From Fimbriimonadaceae bacterium (GTDB lineage: Bacteria > Armatimonadota > Fimbriimonadia > Fimbriimonadales > Fimbriimonadaceae): 64,000 bases of DNA. Below the pieces are notes generated by a model. That model ran no database searches. It was not told the DNA's origin and saw only the letters and a list, made by a program, of their open reading frames with translations. Each line of letters begins with the position of its first letter. The stretch's first letter is position 1. Location: NCBI GenBank assembly GCA_026129685.1, contig JAHCHO010000008.1:62001-126000 (forward strand), given 5' to 3'. Both the position numbers and the translations under genes were made by a program. Below are positions 1 through 64,000 of this stretch, piece after piece.

Positions 1-68
1 AGGCAGAGGGGGAGGAACGCCTGGCGCCGGAAGTCGCTCGGGGGCGGTCGATGGGGGACGGGAGCCAT
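1..68 (-). CDS. Unknown protein, N-terminal fragment cut by the window edge
   Basis: An ATG on the minus strand overlaps the TGA of the upstream penicillin-binding protein gene (ATGA). The frame stays open for 22 codons to the window edge, beginning MAPVPHRPPPSDFRRQAF and then turning hydrophobic. The coupled start suggests a cotranscribed gene, possibly with a signal anchor. Too little is visible to name it. Confidence 0.35.
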   Translation of the reverse strand, partial: MAPVPHRPPPSDFRRQAFLPLC

Positions 69-2347
69 CACGGAGAACGCTCGCCCGGCCCGTGGACGGT
101 GCAGACCCCGGCCGGCCCTTGGCCCTCCGGGTACCGTCTCCGCACCGTTTCCGGGCAGTAGAAATTGGCCTGCTTTCCGCTTGCCGCGCAGATCTCGTAG
201 TAGATGTAGTTCGTGTTGGTAGGCTTTTCGGTGCGCGCCTCCGGTTTGGCGGTCGGCGAGGTCCTGGTCGGCTCCTGCGTCGGCTCGACGGTCGGTGCGA
301 CGCCGGCCCCGGCGGGAGGCGTGATCGGCGGCGTGATGTCGTCCAGCGGCGCCACGACCTCCGGGAACGGTTCGTCCACCGGCTCGGAAGGCGGCTCATA
401 GGAGCGCGATCGGAATCCCTCGGGGGTGTCGAAGTCGTGGGGTTGCTCCTTCAGGAGCTTCTGGCACTCCCCGACGATGGGGGCCCACATCGTGACGGTG
501 ATCGTACCGCCGAAGGCGCTGGAGGCCATCGGCGGATAGGTCCACCTTGGGGGTTCGCCCGGGCCGCGTTGCTCGTTCGCGACCCAGCCGATTCCGATCA
601 GTTCGTCGGTGTAGCCGCAGAACCAGGCGTCGCGGTTGTCGGAGGTCGTTCCCGTTTTGCCGCGCGCGTTGATGACGCTCTTGGCCCGATGCCCGGTGCC
701 CGACGTGACGACGGAGCGTAGGATGTAGTCCATCCAAGCCGCGACGTGGGGAGCGAGCACGTTGCGAACGTATTCCGGCTGAAAGGTCTTGACCACCTGG
801 CCGTCCGGGCCGATAACCCGGGTGATCATGTAGGGCTCGAACCGGTCGCCGCCCAGCATGAACACGCTGTATCCGCGCGCCATCTCGAGGGGCGACACCG
901 CGGTCGCGCCGAGGGCGAGCGGAAGCACCGGGTCGAGCCGGCTGGTGAAGCCGAAATTGGTGTGGCAGAAATCCGCGACCCGGCTGGCCCCCGTTTCCTC
1001 CATCACGCGGACCGCGCAGACGTTGTAGGAGTTGGCGATTGCGCTCTGGACGGAGACCATGCCTCCGTACTTGTTGCTCGAGTTGTGGACGACCCAAGGC
1101 TTCGCCCCCGGGAACGCGGGCGGGTAACTGAGGCGCGCGTTGCTGACGGCCTTGCCGGGTTGCCAAGCGTCCATCTGGAAAGCCGTCGCGTAAACGAACG
1201 GCTTGAAGGAGGAACCGGGCTGGCGCCGACCCTGGGTCACCATGTTGTACTGGTTTCGGTCGTAGTCCACCCCGCCCGACATCGCCTTGATCTGCCCGAC
1301 CTTGTCGAGAAGCACGAAGGCCGCCGTGTTCACGCGCTGCCGCCGGTTGTCGCGCACGGTGCGAGCGACCTCTCGCTCGGTAATGCGCTGCATCCGGGGA
1401 TCGAGGGTGGTCTCGACCCGATAGCCGCCCGTCGAAATGTCGATTCCGAGGTGGTCGAGTTGGTCGAGCACCGCGTCCACGAAGTACGGGGCGTAGAGCC
1501 TCCGCTCGCCCGATCCGAACTGCCGCTTCTTCAGTCTGAGGGGCTCTTTGAGGGCTTCGTCGTGCTCGGCTTTCGTGATCATGCGCTCGTCGAGCATCAC
1601 GTCCAGCACCACGTCGCGGTTCTCGATCGCGCGGTCGAGGTTGGCAAATGGGTTCTCCCGGCTCGGCCGCCGGACGCAACGAGCGAGGGTGGCCGCTTCC
1701 GAGACGGTGAGGTCCTTGAGCTGCTTGCCGAAATAGACGTCTGCGGCCGCTTGCACGCCGAACGCTCCCTCGCCGTAGTAGACCTGGTTCAGGTACATCT
1801 CCAGAATCTGCTGCTTGGTGAGTTGGCGTTCGATCATGATCGCCAGAGCGATGTCCTCGACTTTGCGGTCGACGCGCTTTTCCGGGCTCGTGTAGACCCG
1901 CTTGGCGAGCTGCATCGTGAGGGTGCTCGCCCCGCCGCCGAGCTTGCCCTCGCTCGCCGCGCCGAAGGCGACCCGTCCGAGCGCCCAATAGTCCACCCCG
2001 TGGTGTTCGAAGAACCGCTTGTCCTCGGCGGCAAGGGTCGCGTCGATCACGAGCTTGGGGATCGACGCGAACTGAACCGCTCTCCGGTACTCGTTGCTGA
2101 CGCGGTAAAGCTCGGTCCCGTCGGTGGCGAGGATGACGGAGGGCTTCCGGCTCAACTCGTCCATCACGGACGGCAGGTTCGGGATCTTGGCGGAGGCGTC
2201 GCGCAGCTTGAGCGCGAAGTAGACGCCGAACACCGCTCCCAGGACGAGGAACAGAAGAAACAGCCCCGCGAAGACCATCTTCACGATGCGGAAGCGGCCA
2301 CCCTTCTTCTTCTTCGTTCTAACGCCGGCCGCGCGCGCGGAAGCCAT
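68..2347 (-). CDS. Class A penicillin-binding protein (PBP1A type)
   Basis: Bifunctional peptidoglycan synthase that polymerises glycan strands from lipid II and cross-links stem peptides, anchored in the inner membrane and facing the periplasm. At 759 aa it is normal for the family. A basic N-terminus (KKKK near residue 12) precedes one membrane segment at about 24-46. The glycosyltransferase domain (about 70-250) has the catalytic Glu in AAEDKRFFEHHG (E108) and the GGASTLTMQLAK motif (138-149). The transpeptidase domain carries all three motifs: S379-S-F-K382, S440-Y-N442 and K564-T-G566. After about residue 640 comes a Pro/Thr/Glu-rich linker and a short Cys-containing tail ending at residue 759. 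It lies 45 bp downstream of the sigma/anti-sigma/RseB-like cassette in the same direction, so it may be expressed with it. Family assignment is firm; pathogen-style gene names would be guesswork. Confidence 0.95.
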   Translation of the reverse strand: MASARAAGVRTKKKKGGRFRIVKMVFAGLFLLFLVLGAVFGVYFALKLRDASAKIPNLPSVMDELSRKPSVILATDGTELYRVSNEYRRAVQFASIPKLVIDATLAAEDKRFFEHHGVDYWALGRVAFGAASEGKLGGGASTLTMQLAKRVYTSPEKRVDRKVEDIALAIMIERQLTKQQILEMYLNQVYYGEGAFGVQAAADVYFGKQLKDLTVSEAATLARCVRRPSRENPFANLDRAIENRDVVLDVMLDERMITKAEHDEALKEPLRLKKRQFGSGERRLYAPYFVDAVLDQLDHLGIDISTGGYRVETTLDPRMQRITEREVARTVRDNRRQRVNTAAFVLLDKVGQIKAMSGGVDYDRNQYNMVTQGRRQPGSSFKPFVYATAFQMDAWQPGKAVSNARLSYPPAFPGAKPWVVHNSSNKYGGMVSVQSAIANSYNVCAVRVMEETGASRVADFCHTNFGFTSRLDPVLPLALGATAVSPLEMARGYSVFMLGGDRFEPYMITRVIGPDGQVVKTFQPEYVRNVLAPHVAAWMDYILRSVVTSGTGHRAKSVINARGKTGTTSDNRDAWFCGYTDELIGIGWVANEQRGPGEPPRWTYPPMASSAFGGTITVTMWAPIVGECQKLLKEQPHDFDTPEGFRSRSYEPPSEPVDEPFPEVVAPLDDITPPITPPAGAGVAPTVEPTQEPTRTSPTAKPEARTEKPTNTNYIYYEICAASGKQANFYCPETVRRRYPEGQGPAGVCTVHGPGERSP

Positions 2348-2392
2348 GTTCGCAGAGTATAGCGGAGAGGGCCGCTGGGGTCCGTCCGCAGG

Positions 2393-3358
2393 TTAGCGGG
2401 GCGCGACCAGCCGGGCCAACTGCTCGAGCTTTGCCTTATCTACGTTTCCGACCAGGGCGAGCGTTCGACCGTCCCGGGACCAGACGTGGGTGTTCGCCCG
2501 CCCGCGACCGAACCGCCGGAAGCGCTCCGCGTCGAGGGTGCCGTCCTTGACCTGGTAGAGAGTGAACCGCTCGTCGCCTTCCCCCGCGTAGAGCTGGACC
2601 AGCACTTCCTTGCCCTGGACCGAGTTCGTGGTCACCAGGTCGAGTTGGTACGACTTGTCGCGGATGGCGAGCGGCAGGAAGTCGTGTTCCTTGGCCGTCC
2701 GATCGACGAGGTCGTAGAGCGTCAGTCTCTTCGCGCCGCGGCGACGAATCTCGAACGCACCGCGCGGGACGCGGGGGTCGAAATCGATGGTCTGGAACTC
2801 GAAGAAGCCGACTCGGGAACCCACCGGGTCGAACATGGCACGACGAAGAACGAGGGGTCGCTCGTTGTCCACCCACAACTGCTGGAGTTTGTTGCCGAAC
2901 CGGTCTTCGACCACGATGGTTTGGGTGGGGCGTCCGGCGACCTCTTCGCCCGGCTCCGCCCGCAACTTCAGGCCGCGTTCACGGGCGTCGAGGAGGAACT
3001 TGAGCCGCTCGAACGCCTCTGGACGACGGGGCGGCATCGACAGAATCTCGTTCTTGTCCGGGAAATAGTGCTCGCGCTTGTCCTTGCCCTCCACGACAAT
3101 CTGGCCCGACATCGGGGACCCCTCGGGGAAGTCGATCCGGCTACGGTCTCCCACCCGCAGAATCTGCTCGGTGTGGCGCCGCAACTCGGGGCCTTGTTTG
3201 TACTCCACGACCCGACGGCCCGCGTAGTTGACGGAGTCGCCTTCCTCGATGACGCGCTTGATGAGAGCGGCGACCTTGTCCTGACCGAAAGCGAGGGCGG
3301 CGACCGCCGCGAGGGCGGCGAGGGCGGTGCCAGAGCGGACGATGAACGATCGGTTCAT
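2393..3358 (-). CDS. RseB/MucB-like periplasmic regulatory protein
   Basis: A 321-aa exported protein with an N-terminal signal peptide (hydrophobic stretch about residues 8-24, ending LAFGQ). The body resembles the LolA/RseB fold family that binds lipids or unfolded envelope components and tunes anti-sigma factor stability: YAGRRVVEYKQG near residue 45, then strands with a REHYFPDKNEI segment, and a smaller C-terminal domain with VWSRDGRTLALVGN near 290. The start codon overlaps the stop of the anti-sigma gene (ATGA at 3355-3358), so the two are translationally coupled. The position third behind sigma and anti-sigma genes matches rpoE-rseA-rseB operons. The role is inferred from order and fold-like pattern rather than strong motif identity. 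Confidence 0.7.
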   Translation of the reverse strand: MNRSFIVRSGTALAALAAVAALAFGQDKVAALIKRVIEEGDSVNYAGRRVVEYKQGPELRRHTEQILRVGDRSRIDFPEGSPMSGQIVVEGKDKREHYFPDKNEILSMPPRRPEAFERLKFLLDARERGLKLRAEPGEEVAGRPTQTIVVEDRFGNKLQQLWVDNERPLVLRRAMFDPVGSRVGFFEFQTIDFDPRVPRGAFEIRRRGAKRLTLYDLVDRTAKEHDFLPLAIRDKSYQLDLVTTNSVQGKEVLVQLYAGEGDERFTLYQVKDGTLDAERFRRFGRGRANTHVWSRDGRTLALVGNVDKAKLEQLARLVAPR

Positions 3359-3822
3359 AGGAGTTCGAGATCGACCTGTTCGAATCCAACGTCGTCCGCG
3401 ACGGTGGACGACCGGTGCGAGGCGACCTCCGGCATCGCGACCCCGACGCCCGCCATGTCGAGCGAACGCTCGGAATCAAAGTGCAGTTCGATCAGTCCCT
3501 TCTCGAACTCGCCCGAAGGGGTGGTGCGCAGTTGCAGGACGAAAGTCAACGCGAGGGCGGCGGTGACGGCCAAGGCGGTTGCGGGTCGCCAGGCGAGCGC
3601 CCACCGGCTTTTCTTGACGGGACGCGCCAACGCGAGCAGTTTCTCGTTCAGCTCGCTGCGCCAGGCCAGGCTGAGTTCGTCCTCGGGGGACGAGGCGACC
3701 ACGTGTCGTACCGCGCAGGACGCCTCGAGGAGATCGTCCAGTCGGCGGTCGTCGGCCTCGCCAAGGTTCGGTCCGCCGTTGGCGGAGGCGAGGACTCGAT
3801 CGTAGAATTCGCGTTCGGTCAT
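3355..3822 (-). CDS. Putative membrane anti-sigma factor
   Basis: A 155-aa protein with an acidic helical N-terminal half (MTEREFYDRVLASANGG), one membrane segment at about residues 75-99 (WALAWRPATALAVTAALAL) and a short outside tail. This is the topology of RseA-type anti-sigma factors, which hold an ECF sigma factor at the membrane. I chose the ATG at 3822 because GAGGT lies about 9 nt upstream and this start leaves 4 nt after the sigma gene stop; a longer start at 3843 would overlap the sigma gene by 17 nt. No zinc-binding HxxxCxxC motif is seen, so it is not a ZAS-type factor. The assignment rests on topology and on lying directly after an ECF sigma gene. Confidence 0.65.
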   Translation of the reverse strand: MTEREFYDRVLASANGGPNLGEADDRRLDDLLEASCAVRHVVASSPEDELSLAWRSELNEKLLALARPVKKSRWALAWRPATALAVTAALALTFVLQLRTTPSGEFEKGLIELHFDSERSLDMAGVGVAMPEVASHRSSTVADDVGFEQVDLELL

Positions 3823-3826
3823 GAGA

Positions 3827-4405
3827 TCAGGACCTCGTATCAAGGTATCCGGTCAAAACTTCTTTCAGATGCGCTCGTGCCAGGAACAGTCGGCTCTTGA
3901 CGGTGCCGATTGGGATGCTCAGGACGTTCGCGATCTCGTCGTACTGCATGTCTTCGCGGTCGTGCAACACGAGCACGGAGCGCAATTTGTCGCTCATGGC
4001 GCCGATGGCCTCGTTGACGACGCGCTGCAGTTCTTCGTCGAGCACCATCGTCTCGGGGTTCCATCGCCCGTCGAAGATGTCCATTGGCTCGTCGGTTTCG
4101 AAGGTGGCCTCGATCCGCGTTTCCGGAGGTTGGCGGTCGATCCGACGGGCGCGATCCACGCAGAGGTTGTAGGCGATTCGAAAGAGCCAGGTACGGAGAG
4201 GCGCGCGCCCGTCGAAGCGTTCGAAGCTTTGGAACGCCCTCAGGAACACGTCCTGGGTGATGTCGGCCGCTTCTTCGCGATCGAGCACGAACCGTCGGAC
4301 GAACCCGAATACTCGGTGTTGGTACGCGTCGACCAACTTCCCGAACGCCTCCAAATCGTGGCGTCGGACTCGGTCGATCAACGCGAGTTCGTCGGCTCGT
4401 TCCAT
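3827..4405 (-). CDS. ECF RNA polymerase sigma factor (sigma-70 family)
   Basis: A 192-aa group 4 sigma factor that directs RNA polymerase to a specific promoter set, most likely envelope-stress genes given its partners. Region 2 is visible as DLEAFGKLVDAYQHRVFGF followed by REEAADITQDVFLRAFQSF and PLRTWLFRIAYNLCVDRAR. Region 4 carries the helix-turn-helix in MQYDEIANVLSIPIGTVKSR. The ATG at 4405 gives the usual MERADELALIDRV opening; a start at 4450 would add 15 residues with no family resemblance. The anti-sigma and RseB-like genes follow directly in the same direction. Membership in the ECF family is secure; the exact subgroup was not determined. Confidence 0.93.
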   Translation of the reverse strand: MERADELALIDRVRRHDLEAFGKLVDAYQHRVFGFVRRFVLDREEAADITQDVFLRAFQSFERFDGRAPLRTWLFRIAYNLCVDRARRIDRQPPETRIEATFETDEPMDIFDGRWNPETMVLDEELQRVVNEAIGAMSDKLRSVLVLHDREDMQYDEIANVLSIPIGTVKSRLFLARAHLKEVLTGYLDTRS

Positions 4406-4513
4406 CGATGCGAATGCCGCTCTCGTCAGGGATGCCGCGTGACTCCGCATGGCCTACCGGGGATAACGCGCGGCCACCGCCATTGTTCGGTAGGTCCCCC
4501 CATACAGGACGAG

Positions 4514-4541
4514 GCGCGGGCCCAAAGACTGGGTCCCGCGC
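4514..4541 (-). terminator. Terminator-like hairpin after the barrel-like gene
   Basis: GCGCGGG pairs with CCCGCGC and the inner CCCA pairs with TGGG, with a single bulged T and a 5-nt loop. The hairpin starts 21 nt after the stop of the minus-strand gene at 4563-5063. No clear T-run follows, so termination may be weak or Rho-assisted. Confidence 0.45.
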
Positions 4542-4562
4542 GCTCGTCGGCACACCACGAGA

Positions 4563-5063
4563 TTAGAGTCGGATACCGATGGTCACCGCAAACCCGGACA
4601 CTTCGTCCCGGGCGTTGCCCAGCCAGCGGCCCTCGACGAACATCGAGTTGGCGCCTCGCTGGAAGTCGTAGCCGACCCCCAACTGGTAGGCCATGCGGGA
4701 CTCGTTGCCGGTGACGGGCGTTTTCACGAAGCCCATGCCGATGCCCGCGAAGTAGTACATCTCGTTCCGGCGGCTGACGTAGTTCACGAGGACGGGCACG
4801 CTGCGGAAGTCGCCTTTGCTCGCGTAGTCCACCGAGAGGGAGAGGGAACTGCTCATGCCGTCTGGGCCAGAGGCGTACTTGAGGTCCTTGAGTTTGTAGT
4901 CGGCGCCCAACACGAACCAGTTGGCACCGGCGTCGCGGGCTTTCTTCTTGCTGGGAAAGAAGAATCCGCCCTTGACCGAAATGCCGACGGGCTTGGTTTC
5001 CTGGGCCGGGGCGACGACCACGGCGAACACGCCCAGGGCGCAAATACACGCGAATCGCTTCAT
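4563..5063 (-). CDS. Small exported protein, probable outer-membrane beta-barrel
   Basis: A 166-aa protein with a clear signal peptide (MKRFACICALGVFAVVVAPAQ). The mature part alternates short Gly/aromatic strands: GISVKGGFFFPSKKKARDAG near the start, YYFAGIGMGFV and YQLGVGYDF in the middle, and a terminal VTIGIRL strand ending in Leu. This pattern is typical of small outer-membrane barrels of the OmpA/OmpW-like kind. The ATG at 5063 is preceded by AAGGAT, a good ribosome site; the open frame extends further upstream but without protein-like sequence. No specific ligand or role can be read. Confidence 0.65.
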   Translation of the reverse strand: MKRFACICALGVFAVVVAPAQETKPVGISVKGGFFFPSKKKARDAGANWFVLGADYKLKDLKYASGPDGMSSSLSLSVDYASKGDFRSVPVLVNYVSRRNEMYYFAGIGMGFVKTPVTGNESRMAYQLGVGYDFQRGANSMFVEGRWLGNARDEVSGFAVTIGIRL

Positions 5064-5172
5064 ATCCTTGTGGTGATTCCTCCGAATCGGTATGGGCGCG
5101 CTCGGCAAGCGAACACGCTGTATCAATGACGAGACGGATCGTGGCCCCCGGAAGCACCGGCGATCGGCGAAA

Positions 5173-6027
5173 CTAGGACTTCGCGCGGGCCCGCACCATC
5201 GTGTCCTGGGCCACATAGGCGGTCACGGGCGTTCCGATGGGGGCGCGGATGTTCGGGGCGTCGAGCGTTCGCGAGAGCCTCGATCCGACCCCACCCGCCA
5301 ACTTGGCGAGTTCCGCGACCGCCGTGATGGCGATCGCTCCCTCTCCGCCGACCAACTGCTCGGCGACTCGGCCGGCGGTAACTTCCCGCAGGGCGGACCT
5401 CGCGCGCTCCATCTGGTTCCTATCGACGAGGTTGGCGGTCTCGGGCATTCCGACCCGTTCGGCGACCCGCTTGAGAAGCGCGCTCGACTCCTTCGTGTCG
5501 AGCAGATCGCCCCAGTCGCCCTTCTCAAGCCCTTCGGCGAGCTTCTCGACGAACTCGCGCGAGTCGGCTTCGCCCCAGAGCGCTTCAAGCGCGTCCGACG
5601 CGCGCGCGTCGCCGACGTTCGACCGAGTGAAAGCGATGGCCTCGCCCTTTCGTTTGGCGCCCGCGCCCAGCACGATCTTCTGGCCGTCGACCGCCGTCGC
5701 CTCGTCCACCACGATCTCGAGGCGGGCGGGGCGGTTCGTCACGAGCGAAGTGAGGTCGGCTTTCCGGGACCAGGTCACGCGGCCTCGGGCGGGACTGCCT
5801 TTCGGGATCAGAACCGCCCCCGTCGTATCGAGAACGTCTTCGGTGACCATCAGCGGAACCGGGTCCCCCGTTTTGGCCACCCCGGATTCGAGCGGCTTCA
5901 GAAGAATGAGCGAGACCGGGGTGTCCTCGTGGAGCGTCAGCACCTGCGGCCCGGCCGGTTGCTTCGGTCCGAAGCAGCCGGCCAAGAGGAGGGCGCCGGG
6001 TACGAGCCATCGAGCGCGCGTCGCCAT
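5173..6027 (-). CDS. Putative lipoprotein of unknown function
   Basis: A 284-aa protein with a lipobox (LLLAGCFG near residue 15), so it should be lipidated and membrane-tethered. The first half has a beta-rich segment with the phrase LIPKGSPARGRVTW, reminiscent of proteins with a resistant beta-sandwich that share the 'low calcium/stability' SHOCT-free layout, but no family is certain. The second half is helical and ends in a Gly/Arg-rich stretch. The ATG at 6027 was chosen because the lipobox then lies at the normal distance; the longer frame to 6297 has no signal-like start. It is divergent from the first PilX-like gene across 184 bp and followed by the barrel-like gene after 109 bp. Confidence 0.6.
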   Translation of the reverse strand: MATRARWLVPGALLLAGCFGPKQPAGPQVLTLHEDTPVSLILLKPLESGVAKTGDPVPLMVTEDVLDTTGAVLIPKGSPARGRVTWSRKADLTSLVTNRPARLEIVVDEATAVDGQKIVLGAGAKRKGEAIAFTRSNVGDARASDALEALWGEADSREFVEKLAEGLEKGDWGDLLDTKESSALLKRVAERVGMPETANLVDRNQMERARSALREVTAGRVAEQLVGGEGAIAITAVAELAKLAGGVGSRLSRTLDAPNIRAPIGTPVTAYVAQDTMVRARAKS

Positions 6028-6211
6028 ACGAAAGGGATACGCGAGGACGGTTCGCCCAGTTGCCGAGGGCGGAACGGAAAGGGGCAAAGGGGTGCGCCCC
6101 GAAACGCGCCCACGGCACGTCGCCGCAACCGGTATTGCCCCGAGTGAGCGAACGACGGCTCCGATCCGACAATTGGCCTTGAGGGTGCCTTGGCACTCCG
6201 CACCGGAGTCG

Positions 6212-7591
6212 ATGAACATGCGAGTTACTCGGACCATTCGGCGAGGGGGCGTGCTCCTCAGCGTCCTCGCGTTCGCGGCGATCACCTCCCTGATCATGGC
6301 GGCGGTCGGGATGCTCGTCCTCTCCCACCTTTCGACGAGCCGCGCGGAGGCCGGCTACGCCAAGGCGATCAGTGTCGCCGAAGCGGGCGCCAACTACGAG
6401 TTGGAGTGGATCGGCAACGATCCGAACAACCCGAACCGGGCTCACCAGCACTTCCCGAACACCGGGCAACCTGGGGTGGTCACCCTGAACGTGCCCGGTG
6501 GGGGCACGGCGACCGTTGGGGTCAAGTCGGTCGAGGGAGGCAACTGGTTGGTCGGGTCTCCCGTGAAAGTGGTGGCGACGGGGACCGTGGACGGCGTGAG
6601 CCGCACCGTCGAGGTCTTGGCGAATCCGGTTTCGGTCATGGCGCCCGCCCAAGCGGCCGACGAGTACGCCGTGTTCGGCTTGAGTTCGGTCCGCCTCAAT
6701 GGTGCGGGATCCCGAGTCACCGGTTCGGTCGGGACCAACGAGACCTATAGTGCGACGGGCGGCGCGGGAGCCGTCTCAGGGAACATCGCCTTCGGAGGGG
6801 TAACCCCCTCGGTCACCGGTCCCCGCGTCTATCGGCAAGCGACCCCCTACGCCTATCCCACCGTCTCCGAACTGGCCCGCCGCTACCACAGTGCCGGCAT
6901 GACCGCGTGGAAGACCCAGAACAACAACGATCGGTTGCTTAAGTTCAACCCGAACAACACGCGATTTCTGCTCAGTGAAGCGGTGAACGCCGGCTACACG
7001 AAGTCGAGTTGGACCCTCTCGAACAGTTCGTTTGGAAAGTCTCCGGCTCTGACCGACGACGGGTTTTCCGGGGACCGGGCCGGCGGCGGGCGCTACTCGA
7101 ACGCTTCGGACGGCCTCTACGGAAAGAAGGTCCTCATCTTCCCGCCGGGCGACTACTACTTCGAGTCGATCGGCCTGACCTCGAACCAATCGGCGATCCT
7201 CGTGGACAACGCGAGCGGCCCGGTCCGCATCTGGATCGGTGGGAACTCGTCCGGCGACTCGCTCCACGTGACCACCCTCCTCACCAATCCCTCGGACCCA
7301 GGGTCCTTCCGGGTGCTCTACGCGAAGTCCGCCGAGCTGTCGGTCACGGGCACGGCCTATGTGTCGGGGGTGTTCTACGCGGTCGACGACCTTGGTCGGT
7401 CCAGCATCAAGCTGAGTGGCAACTCGTACGTCAACGGCATGCTGATCGCGAACGACGTGACCATCTCGGGCAACTCGGAGGTCGGTTTCCCGACGGCGCC
7501 CCTGCGGCCGCACGCCGCCGATCCCGCCCGGGCTTACCGCTACGCCAACCAATGGCGGGAGTTGGACGCCCGGGGCCGTCCGAAGCTTTGA
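6212..7591 (+). CDS. PilX-like minor pilin, copy 1
   Basis: A 459-aa type IV pilus minor pilin of the PilX/GspK-like kind. The N-terminus has basic residues, then RRGG followed by an uninterrupted hydrophobic helix (about 13-37), but no Glu at mature position 5, as in tip-located GspK-type pilins. A helical stretch (AKAISVAEAGANYELEWIG, about 50-68) leads into a large beta-rich domain with repeated Gly/Ser/Asn strands and a landmark VLIFPPGDYYFE near residue 306, then VDNASGPVRIWIGG. Two paralogues follow at 10732 and 15893; copy 3 is clearly the closest. GGAG sits just upstream of the ATG at 6212, and a second in-frame ATG lies at 6218. Unlike copies 2 and 3, no PilV-like gene overlaps its end. 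It may sit at the pilus tip and mediate adhesion; that role is inferred. Confidence 0.8.
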   Translation: MNMRVTRTIRRGGVLLSVLAFAAITSLIMAAVGMLVLSHLSTSRAEAGYAKAISVAEAGANYELEWIGNDPNNPNRAHQHFPNTGQPGVVTLNVPGGGTATVGVKSVEGGNWLVGSPVKVVATGTVDGVSRTVEVLANPVSVMAPAQAADEYAVFGLSSVRLNGAGSRVTGSVGTNETYSATGGAGAVSGNIAFGGVTPSVTGPRVYRQATPYAYPTVSELARRYHSAGMTAWKTQNNNDRLLKFNPNNTRFLLSEAVNAGYTKSSWTLSNSSFGKSPALTDDGFSGDRAGGGRYSNASDGLYGKKVLIFPPGDYYFESIGLTSNQSAILVDNASGPVRIWIGGNSSGDSLHVTTLLTNPSDPGSFRVLYAKSAELSVTGTAYVSGVFYAVDDLGRSSIKLSGNSYVNGMLIANDVTISGNSEVGFPTAPLRPHAADPARAYRYANQWRELDARGRPKL

Positions 7592-7737
7592 TCGACCGCC
7601 CGCGGGTGGGGAGCGCCGAACGACGGCTTTGGCCCGATCTGATGCAATTGCCGTGCAAATCGCCCGCCAGGAACCCGAAACTCTAGTCTGGGCCCGGCGC
7701 TTCGTCCAAAGCGGCGGCGATCGAATCGGTACTCGGC

Positions 7738-9465
7738 ATGGAAGGCCTACTCTCCTCGAATCCAACCCTGAACCGTCTTTCCACCCGTCTGGGTGAGATT
7801 CTCGTCGCCGACGGGGTGATCACCGACGAGCAACTCGAGACGGCCCTGAAGCATCGCACCAAGCAGGGTTCCTTCCTCGGCGAGGCGCTCGTGGCCTTGG
7901 GCTACATCCCCGCTCAGACCCTTGGGCGCTATCTCCAACTGACGATGGGGTTTCCGTACGTCGAGTTGGCCGAGACCCAGATCGACGTTGCCATCGCGCG
8001 CCGGATCCCGGAGAGGATCGCCCGCCAGCAGTTCGCCTTGCCCTTCCACGATGCGGGCGACCAGATTCACGTCGCGATGGTGGACCCCCTCAACCTGTCC
8101 GTCGTGGACGAGATTTCCGCGCTGCTGGGCCGTCGCGTGGTCCCGTTTCTGGCCTTCAGCGCCGATTTGACCGACGCCGTCAACCGGGTGTTCGACGTCA
8201 AGCACAAAGCGGAGTCCGCGCTTCAGGGCATCGAGGTCCAGATGCCGCCGGAGGAGTCCGAGCCGAGCGTCGACGAGTTGCGCGACCTCGGCGAGGAAGC
8301 GCCGATCGTGCGCCTCGTCAACAGCATCGTGCTCGGCGCGATCAGCAACGGCGCGAGCGACATCCACATCGAGCCCCACGAGCACACGATCCGGGTCCGC
8401 TACCGCATGGACGGCATCATGGTCGACCAAACGACGCTGCCGCGCCACCACCTGTCGGCCATGTGCTCGCGCATCAAGATCGTCGGCCACATGAACATCG
8501 CGGAGCGACGTCGGCCGCAAGACGGACGGTTCTCGATCCGCGACGAGAACGGCGTCGAGTTCGACCTTCGCGTCAGCGTCATGCCGACCGTGTTCGGAGA
8601 GAAGATCGTCATGCGCGTGCTGGAGAAGAGCGGCGCGATGGCGTCGCTCGACAAGGTCGGGTTTCTGCCGGACCAGCGCGCCCTGTTCGAGCGGTTCATC
8701 AATCGCCCGCACGGCATCGTCCTCGTCACGGGCCCGACCGGTTCCGGCAAGTCGACGACGCTCTACGGGGCGCTTCAGCAGATCAACGACTCGACGAAGA
8801 ACATCAACACGATCGAGGACCCCGTCGAGTACCAACTCGATGCGATCAACCAGGTTCAGGTGCAGCCGAAGATCGGCCTAACCTTCGCGGCCGGCCTGCG
8901 CACCCTCGTGCGCCAAGACCCCGACGTCATCATGGTCGGCGAGATTCGTGACTATGAGACGGCGGAGATCGCCATCCAAGCCGCGCTCACGGGCCACCTG
9001 GTCCTGAGCACGCTGCACACGAACGATGCGCCCGGTGCGCTCGTTCGCCTGCAGAACATGGGGGTCGAGCCGTTCCTGGTCAGCAGCGCCATCCTCGGAG
9101 TGGTCGGTCAGCGGCTGGTTCGCACGGTCTGCCCTTCGTGCGTCGAGGCGTACACCCCCTCGCCGGACGAGGTCGCCACGTTCTCCATTCCGACGCCGAA
9201 CGGCCACCCGCCGCAGTTGGCGCGCGGCAAGGGGTGCACCCGGTGCGGAAGCCGGGGACTCCGGGGACGGACCGGGGTCTACGAAGTGATGCCGATGACG
9301 CCTTCGTTGCGCGAGATGGTCCTGGCCCGTGCTTCGGGCGCGGACCTGAAGCGCCAAGCCATCGCCGACGGGATGATGACGATGTTCGACGCGGGAATGA
9401 GGAAGGTCCTCGATCGCGTCACCACGCCCGAGGAGATCGTTCGGGTTCTGTTGACCGAGGATTGA
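7738..9465 (+). CDS. pilB: Type IV pilus assembly ATPase PilB with MshEN domain
   Basis: A 575-aa cytoplasmic hexameric ATPase that drives pilin polymerisation. Residues 13-150 form an MshEN (T2SSE-N) domain: RLGEILVADGVITDEQL (17-33) fits the c-di-GMP-binding motif, although the motif's final Gln is Arg40, and a second copy near 47-68 is looser. The ATPase core has Walker A GPTGSGKST (332-340), Asp box NTIEDPVE (357-364), Walker B around DPDVIMVGEIRD (394-405) and a His box LVLSTLHTND (421-430). A zinc site is formed by CPSC (465-468) with C500 and C503. All catalytic elements are intact. pilC follows after 7 nt. A GGDEF-EAL enzyme four genes downstream makes c-di-GMP control of this motor plausible. 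Confidence 0.96.
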   Translation: MEGLLSSNPTLNRLSTRLGEILVADGVITDEQLETALKHRTKQGSFLGEALVALGYIPAQTLGRYLQLTMGFPYVELAETQIDVAIARRIPERIARQQFALPFHDAGDQIHVAMVDPLNLSVVDEISALLGRRVVPFLAFSADLTDAVNRVFDVKHKAESALQGIEVQMPPEESEPSVDELRDLGEEAPIVRLVNSIVLGAISNGASDIHIEPHEHTIRVRYRMDGIMVDQTTLPRHHLSAMCSRIKIVGHMNIAERRRPQDGRFSIRDENGVEFDLRVSVMPTVFGEKIVMRVLEKSGAMASLDKVGFLPDQRALFERFINRPHGIVLVTGPTGSGKSTTLYGALQQINDSTKNINTIEDPVEYQLDAINQVQVQPKIGLTFAAGLRTLVRQDPDVIMVGEIRDYETAEIAIQAALTGHLVLSTLHTNDAPGALVRLQNMGVEPFLVSSAILGVVGQRLVRTVCPSCVEAYTPSPDEVATFSIPTPNGHPPQLARGKGCTRCGSRGLRGRTGVYEVMPMTPSLREMVLARASGADLKRQAIADGMMTMFDAGMRKVLDRVTTPEEIVRVLLTED

Positions 9466-9472
9466 GCCAGCC

Positions 9473-10735
9473 ATGCCCACTTATCGCTACAGTGCCCGAG
9501 ACCGCAAAGGCAACGTGACGCAGGGAGTCTCCGTCGCCGAGTCCATCGCCGAACTGCGCGACGCGCTCCGGGGGAACGACCTCTACCTGACCCGCTACAC
9601 CCTGGCGACGACCGCCGCCGACAAAGCACCTCGGGCAAGGCTCGGCGCCCCGGGCAAGGCGAGGGGAGCGGGCGGAATCCAGATCGGCGGGGCAAAGCGG
9701 CCGAAACTGGGCGACATCGTCGTCATGAGCCGCCAGTTTGCGACCCTGGTGCGCGCCGGTCTGTCCATCACGGAGGCCCTGTCGACCGTCGCCGCACAGA
9801 CCGAGAGCGTCATGCTGGCGGAGGCGCTTCGGCAGGTGCGAAGCGACGTGATCGCGGGCAACTCGCTCGCGGCCTCGATGAAGAAGCACCCCAAGGTGTT
9901 CTCGGCCCTGTACGTCAGCCTCGTCGAGGCGGGCGAGGCGGGGGGCACCCTGGACCAGACCTTGGAGACCGCCGCCGAGCAGTTCGACCGCGAAGCCGAG
10001 TTGCGAGAGCAAGTGAAGTCGGCGATGACCTACCCGACCTTGGTCGTCGCGGCTTCGATCGGCGTCGTCGCTTTCATGCTCGTGTTCATCGTTCCCACCT
10101 TCACCAAGGTGTACGAGCAGTTCAACGCGAAGCTGCCCCCGATCACCCAGATGCTGGTCTGGCTGAGCGACGTGCTGCTGCACAAGTCGTGGATCGTGCT
10201 CGTGTTGCTCGTCGCCGGTTTCATCGCATTCAAGCACTGGGTGGGAACGCCGACGGGGCACCGACTGTTCGACGCGTTCAAGCTGAAGCTGCCGTTGCTG
10301 GGAATCCTGATCCGCAAGATCGCCGTCGCGCGCTTCGCGCAGACGTGGTCGGGAGTGCAGAAGGGCGGCTTGCCGATCCTGCAGGCCCTCGAGGTGTCGT
10401 CGAAGACCTGCGGGAACGTCGTGATCGAGCAAGCGATCCTCAAGATGTCCGACTCGGTCCGCGATGGCGCCGACCTGTCGGGCGTGCTCGAGGCGACCGG
10501 CCAGTTCCCGCCTCTGGTGACCCAGATGGTCGCCGCGGGCGAGCAGTCCGGCAACCTGGACGAAATGCTCGACGAGATCGCCCGGTTCTTCCGCCGGGAC
10601 ATCGAGTACTCGGTCCAGAAGATGACCCGCGTCATCGAGCCGCTCATGACGGGCGTGGTCGGCGGCATCGTGCTCTTCGTCCTGTTGGCTCTCTACATGC
10701 CCGTTTTCAACCTCACGAACGTGATGAAGAAATGA
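9473..10735 (+). CDS. pilC: Type IV pilus inner-membrane platform protein PilC (GspF family)
   Basis: A 420-aa polytopic inner-membrane protein that couples the PilB ATPase to pilin insertion. It has a short N-terminal domain typical of this family (PTYRYSARDRKGNVTQGVSV), a Gly/Ala-rich linker, and two tandem GspF domains. The first has VVMSRQFATLVRAGLSITEAL and the second ARFAQTWSGVQKGGLPILQAL, each followed by EAGEAGGTLD or AAGEQSGNLDEML. Membrane segments lie at about 185-207, 238-256 and 385-408. The gene starts 7 nt after pilB and its TGA overlaps the next ATG (ATGA), so it is part of one transcript with the second PilX-like pilin. Family assignment is secure. Confidence 0.95.
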   Translation: MPTYRYSARDRKGNVTQGVSVAESIAELRDALRGNDLYLTRYTLATTAADKAPRARLGAPGKARGAGGIQIGGAKRPKLGDIVVMSRQFATLVRAGLSITEALSTVAAQTESVMLAEALRQVRSDVIAGNSLAASMKKHPKVFSALYVSLVEAGEAGGTLDQTLETAAEQFDREAELREQVKSAMTYPTLVVAASIGVVAFMLVFIVPTFTKVYEQFNAKLPPITQMLVWLSDVLLHKSWIVLVLLVAGFIAFKHWVGTPTGHRLFDAFKLKLPLLGILIRKIAVARFAQTWSGVQKGGLPILQALEVSSKTCGNVVIEQAILKMSDSVRDGADLSGVLEATGQFPPLVTQMVAAGEQSGNLDEMLDEIARFFRRDIEYSVQKMTRVIEPLMTGVVGGIVLFVLLALYMPVFNLTNVMKK

Positions 10736-12141
10736 AGGTGGTCAAACCGGAACCGCCAAGCTCCGATTCGCGGCGAGGCGCCGGTACCCGGTCGACCCGA
10801 TCGGCGGGCGTGCTGGTCTCTGCCCTCCTGTTCTCTTCCGTTGCCCTCGTCGTCGTCGTGTCCGTTGGGGCGCTCTCGGTGTCCCACATCGGCCGCGCCC
10901 GAACGGAAGCCGCGTTTTCGGCCGCCGTGTACCAGGCGGAGACCGGGGTGAACTACGAACTCGACTGGATCGCCCAGGCGCCCTCGGACCCGTCGCGCGC
11001 TCACCAGGCTTACCCGGCGTCGGGCCAGCCTTCGGCCTATTCGAACATCGTGAACGGAACCGGGTTCACGGTTGCGGTCATGTCGGTGGACGGCGGCAAC
11101 TGGCCGGTTGGCAGTCCGTTGCGAATCCGCTCGTCCGGGCGCTCCAAGGGGGTTGTGCGCACGATCGAGGTGCTCGCCGATCCGGTCCAATTCGGGTATG
11201 TGGGGACCCAGGGGATTCTGGACTTCGCCGTTTTCGCGCTGGGAAAGGCGACCTTGAGCGGCGGGTCCACCGCGACGGGCAACGTGGGGACGAACAGCCA
11301 ACTTCAGATCAACAGCGCCAACAACGTTGCCGGCAAGATCGTCTTCGCGGGCGTGAGCCCGACCGTATCGGGCACGAACGTCGTCCACGAGAACCAGGCT
11401 AAGACCCTGAAGACGGTGGACCAGATGGTGACCGAGAAGTTCGGGGGATGGTCGAACCTTCGGACCGGCAACGACAACGCCCGCCTGAAGCAGTTCAACT
11501 CCTCGGGCGGCGGTTACCCTTTGTCGAGCGCGGTTTCCGCCGGCAAGAATTCCAGCACGTGGATTCTGAACGACCTGTCCAACTTGACGAAAGACATGAA
11601 CCCGGCCGATAAGCCGATTTCGCAGGGAGGCACCCGATACTGCACGCCGAGCACGGGGCTCTACAACAGCTCGGTGCTCATCTTTCCACCCGGAGACTAC
11701 TACTTCAAGCAGATCGACCTATCGAACGGAGCGTTCCTGATCGACAACGCGGCCGGGGTGGTCAACATCTGGATCGAAGGAACGCTGTCCGACAAGATCA
11801 CCTGCCCCGTGATCATGACGTCGACCGATCCTCGCACCTTCCGAATCTATTACGGCAAAGCGAAGACCTTGGCGTTCAGCGCGAGCCAAGAGCGCATGTA
11901 CGGGGTGGTCTACGCGGTCAACGCCACGGGCCAGGGAGCCGTGACGATGAGCGGGGGCAACATCCTGACGGGCGCGGCCTTCGGCCAGAACGTGACGGTG
12001 AGCGGCGGCTCCAGAGTCGTCTTTCCCACCGGCGGCGTCGGCGGAGCCGACGGCAACGCGGCGAGTTATGTGACCAAGCGTTCCTGGCGCGAGGTCGGGA
12101 CGAACGGACCCTCGGTGTTCCCTGATGGCACTTCGTATTAG
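10732..12141 (+). CDS. PilX-like minor pilin, copy 2
   Basis: A 469-aa paralogue of the pilins at 6212 and 15893 and the most diverged of the three. After a 25-residue basic, Ser-rich leader comes AGVLVSALLFSSVALVVV, the membrane helix, again without Glu at position 5. The helical QAETGVNYELDWIAQ stretch and the landmark VLIFPPGDYYFK (near 313) followed by LIDNAAGVVNIWIEG are conserved, but the loops between them differ, including a Cys in KITCPVIMTS and a run of Gly near the C-terminus. The start overlaps the pilC stop (ATGA) and its last 17 nt overlap the PilV-like gene, where ATGGCAC starts the next protein. Likely part of a pilus tip complex; inferred from family. Confidence 0.8.
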   Translation: MKVVKPEPPSSDSRRGAGTRSTRSAGVLVSALLFSSVALVVVVSVGALSVSHIGRARTEAAFSAAVYQAETGVNYELDWIAQAPSDPSRAHQAYPASGQPSAYSNIVNGTGFTVAVMSVDGGNWPVGSPLRIRSSGRSKGVVRTIEVLADPVQFGYVGTQGILDFAVFALGKATLSGGSTATGNVGTNSQLQINSANNVAGKIVFAGVSPTVSGTNVVHENQAKTLKTVDQMVTEKFGGWSNLRTGNDNARLKQFNSSGGGYPLSSAVSAGKNSSTWILNDLSNLTKDMNPADKPISQGGTRYCTPSTGLYNSSVLIFPPGDYYFKQIDLSNGAFLIDNAAGVVNIWIEGTLSDKITCPVIMTSTDPRTFRIYYGKAKTLAFSASQERMYGVVYAVNATGQGAVTMSGGNILTGAAFGQNVTVSGGSRVVFPTGGVGGADGNAASYVTKRSWREVGTNGPSVFPDGTSY

Positions 12142-12574
12142 GCGGCTGAGAAACGGTGGTTCCCTCGTCGAGGCGCTCGCAGCGTCTTGCATCGTAGGGA
12201 TTTCGCTGACCGGCATCGTGTCTTCGGTCGGATCGACCGCAGTCGCCTGTCAGGTGTCGGCACGACTGTCCGTTGGCTATAGCCTGGCTCGACAGCGGCT
12301 GGAAACGCTTCGGGTCCTAGGGTACCCCTGCCTTGCCGACGGTGTGACGGTGAGTTACCATGGTTCGGCGGGCGAATCGTCCGAACCAAGCGATGCCAAG
12401 TTCGTGTTGACGAGCGAAGTGAGCACGATCAACCCCGTGTACGGGACCGACCCGGTCAGCGGCCTTCCGATCTTGGTCGGCGGTCGCCGGACGGTCAGCG
12501 TGAGCGTCGTATTCACCGATGTCGCCGAGGACCCGTACAGCATTTCGACCCTGCTTGTGAAGGGTGGCCTATGA
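12125..12574 (+). CDS. PilV-like prepilin
   Basis: A 149-aa prepilin. The leader MALRIRRLRNG is followed by GSLVEALAASCIVGISLTGIV, a type IV prepilin cleavage motif with Glu at mature position 5 and a hydrophobic helix. The rest is a short pilin head with a repeated Ser/Thr-rich beta layout and the segment LVGGRRTVSVSVVF near residue 118. The start lies inside the last 17 nt of the PilX-like gene, and its stop overlaps the next start (ATGA). The same arrangement recurs at 17334, so the PilX-PilV pair appears to be a duplicated unit. Likely a minor pilin priming pilus assembly. Confidence 0.82.
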   Translation: MALRIRRLRNGGSLVEALAASCIVGISLTGIVSSVGSTAVACQVSARLSVGYSLARQRLETLRVLGYPCLADGVTVSYHGSAGESSEPSDAKFVLTSEVSTINPVYGTDPVSGLPILVGGRRTVSVSVVFTDVAEDPYSISTLLVKGGL

Positions 12575-13131
12575 AGATTAGCCGAGGTGGAACACTGGTC
12601 GAGTTGCTTGTAGCGGCCGTCATATCGCTATTGATCGGCGGGGTTGCGCTCTACGCTTACACCGACAGCAACACGATGCGCGACGTCGCTGGACGCCAGA
12701 ACCAGACCTATGCGGTGGCACGGCAGACCCTCGACACGATCGCGGACCACATCCGAAGCGCGCAAGTGAACGCTGCCGCGAGCAACCGCGTCATAAAGGC
12801 GGCGGACGGCTCATCGATCACCTATTACGCAGACCCGGGTGACGGCATCCTCGTGGCCGTGAAATACTTTCGGGACGGCAACACGCTCAAGCGGTCCGAT
12901 CCGTCGGGCGTGTCGGTCGTCTTGCTCGGCATCTCGTCGCTTGAGTTCACGTACTACAAGGCCGCGACCTACACGTCGGCGACGTGGAGTCCAACCACCA
13001 ACCCCTCCGTTCCGGCGATCGACGAACTGCCCTCTCTGGTCGCGGTCAAGATTCGGGTCGTGACCAATGTGAGCGGGAGCAGCCGCGCGCTCGAGACGGT
13101 CGTTCGGTTCCGCAACAGCCCTGCGTCGTAG
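12571..13131 (+). CDS. PilW-like prepilin
   Basis: A 186-aa prepilin with a very short leader, MKISRG, then GTLVELLVAAVISLLIGGVAL. Cleavage between the two Gly residues would put Glu at position 5. The following TLDTIADHIRSAQ helix and the strand VLLGISSLEFTYYKA are typical of PilW/GspJ-like minor pilins. The gene is coupled to the PilV-like gene by ATGA overlap at 12571-12574. It is the last of this run; a 214-bp gap follows before the GGDEF-EAL gene. There is no PilW-like partner beside the second PilX-PilV pair at 15893-17786. Confidence 0.8.
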   Translation: MKISRGGTLVELLVAAVISLLIGGVALYAYTDSNTMRDVAGRQNQTYAVARQTLDTIADHIRSAQVNAAASNRVIKAADGSSITYYADPGDGILVAVKYFRDGNTLKRSDPSGVSVVLLGISSLEFTYYKAATYTSATWSPTTNPSVPAIDELPSLVAVKIRVVTNVSGSSRALETVVRFRNSPAS

Positions 13132-13345
13132 GCCGATTCGGCAGCGAGTCGATTCGCCCCGGCTCGAGGCGCGGCTTGTTTGCGTGCCGTGTGGTCAAAA
13201 CTCTCTCCTAAGGCACGTTTAGGCGATCCCCGTATTGCTCCCAGGTTTCGGGGGTCGGCGGCGCAAGCAGCGTCCGTTCAGCCGATAATCTTGCTGGTGA
13301 GACGACCCCGTCTCTCCGCTTCGGGACAAGGTAAGAACGACGATC

Positions 13346-15784
13346 ATGAAGATCCGGTATCGGCTCCTTTTGGCCCTGTGTGTAACAATTCTTCTGTGCG
13401 GGTCCGCCCTCTACTATGCGTCCTACGGCGGGCTTCTACGCAGTTTCCAGATGCTCGAGGCGGAGCGCTCACGTTTGGACGTCGTATCCATCAACGAGGC
13501 GTTTTCCCGGATTCGCTCGGAGTTCCACGCCAAGGCGGCGGTCTGGGTGAACTCCGACGAAGCTCGACGTTTGATGGCGGAGCGCTCGTCGCTCGTTCGA
13601 CCGATGCGACCCTCGCTTCGCGAACTCGACGCGTCGCTCATGCTGACGGTGGACGCTCGGCAACGGACGCTTTTGACCGAAACGACGTCTGGGAAGTCTC
13701 GCGAATCGGGGCTCGACGGGCCGTCCGTGGTGAACGCGCTCAAGCGGTACGGGGCGCTCCGCCGAGTTCCCTCGGAAGGCGTGTCCGGCATCTTCGTGAG
13801 CAAGGGCACCCCGTTCTTCGCCTCGATCCATGCGTTGCGGGGAGGCGGCAAAGGGACGACGGTCCTGGTTCTGGTACGTTCGATCGACCGTCGGCTTCAG
13901 GAGCAGCTCCGGACGGAGAGCCAGTTCAACGTGTCGTTCCTGACCGCCGAGAACGCCGGTTCGAAAAGCGCGTTCGCCTCGGCCCTGTCCGAGATCGGCC
14001 TCGCCCCGATCACCGTCACGGGCGCGCACGGAGACAAGCTGAGTGGGCTGGCCCTCGTGCGCGACGCGAAGGAGGACCCCGCGATGATGATCAAGGTGGA
14101 CCTCAACCGGTCCATCTCCGCGTTTGGCCAATCGGTGGTGCGCTCGATCGTCCAGCAACTGGTCTTGTTGAGCGTGCTTTTCGGGCTGGTCGTGGTGTTC
14201 GTGGTGGAGCGGTTCGCCCTTTCGCGGCTGAAGGCCCTGATCGACCAGGTCGAGTGTCTCAGCGATCACCTCGACGACCAGCGTGTGGACTTGCCCGGCT
14301 CCGACGAGTTGGCGTACTTGGCGCACCGCATCAACTACATGCGCAGCCATCTTAGGGCGGTCACCGACGAATTGCGCAACAGCGAGGCCCGGCTGAAGGC
14401 GCACAGTTGCACCTTGGAGATCGCCGTCCAAGAAAGGACCAAACAACTCGAGCACCAATCGCTCCACGATCGGCTGACCGGACTGCCGAACCGCGTCTTG
14501 TTCATGGACCGGGTGGCGATGGCCCTCCAAAAGGCCCGACGCAGCAAGAAGGGCACCGCCGTGCTCTTTGTGGACATGGACAACTTTAAGCTGGTGAACG
14601 ACAGTCTCGGTCACGCGGCGGGCGACGAACTGCTCAAGGAGTTTTCCAAACGGCTCCAGTCGGCGGTTCGTCCGGGAGACACCGTCTCACGCATGGGCGG
14701 CGACGAGTTCACGATCCTCCTCGAGAACCTGGATTCGGTGCTCGCCGCGATGGAGACCGCCGAACGGGTCTTGGCGATGCTGCGCACTCCGGTCATGCTG
14801 GCCGACCTCGAGACGTTCGCCGGTTGCAGCATCGGCGTGGCCTACGCCGGGGCCGGGGCCACCTCGGCCGAGGACCTCGTCAAGGATGCCGACAGCGCGA
14901 TGTACCGGGCGAAGCAGTCCGGCAAGTCGGCGTTTGTGGTGTACGACGAGAGCATGCACATCCATGCGATCGACCGCCTCGAGTTGGAAAGCTCGTTGAG
15001 AAGCGCGCTCGACCGGGAGGAGATCTTTGTGGTCTACCAGCCTCTGGTGGAACTTAGGTCCGGCCGCATCGTGGGCGCCGAGGCTCTCGCGCGATGGAAC
15101 CACGAGACCCGAGGCATCGTGTCGCCCGCTGACTTCATCCCCATGGCCGAGCAGACCGGGTTGATCGTGCCGATCGGGTACTGGGTCCTCGAGGAGGCGT
15201 GCCGCCAGGCCCTCGTGTGGCACGAGAAGACCCCCGGTCTCGACTTCACCATCAATGTCAACGTATCGGGTCGGCAACTCCAGCGCGGCGATGTGACCGA
15301 CCGGGTGCGCCAGGCGCTCGAGCGGACCGGCCTCGCGCCGCATCGGCTGAAGCTGGAGATCACCGAATCGATCCTGATGGAGCACAAGGAAGACATGGTC
15401 GCCAAGGTGCGGGAACTCAAGGAACTGGGCATCAAGATCGCGATCGACGATTTCGGGACCGGTTACTCCTCTCTCGGCATGCTCCAGTCGTTCCCGATCG
15501 ACACCGTCAAGATCGATCGCCGTTTCGTCGAGCAACTCGGCGAGGAATCGAGTTCGGTGTCCATCATCGAGGCGATTCTGGCCCTGACCAGGGCGTTGGG
15601 AATGGACGCAACGGGCGAGGGTATCGAAACCCCCTTTCAGGAGATGCTGCTCAAGCAACTGGGCTGTCGGCTCGGCCAGGGCTACCTGTACGACCGGCCC
15701 TTGGCCGCCGACGAACTGGCCGAGCGCCTCGGAAGAAGCGCGTCCTACCCGAGTTTCGGCGAAGAGCGACCCGTTGCCGCGTAA
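13346..15784 (+). CDS. GGDEF-EAL cyclic-di-GMP enzyme with extracytoplasmic sensor
   Basis: An 812-aa membrane protein that can make and/or degrade c-di-GMP. Two membrane segments (about 6-24 and 268-288) flank a 240-residue periplasmic sensor region that looks CHASE4-like. A HAMP-like and coiled-coil linker (about 290-368) leads to the GGDEF domain with an intact GGDEF at 451-455 and an inhibitory RxxD site (R442-PG-D445) placed 5 residues before it. The EAL domain has E579-A-L581, the NVNVSG and EITES motifs, and DDFGTGYSSL (701-710), so phosphodiesterase residues also look intact. The net activity cannot be told from sequence. It sits between two pilin modules in the locus whose ATPase has an MshEN domain, which suggests local control of piliation. 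Confidence 0.93.
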   Translation: MKIRYRLLLALCVTILLCGSALYYASYGGLLRSFQMLEAERSRLDVVSINEAFSRIRSEFHAKAAVWVNSDEARRLMAERSSLVRPMRPSLRELDASLMLTVDARQRTLLTETTSGKSRESGLDGPSVVNALKRYGALRRVPSEGVSGIFVSKGTPFFASIHALRGGGKGTTVLVLVRSIDRRLQEQLRTESQFNVSFLTAENAGSKSAFASALSEIGLAPITVTGAHGDKLSGLALVRDAKEDPAMMIKVDLNRSISAFGQSVVRSIVQQLVLLSVLFGLVVVFVVERFALSRLKALIDQVECLSDHLDDQRVDLPGSDELAYLAHRINYMRSHLRAVTDELRNSEARLKAHSCTLEIAVQERTKQLEHQSLHDRLTGLPNRVLFMDRVAMALQKARRSKKGTAVLFVDMDNFKLVNDSLGHAAGDELLKEFSKRLQSAVRPGDTVSRMGGDEFTILLENLDSVLAAMETAERVLAMLRTPVMLADLETFAGCSIGVAYAGAGATSAEDLVKDADSAMYRAKQSGKSAFVVYDESMHIHAIDRLELESSLRSALDREEIFVVYQPLVELRSGRIVGAEALARWNHETRGIVSPADFIPMAEQTGLIVPIGYWVLEEACRQALVWHEKTPGLDFTINVNVSGRQLQRGDVTDRVRQALERTGLAPHRLKLEITESILMEHKEDMVAKVRELKELGIKIAIDDFGTGYSSLGMLQSFPIDTVKIDRRFVEQLGEESSSVSIIEAILALTRALGMDATGEGIETPFQEMLLKQLGCRLGQGYLYDRPLAADELAERLGRSASYPSFGEERPVAA

Positions 15785-15861
15785 GATCGCGAAGGTATCG
15801 TTACGAGCTTTGCCGCGCCAGAGTCCGTGCGGAACGAAACCGGGGAGAATTGCGGATTGGC

Positions 15862-15873
15862 AACGGGCCCGTT
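15862..15873. promoter_or_regulatory. 12-bp perfect palindrome upstream of PilX-like copy 3
   Basis: AACGGGCCCGTT is a perfect palindrome 19 bp before the ATG at 15893, with outer CAACGG and CCGTTG also able to pair. It could be an operator or a leader hairpin for the second PilX-PilV module. No factor can be named and chance is possible in GC-rich DNA. Confidence 0.25.
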
Positions 15874-15892
15874 CCGTTGAACAATTGGGGAG

Positions 15893-17350
15893 ATGGTACT
15901 CCGCCGCAATCTGGCAGGCCCTCCCGCAGACGGTCGTTCGCGCCGCCGCCGTCGGCGGTTGCGAGGCGGCGGCGTCATGCTCAGCGTGCTGACCTTCGTC
16001 CCTGTGGTGGGCGTGGTGCTCGCCTGCATCGGCGCCCTCGTGACCAGCCACGTCATCCGTGGGCGCGCCGAAGCCGACTACGCCCGGGCGATCGCTTTCG
16101 CCGAGGCGGGCGCCAATCACGAACTCAACTGGATTTCCGGCGATCCGACCAATCCCAACCGTGCCCATCAACTCGTGCCCGGGCCCGGGCAGCCCGGTCC
16201 CGCCACCATCAACATCCCCGGCGGCGGAACGGCAACGGTCGGCGTCACCGCCTCGGCGGGAGGAGCTTGGTCCCCGGGCTCCACCGTCCGAATCGTGTCG
16301 ACGGGCAGGAGCGGCGACGTGCGAAGGACGATCGAGGTTCTAGGGGAACCCGTCGGGACCTTCGCGCCTCAGTTCACCCTCGACCAGTTCGCCGTCTTCG
16401 GCATCCAGAGCGTCTCCTTCAGCGGCTCGGGTTCGAGCGCGACCGGAAGCGTCGGCTCGAACGGCACGATCACCGCCACCGCAGGCGCCTCCGCCGTGAA
16501 CGGGCCCATCGTCTACTGCGGCTCGACGCCCACCTTGACCGGACCCAACGTCTACCGCCAGCCCAACCCCTACCTCTGGCCGACCGTCCCCACGATGGCC
16601 CTCCAGTTCAAGTCGACTGGAATGGTGGCGTGGAAGACCCAGAACAACAACGATCAACTCAAGAAGTTCCATCCGACCAACGGTCGCTATCTCCTGGGTG
16701 AGGCGGTGGCGGCGGGTTATACGAAGTCGGATTGGGTGCTGACCGGCAGTTCGTTCGGCAAGACGCCCGCACTCACCCAGGACGGACACAACGGAGACAA
16801 ACCGGGCGGCGGCCGCTATTCGAACGCCACCGACGGACTGTACGGCAAGGACGTGCTGATCTTTCCTCCCGGGGACTACTACTTCGAGACGATCAGCCTC
16901 ACCTCGACCAAGCACGCGCTCCTCGTGGACAACGCGAGCGGGCCCGTCCGGATTTGGATCGGCGGCTCCGATTCGGGCGGCGACAAGATCCACGTGACGA
17001 CCCTCCTGACCGACCCCAACGATCCCGCCTCGTTCCGGGTGCTCTACGCCAAGCCGGGCGAGCTTTCGATCACCGGAACCACGCACGTGTCGGGCGTCTA
17101 CTATGTGCTGGACGGTTCCGCGCAGTCGAGCCTGAAGCTGAGCGGGAACTCGAACCTCACCGGCGCGATCGTGTCGAACGTCGTCACCATCACCGGCAAC
17201 TCGACCACCGGCTATCCGAACGCCCGGTACCCGTTCTATTTCGGCCTTTCGGCCCCGACCGATCCTCCGCGTTCGTACCGTTTCTCCCAAACGTGGAAAG
17301 AGATCAGTACGAACGGAAGCACGGTCTATGCGGATGGCACCCCCTACTAA
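15893..17350 (+). CDS. PilX-like minor pilin, copy 3
   Basis: A 485-aa paralogue of the pilin at 6212, matching it over long stretches of the head domain (for example MVAWKTQNNND, VLIFPPGDYYFE near residue 320 and VDNASGPVRIWIGG). The leader is longer and very Arg-rich (RSRRRRRRLRGGG) before the hydrophobic helix VMLSVLTFVPVVGVVLACI; Glu at position 5 is again missing. GGGGAG directly abuts the ATG, an unusually short spacing, so a slightly different start is possible. Its last 17 nt contain the start of the PilV-like gene at 17334. Copies 1 and 3 are closer to each other than to copy 2, which suggests a recent copy. Likely an alternative pilus-tip subunit; that is inference. Confidence 0.8.
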   Translation: MVLRRNLAGPPADGRSRRRRRRLRGGGVMLSVLTFVPVVGVVLACIGALVTSHVIRGRAEADYARAIAFAEAGANHELNWISGDPTNPNRAHQLVPGPGQPGPATINIPGGGTATVGVTASAGGAWSPGSTVRIVSTGRSGDVRRTIEVLGEPVGTFAPQFTLDQFAVFGIQSVSFSGSGSSATGSVGSNGTITATAGASAVNGPIVYCGSTPTLTGPNVYRQPNPYLWPTVPTMALQFKSTGMVAWKTQNNNDQLKKFHPTNGRYLLGEAVAAGYTKSDWVLTGSSFGKTPALTQDGHNGDKPGGGRYSNATDGLYGKDVLIFPPGDYYFETISLTSTKHALLVDNASGPVRIWIGGSDSGGDKIHVTTLLTDPNDPASFRVLYAKPGELSITGTTHVSGVYYVLDGSAQSSLKLSGNSNLTGAIVSNVVTITGNSTTGYPNARYPFYFGLSAPTDPPRSYRFSQTWKEISTNGSTVYADGTPY

Positions 17351-17786
17351 GTCCCGGCGCCGGCGAGGCGCCACCATCATCGAGGGCCTCGTGGCGGCGG
17401 TCGTTCTCGCGCTGTCGCTCGCGGGAATGGTCTCCATGTGGTCGTTCACGGTTCAAGCGTCCTCTTCGACCGACCGCCTCGGCGTGAGCTACACCCTTGC
17501 CCGTCAGGTTATGGAGCAGGCGAAGATTCTTGGATTCCAGAACCTCCCCGAAGGCGTCACTACGACCTACTTCGACGCGAACGGACTCTCGATGGGAGCG
17601 ACGGGCGCGAAGTACACGGTGACCCGGACGGTGACGACCGCCAACCCGGTGTACCTGACCCATGTTCAGTCGGGCGCGCAGACCCTGATCGGCGGCGTTC
17701 GGACCGTGACGGTGTTCGTGGACGCCGCGGTCGGCAGCGCCGAGGACTACCGGCTGACGAGCTACCTGGTCAACAGCGGCTCGTAA
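17334..17786 (+). CDS. PilV-like prepilin, second copy
   Basis: A 150-aa prepilin. The basic leader MAPPTKSRRRRG precedes ATIIEGLVAAVVLALSLAGMV, giving Glu at mature position 5. The head shares the layout of the PilV-like protein at 12125, including LIGGVRTVTVFV against LVGGRRTVSVSV. I chose ATG 17334 over 17328 because the first copy also starts at ATGGCAC exactly 17 nt before the end of its PilX-like partner. No PilW-like gene follows; a gap of about 210 bp comes next before the PilM-PilN gene. Confidence 0.82.
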   Translation: MAPPTKSRRRRGATIIEGLVAAVVLALSLAGMVSMWSFTVQASSSTDRLGVSYTLARQVMEQAKILGFQNLPEGVTTTYFDANGLSMGATGAKYTVTRTVTTANPVYLTHVQSGAQTLIGGVRTVTVFVDAAVGSAEDYRLTSYLVNSGS

Positions 17787-17995
17787 GAAGAGCGCCGCCA
17801 CGAGGTTCAGGCGCCGACGGAATGAGGTTGGGCGACGATCCTCCAGTTCGTTCTTCTTGAACCGATACTTACGTTGCCCGAAACTGGGATAGCGATCTGC
17901 CCGTCGGTCCTGCCGAGCCGCTGAGTTCTTTGGCCCGGTACAGGGCTTGATGGTCGGGACGACGCGATCCCAACCGAAAGCCCTTGGCCAGGTCC

Positions 17996-19573
17996 ATGAA
18001 TAGCCCTCGCAAACGCGTCATCGGCATCGAGTTTCATACGAATGCCATCCGGGCGGTCGAACTCCTGCGCCGGGGCAGACCCATCGTGATCGGCTCGGCG
18101 GCGATCGGCGTTCCGCCCGGATCGATTGCGGAGAACGGGGCGTTCGATCTCGATTCGCTCGGAACCGCCCTCAAGGCCCTGCTCTCCGAACTCAAGCCGC
18201 GAACCAATCAGGCGCTCCTCGGGTTGCCGCCCCATTGCTTCACGGCGCGAGTGCTCAACCTGCCGTCCATGCCCGACGACGAGATGCGGATGGTCGTTCA
18301 GGGCGAACTGGAACGGCTTCAGGTCATCGAACCGGGTGGGGAAGGGTTCGATTTCCGCGCCCTCTCGAGTCCGGACGAGCACGGAGAGGTGCCCGTCCTG
18401 GTCACCTCGGCGCGTAGCGATGTGCTGGCCGCTTTGGAGCGGCTGGGGGAAAGCCTGAATCTCAAGATCGTGGGCGTCGAGCCGGTGTCGCTCGGCATGA
18501 TGCGGGTCGCCGGCCAAGAGGTGAAGAGCGAGGCCGCGGCGATCGTCGCGATCACCGAGGGGCGCAGCGACATCGCGCTCGTGCACCAGGGATCTCTCGT
18601 CTTTTACCGGCGCGTGAGCATCGGCGCCACCGATCTGCTCGCCGACCCGGCGCCCCCCGAGGACGGCGAGAAGCGGGACGCCACCGTGATCGCCGACCGG
18701 TACGACTCGTTGGCGGAAGAGGTCACCCTTGGCGGCCGTCAACTCAACCGGATTCAGGCGATCGGACTGGTGAGCGAAATCCAACGCTCCCTCGAGTACC
18801 ACCGCCGCGAGAACCCGAACTTCCCCATCGTGCGGCAGGCCCTCGTCACCTACGACGATTCGCGGATGGTGCCGTTCACCGACTGGCTCGGCGGCGCCCT
18901 GGAGTTCCGGGTGGAAACCGCCGCCGTTCCCGGCCAAGCCCCCGATTTCACCGCCGCCGCCGGCATCGGACTGGCGGGGATGGACGGTAACTGGGTGATC
19001 CCGGTCTTCGACCTGTCGGCCCACCGCCGGCGTTCGGTTCGGCAGGAGTCGTCCCGTCTCGCGATGGGAATCGCCGCCGCGATCGTGCTGATCGTCGCCG
19101 GATCGGCGATCGTTTTGGCGGTGAACGTGAAGACCCGTGCTCTCGGCGCGGAGATCGGCAATCTGGCCGCCAAGGAAAGAACGCTCCTTTCCGCCACCGA
19201 CCCTCGTCTGGAACGGATAGAGAAAGCGCGCGGCCAACTGGCCTCGCTTCGGACTCAGGCTGTTCCGCTCCCGCAACTGATGGACCAGGTGTTCGCCAAG
19301 TTGCACTCGGGAGCCAGCGTTTCGGAAATCGAGATCGACGAGGAAAAGAGGATTCGCATCACGGGCGAAGCGGTCAATACGGCGGCGGTGATCTCCAGCG
19401 TAGACAGCCTCCGCCTGCTCCCGGTGTTGTCCAACGTCAATGTGGACAGCATCGATACGACGTCGACCACCCTTCAACCGGGATCCGTTCGGTTCTTTCT
19501 GTCGGCCCAGGTCGGGACCGCCCCCGCGCCACCCCCGTCCCCCAACGGAACCCCGAAAGGAGGCAAAGCGTAA
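17996..19573 (+). CDS. pilM: PilM-PilN fusion, type IV pilus inner-membrane complex
   Basis: A 525-aa protein joining two pilus alignment proteins that are usually separate. Residues 1 to about 325 are an actin-like PilM domain (VIGIEFHTNAIRAVELL at the start, LLGLPPHCFTARVLNLP, then NRIQAIGLVSEIQRSLEYHRR). A membrane helix follows at about 354-376 (AMGIAAAIVLIVAGSAIVLA), then a coiled-coil and a PilN-like periplasmic domain (LMDQVFAKLHSGASVSEIEI). In most species PilM is cytoplasmic and binds the PilN tail; here one polypeptide spans both sides. ATG 17996 has AGG 6 nt upstream; a TTG start at 17984 is possible. The stop overlaps the PilO-like start (TAATG). Confidence 0.88.
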   Translation: MNSPRKRVIGIEFHTNAIRAVELLRRGRPIVIGSAAIGVPPGSIAENGAFDLDSLGTALKALLSELKPRTNQALLGLPPHCFTARVLNLPSMPDDEMRMVVQGELERLQVIEPGGEGFDFRALSSPDEHGEVPVLVTSARSDVLAALERLGESLNLKIVGVEPVSLGMMRVAGQEVKSEAAAIVAITEGRSDIALVHQGSLVFYRRVSIGATDLLADPAPPEDGEKRDATVIADRYDSLAEEVTLGGRQLNRIQAIGLVSEIQRSLEYHRRENPNFPIVRQALVTYDDSRMVPFTDWLGGALEFRVETAAVPGQAPDFTAAAGIGLAGMDGNWVIPVFDLSAHRRRSVRQESSRLAMGIAAAIVLIVAGSAIVLAVNVKTRALGAEIGNLAAKERTLLSATDPRLERIEKARGQLASLRTQAVPLPQLMDQVFAKLHSGASVSEIEIDEEKRIRITGEAVNTAAVISSVDSLRLLPVLSNVNVDSIDTTSTTLQPGSVRFFLSAQVGTAPAPPPSPNGTPKGGKA

Positions 19574-20142
19574 TGCTCGGAAGCAAGACCGTTGCGGTTT
19601 CCATTCCCCTCGTCGCTTTCGCCGGAATCGCGGCGTTCGTCGGCGTCCAAGTCGGCCAACTCCGCAGACTCGAAGCGGAGCAGTCCCGGTTGCAGCAGTC
19701 GGTCCGCAAACTGGAGTTCGGCTCCAAGACCGTCGCCCCGGTCGTCGAACTCGAGCAGGCTCCGATCGTCCCAAGCGGCGAGCGGGAGCAGGCGGCGTTC
19801 CTCGAGGAGTTGCGGCTCGCCGCGAGCCAAAACGGGGTCGAACTGGTGAAGTGGAATCTGGCCGTCCAGAAGCCCGTCGCCAGCCCCACTTCGAAGAGCG
19901 TGAGCGTTCCGGACGCTTCGGGCATCGACTGCCAAATCGAGGTCGCGGGGACCTACCAGGACCTGCGCGCGTTTCTCTACGATCTCGCCAAGGGCCAACG
20001 CTTCTACGCGTTCGGCAACGTGAATTGGCGGCGAGATCGGGACCGGTATCCCAAGACGAGCCTCCGCTTCACCCTGACCCGATTCGTAACCGGGCCCGCG
20101 GAGTCGTTCGCCAAGAATCCCGCTCCTGGAGAAACTGGATGA
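19573..20142 (+). CDS. pilO: PilO-like type IV pilus alignment protein
   Basis: A 189-aa bitopic inner-membrane protein. One membrane segment (about 6-25) is followed by a coiled-coil (LRRLEAEQSRLQQSVRKLE) and a periplasmic PilO-type domain with AAFLEELRLAASQNGVELVKW near residue 75 and the closing VAGTYQDLRAFLYDLAKGQ. PilO pairs with PilN to link the inner-membrane complex to the secretin. The start overlaps the PilM-PilN stop (TAATG) and the stop overlaps the secretin start (ATGA), so three genes are translationally coupled. Assignment rests on topology, domain pattern and order. Confidence 0.82.
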   Translation: MLGSKTVAVSIPLVAFAGIAAFVGVQVGQLRRLEAEQSRLQQSVRKLEFGSKTVAPVVELEQAPIVPSGEREQAAFLEELRLAASQNGVELVKWNLAVQKPVASPTSKSVSVPDASGIDCQIEVAGTYQDLRAFLYDLAKGQRFYAFGNVNWRRDRDRYPKTSLRFTLTRFVTGPAESFAKNPAPGETG

Positions 20143-21998
20143 GACTATCGCGCGTCGGCTGCGTCGTTGCGTTCTGGTTCGGGCTGAGCGTCCTCGTCGG
20201 CGCCCAGCCGAAACCCTTCCGGCTGTCCTTCGCCGACACCGACCTGAACACGGTGGTCCGCGCGATCAGCCTGCGGACCGGGGCGGACGTCGTGTACGGC
20301 GGGCCCCTCGATGTCAAAGTGTCCCTGAACGTGACCGCCAACGATGCCGAAGAAGCCCTTCGGCTTGTGACGGCGGCGGCCAAGGGCGTGCTGTTCAAGA
20401 AGGTTGGGGACACCTACGTCGTCGCCGGGCGCGACATGATGCGCCAGGCGATCGAGCCCTTTGGAAATCGGTTGCGGGTTCGCGTCAACGTGCTGACGCC
20501 GGCCGAGGCCTCCAAACTGGTGGAGGAGGCGTTCCCCTTCGTCACCGCTCGCCCGTTCGGCGACCAGGTGTTGCTCGTCGGCGCCGCCGACGACCTGAAG
20601 CAGGCGCAGGAATTCATGGCGCAACAGGACGACCTCGGACTGGCCCGCGTGGCTCGTCGTGACCTGATTCCTTTGCGGGCCGCCTTTGGAAAGCAGGTGG
20701 CGGACATGCTGGCAAACATGTTCCCGGGCCTGAAGGCCGACTTCATCGGGGACGAGAAGAAACCGGGCGGGGCGATCGGGCTGACGGGTAGTGCGGAGCA
20801 GATCGAGGCCGCCAAACAGATGATCGCCACCGTCGACGCCCGCAATCCTTTCCCCGAGTACGGCGTTCAATACCAGGTCTACGAGATTCGCTACGGCACC
20901 GCGCCGCGCATCAAAGAGTTCCTGACCGACGCCCTGCCCGGTCTCGAGGTGATTGTCGCGCCGGACGCGCATTCGCCCAAGAAGATGACTTTCAACCCGC
21001 TCACGGGCGTCAATCTCGGCGGGGACCAGCGTGGCGGAGGAGGACAATCCGGCGCCTCGACTTCGACCCCGGGCATGGGCGGGGCGGGCGATACGGCCCG
21101 GGACGCCATCTTGTCCGCCGAACGCACGCGGTACGTCGTCCTGAAGGGCACGAAGGAGCTCATCCAGGAGGCTCTCGGGTTGCTCGCCCAAGTCGATTCA
21201 AGGCCGAACCAGGTGGTCGTCGAGGTCAAGGTGGTGGACACCTCCCCCGAGCGTGCCGAGGAACTCGGCCTGAAGTGGAACTGGACTCGGTTCGGGGCCT
21301 ACGAGACGGCTCCGGGTACGGGCGTGGACACGGGAGACTCGAACGGCCCCGGTGGCGACTTCACCAAGTTCATCACCAAGCCGATGGGTTTTGGGGCCCT
21401 GAGCCGGGTGCCCTGGAGTTTTGAGTCGGTGATCGGGGCGATGGTCCAGAACAAGGAGGCCAAGTTGCTCGCCAACCCGAGCCTCCAGGTGATCGACAAC
21501 GAAGAGGCGAACATCTTCATCGGCGACACGATCCGGGCGCGCACCTCGACGGCGGGCGGTCTTGGCACGACCTCGACCGAGATCGTCGAATTTCCGGTCG
21601 GCATCATCCTGTTGCTACGCCCTCGCGTGAACGCCGACGGCGACATCACGATGCGCGTGCATCCGGTGGTCAGCACCGTTTCCGCCATCGACTCCCAGTT
21701 CGTACCCCAGACCAGCACCCGCGAAGCGGAGACCACCGTGATGGTCAAGAACGGCGAGACCGTCGTGATCGGCGGCCTCATCCGCGACGAGATGAGCAAA
21801 ATCGTCCGCGAGGTGCCTTTCCTGTCGAAGCTCCCCCTCGTGGGCGAGCTGTTCAAGAGCCGCTCCACGAGTTCTCGTCGGAGCGAGGTCCTCATTTTCA
21901 TCACCCCCCGCATCCTGCAGGACGGTAAGCCGGACGCCGTGCCGACCGGTCATCAGAACCTGCCCACCCAACAGCCCCCGAGCAAGTCAGGCGGTTAG
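20139..21998 (+). CDS. pilQ: Type IV pilus secretin (PilQ/GspD family)
   Basis: A 619-aa outer-membrane secretin forming the pilus exit channel. A signal peptide (about 1-23, ending LVGAQ) precedes an STN-type N0 domain (FADTDLNTVVRAISLRTGAD), then N-domains with ILSAERTRYVVLKGTKELI and a Gly/Ser-rich insertion near 290-320. The C-terminal secretin domain shows EVKVVDTSPERAEELGLKW, NPSLQVIDNEEANIFIGD and the closing VIGGLIRDEMSKIVREVPFL followed by GELFKSRSTSSRRSEVLIFI. It has no AMIN domain, unlike many PilQ proteins. It follows PilO with ATGA overlap and precedes the PilP-like gene by 6 bp, giving the order MN-O-Q-P rather than the usual M-N-O-P-Q. Confidence 0.93.
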   Translation: MRLSRVGCVVAFWFGLSVLVGAQPKPFRLSFADTDLNTVVRAISLRTGADVVYGGPLDVKVSLNVTANDAEEALRLVTAAAKGVLFKKVGDTYVVAGRDMMRQAIEPFGNRLRVRVNVLTPAEASKLVEEAFPFVTARPFGDQVLLVGAADDLKQAQEFMAQQDDLGLARVARRDLIPLRAAFGKQVADMLANMFPGLKADFIGDEKKPGGAIGLTGSAEQIEAAKQMIATVDARNPFPEYGVQYQVYEIRYGTAPRIKEFLTDALPGLEVIVAPDAHSPKKMTFNPLTGVNLGGDQRGGGGQSGASTSTPGMGGAGDTARDAILSAERTRYVVLKGTKELIQEALGLLAQVDSRPNQVVVEVKVVDTSPERAEELGLKWNWTRFGAYETAPGTGVDTGDSNGPGGDFTKFITKPMGFGALSRVPWSFESVIGAMVQNKEAKLLANPSLQVIDNEEANIFIGDTIRARTSTAGGLGTTSTEIVEFPVGIILLLRPRVNADGDITMRVHPVVSTVSAIDSQFVPQTSTREAETTVMVKNGETVVIGGLIRDEMSKIVREVPFLSKLPLVGELFKSRSTSSRRSEVLIFITPRILQDGKPDAVPTGHQNLPTQQPPSKSGG

Positions 21999-22004
21999 CA
22001 ACCC

Positions 22005-22685
22005 ATGGTTCGTCCCGAAGAACAGAAGAAGGTCGTCTTTCTCCTCGTCGCCATCGTCGCCGTTCTCGCGGTCACGGGCTTCGTGTTCGTGTCGCAGGCG
22101 AAGGCCCGTACGGTCAAGAACGTGCCGAAGATGGTGACGAGCGCTTCGGCCCCGTCCGCCACCATTGGCGGTCCCGGGGGAGAAGCCGCCGACCTCGATC
22201 GGACGGTGACGGGCCTGTACACGAAAGACTTCGAGTTCGATGCGACGTTTCGGGGACTCGATCCCTTCAAGCCTCGGGTCGCCGAGCATCCCGATCTCGT
22301 CGCCGGGAAGGTGAACCGCCAGGTGGACGCGGCGCTGACGCGCAACGAAGCCGCCTCGAACGGCGGCGCCTTGGGCCGGCCCGCCCCGCTGGAGGGCGAG
22401 ATCGTGTCCGGGCAGCCGGGTCGTCCGATTCAGCCCCACAACCCGGACGGCGTCTCGGGCAACGTGACGATCGAGCCCGTTACGCCGAAGATCGCGGTTC
22501 AAGGCGTCATCACCGGAGAAGGGGCGCTCGCGGTTCTGATGGTCGGCGACAAGGCGAAGTACGTCCACGAGGGTCAGGTCGTCGCCGATGGGGTCGTCGT
22601 GGTGAAGGTGTCGGAGGCGGGCGTGCGCTTGCGAATCAAGGGGGTCGAGCAGATGATCCCGGTCGGCAAGTCGTTCGCGTCCTAA
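22005..22685 (+). CDS. PilP-like pilus assembly protein
   Basis: A 226-aa protein with one N-terminal membrane segment (VVFLLVAIVAVLAVTGFVFV, about 10-29), a low-complexity linker, DPFKPR near residue 87, and a C-terminal beta domain (KIAVQGVITGEGALAVLMVG, then VRLRIKGVEQMIPVG). The DPF motif and the small all-beta C-terminal domain resemble PilP and GspC homology-region domains, which bridge the PilN/PilO complex to the secretin. Its anchoring by a membrane helix rather than a lipobox is more GspC-like. It is the last gene of the pilus locus and converges on the dockerin protein gene with a 19-bp gap. Confidence 0.72.
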   Translation: MVRPEEQKKVVFLLVAIVAVLAVTGFVFVSQAKARTVKNVPKMVTSASAPSATIGGPGGEAADLDRTVTGLYTKDFEFDATFRGLDPFKPRVAEHPDLVAGKVNRQVDAALTRNEAASNGGALGRPAPLEGEIVSGQPGRPIQPHNPDGVSGNVTIEPVTPKIAVQGVITGEGALAVLMVGDKAKYVHEGQVVADGVVVVKVSEAGVRLRIKGVEQMIPVGKSFAS

Positions 22686-22704
22686 GATCCGGGTCGCGCC
22701 GCCG

Positions 22705-25700
22705 CTAACCGTCGCCGTTCCGTCCGAGATTGCGCCGCAGAACGATGAAGTCGAGCACGTTCACGACCGCGTCGCCGTTCAGGTCGGCGTAGGCGTTCCA
22801 GTTTGGGGAGGCGGGCGTCGAGCCGTAGCCGGCCCGAAACAGGAGGAAGTCGGCGACGTTCACGCTGTTGCTTCCGTCGAGGTCGCCCACTGTGAGCGAG
22901 ACGATGTTGCCCGCGTCCATTCCGGAAGCGGTGTCGACGCGGAACGTGCGGCGCAGGAATCCGGGCGGCTGAATCACCGCATCGTACGACCCCCGTCCCG
23001 GCGCGTGGGCGGCGAACTCCCCGTTTGCCCCGAGCACGATGCGCACCTCGTAGAACGAGGAGGGGTCACCCGGGAGCCGGAACCCCACGTCGACGGCGCG
23101 CGGCCAAGCTTGCGCCGCCATGTCGTCGAACAGCAGTCGGCCGGATACCAGCGATCCTTCCGGCTCCGTGCTCGCGACGACATGGTCGATCATGGGTCCG
23201 AACGCTCCCGGCGTTCCGCTGCGGAATCGCAGGCGGGTGGTTTCTCCGGTGGTCAGGGAACCGGGGATGGTCGCTTCCACCCTGACCCAATCCATGTCCC
23301 AACTGTCGCGAGCCCCCGCGCGGCTCGTGTTGTACACCTCGTTGCCGTTCCATTCGACGATGCATCGTCCGTTGAAGACCGAGGGGTGAACCGTGAAGAA
23401 GAACGTGAGGCGGTACGCCTTGCCCGGAACGGTCGCCAGGTCCTGATAGACGCCGCCCGCCCCCGACCCGTTGAGTTCGAGGCTTTGCCCCCCGTGGGCG
23501 GCCGCCTTGTCCCAGCCCCACAGGGTCGCCCCGTTGCCGAACACGGTCCAGTCCGCGATCGTTTGGCCACTCGTGAACGTCGTTACCTGGCCGGCGTACT
23601 CGAACTCGAAACTACCATCGGCGACCACGTTCGCGTGATCCTCGATCGGAATGCGCCACATGCCCCGGCCGAACGTGGCCGCATTGAGGTAGCCGGTGCT
23701 TCGGTTCGCCTGGAGCGCGTTCACCCGGACGTTCGGCAAGCCAAGGGGGGCGGTCGCGTTGGTCCACGCGGCGCCGCCGTCGGTCGTCATTAAGACGCCG
23801 ATGTCGGTCCCTACGTACCAGGTGTTCGCCGGGTCGTTCGGGTCGCGCTCGACGCAGTTCGCGGGAGCGTCCGGAATGGAGGTGGAACTCCCGGAAGCGT
23901 TCGTCCAGTTGAACGCGGTGCCGGAGCCCGAGTAGACGCCCCGCCAGAGGTGGGGCGCGCCAAACCCGGAGACCGTCACCAGGACGTCGGCGGACGATCC
24001 GGGATGCGGTTCGATGCCGGTAATGGCGCGATTGGGCAAGGAGCCCGATCCGCCCGAGTCGATCCTCGACCAGGTCGTGCCTGAGTTGCCCGAGAACCAG
24101 AGCCTCCCGTCGGAGGTCCCGGCAAAGAGGTGGTTGGGATTGCTGGGGGCGACGGCGAGGGCATTGACCCAACCTCCGGTACCCGCGAGCACCTGTCCGC
24201 CGAGCCGGGCGTTCCAAAAGGGGCTGCTCGTGTAGTTGAGCTTCCAGACGTAGTTCGTCCCGAGGTAGAGCGTCTGCGAGTTGCTCGGGTCGGTGGCAAG
24301 CGGGACGATGAACGGAACGGTATCGGACCCGTAGGAGGCGGGAGTGGGTACCGTTGAGTTCGCCCAGCCGTCGCGGGTCGCGAACACCGCCCCACCCTGC
24401 GACGAAGCGAACTGCACGCGCCCGTCCACCGGGCTGATCGCGACCCCTCCGCCGTCTCCCCCTCCAACCGAGGTCCAGGATCGGTAGTCTCCCCGCCAGG
24501 CCGGGGTGGCGTTGTCCTGGGTTCCGCCGAGGGCGCGGTTCGGGTCGGTCGGCGACCACGCCCCCGAGTAGAACTGGGTGATCTTTAGGGTGCCCGGGTT
24601 GTACGAGTCCACGAGCTCGTGGGCGTCGTTGAACACCGGCCGCATGACCCCACCGTCGTTCCCCACGAGCACGACCCGGGGATCGGCCGGACTGACGCGG
24701 ATGCAGTGCTGGTCGTTGTGCGTTCGGGAGTTGGTGGCGCTCCAGGTGGGACCCCCGATCGAGCGCCAGTTCGCCCCTCCGTCCGTCGTCATCGCCACGT
24801 CGATGAGGCCGACGTAGACCACGTCGCCCCCTCCCACCTTGGACCCTACTTCAAGGGCGTAGTCGTAGTTGGCCTGCGACCAGTTGTAGTTGGTCGCCAC
24901 CTCGCTGCCGTTTGGGAACGTGCCGTTGTCGATGCGGGTCCAGTTGTTGCCGGAGTTCTCGCTTCGCCACACCGATCCGGGGTTGTCGGCGCGCAGCATG
25001 TACACGCGATCGGGAGCGGTGGGGGAACAGGCCAGCGCCAGGCGGCCGGTCCCGGTTGCCAACCCCGCGTTGGTCCAGATGGTCTGCCAGGTCGCCCCAC
25101 GGTCTCCCGACCTGAGGAGTCGCCCGCCCGGAGTGGAGGCGCTCGCCGCCGCTCCCGCATAGTAGTAGCGCTCCCCGTTCCCGAACCTCGCCGTGCGGGC
25201 GAGCGCGGAGAAGCCAGTCCCGTTCAGGGATGCGACCCGGGTCCAAGTGGCGCCGAAGTCCGTGCTTCGCCAGATGCCGTCGTTGGGGTTGGACGCGCCG
25301 ACGCCGACCGCCGCCAGGACGATGTTCGGGCTTTCTGGCACCACGACGATCTCGGCGACGGGCGAACCGCCGAAAGAGGTCCGGGCGTAGTTCTGCCACG
25401 TCGCGCCGCCGTCGAGGCTGCGCATGATTCCGAACCCGCGCAGGAGACCAAAGTAGAAGCTGGATCCGGAGGCCCCGTGGTGATCGCCCGTCCCCACGTA
25501 CACTCGGTTCGCGTTCGTCGGGTCGATGGTGACGCACGAGGCATGGAGAGCGTTCCAATCGAGCGACAACGGGTCCCATTGGGTGAACTCCCCGATCCGG
25601 TGGCTGCGCCACGCCCCTCCCTGAGCGGCGATTGCTATCGCGACGGTCCCGTCGTTGCTGAACGCGATCCCGTTGATGCGTCCAAGGGTCTCGCCGACCC

Positions 25701-26133
25701 CAAAGTAGCGTCGGTAAGGTGGCGTCACCCGGTACGGGCCGACGGACTCCCATCCGCTCAGACCCAAGACCGCGTTTTCGGGGGCCGTCTGGATGCGCGC
25801 GGCGGGGAGGCGGTCGCGATGGGCTTCCGCCGCCGCGTAGGGCATGGTCCCCACGGTGGGCGAAGGATAGGATCGCAGAGTCAGGTCGTGTAGCAACGCC
25901 TCGTAGTAGCGGAGCCGTGGCGTCTTGGTCTTGCCCGCTTGCTGGGATGCGCGGGCAAGCTGCAGGGCACGGCGCAGGAGGGCTAGGTCGTTGGAGGGCT
26001 CGACCGGCAACAGCCGACGCTCGGAGCCACGCGCCATGAGCGTGGTCTCCGAAATTGGCGGCAGGGGGACCGACGGGGAGAGCAGGATGAGGGCACAAAG
26101 GAACATGGCGACGCAATCGCCGACAGGGTGCAT
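22705..26133 (-). CDS. Secreted Asp-box beta-propeller with C-terminal dockerin
   Basis: A 1142-aa exported protein, with a signal-like N-terminus (hydrophobic MFLCALILLSPSVPL at about 10-24). The body is a VPS10/BNR-type beta-propeller: I count seven Asp boxes (for example SLDGGATW, STDFGATW, SGDRGATW, SGNSGTTW, TTDGGAAW). After about residue 850 comes a carbohydrate-binding-like beta-sandwich of the DUF642/choice-of-anchor kind (DGSFEFEYAG through DHVVAS). The last 65 residues are a type I dockerin with two calcium loops, DLDGSNSVNVADFLLF and DLNGDAVVNVLDFIVL. Sialidase activity is not supported: no Arg triad or FRIP motif was seen. A start at 26106 is an alternative. No cohesin partner is in the window. 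Confidence 0.85.
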   Translation of the reverse strand: MHPVGDCVAMFLCALILLSPSVPLPPISETTLMARGSERRLLPVEPSNDLALLRRALQLARASQQAGKTKTPRLRYYEALLHDLTLRSYPSPTVGTMPYAAAEAHRDRLPAARIQTAPENAVLGLSGWESVGPYRVTPPYRRYFGVGETLGRINGIAFSNDGTVAIAIAAQGGAWRSHRIGEFTQWDPLSLDWNALHASCVTIDPTNANRVYVGTGDHHGASGSSFYFGLLRGFGIMRSLDGGATWQNYARTSFGGSPVAEIVVVPESPNIVLAAVGVGASNPNDGIWRSTDFGATWTRVASLNGTGFSALARTARFGNGERYYYAGAAASASTPGGRLLRSGDRGATWQTIWTNAGLATGTGRLALACSPTAPDRVYMLRADNPGSVWRSENSGNNWTRIDNGTFPNGSEVATNYNWSQANYDYALEVGSKVGGGDVVYVGLIDVAMTTDGGANWRSIGGPTWSATNSRTHNDQHCIRVSPADPRVVLVGNDGGVMRPVFNDAHELVDSYNPGTLKITQFYSGAWSPTDPNRALGGTQDNATPAWRGDYRSWTSVGGGDGGGVAISPVDGRVQFASSQGGAVFATRDGWANSTVPTPASYGSDTVPFIVPLATDPSNSQTLYLGTNYVWKLNYTSSPFWNARLGGQVLAGTGGWVNALAVAPSNPNHLFAGTSDGRLWFSGNSGTTWSRIDSGGSGSLPNRAITGIEPHPGSSADVLVTVSGFGAPHLWRGVYSGSGTAFNWTNASGSSTSIPDAPANCVERDPNDPANTWYVGTDIGVLMTTDGGAAWTNATAPLGLPNVRVNALQANRSTGYLNAATFGRGMWRIPIEDHANVVADGSFEFEYAGQVTTFTSGQTIADWTVFGNGATLWGWDKAAAHGGQSLELNGSGAGGVYQDLATVPGKAYRLTFFFTVHPSVFNGRCIVEWNGNEVYNTSRAGARDSWDMDWVRVEATIPGSLTTGETTRLRFRSGTPGAFGPMIDHVVASTEPEGSLVSGRLLFDDMAAQAWPRAVDVGFRLPGDPSSFYEVRIVLGANGEFAAHAPGRGSYDAVIQPPGFLRRTFRVDTASGMDAGNIVSLTVGDLDGSNSVNVADFLLFRAGYGSTPASPNWNAYADLNGDAVVNVLDFIVLRRNLGRNGDG

Positions 26134-26152
26134 CGCGCCGGTTACCGCCGAG

Positions 26153-27922
26153 TTACCGGTCTTCGCTCAACCTAGACCAAACCGACGCGAACTCGTCTCG
26201 CGCCGCATCCGCCCAACCCTCGTCGAACTCCTCGAGGAGCCGGCCCCCTCCGATCTCGTCGCACACGCGCCGCTTGAGGGATGCGTTTTGCGAACGCGCG
26301 GCCAAGCGGGCCGCGCGCACGTCGATCCAAGAGGGTTCGCCGAGGTTGAGGCGAAGCTGACGGTCCCTCCACTCCACCGCGCCGGCGCCGACCACGCGAC
26401 GAATGTAGCTGCAGGCGACTTTGAGGGATCGGCGGGAGGCGTCCTCGGGGGCGCCCGGCCAGAGGTCCTCCAGAATCCGCGATACCGAAACCGGCCGGTC
26501 GTGGTACGCGAGGTAGGCAAAAAGCGTTCGGGCTTTCGGACGCGCCCAGTCGGCCCGACCGACCGCCCGCTCGTCGGCAACGAGGCTCAGTGGACCGATC
26601 AGGCGCACGACCCTGGCCGCGACGCCCGTGTGGGCCATCCATCTTCGAACGCGCTCAATCGCGATCCCGCGCTCCAGAGCTCGGGCGAAAACGATCGCGG
26701 ACTCCTCCGGATCGCGTCGGGCGACCGCTTCGCCGTAGTCGAGCCGGTCGGCCAGTTCGACCACCCTCAGCGCGCCGTCGGCGGAATAGCGGCTGGCGGC
26801 GAGAACGACCCGGCCACGGAGTTCGAGGAACGGGGCCGCGTGGCTCACCGCCATCGCGATCGCCTCCTCGAGCCGATGCTCGGCCGAAGCCTCGTCGCCC
26901 GCCAGACGCGCGATCTTTGCCGCCTCGATCCGCGCGATGGCCGCCCAGGTCGGCTCCTCGCTCTCGGCCAACGCCTCGTCCGTTGTCTCGAGAGCCTGTC
27001 GGCCACGACCATCCAACGCGTCCAAACGAGCGAGGGCGAGACGGGCCAGCAACAGGGCCACGTTGCCGGGGTAGGCGCCCTTGAGGACGACGTCCGCCGC
27101 CTCACGGGAACGTTCCCGTTGGCCGTGGCCGGCGTGCCAGAGGGCGGCGATCGCGGCGGCATAGGTCGTCGAAGCGCGATCCCCAAGGTTTGCCAGGTCG
27201 GCGACCGCCGACTCGACGTCGCCGCCCGTATCGAACGCGGCCAGGGCATGGATGCGCCGGCGATAGTGCTCGTCCTCGGGCGGCACCACTCCGCCGTACA
27301 CCCGCTCGATCATCGCCGCCGCGTCGCGCATCCGGTCGTAACGTCCCGCCAACCGCTCCATCCCCAAGGCCCGGTTGATGACGCTCGTGAGAAGCGCCAT
27401 CGTGTCTCCTTCCTTGAGCGCAAGGTCCTCGACCTGACCGTGCAGTCGCCGCGCCCGCGCGAAATCCCGTCGGTGGCTGACCGCCTCCACGATTCTCATG
27501 TTGAGTAACCGCAACCGTTGGGCGGGGGTCAGTCGGCCGCCCTCCACCCGCTCGAGCCAGGCCGAACTGCCTTCCCAATTGGTGCGCTCGCGAAGCGCGT
27601 AGGCGACGTCGAGGCCGGCGTCCGCCATCCCGACGGTGTCTCCACGCTCCTCGCACCGTCGGACCGCCCTCTCCGCGTCGCGCGTGCTAAGGTCGAACCG
27701 ACCCCGTTCGATATGGGCGAAAGCCCTCGCCCGCAAAAGCACCGGGTCCTGATCGACCAGGCTTTCGGGCAGTTCGAGGGCCAACGCGGCGACCTCGGAA
27801 CGACGCTCGGGCTCGGCGCACCAAACTCTCCGCACTTCGTCGATACGGTCGTCGAAGGCATCGAGGGAGTCGCCTTGGGCAAGGCGCGCCGACCGGGGGT
27901 CCGTCGCCACAACGGCTTCCAT
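26153..27922 (-). CDS. TPR-rich transcriptional regulator with C-terminal winged helix
   Basis: A 589-aa protein with an unusual order: a long helical TPR-like array (about 20-430; for example ALALELPESLVDQDPVLLRA and AERAVRRCEERGDTVGMADA), then a C-terminal OmpR/SARP-type winged helix (WARPKARTLFAYLAYHDRPV, SVSRILEDLWPG, SRRSLKVACSYIRRVVGAGA). SARP/BTAD regulators normally have the DNA-binding domain first. It is divergent from the glutaminase-like gene with only 67 bp between if ATG 27922 is used; ATGs at 27958 and 28018 would leave 31 bp or overlap. It may control that neighbour. Target and signal are unknown. Confidence 0.75.
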   Translation of the reverse strand: MEAVVATDPRSARLAQGDSLDAFDDRIDEVRRVWCAEPERRSEVAALALELPESLVDQDPVLLRARAFAHIERGRFDLSTRDAERAVRRCEERGDTVGMADAGLDVAYALRERTNWEGSSAWLERVEGGRLTPAQRLRLLNMRIVEAVSHRRDFARARRLHGQVEDLALKEGDTMALLTSVINRALGMERLAGRYDRMRDAAAMIERVYGGVVPPEDEHYRRRIHALAAFDTGGDVESAVADLANLGDRASTTYAAAIAALWHAGHGQRERSREAADVVLKGAYPGNVALLLARLALARLDALDGRGRQALETTDEALAESEEPTWAAIARIEAAKIARLAGDEASAEHRLEEAIAMAVSHAAPFLELRGRVVLAASRYSADGALRVVELADRLDYGEAVARRDPEESAIVFARALERGIAIERVRRWMAHTGVAARVVRLIGPLSLVADERAVGRADWARPKARTLFAYLAYHDRPVSVSRILEDLWPGAPEDASRRSLKVACSYIRRVVGAGAVEWRDRQLRLNLGEPSWIDVRAARLAARSQNASLKRRVCDEIGGGRLLEEFDEGWADAARDEFASVWSRLSEDR

Positions 27923-27989
27923 TGTGGGCCGGTCGTCGGGCTTCCGGGGGGAAACCATCGTGCTCGTCACGAACGAAGATCCAGGTCCC

Positions 27990-30014
27990 ATGCTCGTCGC
28001 CTGCCTCGGTCTCGCCATGTCTCTTCCCGTCGTCCGCCCGCCCGCCGTTCCGCTCGTCGTTCACGATCCCTATCTCAGCGTTTGGTCTCCCTACGACCGC
28101 CTGACCGACGGCTGGCCGGTCCATTGGACGGGCGTCGCCAACGGGATGGCGATGCTCCTGAGGGTGGACGGCAAGCCCTATCGGGTGTGCGGCCCGGCGC
28201 CGCGCGAGGCCCCGCCGATGGCCCAGTTCGGCCTTGAGGTGCGTCCGACGACGACGGAGTACCGCTTCGAGGAGGCGGGCGTCCGCCTGATTCTGCGCTT
28301 TGTGACGCCGACGCTGCCGAAGAACCTGGACGTGCTGTCTCGCCCGATCACGTACGTCGTCTTCGAGGTGGCTTCCGCCGACGGTCGGCCCCACGACGTG
28401 GCGGCGTACCTGGATCTATCGGGCGAGTGGTGCGTGGACGATCCCTCGAAGCGGGTCGCTTGGGGCCGCCTCCGTCTCGGCGACGTGGAGGCTCTCCACA
28501 TGGGTCCCGCCGACCAGAAACCGCTGAACCGGGCGGGCGACCAGGTTCGCATCGACTGGGGGTACGCCTACCTCGCGGCGTCCCGCCGGGACGGCTGGGA
28601 CACCGTGGTCGCCTCGGATCGCCTTACCCGTGGTGAGTTCGTTCGGACCGGACGCCTGCCCGATTCCGACGACACCGACTTTCCACGCTCGGCCGCAGCC
28701 GACTGGCCGATGCTGGCGGCGGCCGTTTCCTTCGGTGAGGTTTCTGCCAACCCGGTGGCAAAGGTGGCGATGATCGGCTACGACGACATCGAGTCCATCG
28801 AGTACTTCGGGCGACGGCTCAAGGCCTACTGGCGAAGGGACGGCGGCACCTTCGGCGAGCTGCTGAAGACCGCGCACGCCGAGTACCCGTCGTTGGCGGA
28901 GCGCTGCGCCGCGTTTGACCGTGATCTGATCGGCCAACTGGAGGCGGCGGGCGGGCCAAACTACGCGGCGATCGCCTCGCTCGCCTACCGCCAGTCCATC
29001 GCCGCCCACAAACTCGTGGCGGACATCGACGGGCGACCCCTCATGTTCAGTAAGGAGAACAACAGCAACGGCTGCGTCGCGACGGTGGACGTGACCTACC
29101 CGGCGAGTCCCCTGTACCTGCTCGTCAACCCGGAGCTCTTGCGCGCACAGATCGAGCCGATCCTCGATTACGCGAGCTTTCCCCGTTGGAAGTGGGACTT
29201 TGCGCCGCACGATCTGGGGACCTATCCGCTCGCCAACGGCCAGGTCTACGGGGGTGGCGAGCGCACCGAGGAGAACCAGATGCCGGTGGAGGAGTCCGGA
29301 AACATGTTGGCCATGGTCGAGGCCTATCTGGCCCGTGGGGGCGACCTTGAGTTCGTGCGGCGCCACCAGGGCACGCTTCGGAAGTGGGCCGATTATCTCG
29401 TTCGGAACGGTCTCGATCCCGCCGAGCAACTCTGTACGGACGACTTTGCCGGCCACCTCGCCCGCAACGCCAACCTCTCCGTCAAGGCGATCATGGGCAT
29501 TGCCGCCTACGGTGCGACCGCCGCTCGGTTGGGGTTGGCGGACGAAGCGAGGCGCTACCGTGCGGTCGCCCAGGACTACTCGGCGAAGTGGCGGGCGCTC
29601 GCGACCGACGGCGATCGAACCGTGCTCGCCTTTGGGACGACGGGCACATGGAGCCAGAAGTACAACCTCGTTTGGGACCGCCTTCTTGGGTTCGGCCTCT
29701 TCCACGCCGATGTGGCCGCCCGTGAGGTGGCGGCGTACAAACGGTTGCTCGGGAAGTACGGGTTGCCGCTCGACAATCGCGCGGGCTATACCAAACTCGA
29801 CTGGATCTTCTGGTCTGCCGCCCTCGCCGAGGGCCGCGCCGACCAGGACGCGATCCTCGCCCCCTGCTACGTGTGGCTCAACGAGACCCCCAGCCGGGTC
29901 CCGCTCACCGACTGGTACGAGACGGGCGACGGCCGCTACCTGCACTTTCGGGCCCGCTCCGTCGTCGGGGGGTTGTTCATGCCCGCTCTCAAGGCCGCGA
30001 TGATCCGCCGATAA
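27990..30014 (+). CDS. Glutaminase A-like secreted protein (DUF5127/DUF4965 family)
   Basis: A 674-aa protein with a short signal-like start (MLVACLGLAMSLPVV). It begins with PLVVHDPYLSVWSPYDRLTD, the hallmark of the GtaA-like family, with an N-terminal beta-sandwich domain (DUF5127) to about residue 250 and a helical toroid domain (DUF4965/DUF1793) with SKENNSNGCVATVDVTYPAS, DLGTYPLANGQVYGGGERTE and DDFAGHLARNANLSVKAI. GtaA members hydrolyse glutamine to glutamate outside the cell, but many bacterial homologues are untested and may act on glycans, since the fold resembles glycosidases. The ATG at 27990 has AGG upstream and gives the signal peptide. A TPR/winged-helix regulator is divergent and adjacent. 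Confidence 0.85.
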   Translation: MLVACLGLAMSLPVVRPPAVPLVVHDPYLSVWSPYDRLTDGWPVHWTGVANGMAMLLRVDGKPYRVCGPAPREAPPMAQFGLEVRPTTTEYRFEEAGVRLILRFVTPTLPKNLDVLSRPITYVVFEVASADGRPHDVAAYLDLSGEWCVDDPSKRVAWGRLRLGDVEALHMGPADQKPLNRAGDQVRIDWGYAYLAASRRDGWDTVVASDRLTRGEFVRTGRLPDSDDTDFPRSAAADWPMLAAAVSFGEVSANPVAKVAMIGYDDIESIEYFGRRLKAYWRRDGGTFGELLKTAHAEYPSLAERCAAFDRDLIGQLEAAGGPNYAAIASLAYRQSIAAHKLVADIDGRPLMFSKENNSNGCVATVDVTYPASPLYLLVNPELLRAQIEPILDYASFPRWKWDFAPHDLGTYPLANGQVYGGGERTEENQMPVEESGNMLAMVEAYLARGGDLEFVRRHQGTLRKWADYLVRNGLDPAEQLCTDDFAGHLARNANLSVKAIMGIAAYGATAARLGLADEARRYRAVAQDYSAKWRALATDGDRTVLAFGTTGTWSQKYNLVWDRLLGFGLFHADVAAREVAAYKRLLGKYGLPLDNRAGYTKLDWIFWSAALAEGRADQDAILAPCYVWLNETPSRVPLTDWYETGDGRYLHFRARSVVGGLFMPALKAAMIRR

Positions 30015-30053
30015 CCCGCTCTTAACGAATCGTCGGTAACTTGCCTCTATCGT

Positions 30054-30071
30054 GCCGAGGTCGCCCTCGGC
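30054..30071 (+). terminator. Short hairpin after the glutaminase-like gene
   Basis: GCCGAGG and CCTCGGC pair perfectly around a 4-nt TCGC loop, 40 nt after the stop at 30014. No T-run follows, so termination is only suggested; it could also be part of the leader of the next gene. Confidence 0.35.
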
Positions 30072-30137
30072 CGGTCGAGTGCGTCGAAGAGTACAATCCT
30101 CCCGGTCGGGCAAACGCCCGCCCGAGGTTCTATTCGC

Positions 30138-31259
30138 GTGGCAACCGCTTACACCCCAGGTCTCACGGTCAGCAAAGACGTCGTCGTCCGGCGAATGCGC
30201 CGCCTTCCCATCAAGGGCGAAACGCTCGTTGCCCTCGGCGAACGCGTCGAACCGGACAAGGTCGTGGCGAGGGCGATGATCCCCGGGCCCTTGCAGACGA
30301 TCAAACTGGCGGAACTCATGGGGGTCGAACCGCGCGAGGTCGGTCACTTCTTCAAGTTCAAGGTCGGTGATCCGATCGAGAAGGGCACCGTGGTCGCCGA
30401 GACCAAGGGGCTCTTCGGCATGTTCAAATCGACGGTGGTCAGCGAGCACACGGGCACGGTCGAGACCGTCTCCGAGATCACGGGCCATATCCTGATCCGC
30501 GAACCGTCCACCCCCGTCGAAATCACCGCCTACATTGAAGGCGCCGTCAGCCAGGTCCTGCCCGCCGAGGGCGCGGAGATCGAGACCCGAGGCGCGATGG
30601 TGCAGGGCATCTTCGGGATCGGTGGCGAGCGCTTCGGACCGATTCGGGTCGCGGTCGAAAGCCACCGTGACCTTCTGGAAGCGGCCAACATCCAGGCATC
30701 CGACGCGGGCAAAATCTTGGTGGGCGGCAAGGGCCTGACCCTCGCCGCGTTGCGCCGGGCCGCCGAGGTCGGCGCGGCCGGGGTCGTCGCGGGCGGTATT
30801 CGCGACGCGGACCTCACCGAGTTCCTGGGCTACGACATCGGCGTCGCGATCACCGGGCAGGAGGACGTGAACACCACTTTGGTCGTGACCGAGGGCTTCG
30901 GCTACCTCGATATGGCGGAGCGCACCTTCCGGCTCTTGAGAGAGCTCGAGGGGAAGCGAGGCTCCGTCAACGGCGCGACACAGATTCGCGCGGGCGTCAT
31001 TCGCCCCGAGGTGATCGTGCCGCTGGCGACGCACACGGGCAGCGGGGCGGAGGCGGGTCAAGCGACGTCTCTGGACCTTGGAACCCCCATCCGCGTCATC
31101 CGCGAACCGTATTTCGGCCGACTGGGCAAGGTCACCAAACTGCCGGCCGAACTGGTGGAGGTCGAGTCGGGCACGCTGGTCCGCGTGCTCAACGCCGAAC
31201 TTGAGAACGGCGACGACGTCGTCGTCCCGCGCGCGAACGTGGAGATCATCGCCACGTAG
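30138..31259 (+). CDS. Unrecognised beta-rich protein, barrel-sandwich-like N-terminus
   Basis: A 373-aa, probably cytoplasmic protein without signal peptide or membrane segment. I do not recognise the family. The first half reads as a string of short strands with Gly turns and lipoyl/barrel-sandwich-like phrases (KGETLVALGERVEPDKVVAR, FKVGDPIEKGTVVAETKGLF, TGTVETVSEITGHILIREPS). The middle has a Gly/Ala-rich alpha-beta segment (LVGGKGLTLAALRRAAEVGA, then VVAGGIRDADLTEFLGYDIG) and the end returns to strands like a KOW or OB fold (GTLVRVLNAELENGDDVVVP). The GTG start has GAGG about 10 nt upstream. It is followed by an orphan response regulator after 17 bp, suggesting cotranscription. Confidence 0.7.
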   Translation: MATAYTPGLTVSKDVVVRRMRRLPIKGETLVALGERVEPDKVVARAMIPGPLQTIKLAELMGVEPREVGHFFKFKVGDPIEKGTVVAETKGLFGMFKSTVVSEHTGTVETVSEITGHILIREPSTPVEITAYIEGAVSQVLPAEGAEIETRGAMVQGIFGIGGERFGPIRVAVESHRDLLEAANIQASDAGKILVGGKGLTLAALRRAAEVGAAGVVAGGIRDADLTEFLGYDIGVAITGQEDVNTTLVVTEGFGYLDMAERTFRLLRELEGKRGSVNGATQIRAGVIRPEVIVPLATHTGSGAEAGQATSLDLGTPIRVIREPYFGRLGKVTKLPAELVEVESGTLVRVLNAELENGDDVVVPRANVEIIAT

Positions 31260-31276
31260 CGCCTCCGAGAGCGCCT

Positions 31277-31948
31277 ATGACCCTTCTGATCATCGACGAC
31301 GAACCGGCCATCCTCGAAACCGTCGAACACCGATTCCGAAAGGAAGGGTTCACCACCTTCACCGCCGAGAGCGCGGAAGACGGAATGCGCCTCTTCAAGC
31401 GGGTCAAGCCCGACCTGATCCTGCTCGACATCATGCTCCCGCAACGGTCGGGATGGGATTTCTGCCGCGCGATCCGCCGGGACAGCGCCGTTCCGATCAT
31501 CATGATCACCGCGCGGGTGGACGAGGCCGACCGCATCAAGGGATTCGAGTTGGGGGCGGACGACTACGTCGTAAAGCCCTTCAATCTGAGCGAACTGGCG
31601 GCGCGCGTCAAGGCCGTCCTTCGTCGAGCGACGGGCGAGCCCGCTCAGGAGGTGGTCGAGCGTGGGGACCTTCGCATCGACCCCAAGGCCCACCTCGTCA
31701 CCCGGGCAGGGAAGCCGCTCGAACTCTCGCCCAAGGAGTTCGCCCTCCTGTACTTCCTTTGCCGCAATCCGGACCAAGTGTTCACCCGTGAAACGCTGCT
31801 CGACCGGGTATGGGGCCGCGACGCGTTCGTCTCGGCCAGGACGGTGGACGTTCACGTGCGCTGGTTGCGCAAAAAGGTCGAGGCGGACCCGGACAAGCCG
31901 ACGCGCATCCTCACCGTACGGGGACTGGGCTACAAGTTCGTAGGCTGA
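31277..31948 (+). CDS. OmpR/PhoB-family response regulator (orphan)
   Basis: A 223-aa two-component regulator. The receiver has acidic residues D7-D8, the phosphoacceptor D51 in LILLDIMLP, T78 and K100 in VVKPF. The C-terminal winged helix (about 130-223) shows ELSPKEFALLYFLCRNPDQV and RTVDVHVRWLRKKVE, the recognition helix, then ILTVRGLGYKFVG. All phosphorylation residues are intact, so it should respond to a histidine kinase, but none is encoded in this window. It lies 17 bp after the unrecognised gene at 30138 and 60 bp before the isomerase-like gene. The targets are unknown. Confidence 0.95.
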   Translation: MTLLIIDDEPAILETVEHRFRKEGFTTFTAESAEDGMRLFKRVKPDLILLDIMLPQRSGWDFCRAIRRDSAVPIIMITARVDEADRIKGFELGADDYVVKPFNLSELAARVKAVLRRATGEPAQEVVERGDLRIDPKAHLVTRAGKPLELSPKEFALLYFLCRNPDQVFTRETLLDRVWGRDAFVSARTVDVHVRWLRKKVEADPDKPTRILTVRGLGYKFVG

Positions 31949-32008
31949 CGCGGCGGCCCAATGCGGTCCCGACGGGGCCACGCCCCGATGGGTAACGTCG
32001 GATCGGCC

Positions 32009-32758
32009 ATGAAGATCGGCGTACAGAATTACACTCTCCGCGACCAGTTCGCCGAGGACCTCCCCGGCACCCTCAAAGCAATCTCCGACATGGGGTTGCG
32101 CTACTGCGAGATCGGGCTCGACAACGGCGCGCCCCCTCAGGAGTACCGCAAGATGCTCGACGACAACGGCCTGACCGCCACGAGCGCCCATGTCGGGATC
32201 GACACGCTCGAAACCGACGTGAACAAGGTCGTCGAATACATGGCGATCTACGGTACCAAGCAGGTGATCGTGCCCTGGCTCCCCGAGTCGCGCTACGCGG
32301 CCGGTTGGGAGAAGGTCGGCAAGGACCTCGAGGCGATCGCGCGGAACCTCAAGCCCCACGGTCTGAAACTCGCGTACCACAACCACTCCTTCGAGTTCGC
32401 GACGGCCAATGGCAAGAACGGGCTGGAAACTCTCTACGACACCACCGACCCCGAACTCGTCCTGGCCGAACTCGACACCTATTGGGTCCAACACGGCGGT
32501 GGCGACCCGATCGCATGGATCAAGAAAGTGGGCGCTCGCTCGCCGATGATCCACTACAAGGATATGGGTACCGGCGACGCGCGACCGTTCGTCGAGGTCG
32601 GCTATGGCGTTCTGGACTGGGACGGCATTATCGCCGCCACCAAGGAGACGCCCGCCGCCTATGCCCTGATCGAACTGGACATCAGCCCGCGTCACCCCCT
32701 CGAGTCGGTCCGCATGAGCTTCGAGTTTCTGAAGGCAAAGGGCTTGGCCGTCGAGTAG
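32009..32758 (+). CDS. Sugar phosphate isomerase/epimerase-like TIM-barrel protein
   Basis: A 249-aa protein of the xylose isomerase-like AP endonuclease 2 superfamily. The start MKIGVQNYTLRDQFAEDLPG is typical, and the probable metal and substrate residues are spread through YCEIGLDNG, LAYHNHSFEF, LAELDTYWVQHGG, MIHYKDMGTGD and LIELDISPRHPLE. The family isomerises or epimerises ketoses, inositols or related sugars; the substrate cannot be told. ATG 32009 fits the family start; the open frame extends upstream to 31961 without resemblance. There is no signal peptide, so it should be cytoplasmic. Confidence 0.85.
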   Translation: MKIGVQNYTLRDQFAEDLPGTLKAISDMGLRYCEIGLDNGAPPQEYRKMLDDNGLTATSAHVGIDTLETDVNKVVEYMAIYGTKQVIVPWLPESRYAAGWEKVGKDLEAIARNLKPHGLKLAYHNHSFEFATANGKNGLETLYDTTDPELVLAELDTYWVQHGGGDPIAWIKKVGARSPMIHYKDMGTGDARPFVEVGYGVLDWDGIIAATKETPAAYALIELDISPRHPLESVRMSFEFLKAKGLAVE

Positions 32759-32835
32759 AGGCGCTAGGATCGCCTCCGCGCGGCGGCCTTCGGGTGGACG
32801 GGCCGGCGACCGATCGGTCGGGCTATGCTAAGGGT

Positions 32836-33912
32836 ATGCGCGCCCTCGCCGCGTGGACGTTCCTCGCCATGTCCTCGCTCTCTCCCTTCGCCGCCGCCGA
32901 CGCCGTGGACGACGTCGTCCGAATCCGGATGGATGACCGACACATCCAGGGGCTGTCGCTCGCCGTCGTGGAGAAAGGTCGGCTCGTCTCCGCCCGAGCC
33001 TACGGCCTTGCCAACGTCGAACTCGGCGCTCGTGCCTCGACCGACACCGTCTATGAGATCGGGTCGGTCAGCAAGCAGTTCGCCGCCGTCGCCGTAATGA
33101 AGCTGGTCGAAGAAGGGAAGCTGGACCTCGACAAGCCGGTCCGCACGTATCTCCCCAAGGCGCCGGACAAGTGGGACCGTATCACGCTCCGCCACCTCCT
33201 CACCCATACGAGTGGCCTGAAGAACCTGAACGACATCGCCGGCTTCGAGGTCACCGAGAAACTCGACCAGGCCAAGACGATCGCCAAACTCGCCGTCCCG
33301 GATCTCGAGTTCGAACCGGGCACGAAGTACGCCTACCGAAACACCGGTTACAGTCTCGCCGGCTACATCGTTGAGAACACGGTGGGGAAGCCGTACTGGA
33401 CGTACCTCCGGGAGCGCTTCTGGGAGCCGATCGGCATGCGAACGGCGACGACCCGCGACCTGTTCACCGTGATCCCAAATCGGGCCGACGGGTACGAATG
33501 GGAGAACGGAAAGCTGACCAACCGCGACTCGGACCTGACCGATATCTTCGCCGCCGGAGCGATCGCGGCTTCCGTACTCGACCTCGCTCAGTGGGTCGCT
33601 CGTTTCAAGAACGACTCGGTGCTGAAAGCTCCGTCCTGGAACGTTCTCTGGACTCCGCACAAGCTGAGAAGCGGCGAGTCGACGGGCTACGGGATGGGGT
33701 TCTCGATCGGCACGTTCGCGGACGAGAGGCTGATCGGGCATGGGGGCTCGACGGCCGGGTTCTCCTCCACGATCCAATGGTTGCCCGATCGCGACCTGGC
33801 GGTGATCGTGTTGACCAACGCGGGCGAGGTCGGCGTGGCGACCCGCGTCGCCCGGGAGGTGCTCACCGCCCTTACCGGCAAGAAGCCGACGCCGAAGGAG
33901 ATGGAGTCGTGA
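32836..33912 (+). CDS. Serine hydrolase, class C beta-lactamase/DD-peptidase family
   Basis: A 358-aa exported SxxK hydrolase. A signal peptide (about 1-22, ending FAAADA) precedes the catalytic motif S77-V-S-K80 in YEIGSVSKQF; the tyrosine motif is YRN in YAYRNTGYSLAG, and the third motif is HGGS in LIGHGGSTAGFSS. Members include DD-peptidases, esterases and beta-lactamases, acting on peptidoglycan peptides or small esters in the periplasm; sequence alone does not choose between these. AAGGG lies just before the ATG. Its stop overlaps the GTG of the 6-phosphogluconate dehydrogenase gene (GTGA), so it heads a tightly packed run. Confidence 0.9.
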   Translation: MRALAAWTFLAMSSLSPFAAADAVDDVVRIRMDDRHIQGLSLAVVEKGRLVSARAYGLANVELGARASTDTVYEIGSVSKQFAAVAVMKLVEEGKLDLDKPVRTYLPKAPDKWDRITLRHLLTHTSGLKNLNDIAGFEVTEKLDQAKTIAKLAVPDLEFEPGTKYAYRNTGYSLAGYIVENTVGKPYWTYLRERFWEPIGMRTATTRDLFTVIPNRADGYEWENGKLTNRDSDLTDIFAAGAIAASVLDLAQWVARFKNDSVLKAPSWNVLWTPHKLRSGESTGYGMGFSIGTFADERLIGHGGSTAGFSSTIQWLPDRDLAVIVLTNAGEVGVATRVAREVLTALTGKKPTPKEMES

Positions 33913-34859
33913 AGGAGTTCGGCGTGATCGGTCTTGGGCGCATCGGTGGCGGACTGGCCCTCCAGGCGCTCGGGAAAGGGTACCGGGTGGTCGGGTTGGA
34001 CGTGGTCGGTGCGAGTGACGAGTTGAGGACGGCCGGACTCGTCGTGGCCGGCGGTCAGGAGGACCTCGTGGCGGCCCTGGATTCCCCTCGCGTCGTCTTC
34101 CTGTACATCCACGCCGGTCCGCCGGTCGACGTCGAGTTGGACCGTTTGTCCGAGTTGCTGGCTCCCGGCGACATCGTGCTCGACGGCGGCAACTCCTACT
34201 GGGGCGACTCGAAGGTAAGGGCCGCGCGCCTGGCCGAGCACGGGATTCGCCTGCTGGACCTGGGCACCAGCGGGGGCCTGCCCGGTGCGCGCAACGGAGC
34301 TTGCTTTATGGCGGGGGGCGAGCCGGATGCGTACCGTGTCGTCGAACCGATCCTCGCCGATCTCGCCGTTCCCGGGGGCCTCGTCTACTGCGGGCCATCG
34401 GGCGCGGGTCACTTCGTGAAACTCGTTCACAACGGGATCGAGTTCGGCATGCTCCAAGCGATCGGCGAAGGTCTCGACCTGCTTGAAAAGTACCCGGACG
34501 ACCTCCCGATCACGGCCGTGCTGGGATGCTGGCGCAACGGGTCGGTCGTTCGCTCCTGGCTCGTGGACCTGCTCCACGAGGCGATGCAGAAGCCGCCGAG
34601 CCTCGACGAGGTTCCGGGCTACATCGAGGACACCGGCGAGGTCAACTGGCTGATCGAGGACGCCCTTCACATGGAGGTTCCCGTCCCGGTGATCGCCCAG
34701 TCCGTGATGCAACTTTTCGCCTCTCGGGACGATCGGCGTGCCTGGGCGCGGGCGATCGCGATGATGCGGCACGGCTTCGGGGGACACCCATACGGTCCCC
34801 ACGAAGGGATTCGCGCGGAGCGGCGCACGTCGCGCGTCGGCCTTCGGGACGGGGATTAG
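33909..34859 (+). CDS. 6-phosphogluconate dehydrogenase, decarboxylating, short form
   Basis: A 316-aa cytoplasmic enzyme that oxidises and decarboxylates 6-phosphogluconate to ribulose 5-phosphate. The Rossmann motif GLGRIGGG (8-15) is followed by DGGNSYWGDS, the substrate-binding GTSGGLPGARNGACFM and the catalytic Lys region GAGHFVKLVHNGIEFGMLQA. At about 300 residues it is the short, often NAD-linked type (GndA/YqeC-like) rather than the 470-residue enterobacterial type. The GTG start overlaps the previous stop (GTGA). trmD begins 2 nt after its stop, an odd partner for a pentose-phosphate enzyme. A transketolase gene lies at the far end of the window. Confidence 0.93.
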   Translation: MKEFGVIGLGRIGGGLALQALGKGYRVVGLDVVGASDELRTAGLVVAGGQEDLVAALDSPRVVFLYIHAGPPVDVELDRLSELLAPGDIVLDGGNSYWGDSKVRAARLAEHGIRLLDLGTSGGLPGARNGACFMAGGEPDAYRVVEPILADLAVPGGLVYCGPSGAGHFVKLVHNGIEFGMLQAIGEGLDLLEKYPDDLPITAVLGCWRNGSVVRSWLVDLLHEAMQKPPSLDEVPGYIEDTGEVNWLIEDALHMEVPVPVIAQSVMQLFASRDDRRAWARAIAMMRHGFGGHPYGPHEGIRAERRTSRVGLRDGD

Positions 34860-34861
34860 GG

Positions 34862-35575
34862 ATGCGCCTCGGCTTCGTCTCCCTGTTCCCCGACCTGATC
34901 GAACCGTATTTCGCGGCGGGCGTTCTCGGGCGCGCGGCGCGAAAGGGCCTGCTGGAGATCGTCACCGCAAACCCTCGCGACTTCGCGTACGACCGCCATC
35001 GCACCGTGGACGACTCGCCTTGCGGGGGAGGTCCGGGGATGCTGATGCGGGTCGAGCCGGTGGACCTGGCCCTCCGTAGTCTGCGCCTATCGTCCGGTGC
35101 CGCCGTCGTGGTGACCGAACCGTTCGGATCGCCCTTCGACCAAGCCGTCGCCCTCGAATTGGCCGAGCGTCCGGAAGTCGCCTTCGTCTGCGGGCACTAC
35201 GAGGGGATCGACGCCCGGTTCGCTCGCTTGCGGGCGACCCACGTCCTGAGCGTGGGTGACTTCGTGCTAACGGGTGGGGAACTCCCGGCTCTCGTGATGG
35301 CCGATGCGGTGGCGCGGCTCGTGCCCGGGGTCTTGGGTTCGCCGGAGAGTGCGGGGGCGGACAGCTTCGCCCACGGTCTGCTGTCCGCGCCGAACTACAC
35401 GCGCCCCGTCGAGTACGAGGGGATTCGGGTGCCGGACGTGTTGCTCAGCGGCGACCATCGGGCGATCGAGGAGTGGCGACGGGCCGAGGCGCTCCGGATC
35501 ACCCGCGAGAACCGCCCCGATCTGTTCGCCCGCGCGGCCCTAGCGAAGAAGGACGCGGATCGGCTATCATCCTAG
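34862..35575 (+). CDS. trmD: tRNA (guanine(37)-N1)-methyltransferase TrmD
   Basis: A 237-aa SPOUT-class enzyme that methylates G37 next to the anticodon, preventing frameshifting. The trefoil-knot motifs are clear: [19 protein letters not shown] early, [31 protein letters not shown] and [20 protein letters not shown] followed by LPG-like [11 protein letters not shown]. The size matches the family. AGGG is directly before the ATG. trmD is usually in an rpsP-rimM-trmD-rplS operon; here rplS follows but rpsP and rimM are replaced upstream by a dehydrogenase gene. Confidence 0.96.
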
Positions 35576-35645
35576 GTCGCATCGCGTCCCCGGTGCGCGT
35601 CTTGACGCGCCGATCCGCCCGGTGCGGGCGCGACGAAGGTTTATC

Positions 35646-35999
35646 ATGTCGAAAGCAGCCATTCTCGAATCGGTCGTGAAGGACCAGATCAAGACCGATC
35701 TCCCCGCCTTCCGGCCCGGTGACACCGTGCGCGTCAGCGTGAAGGTCCGCGAGGGGGGCAAGGAGCGCATCCAGGTCTTCGAAGGCACGATCATCGCGAT
35801 CCGCAACGGCGGCATCTCCGAGTCGATCATGGTTCGAAAGATCAGCAGCGGGGTCGGCGTCGAGCGGACCTTCCCGATCCACTCGCCGAACGTGGCCAAG
35901 TTCGAGGTCATCCGCCACGCCAAAGTCCGGCGGGCCAAGCTCTACTACCTTCGCGACAAAATCGGCAAGAAGGCGCGCCTGAAGGAGCTCCGGGGCTAA
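35646..35999 (+). CDS. rplS: 50S ribosomal protein L19
   Basis: A 117-aa large-subunit protein at the 30S-50S interface. It shows the typical [51 protein letters not shown] and [20 protein letters not shown]. The ATG at 35646 is preceded by GAAGG at about 10 nt; an open frame from 35622 lacks resemblance. Gene order trmD-rplS-lepB is common in bacteria. The 70-bp gap after trmD may hold an extra promoter or leader structure. Confidence 0.97.
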
Positions 36000-36011
36000 C
36001 CCGATCCGGTC

Positions 36012-36911
36012 GTGCTCGAGTTCCTTGCTCAGACCGGACAGAACGGGGCGGCGGTCGATTTGGTCGATCGGCTGGCGCGCACTCCCCTGAGCCAGATCGT
36101 CATCCTGGTGGCCGTTTGCACGCTCGTGCGGGCGGCGGTCTTCCCGGTTCTGAAGAACACCGCCGCCCACAAGCGGGTCGGCCTGTACAAACTGGCGCGG
36201 TTCGGCAATGAACTGGCCGACGCCATCGTCTACGCGGGCGTCTTCGTTTTTCTGCTGATCCGGCCGTTCGGCATCCAGACCTTCAAGATTCCGTCCGGCT
36301 CGATGCTCGATACGCTGCAACTTCAGGACTACATCATCGCCAACAAGGCGATCTACCGCTACACCGACCCCGTGCGCGGCGACATCGTTGTGTTCAAACC
36401 GCCGGAAAGGGCCCTGTACGAGAACCAGAAGGGGCAGGACATCGACTTCATCAAGCGTTGCATCGGGTTGCCCGGCGACGTGATCGAGGTGAGGAACGAC
36501 GTGCTCTACCGCAACGGTCAGCCGGTGGCGGAGCCATACGTGGTCTACAAGGAGACGTTCGAGGCCAACTCGGTGTCCCACAAGGACCCTTCCGGCCTCG
36601 CCTATCGCGCTTCGCGCAACTTCAAGTTGGTCAAGCGTGGCGACGACTTCGTGCCCGTCCAGTGGATCGGCCGATCGGTCAACGAAGACGGGATGATCGC
36701 CCCCGAATACGTGGCGAAGTCCCAGGCGGAGAAGGACGAACTGATGGCGCTTCCCGCCGCCCCGGTTCCCGCCGGTCACTATCTGTTCATGGGTGACAAC
36801 CGCGACTGGTCCTCGGACGGACGGTACTGGGGCTTGGCTCGACGCGAGGACGTGATCGGGCGCTCCGAGGCCGTTTGGTGGCCCATCGCTCGCTGGCGCG
36901 GTACGCGCTGA
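36012..36911 (+). CDS. lepB: Signal peptidase I
   Basis: A 299-aa inner-membrane serine protease that removes signal peptides from exported proteins. Two membrane segments are likely (about 27-46 and 71-86). Catalytic Ser97 is in IPSGSMLDTL and catalytic Lys148 in FIKRCIGLPGD, and the closing box GHYLFMGDNRDWSSDGRYWG is present. An insertion of about 60 residues separates the conserved boxes, containing SHKDPSGLAYRASRNFKLV. The GTG start lies 12 bp after rplS. It ends 1 bp from the stop of the convergent prepilin gene. Confidence 0.96.
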   Translation: MLEFLAQTGQNGAAVDLVDRLARTPLSQIVILVAVCTLVRAAVFPVLKNTAAHKRVGLYKLARFGNELADAIVYAGVFVFLLIRPFGIQTFKIPSGSMLDTLQLQDYIIANKAIYRYTDPVRGDIVVFKPPERALYENQKGQDIDFIKRCIGLPGDVIEVRNDVLYRNGQPVAEPYVVYKETFEANSVSHKDPSGLAYRASRNFKLVKRGDDFVPVQWIGRSVNEDGMIAPEYVAKSQAEKDELMALPAAPVPAGHYLFMGDNRDWSSDGRYWGLARREDVIGRSEAVWWPIARWRGTR

Positions 36912-36912
36912 G

Positions 36913-37616
36913 TCATTGTCGCGGGTCGAAGGCGCCTTGGTAGACGCCTCGGCTCGAATCTTGCCACCACAGCCGCTCCCACCGTCCGAAGCGGGCGTGA
37001 CCGTCCAGGTACGTGGTGTTCGATCCTTCGCCGTGCCGAGTCACGTTCACGTTCTTGGGTCGTTGCGCGACGGAGTCCCAGGTCATGCCCGTCATTGTGG
37101 GGTCGTCGATCTCGGGAGGATTCCCCCAGAAGCGGGGGTTGAAGTGGTCCATCACCTGGTCGTCCCCCGATTCGGCCAGGTAAATCACGCTCGCCGGACT
37201 CCCGACCGCCCCCAGGTTGTTGAACGGACTCGGGACCAGGGGGGGGCGCCGGTCATCATCCAGTAGTTCAGGAAGTAACTGGAAAGGCGGGTGACCGGCA
37301 TCCCGCCCGGTACGGGCCGGTCCCAGTTGGTCGAACGGTCTTCCGGGCATCGGAACAGGGCACGACCCTTGACGTACGGCTGGCACTGGTGCGTCCACGA
37401 GAGGTCTCGTCGCGGAAAGCTGCCGAAGGGGAGGTGGTCGTCGTTGTCGGCCGCGTACATCAGAAAGGCGATCCCGATCTGCCGACCGTTGAGCAGACAG
37501 GCCGTCTTCTTGGCGGCGCCCTTCACTTGGGCCAAGACGGGGAAAAGGATCGCGGCGAGGATCGCGACGATTGCGACCACGACGAGGAGTTCGATCAGCG
37601 TAAAGGCGCGGCGCAT
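36913..37616 (-). pseudogene. Frameshifted prepilin-type (H-X9-DG/DUF1559-like) protein gene
   Basis: Read from 37616, the N-terminus MRRAFTLIELLVVVAIVAIL is a classic prepilin signal with Glu5, followed by QIGIAFLMYAADNDDHLP and YFLNYWMMTGAPP. The frame then runs into a run of eight G (C on the coding strand, 37239-37246) and leaves the family; the original reading ends at 37185. Continuing in the shifted frame gives LVPSPFNNLGAVGSPASVIY and the typical C-terminal NTTYLDGHARFGRW, ending at 36913. One extra base in the run, or two fewer, would restore about 235 residues. It is either a sequencing or assembly slip, a slippery phase-variable tract, or a true pseudogene. These proteins are common as multiple copies in Armatimonadota and Planctomycetota. 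Confidence 0.8.
37239..37246. repeat. Homopolymer of eight G in the prepilin gene
   Basis: An uninterrupted G8 tract lies at the exact point where the prepilin protein leaves its frame. Such tracts are prone both to polymerase slippage and to sequencing error. Confidence 0.85.
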
Positions 37617-38062
37617 GGGGTGTTCTGTTCAAGGGTGGCGAGGCGGTCCAAGGGGGCGTCCCAAACGGCTTGGGTCGCGCCCTGCTCGCCGAATTCGGCC
37701 ATCCAACTCCGGAACAGCGGCCGAAGGTCATCGTGGAGGTGGAAACGGACGGAGGCGTGCGTCTCGCTGTTCTCGATCCGAACCGTAGCGGGCGACCCTT
37801 CGTGGACGAGAAGGTTGCGCTTTCCGGTGGTCGCGCCCGTCCCCCACTGAAGGCCGTCCAGGAGACACGAGACGGGTACCCCAAGGTGACAGGTCGCTTC
37901 GACGATCACATCGAAGTGCCCCTGTGCCTCGACCCGCCGAAGGCCCTCTTGCCCAAGGCGAATGCCGAGGGCGAGCCAAGGTCCGAGGTGGCCGTGAAAG
38001 CGTCGAGGACCCTCCCACTGAACGGGTTCGGGAACGAGCGGTGCCTGGTAGCGCGTTTCCAT
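37595..38062 (-). CDS. FmdE-domain protein (formylmethanofuran dehydrogenase subunit E-like)
   Basis: A 155-aa soluble protein of the FmdE family. The landmark HGHLGPWLALGIRLGQEGLR (23-42) is followed by conserved cysteines C58 and C66 in CHLGVPVSCLLDGLQWGTGA and TTGKRNLLV. In methanogens FmdE accompanies tungsten/molybdenum formylmethanofuran dehydrogenase; bacterial stand-alone members have no settled role and may bind metal or act in cofactor handling. No other methanofuran genes are seen here. The last 22 nt overlap the start of the prepilin gene. The C-terminal 40 residues are not FmdE-like. Confidence 0.8.
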   Translation of the reverse strand: METRYQAPLVPEPVQWEGPRRFHGHLGPWLALGIRLGQEGLRRVEAQGHFDVIVEATCHLGVPVSCLLDGLQWGTGATTGKRNLLVHEGSPATVRIENSETHASVRFHLHDDLRPLFRSWMAEFGEQGATQAVWDAPLDRLATLEQNTPCAAPLR

Positions 38063-38146
38063 CGCGAGCCTCGACCGCCGAAACCCGACGATCCTGGGAT
38101 CGTCTTACCGGGAACCGACTCCCGGCTCGGGGTGCCTTGGACCCAT

Positions 38147-39319
38147 CTATCGGTACAAGAGGTACTTCCGCCTCACCGACTCGAACCGGCGGAGCGCCGG
38201 TTTCCAGACCGCCGCCGCCGCCTCGTAGCCCTGTTCGACGACCCGTCGGGCGGCCTCCGCGTTGTGCATCAGGTTGACCAGGGCTTTGGCGTCCCACTTC
38301 GGGAACAAGCGCGCCATCTCGTGGGCCAGCTCGGCGCCCATGCGAACCGGCTCGAGCCGACGGCGATCGGTCACGATGATCCCGACCCCGCCGCAAACCT
38401 CATCCTTGTGCTTGCTGGCGTTGGGGGTCATGGCCCGCGCGTAGAAGCGAACTCCTGCGAGGCCCTTCGCGTTCATCGCGTCGGCGAGCGCACGCCCATC
38501 CATCCACGGAGCCCCGATCCACTCGAAGGGCGTGTCGGTGCCTCGTCCTACCGAGACGTTCGTCGCTTCGAGCAGGCACACGCCCGGATACAGAAGCGCC
38601 TGAACGGGGGAGCGCATGTTCGGCGATGGGTTCACCCATGTCTGGCCCAGTTCGTCGAACCATTGGCTCCGGTTCCAGCCTTCCACGTTCACGACCTGAA
38701 GGTCGCAACCGATCTTGCGCTCGACGTTGAACAGCCGGGCGAGCTCACCGACCGTCATGCCGTGCCGGACGGGAAGCTCGTGGTATGCGGTCAGGCCAAG
38801 GCGGTCCGGGTCCGCGATCGGCCCCTCCGGATCGAGGCCGGTGATCGGGTTGGGGCGATCCAGAACGACCATGCGAACCTTGTTCTTCGCGGCCTCTTCC
38901 ATCGCGTAGCCCATCGTGCCGATGTAGGTGTAGAAGCGGGCGCCGACGTCCTGGATATCGAAAACGAGGGTGTCGATTCCCCGGAGTTGCTCGGGAGTGG
39001 GCCGATATCGGTATGCTTTGGCTCCAGGGTTGTACAAAGAGTAGACCGGGAGTCCGGTCTTCTCGTCCTTGCCATCGGAGATTCGCTCGTCCTTTTCGCC
39101 GCGAATGCCGTGCTCGGGGGCGAAAAAGGCCACGAGGCGAACACCCGGAGCGTTCGCGAGAACGTCCGCCGTCGACCGGCCATCGAGCGTCCGGCCCGTG
39201 TGGTTGGTGATCAGTCCGACCGACCTCCCTTTGAGGAGCGCGAACCCGTCGCGTTCCAACACGTCGATGCCGTTCAGGACGGGGGCGGCGACCACGGTGG
39301 CGACCATCAAAGGGAGCAT
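38147..39319 (-). CDS. namZ: Exo-beta-N-acetylmuramidase NamZ-like (DUF1343)
   Basis: A 390-aa protein with a short hydrophobic start (MLPLMVATVVAAPV), possibly a signal peptide. DUF1343 motifs are clear: GRSVGLITNHTGRT, FFAPEHGIRGEKDE, DTLVFDIQDVGARFYTYIGT, VVLDRPNPITG, PSPNMRSPVQALLYPGVCLL and SVGRGTDTPFEWIGAPW. NamZ removes terminal MurNAc from peptidoglycan fragments in cell-wall recycling. The full family length is present. It is divergent from the SxxK hydrolase at 39372 (52-bp gap), and the FmdE gene lies 84 bp downstream. Family firm; substrate inferred from characterised members. Confidence 0.9.
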   Translation of the reverse strand: MLPLMVATVVAAPVLNGIDVLERDGFALLKGRSVGLITNHTGRTLDGRSTADVLANAPGVRLVAFFAPEHGIRGEKDERISDGKDEKTGLPVYSLYNPGAKAYRYRPTPEQLRGIDTLVFDIQDVGARFYTYIGTMGYAMEEAAKNKVRMVVLDRPNPITGLDPEGPIADPDRLGLTAYHELPVRHGMTVGELARLFNVERKIGCDLQVVNVEGWNRSQWFDELGQTWVNPSPNMRSPVQALLYPGVCLLEATNVSVGRGTDTPFEWIGAPWMDGRALADAMNAKGLAGVRFYARAMTPNASKHKDEVCGGVGIIVTDRRRLEPVRMGAELAHEMARLFPKWDAKALVNLMHNAEAARRVVEQGYEAAAAVWKPALRRFESVRRKYLLYR

Positions 39320-39371
39320 AGCCCGATTCTGTCACGGATTCGGCCGGTCCGCGCTTCGGCTAAACTCGGCT

Positions 39372-40307
39372 ATGGTCGCAGGCATCCTGATCCCGGTCCT
39401 TGCGCTTGGCGCCATGAACGGCAACCCCTCCCCGTCGAATCCGCTCGTGAGGAGCGGTGAACTCACCAAACTCTGCACCGACGTCGCCGCCGAGGCCGCC
39501 GCCCGGTTCGGCAAGGACGGACTGCGTCCGGACCTGTTCTCGTTCACCTTGGTGGAGCTGGATCGAGGCAAATCCCAACAAGCGACCGGCGACTATCGCG
39601 GCAATGACCCCTACTACCCGGCGAGCGTCGTGAAGCTGTTCTATCTCGCGTACGCGCACAAGGTCATGCAGGACGGGAAGCTCAAGTCGACCCCTGAGTT
39701 CGAGCGTGCGATCCACGACATGATCACCGAGTCGAGCAACGACGCCACCCACGCGGTCCTCGACTACACCACCTTCACCACCGGTGGCCCCGAGTTGCCG
39801 CCGAAGGAGTTCGAAGCGTGGAAGAGCAAGCGCAACGCCGTCAACCGATGGTACGCGGGCATGGGCTACGAGAAGGTGAACGCCTGCCAGAAGACCTGGT
39901 GCGAAGGACCCTACGGCCGCGAGGCCGCCTTCGTCGGCAAGAGCTTTGAGAACCGCAACAGCCTTACGTCCGACAACACGGCCCGGGTGATGACGGAGAT
40001 CGCCCTCGGACGGATCGTCACCCCCGAGCGATGCCGAACGATGCTCGATACTCTGAAGCGCAAGACCCCCGCCGACGACAAGGAAGCCGACTTCCAGGCA
40101 CGCGCATTCATCGGTAAGTCCATCCCTTCCGGATCAGAGTTGTACTCAAAAGCCGGATACACGAGCACGTCGCGGCACGACGTCGCCTATGTGAAGTTGC
40201 CCAACGGGAAAGAGGTCGTCATCGCCGTCTACACGCACAACAACGCCGACAAGCCGGACGTGATCCCCTTCATCGCGGAGAGGCTACTGGCCCGGTATCT
40301 CAAGTAG
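39372..40307 (+). CDS. Serine hydrolase, class A beta-lactamase-like
   Basis: A 311-aa protein of the beta-lactamase2 family. A short hydrophobic start (MVAGILIPVLALGAM) suggests export. The catalytic motif is S85-V-V-K88 in YYPASVVKLFYLAYAH; ITESSNDATHAVLDY holds the SxN-like motif, and SKAGYTSTSRHDVAYV is near the position of the KTG-like motif. It lacks the EXXLN signature of true class A beta-lactamases, so a peptidase or another acyl-transfer role is as likely as antibiotic resistance. It is divergent from the NamZ gene and convergent with GH127 (8-bp gap). Confidence 0.85.
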   Translation: MVAGILIPVLALGAMNGNPSPSNPLVRSGELTKLCTDVAAEAAARFGKDGLRPDLFSFTLVELDRGKSQQATGDYRGNDPYYPASVVKLFYLAYAHKVMQDGKLKSTPEFERAIHDMITESSNDATHAVLDYTTFTTGGPELPPKEFEAWKSKRNAVNRWYAGMGYEKVNACQKTWCEGPYGREAAFVGKSFENRNSLTSDNTARVMTEIALGRIVTPERCRTMLDTLKRKTPADDKEADFQARAFIGKSIPSGSELYSKAGYTSTSRHDVAYVKLPNGKEVVIAVYTHNNADKPDVIPFIAERLLARYLK

Positions 40308-40315
40308 GTCGGCGT

Positions 40316-42694
40316 TCAATCGTCGTCGAGCAGGACCTTCCACTCGTGGACGCCCGTCGCCCACCCCTCCCGCTGTCGGATGACGAGGCGCAGCCCGGTC
40401 GTCGAAACCGTCGGGAAGGTGACTTCGCACCACTTGTTCAACTCGATCGGATAGACGGATATCGGTAGGTCCGACCATTCGTCGCCCTGCTTGGTTTGTA
40501 GTTTCCACGTCGCAGGCAGCCGGCATTCGCCCCGGCCGGTATCGTCGAACCAATACACCCGGACTCCGCGCACCGGCTTGGACGTCGGCCACTGGTACGC
40601 GATCCACTCCTCGCCCCCCTTGTGCGGCCAGAAATGGCAAAGCGCGGCCGGCTGGTCCCCGCTGCTCCCGGGTTCGATGCCGTCGTTCACGCCTCGGGGG
40701 TTGGCGTTCCCGCTGCGAAAGCTCAGGCTGACCGAAGCGGAGCCTTCTGGACCGAGAACCCGCGCAGGCGGCGGCGAATCGGGCAACCAGACGGCCATTG
40801 GCCCCGGCTTGCGATTGTCCCAAAACCCGTAGGGCACGAGCTTGGCGGTCACCTTCTCGGCCATCGGAATCGGTTGGTAGAGGGTGCGCGCCCAGTCCGG
40901 AGCGGCCACCTTCGTCGCGTCGGCCTCGATCACCACCACGCCGCCGAGGACGTCCTTCCGAAACGCGGCCTTCATGGAGGCGCCTCGCGGCACCACGATC
41001 TCCTCCACCGGCACCGAGTTGTCCGTCTGCTCCGCGCAATAGACCAGGGGCCCACGCTCTATCGCGGTGCGCCCGAGGTTCTCTTTGACGAACGGGTGCG
41101 CTTGGGTCTGGACGATCGGCATCGGCAGGTCGAGCACGACGACGTCTCCCGCCGACCATCCCCGTTCGAGAACCAGGTATCCGCGCTCCCGGCGGGGGTT
41201 GGCGATCGTCTTGCCGTTCAATCGTAGAGTTGGACCGGCGCACCAGCCCGGAACGCGAAGGCGAAGGGCGAAGCGACCGGCGTCGCGCAGCGTCAGCGCG
41301 ACCTTTCCGTCCCAAGGATAGTTGGTCGCGACGTCCATGCGCACCGGGCGGCCGCCGAGCGACGCCTTCACCGAGCCGCCGACATAGAGGTTCACGTAGA
41401 GCGAACCCCGGGAGGTTGCGTACGCATAGCCTCCGATGGAGGCGATGGTGCGCAGAACATTGGGCGGGCAACAGGCGCAGCCGAACCACTCCTGTCGATG
41501 ATGGTTCCCCTGGCTGGCGAGGGGGTTGACGTAGAAGAAGCTCTTGCCGTCGAGGGCGACCCCGCTGAGCACGCCGTTGTAGAGGGCCTTTTCGACCGCG
41601 TCCATGTAGCGCGCGTCCCCGTGGAGAAGGGCCATGCGATGGCCCCAGAGCGCCATCGCGATCGAGGCGCACGTCTCCTGGTACGCGCTCAGGTTGGGTA
41701 GATCGTAGTCCACCGTGAAGCCCTCGTTCGAGCCGCTCGGCCCGATGCCTCCCGTCACAAAGATGCGCCGTTCGGTCGCGCTTCGCCAAACGCGATCGAG
41801 CATCCTGATCAGACCTGAATCCTCGGTTTCGCGCGCGATGTCGGCGGTTCCCGCCAACAGGTAGGCGGCGCGAACCGCGTGCCCTTTGATGTCGCGATGG
41901 TCGCGAATCGGCACGTCGTCCAGCCAATAAGTGCCATCGTACGCCTCGCGGGGCGTCCGGTGCTCCTCGGCGAAGAAGCCGGACCCACGATTCTCGACCA
42001 TCCGGCGACTCAGGGCGAACCAGCGATCGTCTCCGGTCGCCTTCCAGAGCTTGACGAGAGCCAACTCGATTTCCGGGTGCCCGCAATAGGCGACCGAACC
42101 ACTCGGCCCATACCGCTTGTCGATCAGGGTGGCGAGTTTGAGGGCGATCTCGAGGAGGTTCCGCTTGCCGGTCGCCCGGTAGTGTGCGACCGCCGCTTCG
42201 AACAGGTGGCCCGCGCAGTACAGCTCGTGGTTGTCGCGCAGGTTGGTCCACTTTTGGTCGGGCCGGGTCACCTGGTACCAGGTGTCCAGATAGCCGTCGG
42301 GCTGTTGGGCGGCGGCGATCATGGCGATGATCTCGTCCACCCGCTTGGCCAGCGCCGGGTTGGGATGGGTCGCCAACGTATAGGAAATACCCTCCAGGGA
42401 CTTATACAGATCGGAGTCGGTGAACAGCAGACCCTGATAGCCCTCGCGCTTGCCCTCCGCCGCGAGCCGCATCACCAGGAAGTTGCCCGCCTTCTCGAGC
42501 ATGCGAAGGGTGTGCTCGACGGTGGCTTTCCGGTTGGTCTCTTGGCGGGGCGACCAAAACCGATCGCGAATCGCGACCTGGGTGAAAGGCACCGGGTCGA
42601 GCTTGGCGAAATTCGCTTGGTTCGGCAACATGGCAAGAGCGAGGAGCGCGGTGACGCCGATCATCGGTGCCACTATCCTTCGCGTCCCCGCCAT
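40316..42694 (-). CDS. Glycoside hydrolase family 127-like (DUF1680) protein
   Basis: A 792-aa protein with a signal-like start (about 9-27, ending MLPNQANF). The body is an (alpha/alpha)6 barrel with the GH127 zinc-thiolate active site: the acid/base Glu of SNEGF, 16 residues before the E-T-C of YQETCASIA (zinc ligands E and C), and the C-A-C-C of WFGCACCPPN, near residue 405, with the nucleophilic Cys. The family includes bacterial beta-L-arabinofuranosidase HypBA1, so release of arabinofuranose from plant glycans is likely. The C-terminal part holds a beta-sandwich with WPHKGGEEWIAYQWPTSKPV, extra to the core. Divergent from Mrp over 51 bp. Confidence 0.92.
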   Translation of the reverse strand: MAGTRRIVAPMIGVTALLALAMLPNQANFAKLDPVPFTQVAIRDRFWSPRQETNRKATVEHTLRMLEKAGNFLVMRLAAEGKREGYQGLLFTDSDLYKSLEGISYTLATHPNPALAKRVDEIIAMIAAAQQPDGYLDTWYQVTRPDQKWTNLRDNHELYCAGHLFEAAVAHYRATGKRNLLEIALKLATLIDKRYGPSGSVAYCGHPEIELALVKLWKATGDDRWFALSRRMVENRGSGFFAEEHRTPREAYDGTYWLDDVPIRDHRDIKGHAVRAAYLLAGTADIARETEDSGLIRMLDRVWRSATERRIFVTGGIGPSGSNEGFTVDYDLPNLSAYQETCASIAMALWGHRMALLHGDARYMDAVEKALYNGVLSGVALDGKSFFYVNPLASQGNHHRQEWFGCACCPPNVLRTIASIGGYAYATSRGSLYVNLYVGGSVKASLGGRPVRMDVATNYPWDGKVALTLRDAGRFALRLRVPGWCAGPTLRLNGKTIANPRRERGYLVLERGWSAGDVVVLDLPMPIVQTQAHPFVKENLGRTAIERGPLVYCAEQTDNSVPVEEIVVPRGASMKAAFRKDVLGGVVVIEADATKVAAPDWARTLYQPIPMAEKVTAKLVPYGFWDNRKPGPMAVWLPDSPPPARVLGPEGSASVSLSFRSGNANPRGVNDGIEPGSSGDQPAALCHFWPHKGGEEWIAYQWPTSKPVRGVRVYWFDDTGRGECRLPATWKLQTKQGDEWSDLPISVYPIELNKWCEVTFPTVSTTGLRLVIRQREGWATGVHEWKVLLDDD

Positions 42695-42745
42695 GGGCTC
42701 CTGCCTGGCGGTTGGTCGGCGGGACCGGTATCATCGAAACGCCCC

Positions 42746-43798
42746 ATGGTCGTCACCGAAGCCGCCGTTCTCGATGCCCTGCGCGCCGTCAAGGACCCCG
42801 ATCTCCACCGCGACATCGTGACGCTGGGGTTCGTCAAGGAACTTGACATCGACCACGGGAGTGTCGCCTTCACGATTGAACTGACCACCCCCGCTTGCCC
42901 GGTCAAGGACCAACTCCGCGATCAGGCCGACACCGCCGTCCGAGCGGTTCGCGGGGTGACCGACGTGCGCATCGAGATGACCGCCCAGGTGCGTCCGCGC
43001 ACGCCATCGCCCGAGGAGCTGTTGCCGAACGTGAAGCACGTGATCGCGATCGCCTCGGGGAAGGGCGGCGTCGGCAAAAGCACCGTGAGCTGCAACCTCG
43101 CGATCGCTCTGGGCGAGAAGGGCGCGAAGGTCGGCCTCATGGACGCCGACGTCTACGGCCCCAGCATCCCCCTCATGATGGGCGCGGTGGGCGAACGTCC
43201 GATGACTCGCAACGAGAGAATCGTCCCGATCGCCCGATACGGCATCCAGATGATGTCGCTCGGTTTCCTCCTCGAAGAGGGTCAGGCCGTCCTGTGGCGA
43301 GGTCCGATGGTCGCCGGCACCGTCAAGCAGTTGCTGACCGATGTCGACTGGGGCGATCTCGATTACCTCTTGGTCGACCTACCGCCCGGCACCGGCGACG
43401 CCCCCATGTCGCTCGCCCAACTCGCCCCCTTGACAGGGGTGGTGATCGTCACAACCCCCCACCATGTCGCCGCAAACATTGCGGGCAAGTCGGTCCAACT
43501 CTTTCGGCGGCTCAACTCCCCGATCCTGGGCGTGATCGAGAACATGTCGTTGTTCGTATGCCCGAACTGCAACGAAACGACCCGAATCTTTCACGGAGCG
43601 AGCGGCGAGGACATGGCCAAGGAATTCAAGGTTCCCTTCCTGGGCGCGATCCCCCTCGACCCGGCGATCAGCGAAGCATCGGACGAGGGTGTGCCGTCCC
43701 TGGTCGCCCATCCGTTGCGTCCGCAGGCGGAGGCCTTCCGCCATATCGCGGGCGAGCTGGCTCGCCAAGCGAGTATCCGGGCTCACGCGCGCAAATAG
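42746..43798 (+). CDS. mrp: Mrp/ApbC iron-sulfur cluster carrier with DUF59 domain
   Basis: A 350-aa cytoplasmic P-loop NTPase that carries and transfers Fe-S clusters. The N-terminal DUF59/MIP18 domain (about 1-85) has ALRAVKDPDLHRDIVTLGFV and TTPACPVKD. The Mrp domain starts VIAIASGKGGVGKSTVSCNL with the deviant Walker A Lys111, followed by MDADVYGPSIPLMMG and DYLLVDLPPGTGDAPMSLAQ. The cluster-binding cysteines are in VCPNCNE (CxxC). All elements are intact. The gene is divergent from GH127 and followed by the split nucleotide-sensor gene after 65 bp. Confidence 0.95.
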   Translation: MVVTEAAVLDALRAVKDPDLHRDIVTLGFVKELDIDHGSVAFTIELTTPACPVKDQLRDQADTAVRAVRGVTDVRIEMTAQVRPRTPSPEELLPNVKHVIAIASGKGGVGKSTVSCNLAIALGEKGAKVGLMDADVYGPSIPLMMGAVGERPMTRNERIVPIARYGIQMMSLGFLLEEGQAVLWRGPMVAGTVKQLLTDVDWGDLDYLLVDLPPGTGDAPMSLAQLAPLTGVVIVTTPHHVAANIAGKSVQLFRRLNSPILGVIENMSLFVCPNCNETTRIFHGASGEDMAKEFKVPFLGAIPLDPAISEASDEGVPSLVAHPLRPQAEAFRHIAGELARQASIRAHARK

Positions 43799-43863
43799 CC
43801 GTACCGGAGGGCCAAGGGACGCGCTAAGCTGAGCATGCCCCGCTGTGATGCGGGGGAGGGACG

Positions 43864-44298
43864 ATGGCAAAACCGCGCGTGTACTTGGCGGGTCCGATCT
43901 CGGGATGCAACGACGATCAGCGAACTCAGTGGCGGAAGGAGATTCGCCGGGGGTTCGGAGAGGAGTTCGATTTCGTGGATCCCACCGACAACCTCGTCGG
44001 GCACGACCGCTCCGACTACGAGGTGGTCGCCGCCGACATTGTGGCGATTCGGGAGTGCGACGCGGTGCTGGCGAACATGTGGCGCGAGTCCATCGGCACC
44101 GCCTTCGGAATCCTGCACGCGCACTCGGCGGGCCGGGTCGTGGTCGTCAGCGACCCCAACTTCATCAACAACCGGATGATCTCGTTCTACGCCGACGCGG
44201 TCGAACGCACCCTCCCTTCCGCTCTGAACGCGATCCGCAAGCACCTCCTTGCGCAAAACCGCATCCTCGGGATCGAGAAGCGCGACGGGACGACGTAG
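43864..44298 (+). CDS. Nucleoside 2-deoxyribosyltransferase-like domain, N-terminal part of a TAG-interrupted gene
   Basis: A 144-aa product with the deoxyribosyltransferase-like opening KPRVYLAGPISGCNDD (2-17), a DYEVVAADIVAIRECDAVLA core and IGTAFGILHAHSAGRVVVVS. The family's catalytic Glu in GTxxE is Gly here (G-T-A-F-G), so it may bind rather than cleave nucleotides. The C-terminus QNRILGIEKRDGTT is not part of this fold: it is the first strand of an ATP-cone whose remainder, PFAREKLASAVRKAC, follows the TAG stop in the same frame. GGAGG precedes the ATG. Domain call moderately sure; the interruption is directly visible. Confidence 0.75.
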   Translation: MAKPRVYLAGPISGCNDDQRTQWRKEIRRGFGEEFDFVDPTDNLVGHDRSDYEVVAADIVAIRECDAVLANMWRESIGTAFGILHAHSAGRVVVVSDPNFINNRMISFYADAVERTLPSALNAIRKHLLAQNRILGIEKRDGTT

Positions 44299-44328
44299 CC
44301 TTTCGCCCGGGAGAAACTCGCTTCCGCC

Positions 44329-44979
44329 GTGCGGAAGGCGTGCCTCGACGCCGGCCAAAGCGACCTCGCCCCGCCCCACGCGATCGTCACCCAAACGCTC
44401 TCGCTGCTTCTTGCCGGCTCCGACGAGGCACGCGCCGTCTCCTCGACCGAAATCCGCGATCGAGTCTGGGAATCGCTCGCCACCTTGGCCGCCGATCCCT
44501 CGGTGGGCGACGACTACGACCAGATTCGCCGCGCCTGGGAGAGTCACGAGGCCCACGACAAGCCCCGCGAAGAGGTCGCCGCACCGACGCGCGGCATCGC
44601 CGTCGCGGAGAAGCCCCTCGAGACCCCGGTCCATACGGTGGGGAACCACTCCACGATCTGGGGGCACCGGATCGGACCGGAGGCTTGGCGCATCTTCGAA
44701 GAGATCGTCCGGGTAAACGGCATTACCGAGGTCGTCTTCGGGCCCTTCCAGAACACGGGCAACCCGCCGCGCAAGCCCCACGTTCGCCTCGTCGCCTCGA
44801 AGATCCCCAACCACATCGAAGGGAAATGCTACGACAAGGGCCCAAAGGGCACCCTGCAGACGTTCCAGATCCGGGTCGCCAACCCCGAAGAGCGGGATAC
44901 GATCCTACGGGTGGTTCGTGACCATCTTGTCTCCCTCGGCCACGTGCGTTCGAGCGCCTTCGAGCCCGTGGACGTGTAA
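44329..44979 (+). CDS. ATP-cone-like domain and unknown C-terminal domain, downstream part of the interrupted gene
   Basis: A 216-aa frame beginning at a GTG with no close ribosome site, in the same frame as the gene at 43864 and following its TAG at 44296-44298. Joined across the stop, KRDGTT-x-PFAREKLASAVRKAC then SSTEIRDRVWESLATLAADP reads as an ATP-cone, the nucleotide-binding module of ribonucleotide reductases and NrdR. A GAG-to-TAG change would explain the stop. The region after residue 95 (WGHRIGPEAWRIFEEIVRVN, then RLVASKIPNHIEGKCYDKG) is not recognised. It may be a dead fragment, a separate small protein, or the readthrough part of a 371-residue protein. Confidence 0.6.
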   Translation: MRKACLDAGQSDLAPPHAIVTQTLSLLLAGSDEARAVSSTEIRDRVWESLATLAADPSVGDDYDQIRRAWESHEAHDKPREEVAAPTRGIAVAEKPLETPVHTVGNHSTIWGHRIGPEAWRIFEEIVRVNGITEVVFGPFQNTGNPPRKPHVRLVASKIPNHIEGKCYDKGPKGTLQTFQIRVANPEERDTILRVVRDHLVSLGHVRSSAFEPVDV

Positions 44980-45017
44980 CTAGGGCCGGTCGGGGTCCCC
45001 TCGGTAAACTCCGCGCG

Positions 45018-46046
45018 ATGAGCGACCTCGTCATTGGCGTCGATCTTGGCGGCACGAACGTCCGGGCGTGTGCTTTCACCCCCGGCGGGGCGCGCGCTAC
45101 GGAGACCTTTACGAACCCTTCCCGCGCCCAAGAGGGGATCGAACCGGTGATCGACGCGTTGGGCCACACGATCATGCAGGCGCTGGAGGCCGCCCGGACG
45201 CGTCCCCGGGCGGTCGGCATCGCCATCCCCGGCCACATCGACAACGCGCGCGGGCTCGTTCGCTGGGCGCCCAACTTCGGTTCTTACGTGGACGGAGTCT
45301 TTCGCTACTGGGTGGACGTGCCCATCCGTGAGCCGCTCCAACGCCGGATCGGCGACCTACCGATCCTCATGAACAACGATGCCAATCTGGCGGCCCTGGG
45401 CGAATACCTGTTCGGCTCCGGAAAGGGGAAGGCGAAGACCCTCGTCATGTTCACCCTTGGGACCGGGGTCGGTGGCGGCGTGGTGATGTCTCCCGACTCC
45501 GTTCTCGGAGAGGCGCGGGGACCGCTCGTACTGATCGGCGGCAATCTCGGCGGCGCCGAACTCGGCCACTTTGTGGTGAGCGACGGCGGCGTCGAGTGCA
45601 ACGCGGGAAGTTACGGCGCGCTCGAAGCCTATTGCCAGAGGGACGCCATCATCCGGCGCGCCCAGCATCAACTCCGTCGGGGCCGCAAATCGCTCTTGCT
45701 CGACCTGTGCGAGGGCGACCTGAGCAAGGTCACGCCCCGACTCATCAGCGAGGCCGCCGACAAGGGCGACGACGTCGCGATCGAGGTCTGGGAGGATGTC
45801 GGCCACTACCTCGGCATCGGCATCGGGAGCGCGATCAACGTGTTCGCCCCGGAGGTCGTCGCCATCGGGGGCCAGATCTCCAAGGCGGGGGAGTGGATTC
45901 TTGGTCCCGCCCGCAAGACGGCCCGCAAGGTGGGCGTGCCCCAGCTGTTCGATTTCGCCACCATCACGCTGGCCGAAGAACTCGACGACGCGGGGATGCT
46001 TGGCGGCGCCGCCCTGGCGGTGGAGGGCCTCAAATGGAACCGCTAG
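45018..46046 (+). CDS. ROK-family protein, putative sugar kinase with altered zinc site
   Basis: A 342-aa protein of the ROK (repressor, ORF, kinase) family. The phosphate-binding loop GVDLGGTNVRAC (7-18), GIAIPGHIDN, the catalytic Asp in ILMNNDANLAALGEYLFGSG and LGTGVGGGVV are intact, so glucose- or sugar-kinase activity is likely. The signature normally reads CxCGxxGCxE; here it is ECNAGSYGALE, with only the first Cys kept, so the structural zinc is probably lost. No helix-turn-helix precedes the domain. The 3' end overlaps a small frame at 46034 by 13 nt. Confidence 0.9.
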   Translation: MSDLVIGVDLGGTNVRACAFTPGGARATETFTNPSRAQEGIEPVIDALGHTIMQALEAARTRPRAVGIAIPGHIDNARGLVRWAPNFGSYVDGVFRYWVDVPIREPLQRRIGDLPILMNNDANLAALGEYLFGSGKGKAKTLVMFTLGTGVGGGVVMSPDSVLGEARGPLVLIGGNLGGAELGHFVVSDGGVECNAGSYGALEAYCQRDAIIRRAQHQLRRGRKSLLLDLCEGDLSKVTPRLISEAADKGDDVAIEVWEDVGHYLGIGIGSAINVFAPEVVAIGGQISKAGEWILGPARKTARKVGVPQLFDFATITLAEELDDAGMLGGAALAVEGLKWNR

Positions 46047-46192
46047 ACCCCGTCGCCTTCACCCGGAAGACCGTGGTCATCGAGGGGGACCGGAACCTCT
46101 ACGTCTACGAGTTTGCGCCCGAAGCGCCGAACGAGCGGGAACCCGAGGCGGAAGGCACCGGGGAGCGGGACGAGCCGCCTAGTTCACGCTGA
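46034..46192 (+). CDS. Small acidic protein of unknown function
   Basis: A 52-aa frame starting inside the 3' end of the ROK gene (13-nt overlap). The first half is strand-like (VAFTRKTVVIEGDRNLYVYE); the second is acidic, Glu/Pro-rich and disordered. The overlap and the ordered N-terminal half make a real coupled gene plausible. Its stop overlaps the convergent HNH gene by 14 nt. Confidence 0.45.
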   Translation: MEPLDPVAFTRKTVVIEGDRNLYVYEFAPEAPNEREPEAEGTGERDEPPSSR

Positions 46193-46718
46193 GCCGCGAG
46201 AATTCTTTGAACTGCGGCAGGTAGTACCGCCACTCCTCGTTGTGCTGGGCCTTCAAGTAGAGGGGCAGCGAGAGGTAGGGGACGTAGTGCGGGCGTCGCG
46301 GCGTTCGGGCGAGCCGCATACCCGCCTGTTGCGGCGTCTTGTCGCCCTTTTTCAGGTTGCACTTGCGGCAACAGGCCACCAGGTTTTCCCAGCTGTCCGG
46401 TCCGCCGACCCACCTTGGCACGATATGGTCGATGGTCAGGTCCCGTCCCCTCGTTCCACAGTACTGGCAGGTGTAGTCGTCGCGGGCGAGGATGGAGTGG
46501 CGCGAGAGCCGGAGTTGAGGCATCGGACGCCGAACGTGGTACCGCATCACCAGGATCGAGGGCGCGTCGAACGCGCCGCGGGCGGTGCGAACCGGACGGC
46601 TCCGCTGGTGAATCACGTCGGCCTTTCCCAGCAGCACCAACGACATCGCCCGGCGCAACGACGTGACGTTGAGGGGTTCGTAGTTCGCGTTGAGGACGAG
46701 GACTTCGTGGACGGCCAA
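46179..46718 (-). CDS. HNH endonuclease-family protein
   Basis: A 179-aa protein. The N-terminal part (VLVLNANYEPLNVTSLRRAM, then GKADVI) is typical of the conserved bacterial HNH proteins found widely beside housekeeping genes. The HNH core is CQYCGTRGRDLTIDHIVPRW, with the zinc-ribbon pair completed by CCRKCNLKKGDK near residue 133; the catalytic His is in DHIVPR. The family cleaves or nicks nucleic acid, but this cellular role is unknown. It is preceded by a 303-bp region with two hairpins and is the last gene of that minus-strand run. Confidence 0.9.
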   Translation of the reverse strand: MAVHEVLVLNANYEPLNVTSLRRAMSLVLLGKADVIHQRSRPVRTARGAFDAPSILVMRYHVRRPMPQLRLSRHSILARDDYTCQYCGTRGRDLTIDHIVPRWVGGPDSWENLVACCRKCNLKKGDKTPQQAGMRLARTPRRPHYVPYLSLPLYLKAQHNEEWRYYLPQFKEFSRLSVN

Positions 46719-46760
46719 GTGGATCGCTCCTTAGGTTCGGACGGGACTCAAGCAACGAAA

Positions 46761-46794
46761 AGGGGCTCGCATGCACGGACGCACGCGAGCCCCT
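46761..46794 (-). terminator. Perfect 10-bp hairpin upstream of the HNH gene
   Basis: AGGGGCTCGC pairs perfectly with GCGAGCCCCT around a 14-nt loop. On the minus strand TTTCGTTGC follows, a short T-rich tail, so it may end transcripts from the NlpC/P60 side or attenuate the HNH gene that starts 43 bp further on. Confidence 0.5.
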
Positions 46795-46966
46795 AGGGCT
46801 CGAGACCCGCGCGCTCGTATTATCGTGTCGCCCCACGTCGGGGGCTGAACGAAGTACGCGGACAACATGCCACGGTCTCGTGCCATAGAGTTATCTTATC
46901 AGACGAACGGTGGGGCGGGAAGGACGCGCCGCGATCCGCTCCGTGCGGCAGGTCGCGAAGCGGAGA

Positions 46967-46993
46967 GGGCCGCCGCTCCAGCAGCGGCGGCCC
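46967..46993 (-). terminator. Perfect 11-bp GC hairpin after the NlpC/P60 gene
   Basis: GGGCCGCCGCT and AGCGGCGGCCC pair around a 5-nt loop, 28 nt after the stop of the wall hydrolase gene at 47022. No T-run follows, but the stem is very stable. Likely the terminator of that gene. Confidence 0.6.
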
Positions 46994-47021
46994 GGGAAGG
47001 GATGTCGGATCGAGCGAAGTC

Positions 47022-48722
47022 TCAGCGGCGGGCTCCGACCAGGATGCGTCGCCAGTAGTTCTTGCGCAGGTCGTCGATGTTCACGCCACCGCGGCTCGAA
47101 CTGCTGTGGATGAACTTGTTGTCGCCGATGTAGATGGCGGTGTGGCCGACCTTGCCCCGCTTGTACTCCCAGAAGTACAGCCGGTCGCCGGGTCGCAGGT
47201 CTTCCAGTTTCTCCACCGGCTGGCCGACCTTGGCCTGTTCCGCCGCCGTCCGGGGCAGTCGCTTGCCGTACTTGCCGAACAGCCGCATCACGAAACCGGA
47301 GCAGTCGATGCCGTTCTCCAGGTCGGTACCGCCCCAGACGTACTTGGTGCCCATGTAGCGCTTTCCGAACTCGATCATCTCGCTGGCGAAGCCCTCCATC
47401 ACGGGTGCGCCGGGGTTGGCCGCGCCGCCCAGGTAGCCGCTCAGCGAACCCGTTACCACGTCGTTGGCGGGGCCGCCGTAAGTGGGTCGGCTGCCGTTCG
47501 TCGGGCGGGGCGTCGGACGCGGACTCGGTCTGCTCGTCGTCGGACGCGGACGCTCGGGGGCGGGAGGAGGCGCCATTCCGGGCACGCTGACCGTGCGTTC
47601 GGCGGAGTAGGCGACCAGGCCGGCGGCGTCTCGAACCCCCACGCGCAGTCGGTACGCCATCGGCTTCCAGCCGGGGTTGGCGGGGAAGTCGCAGTAGCTC
47701 GCAAAGTCGAAGCCGTCCTCACGATCGTTCGGCTCCACCGCCGCCAGGTACGAGGTCTTGCCGTCCGGCGACGTCATCTCCACCCAGGCGTCTTCCACCG
47801 GGTAGGTGCCTTTGGCGGAGAAGGTCATCGGGACCATCTGGCCACGGGCCGCCACGTCGCCCTCCAGCTCCGTCCGAGTAACGGCCAGACGGTGCGTGGA
47901 GGGGGCTTTCAGGTCGCTCGAGAACTGTCGGGCGGGAACGACGCTCTTGGGGGTCGAGGGGCTTGCCCAGCACAGCTTCACGCCGGCCGGCTCGCGGACC
48001 ACGTAGTACTCGAACCGGAAAGACATCGCGCGGCCGGCCTGCAGCATCAACTTGGCCTCCGGGTTCGTCCGGCCGCCCCTGGTCTTCTCCAGGACGCGCT
48101 TGCCGTCCAGATACAGCGTGTAGCCGTTCTCGCTCTCCACGGAGAACGTGTACTCCTCGCTGTACTCGGGGGTCAGGCGGCCCTCCCAGACCACGCTGAA
48201 GCCCTTGTTCGCCATGGCGGGGTTGTTGGTGCCGGCCCAGTCGAACCAGACCGTCGCGTCGGTGCGGAAGGTCGTCATCCGGCCCAGCCGGTCGTCGGCG
48301 TAGTATTCGCCCTTCAGCCCGTTGCCGGATCGGACGGCGCCACGGCCGGTCACCACGACCGACCTTTCGGCCAAGGTGGTCTCGGCGCCCGCGTCGTCCT
48401 TCGTGAACAGGCGAACCTGGTGAACCAGGTCGCGCGGGCCTTGGTTCTCGGGCAGGCGCAGGGCTTCCGACCACTGGGTCTGCCCGTTCAGCCGCTCGAC
48501 CTGGAACAGCCGAACCGTCTGCTTGGTGCCGTCGGGGCGGGTCACTTCGGCCAGCACCTCGTCCGGATTGCTTCCGGCGGGAAACTTGGCGGCCAGTTCG
48601 ACGTTACCGCCGTAGAACGGCAGGCGGTCTCGGCTCACCGAGGCTTCTTGAGTCTGGCCGGTACCCGTCAGGGCCGCGACCGTGGCCAGGACTGCTTGCG
48701 TTTTGTACGATTTGTGCGACAT
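47022..48722 (-). CDS. PA14-domain NlpC/P60 cell-wall peptidase
   Basis: A 566-aa exported protein. A weak signal region (about 8-25) is followed by an Ig-like segment, then a PA14 carbohydrate-binding domain (about 135-265; GLKGEYYADDRLGRMTTFRT, FSVESENGYTLYLDGKRVLE). More beta domains and a Pro/Arg-rich linker (about 395-420) lead to a C-terminal NlpC/P60 domain with the catalytic Cys in NGIDCSGFVMRLFGKYG and His in GHTAIYIGDNKFIHSSS. It probably cuts peptide bonds in peptidoglycan, with PA14 giving wall or glycan binding. A perfect CRP-type palindrome lies 64 bp upstream of the start, and a strong hairpin follows the stop. Confidence 0.93.
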   Translation of the reverse strand: MSHKSYKTQAVLATVAALTGTGQTQEASVSRDRLPFYGGNVELAAKFPAGSNPDEVLAEVTRPDGTKQTVRLFQVERLNGQTQWSEALRLPENQGPRDLVHQVRLFTKDDAGAETTLAERSVVVTGRGAVRSGNGLKGEYYADDRLGRMTTFRTDATVWFDWAGTNNPAMANKGFSVVWEGRLTPEYSEEYTFSVESENGYTLYLDGKRVLEKTRGGRTNPEAKLMLQAGRAMSFRFEYYVVREPAGVKLCWASPSTPKSVVPARQFSSDLKAPSTHRLAVTRTELEGDVAARGQMVPMTFSAKGTYPVEDAWVEMTSPDGKTSYLAAVEPNDREDGFDFASYCDFPANPGWKPMAYRLRVGVRDAAGLVAYSAERTVSVPGMAPPPAPERPRPTTSRPSPRPTPRPTNGSRPTYGGPANDVVTGSLSGYLGGAANPGAPVMEGFASEMIEFGKRYMGTKYVWGGTDLENGIDCSGFVMRLFGKYGKRLPRTAAEQAKVGQPVEKLEDLRPGDRLYFWEYKRGKVGHTAIYIGDNKFIHSSSSRGGVNIDDLRKNYWRRILVGARR

Positions 48723-48786
48723 TTCCGACTTCCCTCGTCCGTCTGGGGCGGACGAAGGGAGTTTCGCCCGTGGAGAGGGATTCGGA

Positions 48787-48802
48787 TGTGATGCAGATCA
48801 CA
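48787..48802. promoter_or_regulatory. CRP/FNR-type operator, perfect TGTGA-N6-TCACA palindrome
   Basis: TGTGATGCAGATCACA matches the CRP consensus half sites exactly, with the favoured inner T and A. It is centred about 72 bp upstream of the ATG of the PA14-NlpC/P60 gene (minus strand), a usual place for an activator. The regulator is not encoded in this window. Confidence 0.55.
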
Positions 48803-48889
48803 CGATGCGGGACGCGGGAACATGGTTCTCGGAAACGGGTACCGACGGACCGATCACGGTTGGCCCGGGTTGGGGACCTTCTGTGAACG

Positions 48890-51800
48890 TCAGGAGGCGG
48901 ACCCCTCGTCCGCTTCGTTCGTGACCGGCCATTCGTAGGTTCGGTTCAGAAACGTCCGGTTCAGCCAGCGGGTGAAGTCGTCCACATAGGTGTGCATGAT
49001 CGGGATGTCGAACAGGGACAGGATCGTGCCCGAGATCAGGCCGCCGACGATCGCCATGGCGAGCGGCTGGTAGGCGTCCAGGCCGGTCTTCGGTGCGAAG
49101 GCGATCGGGAGCATCACGACGAGGGTGATGCCGGCCGTCATGAGGATCGGTCGAAGTCGATCCGGGCAGGCGGAGGAGATGGCGTCGTCGCGCGGGATTC
49201 CTTTGTCGCGGTACTTCATGATGAGGTCGATCATGAGGACGGCGGTGGTGATGTCCATGCCGGTGAGCACGATGATCCCAAGGATCGAGACGGTGCTGAA
49301 GGCCTGGTGGGCGAGCCAGAGGGCGACGAACACGCCCGCCAACTCGAGCGGGAGCGAGGCCAGCATCTGGAGCGGCTGGAGGAAACCGCGGAATTGAACG
49401 ACCAGCACCAGGTACATCAGGGCCAATGCGAGGCCGAGTCCCTGGAGAAGGCGTCGAAACGAGTCCATCATCTGGGTCATGTCGCCGCGCATCTCCATCC
49501 CGTAGCCGGGCGGAAAGTTGACGGGCTCGATCCCGAGTTTCGGGTTGCCGCCGTAGGCGTTCGCCACGAGGTTCATGACCACGTCCATGCTGGGCAGATC
49601 GCCGATGCGGTAGTAGCCGGTGACGCCCACCACCCGCTTGAGGCCGTCGCGCTCGATCGCGGTCGGGGCGCTCTCGCGCACGACGCGGGCCACCGACTTG
49701 AGCGGTATCTGGCGTCCGTCCGGGGCCGAGAGGTACAGCGATTCCAGGTCGTCGTCCGTCCGGCGGTCGTCCTGGTCGTAACGAACCAGGACCGTGTTCT
49801 GGCGGAGGTTCGGCAATCGATACCACTCGTTGGTGAGCCCACCCCGCGTCGCGTAGTAGGCTTGCTGGGCGATCTGGTCGGGGCTGAGGCCGACCTCCTG
49901 GGCCCGCTGTAGGTCCACCTCGATGCGGTGATCCGGCATCCCCATCGTCCAGGTTTTGCCCGGTTGGTACATCTCCGGCATCCGACCGGCCACCGCCAGC
50001 ACCTCGTCCCCGATTCGGTTCAGCTCGTGGAGGTCCGGGCCATAGATGTTCACGTGGATCGGCGCGGCGGCGGTCGCCATTACGTCGGACCCCATTTCTT
50101 TGATCTGGAACCGGCGGATGCCGGGAATGGTCGCGAGCGCTTCTTTCTGGACGGAGTCCATGACGTCGAAGATCGTCCGCTTGCGGGCGTCCTTGTCCGA
50201 GAACGTGAGCATCATCGCCGCCCCGTTGACGGCGGGCATTTGGTAACCGGTGAAGAACGGCGACCAGGTCTCGAACATGGACTCCGCGCCGACCTCGATG
50301 CTGGCCTTCTCGAGTTCCGGGTGTTTCTTCAGGATGCCCTCGAGCTGCCGGACCGCTCGCTCGGTACCTTCGAACGAGGTGCCGGGCTGCATCTCCAGGA
50401 ACCCGCTGGCTTGACCCGTGTCGGCCAGCGGCATCATCTCCGAGCCGATGAAGTAGTAGAACGAACCGCCCAGGATCAGGGTCGCGAGGACGCGGGTGAA
50501 ATTTGCGAATCGGTGCTTCAGGAGCCAGCGGATCGTGCGTCCGTAAGCGCCTTCCAGCCGATCGAGTCCCCTCTGAAAGGGGTCGAGCACCCGGTAGAGG
50601 AGGCCCAGCACGGGGCGCTTGCGTTCCTCGTCGCGAACGCTTTCCGGCCGGAGCAGGTTGGCGCAGAGGAGGGCGGTCAGGGTGAAGCTGACGAGCATCG
50701 AGGCGAGAAGCCCGAAAATGAGGGGCCAGACCAGTTCGACGAACATGAGGCCGACGATTCCGCCCGAGAAGACCAGGGGAAGGAGGGCGAGAACGATCAT
50801 CAGGGTGGAAGCGATGACGGCGAGGCGGACCTCGGCGATGCCGTCGATGGTCGCCTGCTTGGGCGCCTTGCCCATCCGCAGATGCCGTTCGACGGCATGG
50901 ATGTCGATGATCGAGTCGTCCACCAGACGCCCAATGCTGAGGAGCAGGCCGATCAGCGTGCCGCTGTTGAACGACATGCCGAAGGGCGCCATCATCAGGA
51001 TGGCGATGGCCAGGCTGGTGGGCAGGGTCACCATCGCGATGAGGGTGCCGCGCCACTCGCCCAAAAACAGGAAGACGACGAGGGCGGTGAGGAGGACGGC
51101 CACAAGCAACTCGTGCCAAACGTTGCCGAACAGGACCTCGACGAAGTGAGCGTTGTCGTAGGCGACCTCGAAGGTGAGTCCGGGGTTCTCGCGCTCCAGG
51201 GACTCCACGACCGCCATCACGGCGGGTACCACCTCCGCCGAACTTGCGCCCGGGTTCTGGATCACGCTCACCGAGATGGAGGGGTGGGACCGGCCCGCCT
51301 TTCCGTCGTAGTAGCGGTAGGCGCTGCGGCGCTCCCAGTGCGCGTCGATCACGCGGGCAACGTCTCGCACGTAGACGACCCTGGGTGAGGCGGCGCCTTC
51401 GGCGCGAGGAAGGGAGGGACTGGGCGGGGCCATGCCGCCACCCATCCCCATCGCTCCTCCGGTGGAGGAGGGACGAGGACTCCCGGTTCCGGGCGAGACG
51501 ATCGGGTAGTTCGCCACGTCCTCGGCGCTCGCCGCGCGGGATTCGACCCGGACGATGCCCTCTCGCTCGCCATCGGTGATCGTGCCGCCGGAGGCGGCGA
51601 CGTTCGCCCGGTCGATCGCGTCGCGCACGTCCAGGATCGAAAGCCGGTAGGCGGCGAGTTTCTCGCGGTCCACCACCACTTGGAGCTGTCGGCGGTACCC
51701 GCCGAACGGGACGACGGAGTACACGTTGGGGACGGCCTTGATGCGCTGGACGGCGGTGTTGTCGGCGAACTCGCGCACCTTCACCGGGTCCCATCCCTTG

Positions 51801-52288
51801 GCGGGATCGCCGCGAAGCGACAGGGTCAGGATGGGCAGGTTGAGGGGATCGATCGGGACCACGAACGAGGGTTTCAGGTTCGCGCCGGTGGCCGGGAGGT
51901 TCGCCTGGGTGACGTTCATCAGGGCCTGAACGTCGGTGATCGCCCGTTGCATGTCGGTGCCGTAAGGGAACTCGAGCGTCACGATCGAGAACCCGTCCTG
52001 GGAGGTGCTCCGCACGTAGCGCAGGCCCTTCACGTTCACGAGCTGTTCTTCGATCGGCTTGGAGACGTAGGTCTCCATCTCCTGGGCGGAAAGCCCGGGC
52101 ATCATCGTGACGACGCCGACCATCGGGCTCTCGACGTAGGGGGCGAACCGACGCGGAATCTTCGCCAGCGCGAGGCCCGCCAGACAGAGCATGGCGACGA
52201 AGAACGCGATCACCGCGTAGGGGTGCTCGATGCTCCACTTGTGGATCATGTGGAGCGCGTTCAGGCGGCGCGCTCGAGGGACGCTCAT
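48890..52288 (-). CDS. RND efflux permease (AcrB/CusA superfamily)
   Basis: A 1132-aa inner-membrane proton-driven pump that exports substrates across both membranes with its adaptor and TolC-like partner. The usual plan is visible: membrane helix near residue 18-38, large periplasmic loop, TM4 with the proton-relay Asp pair in GRLVDDSIIDIHAVERHL, second loop, and GIIVLTGMDITTAVLMIDLI in the second half. A Gly/Met/Ser/Pro-rich insertion (GGAMGMGGGMAPP) lies in the first periplasmic loop near residue 275. A metal substrate is inferred from the operon, not from the pump. ATG 52288 overlaps the adaptor stop (ATGA). Confidence 0.93.
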   Translation of the reverse strand: MSVPRARRLNALHMIHKWSIEHPYAVIAFFVAMLCLAGLALAKIPRRFAPYVESPMVGVVTMMPGLSAQEMETYVSKPIEEQLVNVKGLRYVRSTSQDGFSIVTLEFPYGTDMQRAITDVQALMNVTQANLPATGANLKPSFVVPIDPLNLPILTLSLRGDPAKGWDPVKVREFADNTAVQRIKAVPNVYSVVPFGGYRRQLQVVVDREKLAAYRLSILDVRDAIDRANVAASGGTITDGEREGIVRVESRAASAEDVANYPIVSPGTGSPRPSSTGGAMGMGGGMAPPSPSLPRAEGAASPRVVYVRDVARVIDAHWERRSAYRYYDGKAGRSHPSISVSVIQNPGASSAEVVPAVMAVVESLERENPGLTFEVAYDNAHFVEVLFGNVWHELLVAVLLTALVVFLFLGEWRGTLIAMVTLPTSLAIAILMMAPFGMSFNSGTLIGLLLSIGRLVDDSIIDIHAVERHLRMGKAPKQATIDGIAEVRLAVIASTLMIVLALLPLVFSGGIVGLMFVELVWPLIFGLLASMLVSFTLTALLCANLLRPESVRDEERKRPVLGLLYRVLDPFQRGLDRLEGAYGRTIRWLLKHRFANFTRVLATLILGGSFYYFIGSEMMPLADTGQASGFLEMQPGTSFEGTERAVRQLEGILKKHPELEKASIEVGAESMFETWSPFFTGYQMPAVNGAAMMLTFSDKDARKRTIFDVMDSVQKEALATIPGIRRFQIKEMGSDVMATAAAPIHVNIYGPDLHELNRIGDEVLAVAGRMPEMYQPGKTWTMGMPDHRIEVDLQRAQEVGLSPDQIAQQAYYATRGGLTNEWYRLPNLRQNTVLVRYDQDDRRTDDDLESLYLSAPDGRQIPLKSVARVVRESAPTAIERDGLKRVVGVTGYYRIGDLPSMDVVMNLVANAYGGNPKLGIEPVNFPPGYGMEMRGDMTQMMDSFRRLLQGLGLALALMYLVLVVQFRGFLQPLQMLASLPLELAGVFVALWLAHQAFSTVSILGIIVLTGMDITTAVLMIDLIMKYRDKGIPRDDAISSACPDRLRPILMTAGITLVVMLPIAFAPKTGLDAYQPLAMAIVGGLISGTILSLFDIPIMHTYVDDFTRWLNRTFLNRTYEWPVTNEADEGSAS

Positions 52289-54630
52289 CGCACCACGACC
52301 TTCCCACGGTACATGTCCATCCCGCAAGCGAACTTGATCTCGCCGGGCGGGTGGGCGGGTATCTCGACGCGAACCGGCACGTTAAGCGGGAGCTTCTTCT
52401 CGATCTTGAGTTCGGCGAAGAACAGGGTGTCGCCGCAACTTGGGTCGGCCTTTCGGACGAACGTGAGGGTGGCGGGCCGGTTGGCGGGGATCGTCACCGT
52501 GGCGGGCTCGTAGCCCCTCTCGGTGACGGTGATCGTCGTCTCGGTCGAAGCGGCCGGCAGATCGGCGGAGACCACGCGATGGCCCTCGCGCAGGTCGGGG
52601 GGCGGCGATAGGACGACGCGGTCGCCCGGACTCACCCCGTCGGCGACCACGATCGCGTCCTTCCCGCGCAACCCTAGGGTCACGACCTGCCGGCGAACCT
52701 CGAACTCCCCGTTCAGGGTCGGCACGGCCAGCCAGACAAGGGCTCGCTCACCGGTCGCGACGACGCCGATGTCGGTGACCGACTCGCGGACGATCGCTTC
52801 CGTCGGAACTACGATCGCCGAGCTTTGCGCGCCTACCACGAGGTCCATGGACACGAACTGCCCCGGCTTCACCGCGCCGTCCGCATTGGGGACGACCACC
52901 TCCACCGTGCCCGTGCGCGTGGCCGGGTCGACGGAGGGCGAGACCGACGCGACCCGCGCGACCCGGGCGGGACCATCCTTGCCGCGCACCGAGTACCGGA
53001 CGGACGCCCCGACCCCTATCCGGGCCAGGTCCGCCTCGGGAACGTTGGCTTGGAGTCGGATCGGGTCGGTCTGCGCGATCTTGAGGATCGTTTGTCCCGG
53101 CGCGACGAGTTGCCCGGGGGCTAGGACGCGTTCGGTCACGAGCCCATCGAACTCTGCGGCGATAAGGGCGTACCCCTGTTGCGCGGCGGCGCCTTGGAGG
53201 GCGGCTGACGCTTCGCGCACCATGGCGCGCTCTTGACCGATGCGAGCCTTGGCGGCATCCGCGCCCGACTGGGCTCGGCGGATCGCGGCGTCCTTGGCGC
53301 GGATGCCGGCGGTGAGTTGGGCGACCTTCTGGATGGCGGCGGCGGCTTCCGCTTCAACCCGTGTGCGCATCGCGCGAGCCGAGACCACCATCGCGCGCGC
53401 CTTGCGGACGTTTTCGCCCGCTCCGCGCACGACCGCGTCCGCCTTGTCCGCGTCGGCCTTGGCGCGTTGGAGTTCGTCGCGCGAGACCGCGCCCTTGCCG
53501 AACAGCGCGTGCGCACGCTCGAGTTCGGCCCGGGCGTAGTCGCGGTCGGCTTCGGCGGCGGCTTGTTCCGCCTCCCGGGCGGCGACTTCGGCCTCGGCGG
53601 CCCGGATGTCGGCGTCGGCTTGCGCCTTTCCCTGCTCGAACGCTCTCGCCATCGCTTTCGACTCGTCCAATTCGCCTTGCGCCATGCTCGCCTCGGCGCG
53701 CGCCTGCCGGACCTCGTCCAGCGCGGCCTCGTACTCCAGCGCGGCGACCCCGACCCCCTCTTGCGCGCGGCCGACCCCCGCGCGCTTCATGGCGACCTCG
53801 GGGTCGAGTTGGGACGTGTCCAAGCGCACCAAAGCCTGGCCCTTCGCGACGCGGTCGCCGACGTAGACCGTCATCGCTTGGATCGTGCCTGGAACCCGTG
53901 CGACGACGTTCTGCTCGATGTAGCCCACCGCCTGGCCGGTATAGGAGACGCTCGCCTCGAAGGGACGCCGCACGGCGGTGGCGAGCCGCAACCGACGGGT
54001 GCCCTCGGGAGCGGGGGTGTTCATCTCCATCGCCTGTGACTCGATCGGGGTCATCGCCCCCGGGCGGCGCAGGTTGTTGACCGCCCAGATCGCTACCGCC
54101 AACGCCCCGGCGAGGACAAAGAGGGAGCCCAAGACCCGGAAGTTGAAGACGGCCCCAGGTTCGAAGCGTTGGCCCGTCTTGCGGATCCGATAGAGGACGA
54201 ACAACACGAGTGCGATGGCGGTGCCGAACGTGGCCGCCTGCGGGAGAAGACTCGACCCGCCGGCCACCGTGTTTTGGCCGGTGCGGAGTTCGACGGTTCC
54301 GGAGGCGCCGTTCACGGTGACCGTAATCTCGTACAGCCCCGGCATCGAGAACACCGCCGGGACGACGTAGCGGCCGGGCCGGTCTCCCGTCTTGGCCGGC
54401 TGTTCGCGCTCGCCCATGTTCATGCCCGGCATCCGGGCGATCGCGCGGACCTCGGCCTTCTCGACGGGGGCGCCCCTGGCGTCCCTGACGGTGACCACGA
54501 GGTTGGCCCGACCCACGGGGATCGTGGCCGGGTCGGTGACCACGTCGAGTCGATAGGACCCGGCGGTCGTCGGCACCGCGCCGACGACCACCGCGAGTGC
54601 GAAGGTTAGGAAGAGGAGCAGAGTTTTCAA
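52285..54630 (-). CDS. Efflux adaptor (HlyD/MFP) fused to YtkA-like and cupredoxin-like domains
   Basis: A 781-aa periplasmic adaptor with extra domains at both ends. After the signal peptide (1-23), residues 27-118 form a YtkA/FixH-like beta-sandwich with a Met-rich MPGMNMGE segment. Two hydrophobic stretches follow (about 134-148 and 165-186). The MFP core (about 215-690) has lipoyl-like halves (GQAVGYIEQNVVARVPGTIQ and QGYALIAAEFDGLVTERVLA) around a long Ala/Glu coiled-coil. The last 80 residues look like a cupredoxin: ERGYEPATVTIPANRPATL, PSCGDTLFF and FACGMDMYRGKVVVR, with Cys and Met metal candidates. Coupled by ATGA to both neighbours. Copper handling is inferred. Confidence 0.9.
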   Translation of the reverse strand: MKTLLLFLTFALAVVVGAVPTTAGSYRLDVVTDPATIPVGRANLVVTVRDARGAPVEKAEVRAIARMPGMNMGEREQPAKTGDRPGRYVVPAVFSMPGLYEITVTVNGASGTVELRTGQNTVAGGSSLLPQAATFGTAIALVLFVLYRIRKTGQRFEPGAVFNFRVLGSLFVLAGALAVAIWAVNNLRRPGAMTPIESQAMEMNTPAPEGTRRLRLATAVRRPFEASVSYTGQAVGYIEQNVVARVPGTIQAMTVYVGDRVAKGQALVRLDTSQLDPEVAMKRAGVGRAQEGVGVAALEYEAALDEVRQARAEASMAQGELDESKAMARAFEQGKAQADADIRAAEAEVAAREAEQAAAEADRDYARAELERAHALFGKGAVSRDELQRAKADADKADAVVRGAGENVRKARAMVVSARAMRTRVEAEAAAAIQKVAQLTAGIRAKDAAIRRAQSGADAAKARIGQERAMVREASAALQGAAAQQGYALIAAEFDGLVTERVLAPGQLVAPGQTILKIAQTDPIRLQANVPEADLARIGVGASVRYSVRGKDGPARVARVASVSPSVDPATRTGTVEVVVPNADGAVKPGQFVSMDLVVGAQSSAIVVPTEAIVRESVTDIGVVATGERALVWLAVPTLNGEFEVRRQVVTLGLRGKDAIVVADGVSPGDRVVLSPPPDLREGHRVVSADLPAASTETTITVTERGYEPATVTIPANRPATLTFVRKADPSCGDTLFFAELKIEKKLPLNVPVRVEIPAHPPGEIKFACGMDMYRGKVVVR

Positions 54631-55916
54631 GGTCGGCTTCCGTTGGGGGCTTGGGTTCCCGAGGCGCGGTAGAGGCGGGCGAGCGCTCGCCGTTGGTCGT
54701 ATGCCGCGCGGGCGAGGTCGGCCCGTGCGCGGACGAGGACGGTAAGGGCGTCGAGTTGCTCGAGGAGGACCCCCTTGCCGGCCTCGACGCGGAGCCTCAC
54801 GACCTCCAGAGCCTCGAGGGCCGAGGAGACGGACGCCTCGGCGCTCGCGGCGTTCGCGGCCGCGACCTCCAGATCGATCCAGGCGGTACGGACCTGCTTT
54901 TCCGCCGCGATTCTCGCCTCGCGGAGGGCCTCTTCCGCGCGGACGCGCATCGCCTGCATTCGAGCCGCCTCCGCGCGTCGCTCACCTCCGTCCCACAGGG
55001 AAAGGCTCATCACGACGCCGACGGTGCTGCCGCGCATCATCCGGTCGCTCGAAGCGTCGGTCATCGCCTGGCCATAGACTTGGGGTCCGAGCGCGCCCGT
55101 CGCGGCGCGAAGGTCGAAGGCCGCGACCGCAACCCGCGCTAACGCCGCGACCACGCTTCCCCGGTTGGTGCGGGAGCGGGCGACGAACTCGTCGAGGCTC
55201 CCCTCCGGAAGCACGGGGGCAAGGTCTCCGGCGACTTCCATCGGCGTCGCCATGTCGGCGCCCATCGCCGACTGGAGTTCGAGAAGCGCCTTCTGACGTT
55301 CGCTTTGGGCGACGGCGAGTTCGCGCTTTGCCATGGCCAGTTCGGCCCCCACTCGCTGCACCGAGGCCAGAATGTCCTTGCCCGCGTCGAACCGGGCCTG
55401 GGCCACTCGTACCATCTCCTCGACCGCGCGGACGCGCGCTTCGGCGGCGGATTCCATGGACCGGGCGAAGAGGGCCATCAGGTAGGCCTCCTCCGCCATG
55501 AGGCCCGCTTCCGCTTGCGCTTCGGCAAGCTCGGCGAGGGCGGCGCGTTCCTCGGCGCCCGCCGAAGCGACCCGAGCCTGAAGGCTTCCGCCGGTGAACA
55601 GGGGGACCATCAGCATGAGGTTGGCGACGGCGGTGTCGCCGGGTGGGACGGTCATCGTGGCGTCGGGCATCGTCCCCGGCGCCGACCGGAGGATTGCGCC
55701 GGGCTTGGTGCTCGCTAGGAACCCGCTGGCGGAGAGTTGGGGCGATTGCCGGGCGCGCGCGCCGCGTGTGGCCTGCCGGGCGGCTTCGACGTTGGCTCGC
55801 GCCGCTCGGACCGTGGGGCTTTCCTCGCGGGCGCGCCGGATCGCGGTCCCGAGGTCGACGGGCTGGCAAGCCGCGCACACGGGCCAAAGGAGGGGAAGAA
55901 GGCTAAGCCTTTTCAT
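54627..55916 (-). CDS. TolC-like outer-membrane efflux protein
   Basis: A 429-aa protein of the OEP family that forms the outer-membrane duct of tripartite pumps. A signal peptide (about 1-17, ending CAACQ, possibly a lipobox LLWPVCAAC) is followed by the long, Ala-rich helical repeats typical of the family: VDLGTAIRRAREESPTVRAA, ARFDAGKDILASVQRVGAEL, and the second half repeat EAGKGVLLEQLDALTVLVRA. The ATGA overlap at its 3' end couples it to the adaptor, and its 5' end overlaps the Spy-like gene (ATGA). Confidence 0.92.
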   Translation of the reverse strand: MKRLSLLPLLWPVCAACQPVDLGTAIRRAREESPTVRAARANVEAARQATRGARARQSPQLSASGFLASTKPGAILRSAPGTMPDATMTVPPGDTAVANLMLMVPLFTGGSLQARVASAGAEERAALAELAEAQAEAGLMAEEAYLMALFARSMESAAEARVRAVEEMVRVAQARFDAGKDILASVQRVGAELAMAKRELAVAQSERQKALLELQSAMGADMATPMEVAGDLAPVLPEGSLDEFVARSRTNRGSVVAALARVAVAAFDLRAATGALGPQVYGQAMTDASSDRMMRGSTVGVVMSLSLWDGGERRAEAARMQAMRVRAEEALREARIAAEKQVRTAWIDLEVAAANAASAEASVSSALEALEVVRLRVEAGKGVLLEQLDALTVLVRARADLARAAYDQRRALARLYRASGTQAPNGSRP

Positions 55917-56356
55917 GGGGTTTCGATCTCTCTGAGTTGAGCGGGGGTCAGCACGCGCAGCGAAGCGTTCCAGTGTTCTTGGCGGACCGCGTCGTAGCGG
56001 CGGGACAGGGCGGCATAGTCCTGCAATCCGGCGCGGAGTTGCTCGAGGGTCCGCTTGCCGTCGCGGGCGGGGGAGGAGGCGGCGCTCATGGCCGACTCAA
56101 GGGCGGCGCGTTCGCGCCGCCAATCGGCGTCGAGGGCGCGAACACGAGCCTCTTGTTCCGAACTCAGGTCAAGTCGCAGCAGTTCGCCCGGTTCCGGCTT
56201 ACGGAGCGGCGGGGGCTTGGTCGAGGCCACGGGCCGTTGCGGGGCGACCGGCCCTGGGCCGGGAGAACGACCCAGGACGCCGAAAGCGAGTGCCCCGGCA
56301 GCGGCGAGGAGGCTGACGAGCAGCCCAGGCCCGAAGAACGGTCTAGGTTTTGCCAC
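55913..56356 (-). CDS. Spy/CpxP-like periplasmic metal-stress protein
   Basis: A 147-aa protein with one N-terminal membrane segment (about 10-28), a Pro-rich linker, then a long helical part with RLDLSSEQEARVRALDADWR and a closing VLTPAQLREIE, the L-T-x-x-Q motif of Spy/CpxP-like proteins. Such proteins are chaperones or heavy-metal sensors in envelope stress and often precede metal efflux genes. Overlaps the TolC-like gene start by 4 nt (ATGA). Confidence 0.72.
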   Translation of the reverse strand: MAKPRPFFGPGLLVSLLAAAGALAFGVLGRSPGPGPVAPQRPVASTKPPPLRKPEPGELLRLDLSSEQEARVRALDADWRRERAALESAMSAASSPARDGKRTLEQLRAGLQDYAALSRRYDAVRQEHWNASLRVLTPAQLREIETP

Positions 56357-56467
56357 GCCGACCTCGGGACGGAGGCCGCGCGAAACTCGGTGAAGACATG
56401 GGAGAGGAACCTTCGCGGCAAGACGCGCGCCGTCCTTCGCGACGCGAAGGAACGGGACGACGAAGCG

Positions 56468-56890
56468 TCAGGCGGCGGGGGGCGCGCGGAGCGGGTGTCC
56501 GGGCGAATCGGGGGATCGAATCCGGGGAGCCGAACGACTCGGGAGCAAGGGCGCCTCGCCCACGAGCGCGAGCGAGACGAGTTCGGACGGGGCGGGCAAA
56601 GGGAGAACCAGGACCGGCGGGGACGTGAGCGGGGCGGTCGTTTCCGGGCTTGGGGCGGCGGCGGCGCGAATCTCACACCCGCATCCGAGCGGCTTTGCCG
56701 CGATCGTGGCGCGGCTCGCACAACACAAAAGCTCGGGGCGTGGACCTTGGCAACACGGCATGCCGCAAGCCGAAACGGCCGGGGCGATGGTCGGAGAGGA
56801 CGTCGGGAGGGCACCGGAAGGCGCAACCGCCAAGACAAGGGCGATCGTGCCAAGCCACGGGGTCAAGCGCTTCCGGACGCGGCGCATCAC
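56468..56890 (-). CDS. Small Cys-rich exported protein
   Basis: A 140-aa protein starting with a signal peptide (about 10-29, ending SGALPT). The mature N-terminal part is rich in cysteines in close pairs: CGMPCC, ELLCC and GCGC, a pattern fit for copper or other soft-metal binding; the rest is Pro/Ala/Ser-rich. It is the first gene of the minus-strand run that continues with the Spy-like, TolC-like, adaptor and pump genes, with 111 bp before the next. Metal binding is inferred from Cys spacing and context; the protein is otherwise unrecognised. Confidence 0.6.
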   Translation of the reverse strand: MMRRVRKRLTPWLGTIALVLAVAPSGALPTSSPTIAPAVSACGMPCCQGPRPELLCCASRATIAAKPLGCGCEIRAAAAPSPETTAPLTSPPVLVLPLPAPSELVSLALVGEAPLLPSRSAPRIRSPDSPGHPLRAPPAA

Positions 56891-56941
56891 CGATACTATA
56901 CATCCGTTGGCTCGGGCCGATGGGAAGAATCGCTCCCCGCG

Positions 56942-59035
56942 CTACGGACGACGGCGCGCCTGGACGCGGACGGCCTTCCCCTGTCTGCCGCCCAAGACCG
57001 GGAACAGGTCCCATCGCCCCTTCCCGGCCGGCTCTAGGTGAAACTCGCGCGCGTTGTCGCGAAGGAGGGTCCGAACCTCGTTCGAGAACGCCCCGGACGC
57101 GCGGGCGGTCTCCCACTCGCGCACGGCGTCGAGGATCGCGGTCGTCTTGGCGTCGAGCCGAAGGCTGTCCGAACCCGCCGCCGAACGCTGGGCGGCGCTG
57201 TCCATGCTCGCCGCGAGGGCGAAGCCGGCGTCGTACCCCGCCGCCCGCGCGAGGAGCCACTCGGCATCGGCGAGGGTGGTCTCGGGACGGAGCGAGAACC
57301 AGCCGAGCATTCGGGGCAGAAGGTTGCGCGTGTAGAGCAGCTGGTTTTTGAAGCGGTACAGGGTCTGACTCTCGCGAAAGCCCGCGTACCACGGCTCGCC
57401 CCAGTTGTAGTAGGTCGCGATGTGCCAGGTGAAGTGGGAGGGGTTGCTCGCGTCGTTGCGGACCTCGCCCCGAGACTCGTCCGAGAGTGCCTCGTACCAG
57501 GATTGGGTGAAAAGGACGCGTCCGTACTGCCCGTGCCCCGTGCTCCAGTTCCCTTCGAGTCCGTCCAGGGAGATCTGACGCACGCCCGTGCGGTTGCCGA
57601 ACTCGGCCAAGTTCCGCGCGACCTCGCGCGAAAGGTCGGCGTTCGTCAGAAACACGTTGTAGGGATGGTCCATCAGCTTGCCGACGGGCTCCCCGGGAGG
57701 ATGGGCCGTCGCGCGGGTGCCCCAGGCGCCGCGCTGGCAACCCAGCAGTCGCCAGGGCGCGGACGACGACACCGACTCGTAACGAACAAGCTCGTTGCCG
57801 ATCGCGACGGTGTTCAAGTCGGTCCGCTTGGCAAAACAGTCGGGCGCTTCGACCTGGATCTCGGTCTGGTCGGCGCTAAGTTCCCCCTCGAGACGGCTTG
57901 TACCGATCCGGGCGAGGCGAGGGTCGGGGGTCGGGGTGACGTAGGGGTCGTTGGGCGTGATGAAATTGGACAGCGAGTGGACGCCCACCCGAATGCCCGC
58001 TCGCTTGGCTTGCTCGACGCACTTTCGGAATCCCGCCTCGCCGTTCGGGAACAGGCTCGGCTTCAGGTGGAAGCGACCCCACGTTTCGAACGGCGAGCTG
58101 TGGTACAGGTACCGGAGTCCCGCGCGCTGGGTCATCGCGATCGCCTGGTCGATCGTGTCCTCGCCAAAGTCGAGGATCAGGTAGGAGAGGTTGGCCCGGG
58201 GGGAGGTCTTGGCCCAGACGCCGTCCAGAATCGGATGCGGGAGACCTTCCGCTTTTTCGATCCGCCCGATCGTGGCGAGCGCCTTGTCGGCAGGACAGGC
58301 GAACAGGGCGATCCTGCTGCCAACCACGCCCCCGTCGTTCAGTGCGGGGGCGACATAGTGCTCGTGCCCCCAGTTGGCGACGATCCGGTCTCGACCACGG
58401 TCGCGGCAGAACGCCTGCAGAACGCTGCCAAAAGGGGTCGGCCAGGCGGTGTTGCCACGAAACAACTGGTCCTTGCTCAGTTCGACCGGAAGGTCCGGGT
58501 AATGGCCGGGGTCGTCCAGCGTCTGGCCGTCGATCCCGATATCGTTCTCGTCGGCGGGCGCCCCGCCGAGGGTCTTCGCGTTCAAAGCCTGAACGCCGAT
58601 CGCGAACTCGGAGTCGCGCACGACGCCGACGACCTCGCCGACCACGTCGCCGATCGTGGTCGCGTAGGGACCCCACCACAGGAGGTCCACGCGACCCGCG
58701 GGCCGAAGGTCGACCAACTCGAACACGACGTGGGATGGGGACTTGCTCTCCGCCCGCACCTCGGCGCGGACGCCGTTGGCGAAGGAAAGGGCGAGGCGTC
58801 GGCGCTTAGGGTCCCACGTCGCCCTCTCCGGGGCGCTCCACGTGCCGTCCACCCGAATCTGGACTAGGGGCGAGGACTGGCCGGCCGCGCGGAACTCGCG
58901 CCCGTCGACGCGCCTCCGGATCGAGGACATCTGGCCGCTAGCGTCCACCACGAACTCGGCTTGGGGGGTGCGGAGGGTCAAGGCCGGACCGGCGGGAACG
59001 CAGAGGGGCAGAGCGAGGAGGGGAGCGAAGGACAT
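56942..59035 (-). CDS. Large secreted protein of unknown function
   Basis: A 697-aa exported protein with a signal-like start (MSFAPLLALPLCVPAGPAL). I do not recognise the family. The N-terminal third is a beta-sandwich as in glycosidase accessory domains (FVVDASGQMSSIRRRVDGRE, LLWWGPYATTIGDVVGEV). The middle reads like a TIM barrel of a glycosidase (DFGEDTIDQAIAMTQRAGLR, GEAGFRKCVEQAKRAGIRVG, VHSLSNFIT), interrupted by a beta insertion near 410-460, then RQISLDGLEGNWSTGHGQYG, where Asp and Glu could be catalytic. The ATG at 59035 was chosen for the signal peptide; a TTG at 59158 would add 41 unlike residues. It may act on polysaccharide. Divergent from the DUF255 gene. Confidence 0.7.
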   Translation of the reverse strand: MSFAPLLALPLCVPAGPALTLRTPQAEFVVDASGQMSSIRRRVDGREFRAAGQSSPLVQIRVDGTWSAPERATWDPKRRRLALSFANGVRAEVRAESKSPSHVVFELVDLRPAGRVDLLWWGPYATTIGDVVGEVVGVVRDSEFAIGVQALNAKTLGGAPADENDIGIDGQTLDDPGHYPDLPVELSKDQLFRGNTAWPTPFGSVLQAFCRDRGRDRIVANWGHEHYVAPALNDGGVVGSRIALFACPADKALATIGRIEKAEGLPHPILDGVWAKTSPRANLSYLILDFGEDTIDQAIAMTQRAGLRYLYHSSPFETWGRFHLKPSLFPNGEAGFRKCVEQAKRAGIRVGVHSLSNFITPNDPYVTPTPDPRLARIGTSRLEGELSADQTEIQVEAPDCFAKRTDLNTVAIGNELVRYESVSSSAPWRLLGCQRGAWGTRATAHPPGEPVGKLMDHPYNVFLTNADLSREVARNLAEFGNRTGVRQISLDGLEGNWSTGHGQYGRVLFTQSWYEALSDESRGEVRNDASNPSHFTWHIATYYNWGEPWYAGFRESQTLYRFKNQLLYTRNLLPRMLGWFSLRPETTLADAEWLLARAAGYDAGFALAASMDSAAQRSAAGSDSLRLDAKTTAILDAVREWETARASGAFSNEVRTLLRDNAREFHLEPAGKGRWDLFPVLGGRQGKAVRVQARRRP

Positions 59036-59202
59036 CGGTCGACCTTGGGGGACGAGTTGCGCCCGTCGTCGTGGGGATTCTGCGTCACGGGTCTTGGCTC
59101 CTCCCGCGATCGGGTTCCATGCTCCGGGCCGGTTCGGCCAAGACCCCGTAGGATGCAAGCTCGTCGAGGAAGCCGGACACCGTCCGCCCGCTATACTTGC
59201 CT

Positions 59203-61413
59203 ATGCCCAACCGGCTTGCGAACGCGACTTCGCCCTACCTCCGCCAGCACAAGGACAATCCGGTGGAGTGGTACCCGTGGGGCGAGGAGGCCTTTACCCG
59301 CGCGCTTCTAGAGGACAAGCCGGTGTTCGTCAGCGTGGGATACGCGTCGTGCCATTGGTGCCACGTGATGGCGCACGAGTCGTTCGAGGATCCCGAGGTC
59401 GCGGCGATCCTGAACCGGTACTTCGTGAGCGTCAAGGTGGACCGCGAGGAGCGGCCCGATGTGGACGAGGCCTACATGACCGCCGTCCAGCTGTCTACCG
59501 GGCGGGGAGGCTGGCCGATGAGCGTGTTCTGCACCCCTCAGAAGCGCCCCTTCTTCGGCGGCACCTACTTCCCGAAGGAGGATCGGGGACAGAGTCCCGG
59601 GTTCAAGACCCTTCTGCGCAGCCTCGCCCAGACGTGGATGGAACGGCGGGCGGAGATCGAGAAGGCGGCGGCGGAATACGAGGCGGCGCTTCGGCAGACC
59701 TTGGGGCGGCGCTCGCCGGAGACCAACGCTCAACTGAACCACGAGTTGTTCGACGCGGCGGTGGCGGCGCTCGCCGGAGATTTCGACGAGGAGCGCGGAG
59801 GGTTTGGGGAAGCCCCCAAGTTCCCCCCCCACACGGCGATCGACTTCTTGCTGGCCTACGCGCTGAGCGAGAAGGCGCCGGAAGATCTGCGCCAAGCGGC
59901 GATCGTGATGAGCGTGTCGACGCTCGAGGCGATGTGCCTGGGCGGGTGTCACGACCACGTCGGCGGCGGGTTCCACCGCTACTCGACGGACCGTGACTGG
60001 CTCCTGCCGCATTTCGAGAAGACGCTGTACGACAACGCCCTCATGCTGGCGAACCTGTCCACCGCCGCCGCGCTCATGGCGAGAGACCTTCCCCGGCAGG
60101 CGTCGTTGTACCAGCGTTGTGCGGTTCGGCTGGTCGAATGGCTGGAGCGGGAGATGACCTCGAGCGAGGGGCTGTTCTACAGCGGGCTCGACGCCGACAG
60201 CGAAGGCGAGGAAGGGCGCTTCTACACCTGGACGGGGGGCGAGGTGCGTCGGGTCTTGGGGAGCGGGGCCGATGCCTTTCTGAGCGCATACCGGTTCCGG
60301 GAGGAAGGGAACTACGAGGACGAGCTTTCGGGGAAGCGCACGGGGCGGAACATCCCGCACCTCGAATCGGACGACCAGGGGGCGAACGAACTCGCGCTGA
60401 TGAGCCTCCACGAAGCGCGGGAGCGCCGGATTCGTCCCGGACTCGACGACAAGGCGCTCGTCGGGTGGAACGGCCTCGCGATCCAAGGACTGGCGCGAGC
60501 GGGGCGGGTGGACTTGGCCGCGCGTTGCGCGGAGTCCCTCTTGCGGTACGAGACGGTCCACGGCGAGTTGCCCCATCAGATCGCGAACGAGACGGCGAGC
60601 GGGTCGGGGTATCTGGACGACTACGCGCACCTGGCCCATGGCTTGTTCGAGTTGGCGGCGGTTTCCGAAGACGCTCGCTGGGAACGGGAGGCGGCGCGAT
60701 TGACGGCGACGATGGTCGAGCGCTTCTACGACTCAGGGGAGGGGGCGTTCTTCGGGACTTCGGAGAAGCACGAGCGGCTGTTCGGGCGGACCAAGCCCGT
60801 GCTCGACCAACCGACGCCGAGCGGGAACTCGGCGGCGATCGCCTGCGCGATGTTTTCGGGCGATCAGGGGCGAGCCGAGCGGAGCCTACGGTCGCTTCTC
60901 GGATGGATGGCCCGCGCGCCGCAAGCGACCGAGGGGCTGCTTCTCACCGCCTTCACGTACGTCGCGATGCGCGAGGCGTCCGGATTTCCGCCGCCGGTGG
61001 CGATCGAATCGCCGATGCCCGTCGCCAAGGCCCCGGAACCTCCGGCCGAGGCGGGAGCCCGCACGTCCGCAAGGTTGGCGAGCAAGGAGGTCGCGGTGGG
61101 GGCGGACGGCTGGGCGGGGAACATCCTGGTCCTGGATGTCCCGGAAGGGCTCCACCTGGTGGCCAATCCCGCGCCGGACCGGTGGACGAAGCCGACGAAA
61201 CTGTCGATCGAGCCCGTTCGCTACGAGGTGGACTATCCGTCCGGCACCGACGGTCGATACGCGGGGGAGGTGCGAATCCCGTTTCGGGTCGCGCTCGAGC
61301 CGGGTGAGTCGGGCGCGGACTACGAGTTGGAGGTCGAACTCCAAGAGTGCACCGAGTCGGAATGCCGAGCGCCGCGAACGACGCGCCTGAGTGGCGTGGT
61401 CTACCGGGCTTGA
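59203..61413 (+). CDS. DUF255/YyaL-type thioredoxin-fold protein
   Basis: A 736-aa protein of the YyaL/SPATA20 family. The N-terminal thioredoxin-like domain has [20 protein letters not shown] and the C50-H-W-C53 pair in [28 protein letters not shown] and PFFGGTYFP follow. The rest is an (alpha/alpha)6 toroid like that of N-acylglucosamine epimerases ([40 protein letters not shown]). The last 120 residues are an added beta domain with a C-terminal Cys pair ([17 protein letters not shown]). The family's biochemical role is unsettled. ATG 59203 is used; TTG 59197 is possible. Confidence 0.92.
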
Positions 61414-61416
61414 GGA

Positions 61417-62754
61417 CTACAGGCTGAACCCGCTGGGCGGGGGCGCTTCCTCGTCCTCTTCGGGAAGTTGAAGGCGTTCGCCGTTCGAGGGCTTTCCGGC
61501 GAAAGCGGAGACGGTGGCACGGGCCGCCGCCATGGCGGGGTCGGTGCCCACGATCTCGCTGGCTTCGACACCGACTTCGCGGCCGAAGGAGCGCAGGGTG
61601 CCTTTCACTCGCACGACCCATTCGCCGCCCGGTTCGCCCTCGAGAGCGATCTTCTCGAGGGCGCATTCGACGCCGGAGAGCAGTCCCTCCAACGCTTTGA
61701 GTGTGGCGAAGCAGACGGACTCGAGGGAGATGCGTCCGCCCTGCCGATGGACGCCGGTGGCGACCGCGCAAAGCTGGACGGCGGCCGGAGAAAATGGAGC
61801 CGACTCGTCCACCGAGACCGCGACCACCCCGATCGAGTTGCCTTCGACCTGGGCGGTCTCACCCATCGTCCCGTCGGTCATGTGGGCCGCGAGGCTTAGT
61901 TGCTTCTGGGTCTTGAGCGACTGGCAGTGCTTGCTCGCCAGGTTGATGAGGGCATCGAGGGTCGCCTCGTAGTGGACGTTCTCGCGCTCCTTCGACCGCT
62001 TGCCGCCCCACGTGCCGACGCTGACGTTGACGGGTTCCTCGAATTCGCCCCGGAGCGCTTCGGTGATTCGCCGCTCGAGGTGCTTGGCGAACGCGAGCGA
62101 CATGTCTCGGTTCCGGAGGGTGCCGATCGCAAACTCGTCGCCCCCGTACCGGACCAACAACTCGCGTTCGGGGTTGATGCTGTCGCGGATTTCCTGCGCG
62201 ACGCGCTTGAGCGCCCGGTCCCCGACCACGTGGCCGTACTTCTTGTTGAACTTGCCGAAGTCGTCGATGTCGACGAAGACGATGCTGATCTCGTTGCCGC
62301 GCTTGAGGTGGCTCACGCCCCACGCGCGGAGGGTGTCGCTCCAACTCAGTTCGGTCAGAGGGTCCCACGACCGGCCCAGCTCCTGAAGGAGGATGGACGA
62401 GGTCAGAAGGCCGTAAAACTTGTCGTCGTCGGCGACGGGGACGGCGTCGAAATGCTCCTCGATGAACCGCTTGCTGGCGGTTCGGACGGGGGTTTCGGGC
62501 CCCATCGTGACCGGGGCGCTGTTCATGTAACGGAAAACGGGCGAATCGTCGGCGGCTTCGACCATGTCCTCGATCGCGATCGTGCCGACGAGGCGGTCGG
62601 CCTCGACGACGCCAAGTCGGCGCACGCCGTACGAGCGCATCGTCTCTCGGGCCGTTCTCACCCGGTCCCGGGGTCCGACGCACGCGTATACCAGCTCCAA
62701 GTCTGCGATGGGATGCACGGTACTGTTCTTGTCAGCCAATACTCGCAGGATCAC
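61417..62754 (-). CDS. CBS-pair GGDEF protein, putative diguanylate cyclase
   Basis: A 445-aa soluble protein. Two CBS motifs (about 10-125; TMRSYGVRRLGVVEADRLVG and FIEEHFDAVPVADDDKFYGL) could bind adenine nucleotides. The GGDEF domain has an intact GGDEF at 204-208 with metal site FVDIDDFGKFNKKYGH, but no RxxD inhibitory site 5 residues upstream, so feedback inhibition is unlikely. After about residue 285 comes an unrecognised alpha-beta domain with GVVAVSVDESAPFSP and an acidic tail (LPEEDEEAPPPSG). GTG start. It may feed c-di-GMP to the pilus ATPase; that link is inferred. Confidence 0.88.
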   Translation of the reverse strand: MILRVLADKNSTVHPIADLELVYACVGPRDRVRTARETMRSYGVRRLGVVEADRLVGTIAIEDMVEAADDSPVFRYMNSAPVTMGPETPVRTASKRFIEEHFDAVPVADDDKFYGLLTSSILLQELGRSWDPLTELSWSDTLRAWGVSHLKRGNEISIVFVDIDDFGKFNKKYGHVVGDRALKRVAQEIRDSINPERELLVRYGGDEFAIGTLRNRDMSLAFAKHLERRITEALRGEFEEPVNVSVGTWGGKRSKERENVHYEATLDALINLASKHCQSLKTQKQLSLAAHMTDGTMGETAQVEGNSIGVVAVSVDESAPFSPAAVQLCAVATGVHRQGGRISLESVCFATLKALEGLLSGVECALEKIALEGEPGGEWVVRVKGTLRSFGREVGVEASEIVGTDPAMAAARATVSAFAGKPSNGERLQLPEEDEEAPPPSGFSL

Positions 62755-62848
62755 TAACCGGCACGATTGACAGGTTTCGGCGCTTCCTTCGCGAACGCGA
62801 GGGAATCAGGGTCGGAATCTGGGCCAACGCGGGTCGGAACGTCGGCCT

Positions 62849-64000
62849 TCAGCGTGCCCGGGCGAGGATGCGGGCGGCGATCGACGGACCGTCCAAACCG
62901 TGGAACCGCAAAACCTCGGGCGGGGTGCCGCAGCCGGGATGGCCGTCGATGCCGTACACGTGGAAGGGGATCGGGAGGACCTCGGCGTCGTGCAACGCTC
63001 CGACGAGGCGGTCGCCAAGACCACCGACCCGAGCGTGATCCTCGAGGACGAACGCGCGTTCATAGCCCGCGAGTTCGGACTCGAGCCAGGCCACGTCGAA
63101 CCGGTTCAGCCACGGCAGGTTCACCACCCGGAGACCGAATCCGCGTTCGGCGAGGGCTTCGGCGGCGAGCATCGCCTCGCTGAGCATCACCGGCCCGTAG
63201 GCGAACAGCACCGCGTCTTCACCCTCGGTCAGTCGGCATCCCCGTCCGGGAACGAGCGGGGGCGTTTCGAGGGTGCGGGGCGACGGCCCGATGGCGAGCC
63301 TCAGCACGCCGACGCCCGGATTCTCGAGCACCATCCAACGAAGCGCCGCCCGCGTTTCGGCGGCGTTGGCCGGCTGGACCACCGTCACGCCCGGAATCGA
63401 AGTCAACAGGGAGACGTCACGGAGGCTCTGGTGAGACTTGCCAGGCCCGGCGGGGATGAGTCCTCCGTAGTGGTTCGCGTAGATGATCTTGGACTTTTCG
63501 GTGGCGTTGTTGTAGATCTGCTCGTTGGCGCGCGACGCGAGAAAGCTGGCGAAGGAGTTGACGATCGGCAGACGTCCGTGGCGCGCCAGGCCCCCCGCCA
63601 TCGAAACCATGTCCTGCTCGGCGATCCCGCACTGGATGAACCGATCGGGGTGGGCGCGCTCGAACTTGCGGGTGCGACAATCGGCGGCCAGGTCCGCGTC
63701 GAGCACCACCATCTCAGGCACCTCGTCCGCCAGTTCCAACAGGGCGTCGCCGTAAGCCTCGACCACGTACTCGCCGGACATGCCGCCGACCTTCGGGTGC
63801 ATCTCGATGCTGACGGGCTCGCCGAGCGAGTTCTGGACCTGCAGGGCCGGACCGACGAGGAGTTCGGGCGGTTCGGGCACGAAGAGCGCAAGGGGCGCGA
63901 CGGCGAGATCCCGCAGCACGTTCTCGATCTTGTGGCGCAACTCGAGGTGCGCGGCCTCGAACGAGGCGTCGTCGGGCGCGCCGGCGTGCCACGGGTACTG
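62849..64000 (-). CDS. Transketolase, C-terminal part (5' end outside the window)
   Basis: The frame is open to the right edge, reading YPWHAGAPDD then FEAAHLELRHKIENVLRDL, the usual linker between the thiamine-binding and pyrimidine-binding domains, so the gene is a full-length transketolase cut by the edge, and a TTG at 63940 is not a true start. The pyrimidine domain has GIAEQDMVSMAGGLARHGRL and the C-terminal domain GHPGCGTPPEVLRFHGLDG. It transfers two-carbon units in the pentose phosphate pathway. A one-carbon DXS-like enzyme is less likely. The gene ends 94 bp downstream of the start of the CBS-GGDEF gene. Confidence 0.9.
   Translation of the reverse strand, partial: QYPWHAGAPDDASFEAAHLELRHKIENVLRDLAVAPLALFVPEPPELLVGPALQVQNSLGEPVSIEMHPKVGGMSGEYVVEAYGDALLELADEVPEMVVLDADLAADCRTRKFERAHPDRFIQCGIAEQDMVSMAGGLARHGRLPIVNSFASFLASRANEQIYNNATEKSKIIYANHYGGLIPAGPGKSHQSLRDVSLLTSIPGVTVVQPANAAETRAALRWMVLENPGVGVLRLAIGPSPRTLETPPLVPGRGCRLTEGEDAVLFAYGPVMLSEAMLAAEALAERGFGLRVVNLPWLNRFDVAWLESELAGYERAFVLEDHARVGGLGDRLVGALHDAEVLPIPFHVYGIDGHPGCGTPPEVLRFHGLDGPSIAARILARAR

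What the first reader, a model, noticed from the sequence alone, without database searches (positions are those of the whole stretch)
43864..44979. In-frame TAG splits a deoxyribosyltransferase-like / ATP-cone fusion
Seen: the frames at 43864-44298 and 44299-44979 are the same frame, separated by one TAG at 44296-44298. Read across it, KRDGTT-x-PFAREKLASAVRKAC forms a normal ATP-cone start, and one base (GAG to TAG) would explain the stop. The stop lies inside a domain, not between domains. Established: ATP-cones sense ATP/dATP in NrdA/NrdR. Inference: an intact 371-residue protein joins a nucleoside-binding domain that has lost its catalytic Glu (GTAFG) to an ATP-cone and an unknown C-terminal domain, a possible nucleotide-pool sensor. 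The stop could be a mutation, an assembly error, or recoding.
Basis: partly seen in the sequence, partly recalled or inferred. Interest (0 to 1): 0.75.

Follow-up and report, generated by a model that had tools for sequence, protein, structure and literature searches.

The report
Private nonsense codon in three-domain sensor gene
One genome of a little-known bacterial group carries a stop codon in the middle of a gene that is intact in relatives from at least five phyla; the stop itself is ordinary (a recent mutation or a sequencing slip), but the gene belongs to an apparently undescribed family that joins a catalytically altered nucleoside-binding domain to the ATP/dATP-sensing domain of ribonucleotide reductases and a C-terminal domain of unknown fold.

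Summary
One frame, 43864-44979, is broken by a single TAG at 44296-44298, and it is the only such in-domain break found in the 64-kb window. Sixteen relatives from other genomes (Armatimonadota, Pseudomonadota, Acidobacteriota, Gemmatimonadota, Planctomycetota) have no stop there: 15 have Glu (GAA or GAG) and one has Val. The same-genus homologue is intact, 370 aa and 57% identical. Downstream sequence is as conserved as upstream. The 44 tRNA genes found include no CTA anticodon, and TAG ends 11 of 27 training genes here. So the stop is a recent private nonsense substitution or a sequence error, not recoding.

The intact family is real: an NDT-fold domain whose catalytic Glu is Gly in 17 of 17 members (the viral stand-alone relatives examined keep Glu), an NrdR-type ATP-cone, and a ~115-aa C-terminal domain without a convincing Pfam or PDB relative. 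In a second, divergent lineage the same first two domains carry a different C-terminus. Distribution is sparse and patchy. I found no paper describing this architecture. Most likely it is a nucleotide-pool sensor whose effector is the C-terminal domain. That function is inferred, not shown.

The parts
43864..44979 (+). Whole frame of the interrupted gene (371 codons plus TAA)
   Evidence: homologues full length over the same span
43864..44208 (+). NDT-fold (nucleoside 2-deoxyribosyltransferase-like) domain, residues about 1-115; catalytic Glu position is Gly82 (44107-44109)
   Evidence: Pfam sub-threshold PF05014; AF2 plus Foldseek to NDT, DNPH1, MilB/BcmB; HMM alignment to Rcl and T. brucei NDT; Gly in 17/17
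44263..44553 (+). ATP-cone domain, residues about 134-230, interrupted by the stop
   Evidence: PF03477 E 6.7e-10; nearest solved structures NrdR, then NrdD and NrdB; Foldseek 5olk NrdB
44296..44298 (+). In-frame TAG at codon 145; relatives have Glu here (15 of 16), matching the Glu of NrdR cones and Glu15 of E. coli NrdA
   Evidence: PMC12662201 for the role of Glu15
44620..44976 (+). C-terminal domain of unknown fold (predicted helix, four strands, helix), motifs HxTIWG and EGKxxDxGxKGTxQxFQ
   Evidence: AF2 pLDDT 83; no PDB match with E below 0.016; weak DUF2103 similarity E 0.085
42716..43798 (+). Upstream neighbour, Mrp/NUBPL-type Fe-S carrier P-loop NTPase, itself ending in TAG
45018..46046 (+). 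Downstream neighbour, ROK-family protein, itself ending in TAG

Best explanation
The gene is a recently broken copy of a rare, patchily spread three-domain protein. Shown: relatives are intact and have an amino acid (nearly always Glu) where this genome has TAG; all domains look conserved on this lineage until recently. The TAG is therefore a private nonsense substitution (about 0.78) or a consensus error (about 0.19); functional read-through is about 0.03. Translated as it stands, the gene makes only a 144-residue NDT-like fragment that ends at the start of the cone, so sensing and output are lost. Inferred for the intact family: the NDT-fold domain keeps the pocket residues Tyr7 and Asp66 but has Gly instead of the nucleophilic Glu, so it binds a nucleoside or nucleotide without transferring the sugar; the NrdR-type ATP-cone binds ATP or dATP and changes shape or oligomeric state; these two inputs together switch the C-terminal domain, which is the effector. 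The core (NDT-like plus cone) is found with two different C-termini, as expected for a sensor with exchangeable outputs.
For: Intact same-genus homologue, 57% identity, no stop. Full-length relatives in other phyla. Column 145: Glu codon in 15 of 16, Val in one, stop in none. No clear excess loss of conserved residues downstream in this genome compared with its sister (28 versus 25 of 71 columns at 75% conservation; upstream 15 versus 15 of 64). 44 tRNA genes, none with anticodon CTA; TAG ends 11 of 27 training genes in the window. Glu to Gly at the catalytic position in 17/17, while the stand-alone viral, phage and plasmid relatives carry a GTxxE-type motif (in five of 44 the profile alignment puts it slightly out of register). 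Pocket residues Y7 and D66 kept in 16 of 16 and 16 of 17; cone residues K139, F147, K151 in 17/17. Second architecture L026/L027 with the same core and a different C-terminus.
Against: No ligand, partner or phenotype is known. Gene neighbourhoods are not conserved between phyla, so context gives no pathway. Arg140 (Arg10 in E. coli NrdA) is not conserved, so the cone may bind nucleotides differently. The C-terminal domain has no assigned fold, so calling it an effector is a guess. Loss of one catalytic residue does not exclude another chemistry. The NDT match to Pfam is below its gathering score (25.6 versus 28.8 bits). The tRNA search covers a 99% complete assembly only.
Confidence: 0.5

Rival explanations
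1. The TAG is a base error in the assembly and the gene is intact in the living cell.
For: One codon differs from the Glu codons of relatives; downstream frame not decayed; only break of its kind in 64 kb, so either one error or one mutation would do.
Against: The assembly is good (18 contigs, 99% complete, 0.12% contamination) and no other frame break was seen in 64 kb, so the error rate seems low; recent nonsense mutations in sparsely held accessory genes are common (general knowledge).
Confidence: 0.19
2. TAG is read through by recoding or suppression and produces both a short and a long protein on purpose.
For: Downstream frame looks selected.
Against: No CTA-anticodon tRNA among 44 found; TAG is an ordinary terminator here, including for both flanking genes; no relative has a stop there; RNA after the stop is not unusually structured (z -0.54).
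Confidence: 0.03
3. The family is an enzyme with altered chemistry (for example a glycosidase using another residue such as the near-invariant Glu75), with the cone as allosteric on/off switch as in ribonucleotide reductase.
For: Near-invariant NMWRES-G motif including Glu75 (16 of 17) next to the pocket; cones in RNR control enzyme activity (PMC12662201); YtoQ, the best solved-structure match by sequence, also lacks Glu at this place.
Against: The position of the nucleophile itself is Gly in every member; no member with known activity.
Confidence: 0.25
4. The family is an anti-phage or genome-conflict protein that senses dNTP-pool change during infection.
For: Sparse, patchy distribution over phyla and a tree in which a Longimicrobiales-order copy falls among acidobacterial ones; the divergent copy in L037 sits directly before a HEC-07 candidate defence gene, a UvrD helicase and a PD-(D/E)XK nuclease; Fic genes beside two copies.
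Against: PADLOC has no model for the protein; the neighbours identified for other copies are mostly housekeeping genes; not found as a fusion in the plasmid, phage or viral collections.
Confidence: 0.25

Closest known systems
NrdR (Zn-ribbon plus ATP-cone transcriptional repressor)
   Same: The ATP-cone is most similar to NrdR cones, including the Glu-Pro-Phe and Lys motif.
   Different: No Zn-ribbon; NDT-like domain in front and an unknown domain behind; Arg140 position variable.
ATP-cones of ribonucleotide reductases (NrdA, NrdD, cone-bearing NrdB)
   Same: Same domain, conserved Lys139, Phe147, Lys151 and Glu at position 145, corresponding by motif to Lys9 and Glu15 of E. coli NrdA.
   Different: Not attached to a reductase.
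Nucleoside 2'-deoxyribosyltransferase / DNPH1 / MilB family (PF05014)
   Same: Fold and pocket residues Tyr7 and Asp66.
   Different: Catalytic Glu replaced by Gly in all 17 members; below the Pfam cut-off.
YtoQ (solved structure 8of6)
   Same: Best solved-structure match to the first domain by sequence (E 4e-4); also lacks Glu at the catalytic place.
   Different: Separate protein without a cone in the matched chain; function not established here.
DUF2103 (PF09876, predicted metal-binding)
   Same: Weak similarity at the start of the C-terminal domain (E 0.085; 2 of 14 members).
   Different: Far below the cut-off (13.2 versus 22.4 bits).

Membership tests
ATP-cone (PF03477) | Profile match over the gathering score | tested here: met
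   39.8 versus 25.8 bits; intact homologue 37.7 bits
ATP-cone (PF03477) | Nucleotide-contact residues of the hairpin (Lys9, Arg10, Glu15 in E. coli NrdA) | tested here: inconclusive
   Lys 17/17 and Glu 15 of 16 relatives, but Arg at the Arg10 position in only 5/17
ATP-cone (PF03477) | Binding of ATP/dATP | not testable with these tools
   needs ITC or a structure
Nucleoside 2'-deoxyribosyltransferase | Fold | tested here: met
   Foldseek E 1.4e-6, target TM 0.80 to 7o62
Nucleoside 2'-deoxyribosyltransferase | Catalytic Glu in GTxxE | tested here: not met
   Gly in 17/17
Nucleoside 2'-deoxyribosyltransferase | Pfam PF05014 gathering score | tested here: not met
   25.6 versus 28.8 bits
NrdR | Full-length NrdR match (Zn-ribbon before the cone) | tested here: not met
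   TIGR00244 23.1 versus 124.65 bits in the intact homologue, cone part only
DUF2103 | Profile match over the gathering score | tested here: not met
   13.2 versus 22.4 bits
Programmed stop-codon read-through / pyrrolysine-type recoding | Suppressor tRNA with CTA anticodon | tested here: not met
   44 tRNAs, none CTA
Programmed stop-codon read-through / pyrrolysine-type recoding | Stop conserved in relatives | tested here: not met
   no stop in 16 relatives
Known anti-phage defence system | Match to a PADLOC model | tested here: not met
   none for the window protein, L006 or L026

The most novel reading that the evidence does not exclude
An undescribed modular family of two-input nucleotide sensors: a pseudo-deoxyribosyltransferase that reads a nucleoside or nucleotide and an NrdR-type ATP-cone that reads ATP/dATP jointly gate exchangeable C-terminal effectors, spread horizontally and possibly used in phage defence through dNTP-pool sensing.
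Probability: 0.3. Interest if true: 0.75.

Novelty: new variant of a known kind. Interest (0 to 1): 0.45.

Why it matters
ATP-cones are known mainly from ribonucleotide reductases and NrdR. A recurrent fusion to an NDT-fold domain that has consistently lost its catalytic residue, plus exchangeable C-termini, would be a new type of nucleotide-pool sensor and gives a clear set of intact proteins to test. The stop itself matters little: it is a private loss or an error, and it could cause annotation pipelines to miss the gene or split it.

Tried and rejected
Recoding or suppression: rejected on the tRNA set and TAG usage. Multiple frame breaks as a sign of a poor assembly: rejected, the other candidates are gene boundaries or weaker than another frame. 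Structured read-through element after the stop: none. Antisense ORF as the real gene: rejected on codon score and on the conservation of the sense protein. Phage or plasmid origin: no fusion in viral contigs, phages or plasmids; only stand-alone NDTs with a GTxxE-type motif. C-terminal fold by Foldseek: no meaningful match. DUF2103 as its family: too weak, and too few members hit; a profile-profile test could not be run because no DUF2103 sequences were obtained. Conserved operon: none across phyla. No open-access paper on the combination turned up.

Full report
Observation. The frame 43864-44979 reads ATG ... TAG(44296-44298) ... TAA and would encode 371 residues if the TAG were sense. The codon score marks both sides as coding in this frame. 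A window-wide scan for stops flanked by 60 open coding-like codons on each side gave seven places; 10030 and 14842 score better in another frame, 2393, 21996, 31946 and 35997 look like ordinary ends of one gene and starts of the next, and 44296 alone falls inside a protein domain.

Relatives. The window lies in a 3.94-Mb, 18-contig, 99% complete genome. A same-genus genome has an intact 370-aa homologue with 57% identity; the public record is Chthonomonas sp. UBA2387, DDSP01000048.1. A scan of GTDB contigs gave full-length relatives in two Gammaproteobacteria, a Longimicrobiales bacterium and an acidobacterium, and one cut off by a contig end in a planctomycete. Wider searches with the alignment gave 3 of 154 genomes in the order of the Longimicrobiales member, 7 of 399 in the class of the acidobacterium, 2 of 109 in one gammaproteobacterial order, 2 of 154 in the planctomycete's class, and 2 of 291 in the window's own phylum, both in one genus. 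The family is real, rare and patchy. In the tree a copy from the Longimicrobiales order falls inside the acidobacterial clade, which suggests horizontal transfer.

The stop. At codon 145 the relatives have Glu in 15 of 16 (GAA or GAG) and Val in one; none has a stop. Downstream of the stop this genome is about as close to its sister as upstream (61% upstream, 64% in the C-terminal domain, 50% in the cone, 36% in the linker), and it has not clearly lost more of the conserved residues than the sister has (28 versus 25 of 71 downstream, 15 versus 15 of 64 upstream). The stop is therefore recent on this lineage or an error. Recoding is very unlikely: the 44 tRNA genes found, read by ARAGORN, include no CTA anticodon, TAG ends 11 of 27 training genes in the window and ends both neighbouring genes, and the RNA after the stop is not unusually stable. 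Reads would be needed to choose between mutation and error; I favour mutation because no second frame break was seen in 64 kb.

Domains. AlphaFold2 on seven sequences gave pLDDT 76. Foldseek matches the first domain to 2'-deoxyribosyltransferases (7o62, E 1.4e-6, target TM 0.80), DNPH1 and CMP glycosidases, and the second to the ATP-cone of NrdB (5olk). HMM alignments to Rcl/DNPH1 and to T. brucei NDT place Gly82 on the catalytic Glu of the GTxxE-type motif. Gly is present in 17 of 17 family members, whereas Tyr7 (16/16) and Asp66 (16/17) of the pocket are kept. Of 44 stand-alone viral, phage and plasmid relatives, 39 align with Glu at this column; in the other five the printed motif (for example GTMIELGWAD or GTVWEIGVA) contains the Glu slightly out of register. 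The loss is thus a property of the fusion lineage, including its divergent branch.

The cone resembles NrdR most. The stop hits the Glu that the solved NrdR cones also have; by the motif it corresponds to Glu15 of E. coli NrdA, whose side chain bonds adenine N6 of dATP (PMC12662201; the register with NrdA rests on the KRDG-x-x-E motif and my knowledge of that sequence). Lys139, Phe147 and Lys151 are invariant; the position of Arg10 varies.

The C-terminal domain is conserved in 14 members (HxTIWG; EGKxxDxGxKGTxQxFQ). AlphaFold2 gives pLDDT 83 and a helix, four strands and a helix, but no PDB entry matches with E below 0.016. Pfam shows only a weak DUF2103 similarity (E 0.085 here, 2 of 14 members). 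Two divergent relatives, L026 and L027, keep the NDT-like and cone domains but carry a different end, with a likely coiled coil in L027.

Context. In the window the gene lies between an Mrp/NUBPL-type Fe-S carrier and a ROK-family gene, different from its sister's neighbours (histidinol dehydrogenase downstream). No neighbour is shared across many phyla. Leads are a Fic gene divergently upstream of two copies (L006, L033), a true NDT gene tail-to-tail in two genomes of the acidobacterial class (L010, L035), and, for the divergent copy L027 (L037), a same-strand run with a HEC-07 candidate defence gene, a UvrD helicase and a PD-(D/E)XK nuclease.

Mechanism. Shown: architecture, loss of the catalytic Glu, conservation of several key residues of the cone, a private stop. 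Inferred: the first domain binds a nucleoside or nucleotide without turning it over, the cone reads ATP versus dATP, and together they switch the C-terminal domain. In this genome the product would stop before the cone, so the function is lost unless the TAG is a sequence error. I found no paper that describes this fusion (related searches), but the held library is open-access only.

Verdict. The stop is ordinary. The family is a new variant of known parts with a plausible but untested sensor role. Interest 0.45.

Noticed in passing
L037 (G568:C316) about 3366-4840; same gene as L027: A divergent family member is also broken: its first ~25 residues lie in one frame and the rest in another about 0.2-0.25 kb further on, as if extra sequence had come in. 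Two of 17 copies being broken fits a dispensable accessory gene.
   Followed up: partly
L037 3812-10155: Divergent NDT-like/ATP-cone gene followed on the same strand by a HEC-07 candidate defence gene, a UvrD helicase and a PD-(D/E)XK nuclease.
   Followed up: partly
L006 4852-5745 and L033 9096-10247: A Fic/DOC-family gene lies divergently upstream of the fusion gene in a gammaproteobacterium and in a genome from the acidobacterial class.
   Followed up: partly
L010 7239-7772 and L035 6330-6815: A full PF05014 deoxyribosyltransferase gene (E 1e-28 and 4e-27) sits tail-to-tail with the fusion in two acidobacterial-class genomes; further surrounding genes are also shared, so this may be simple synteny.
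   Followed up: partly
window 43783-44814, minus strand: A 343-aa antisense ORF spans most of the gene and is longer than either sense piece; automatic annotation could pick it instead.
   Followed up: yes
L004 5613-7016 (same-genus genome): An AAA_21 (putative AbiEii-type) ATPase gene and a DUF433 gene lie just upstream of the intact homologue.
   Followed up: no
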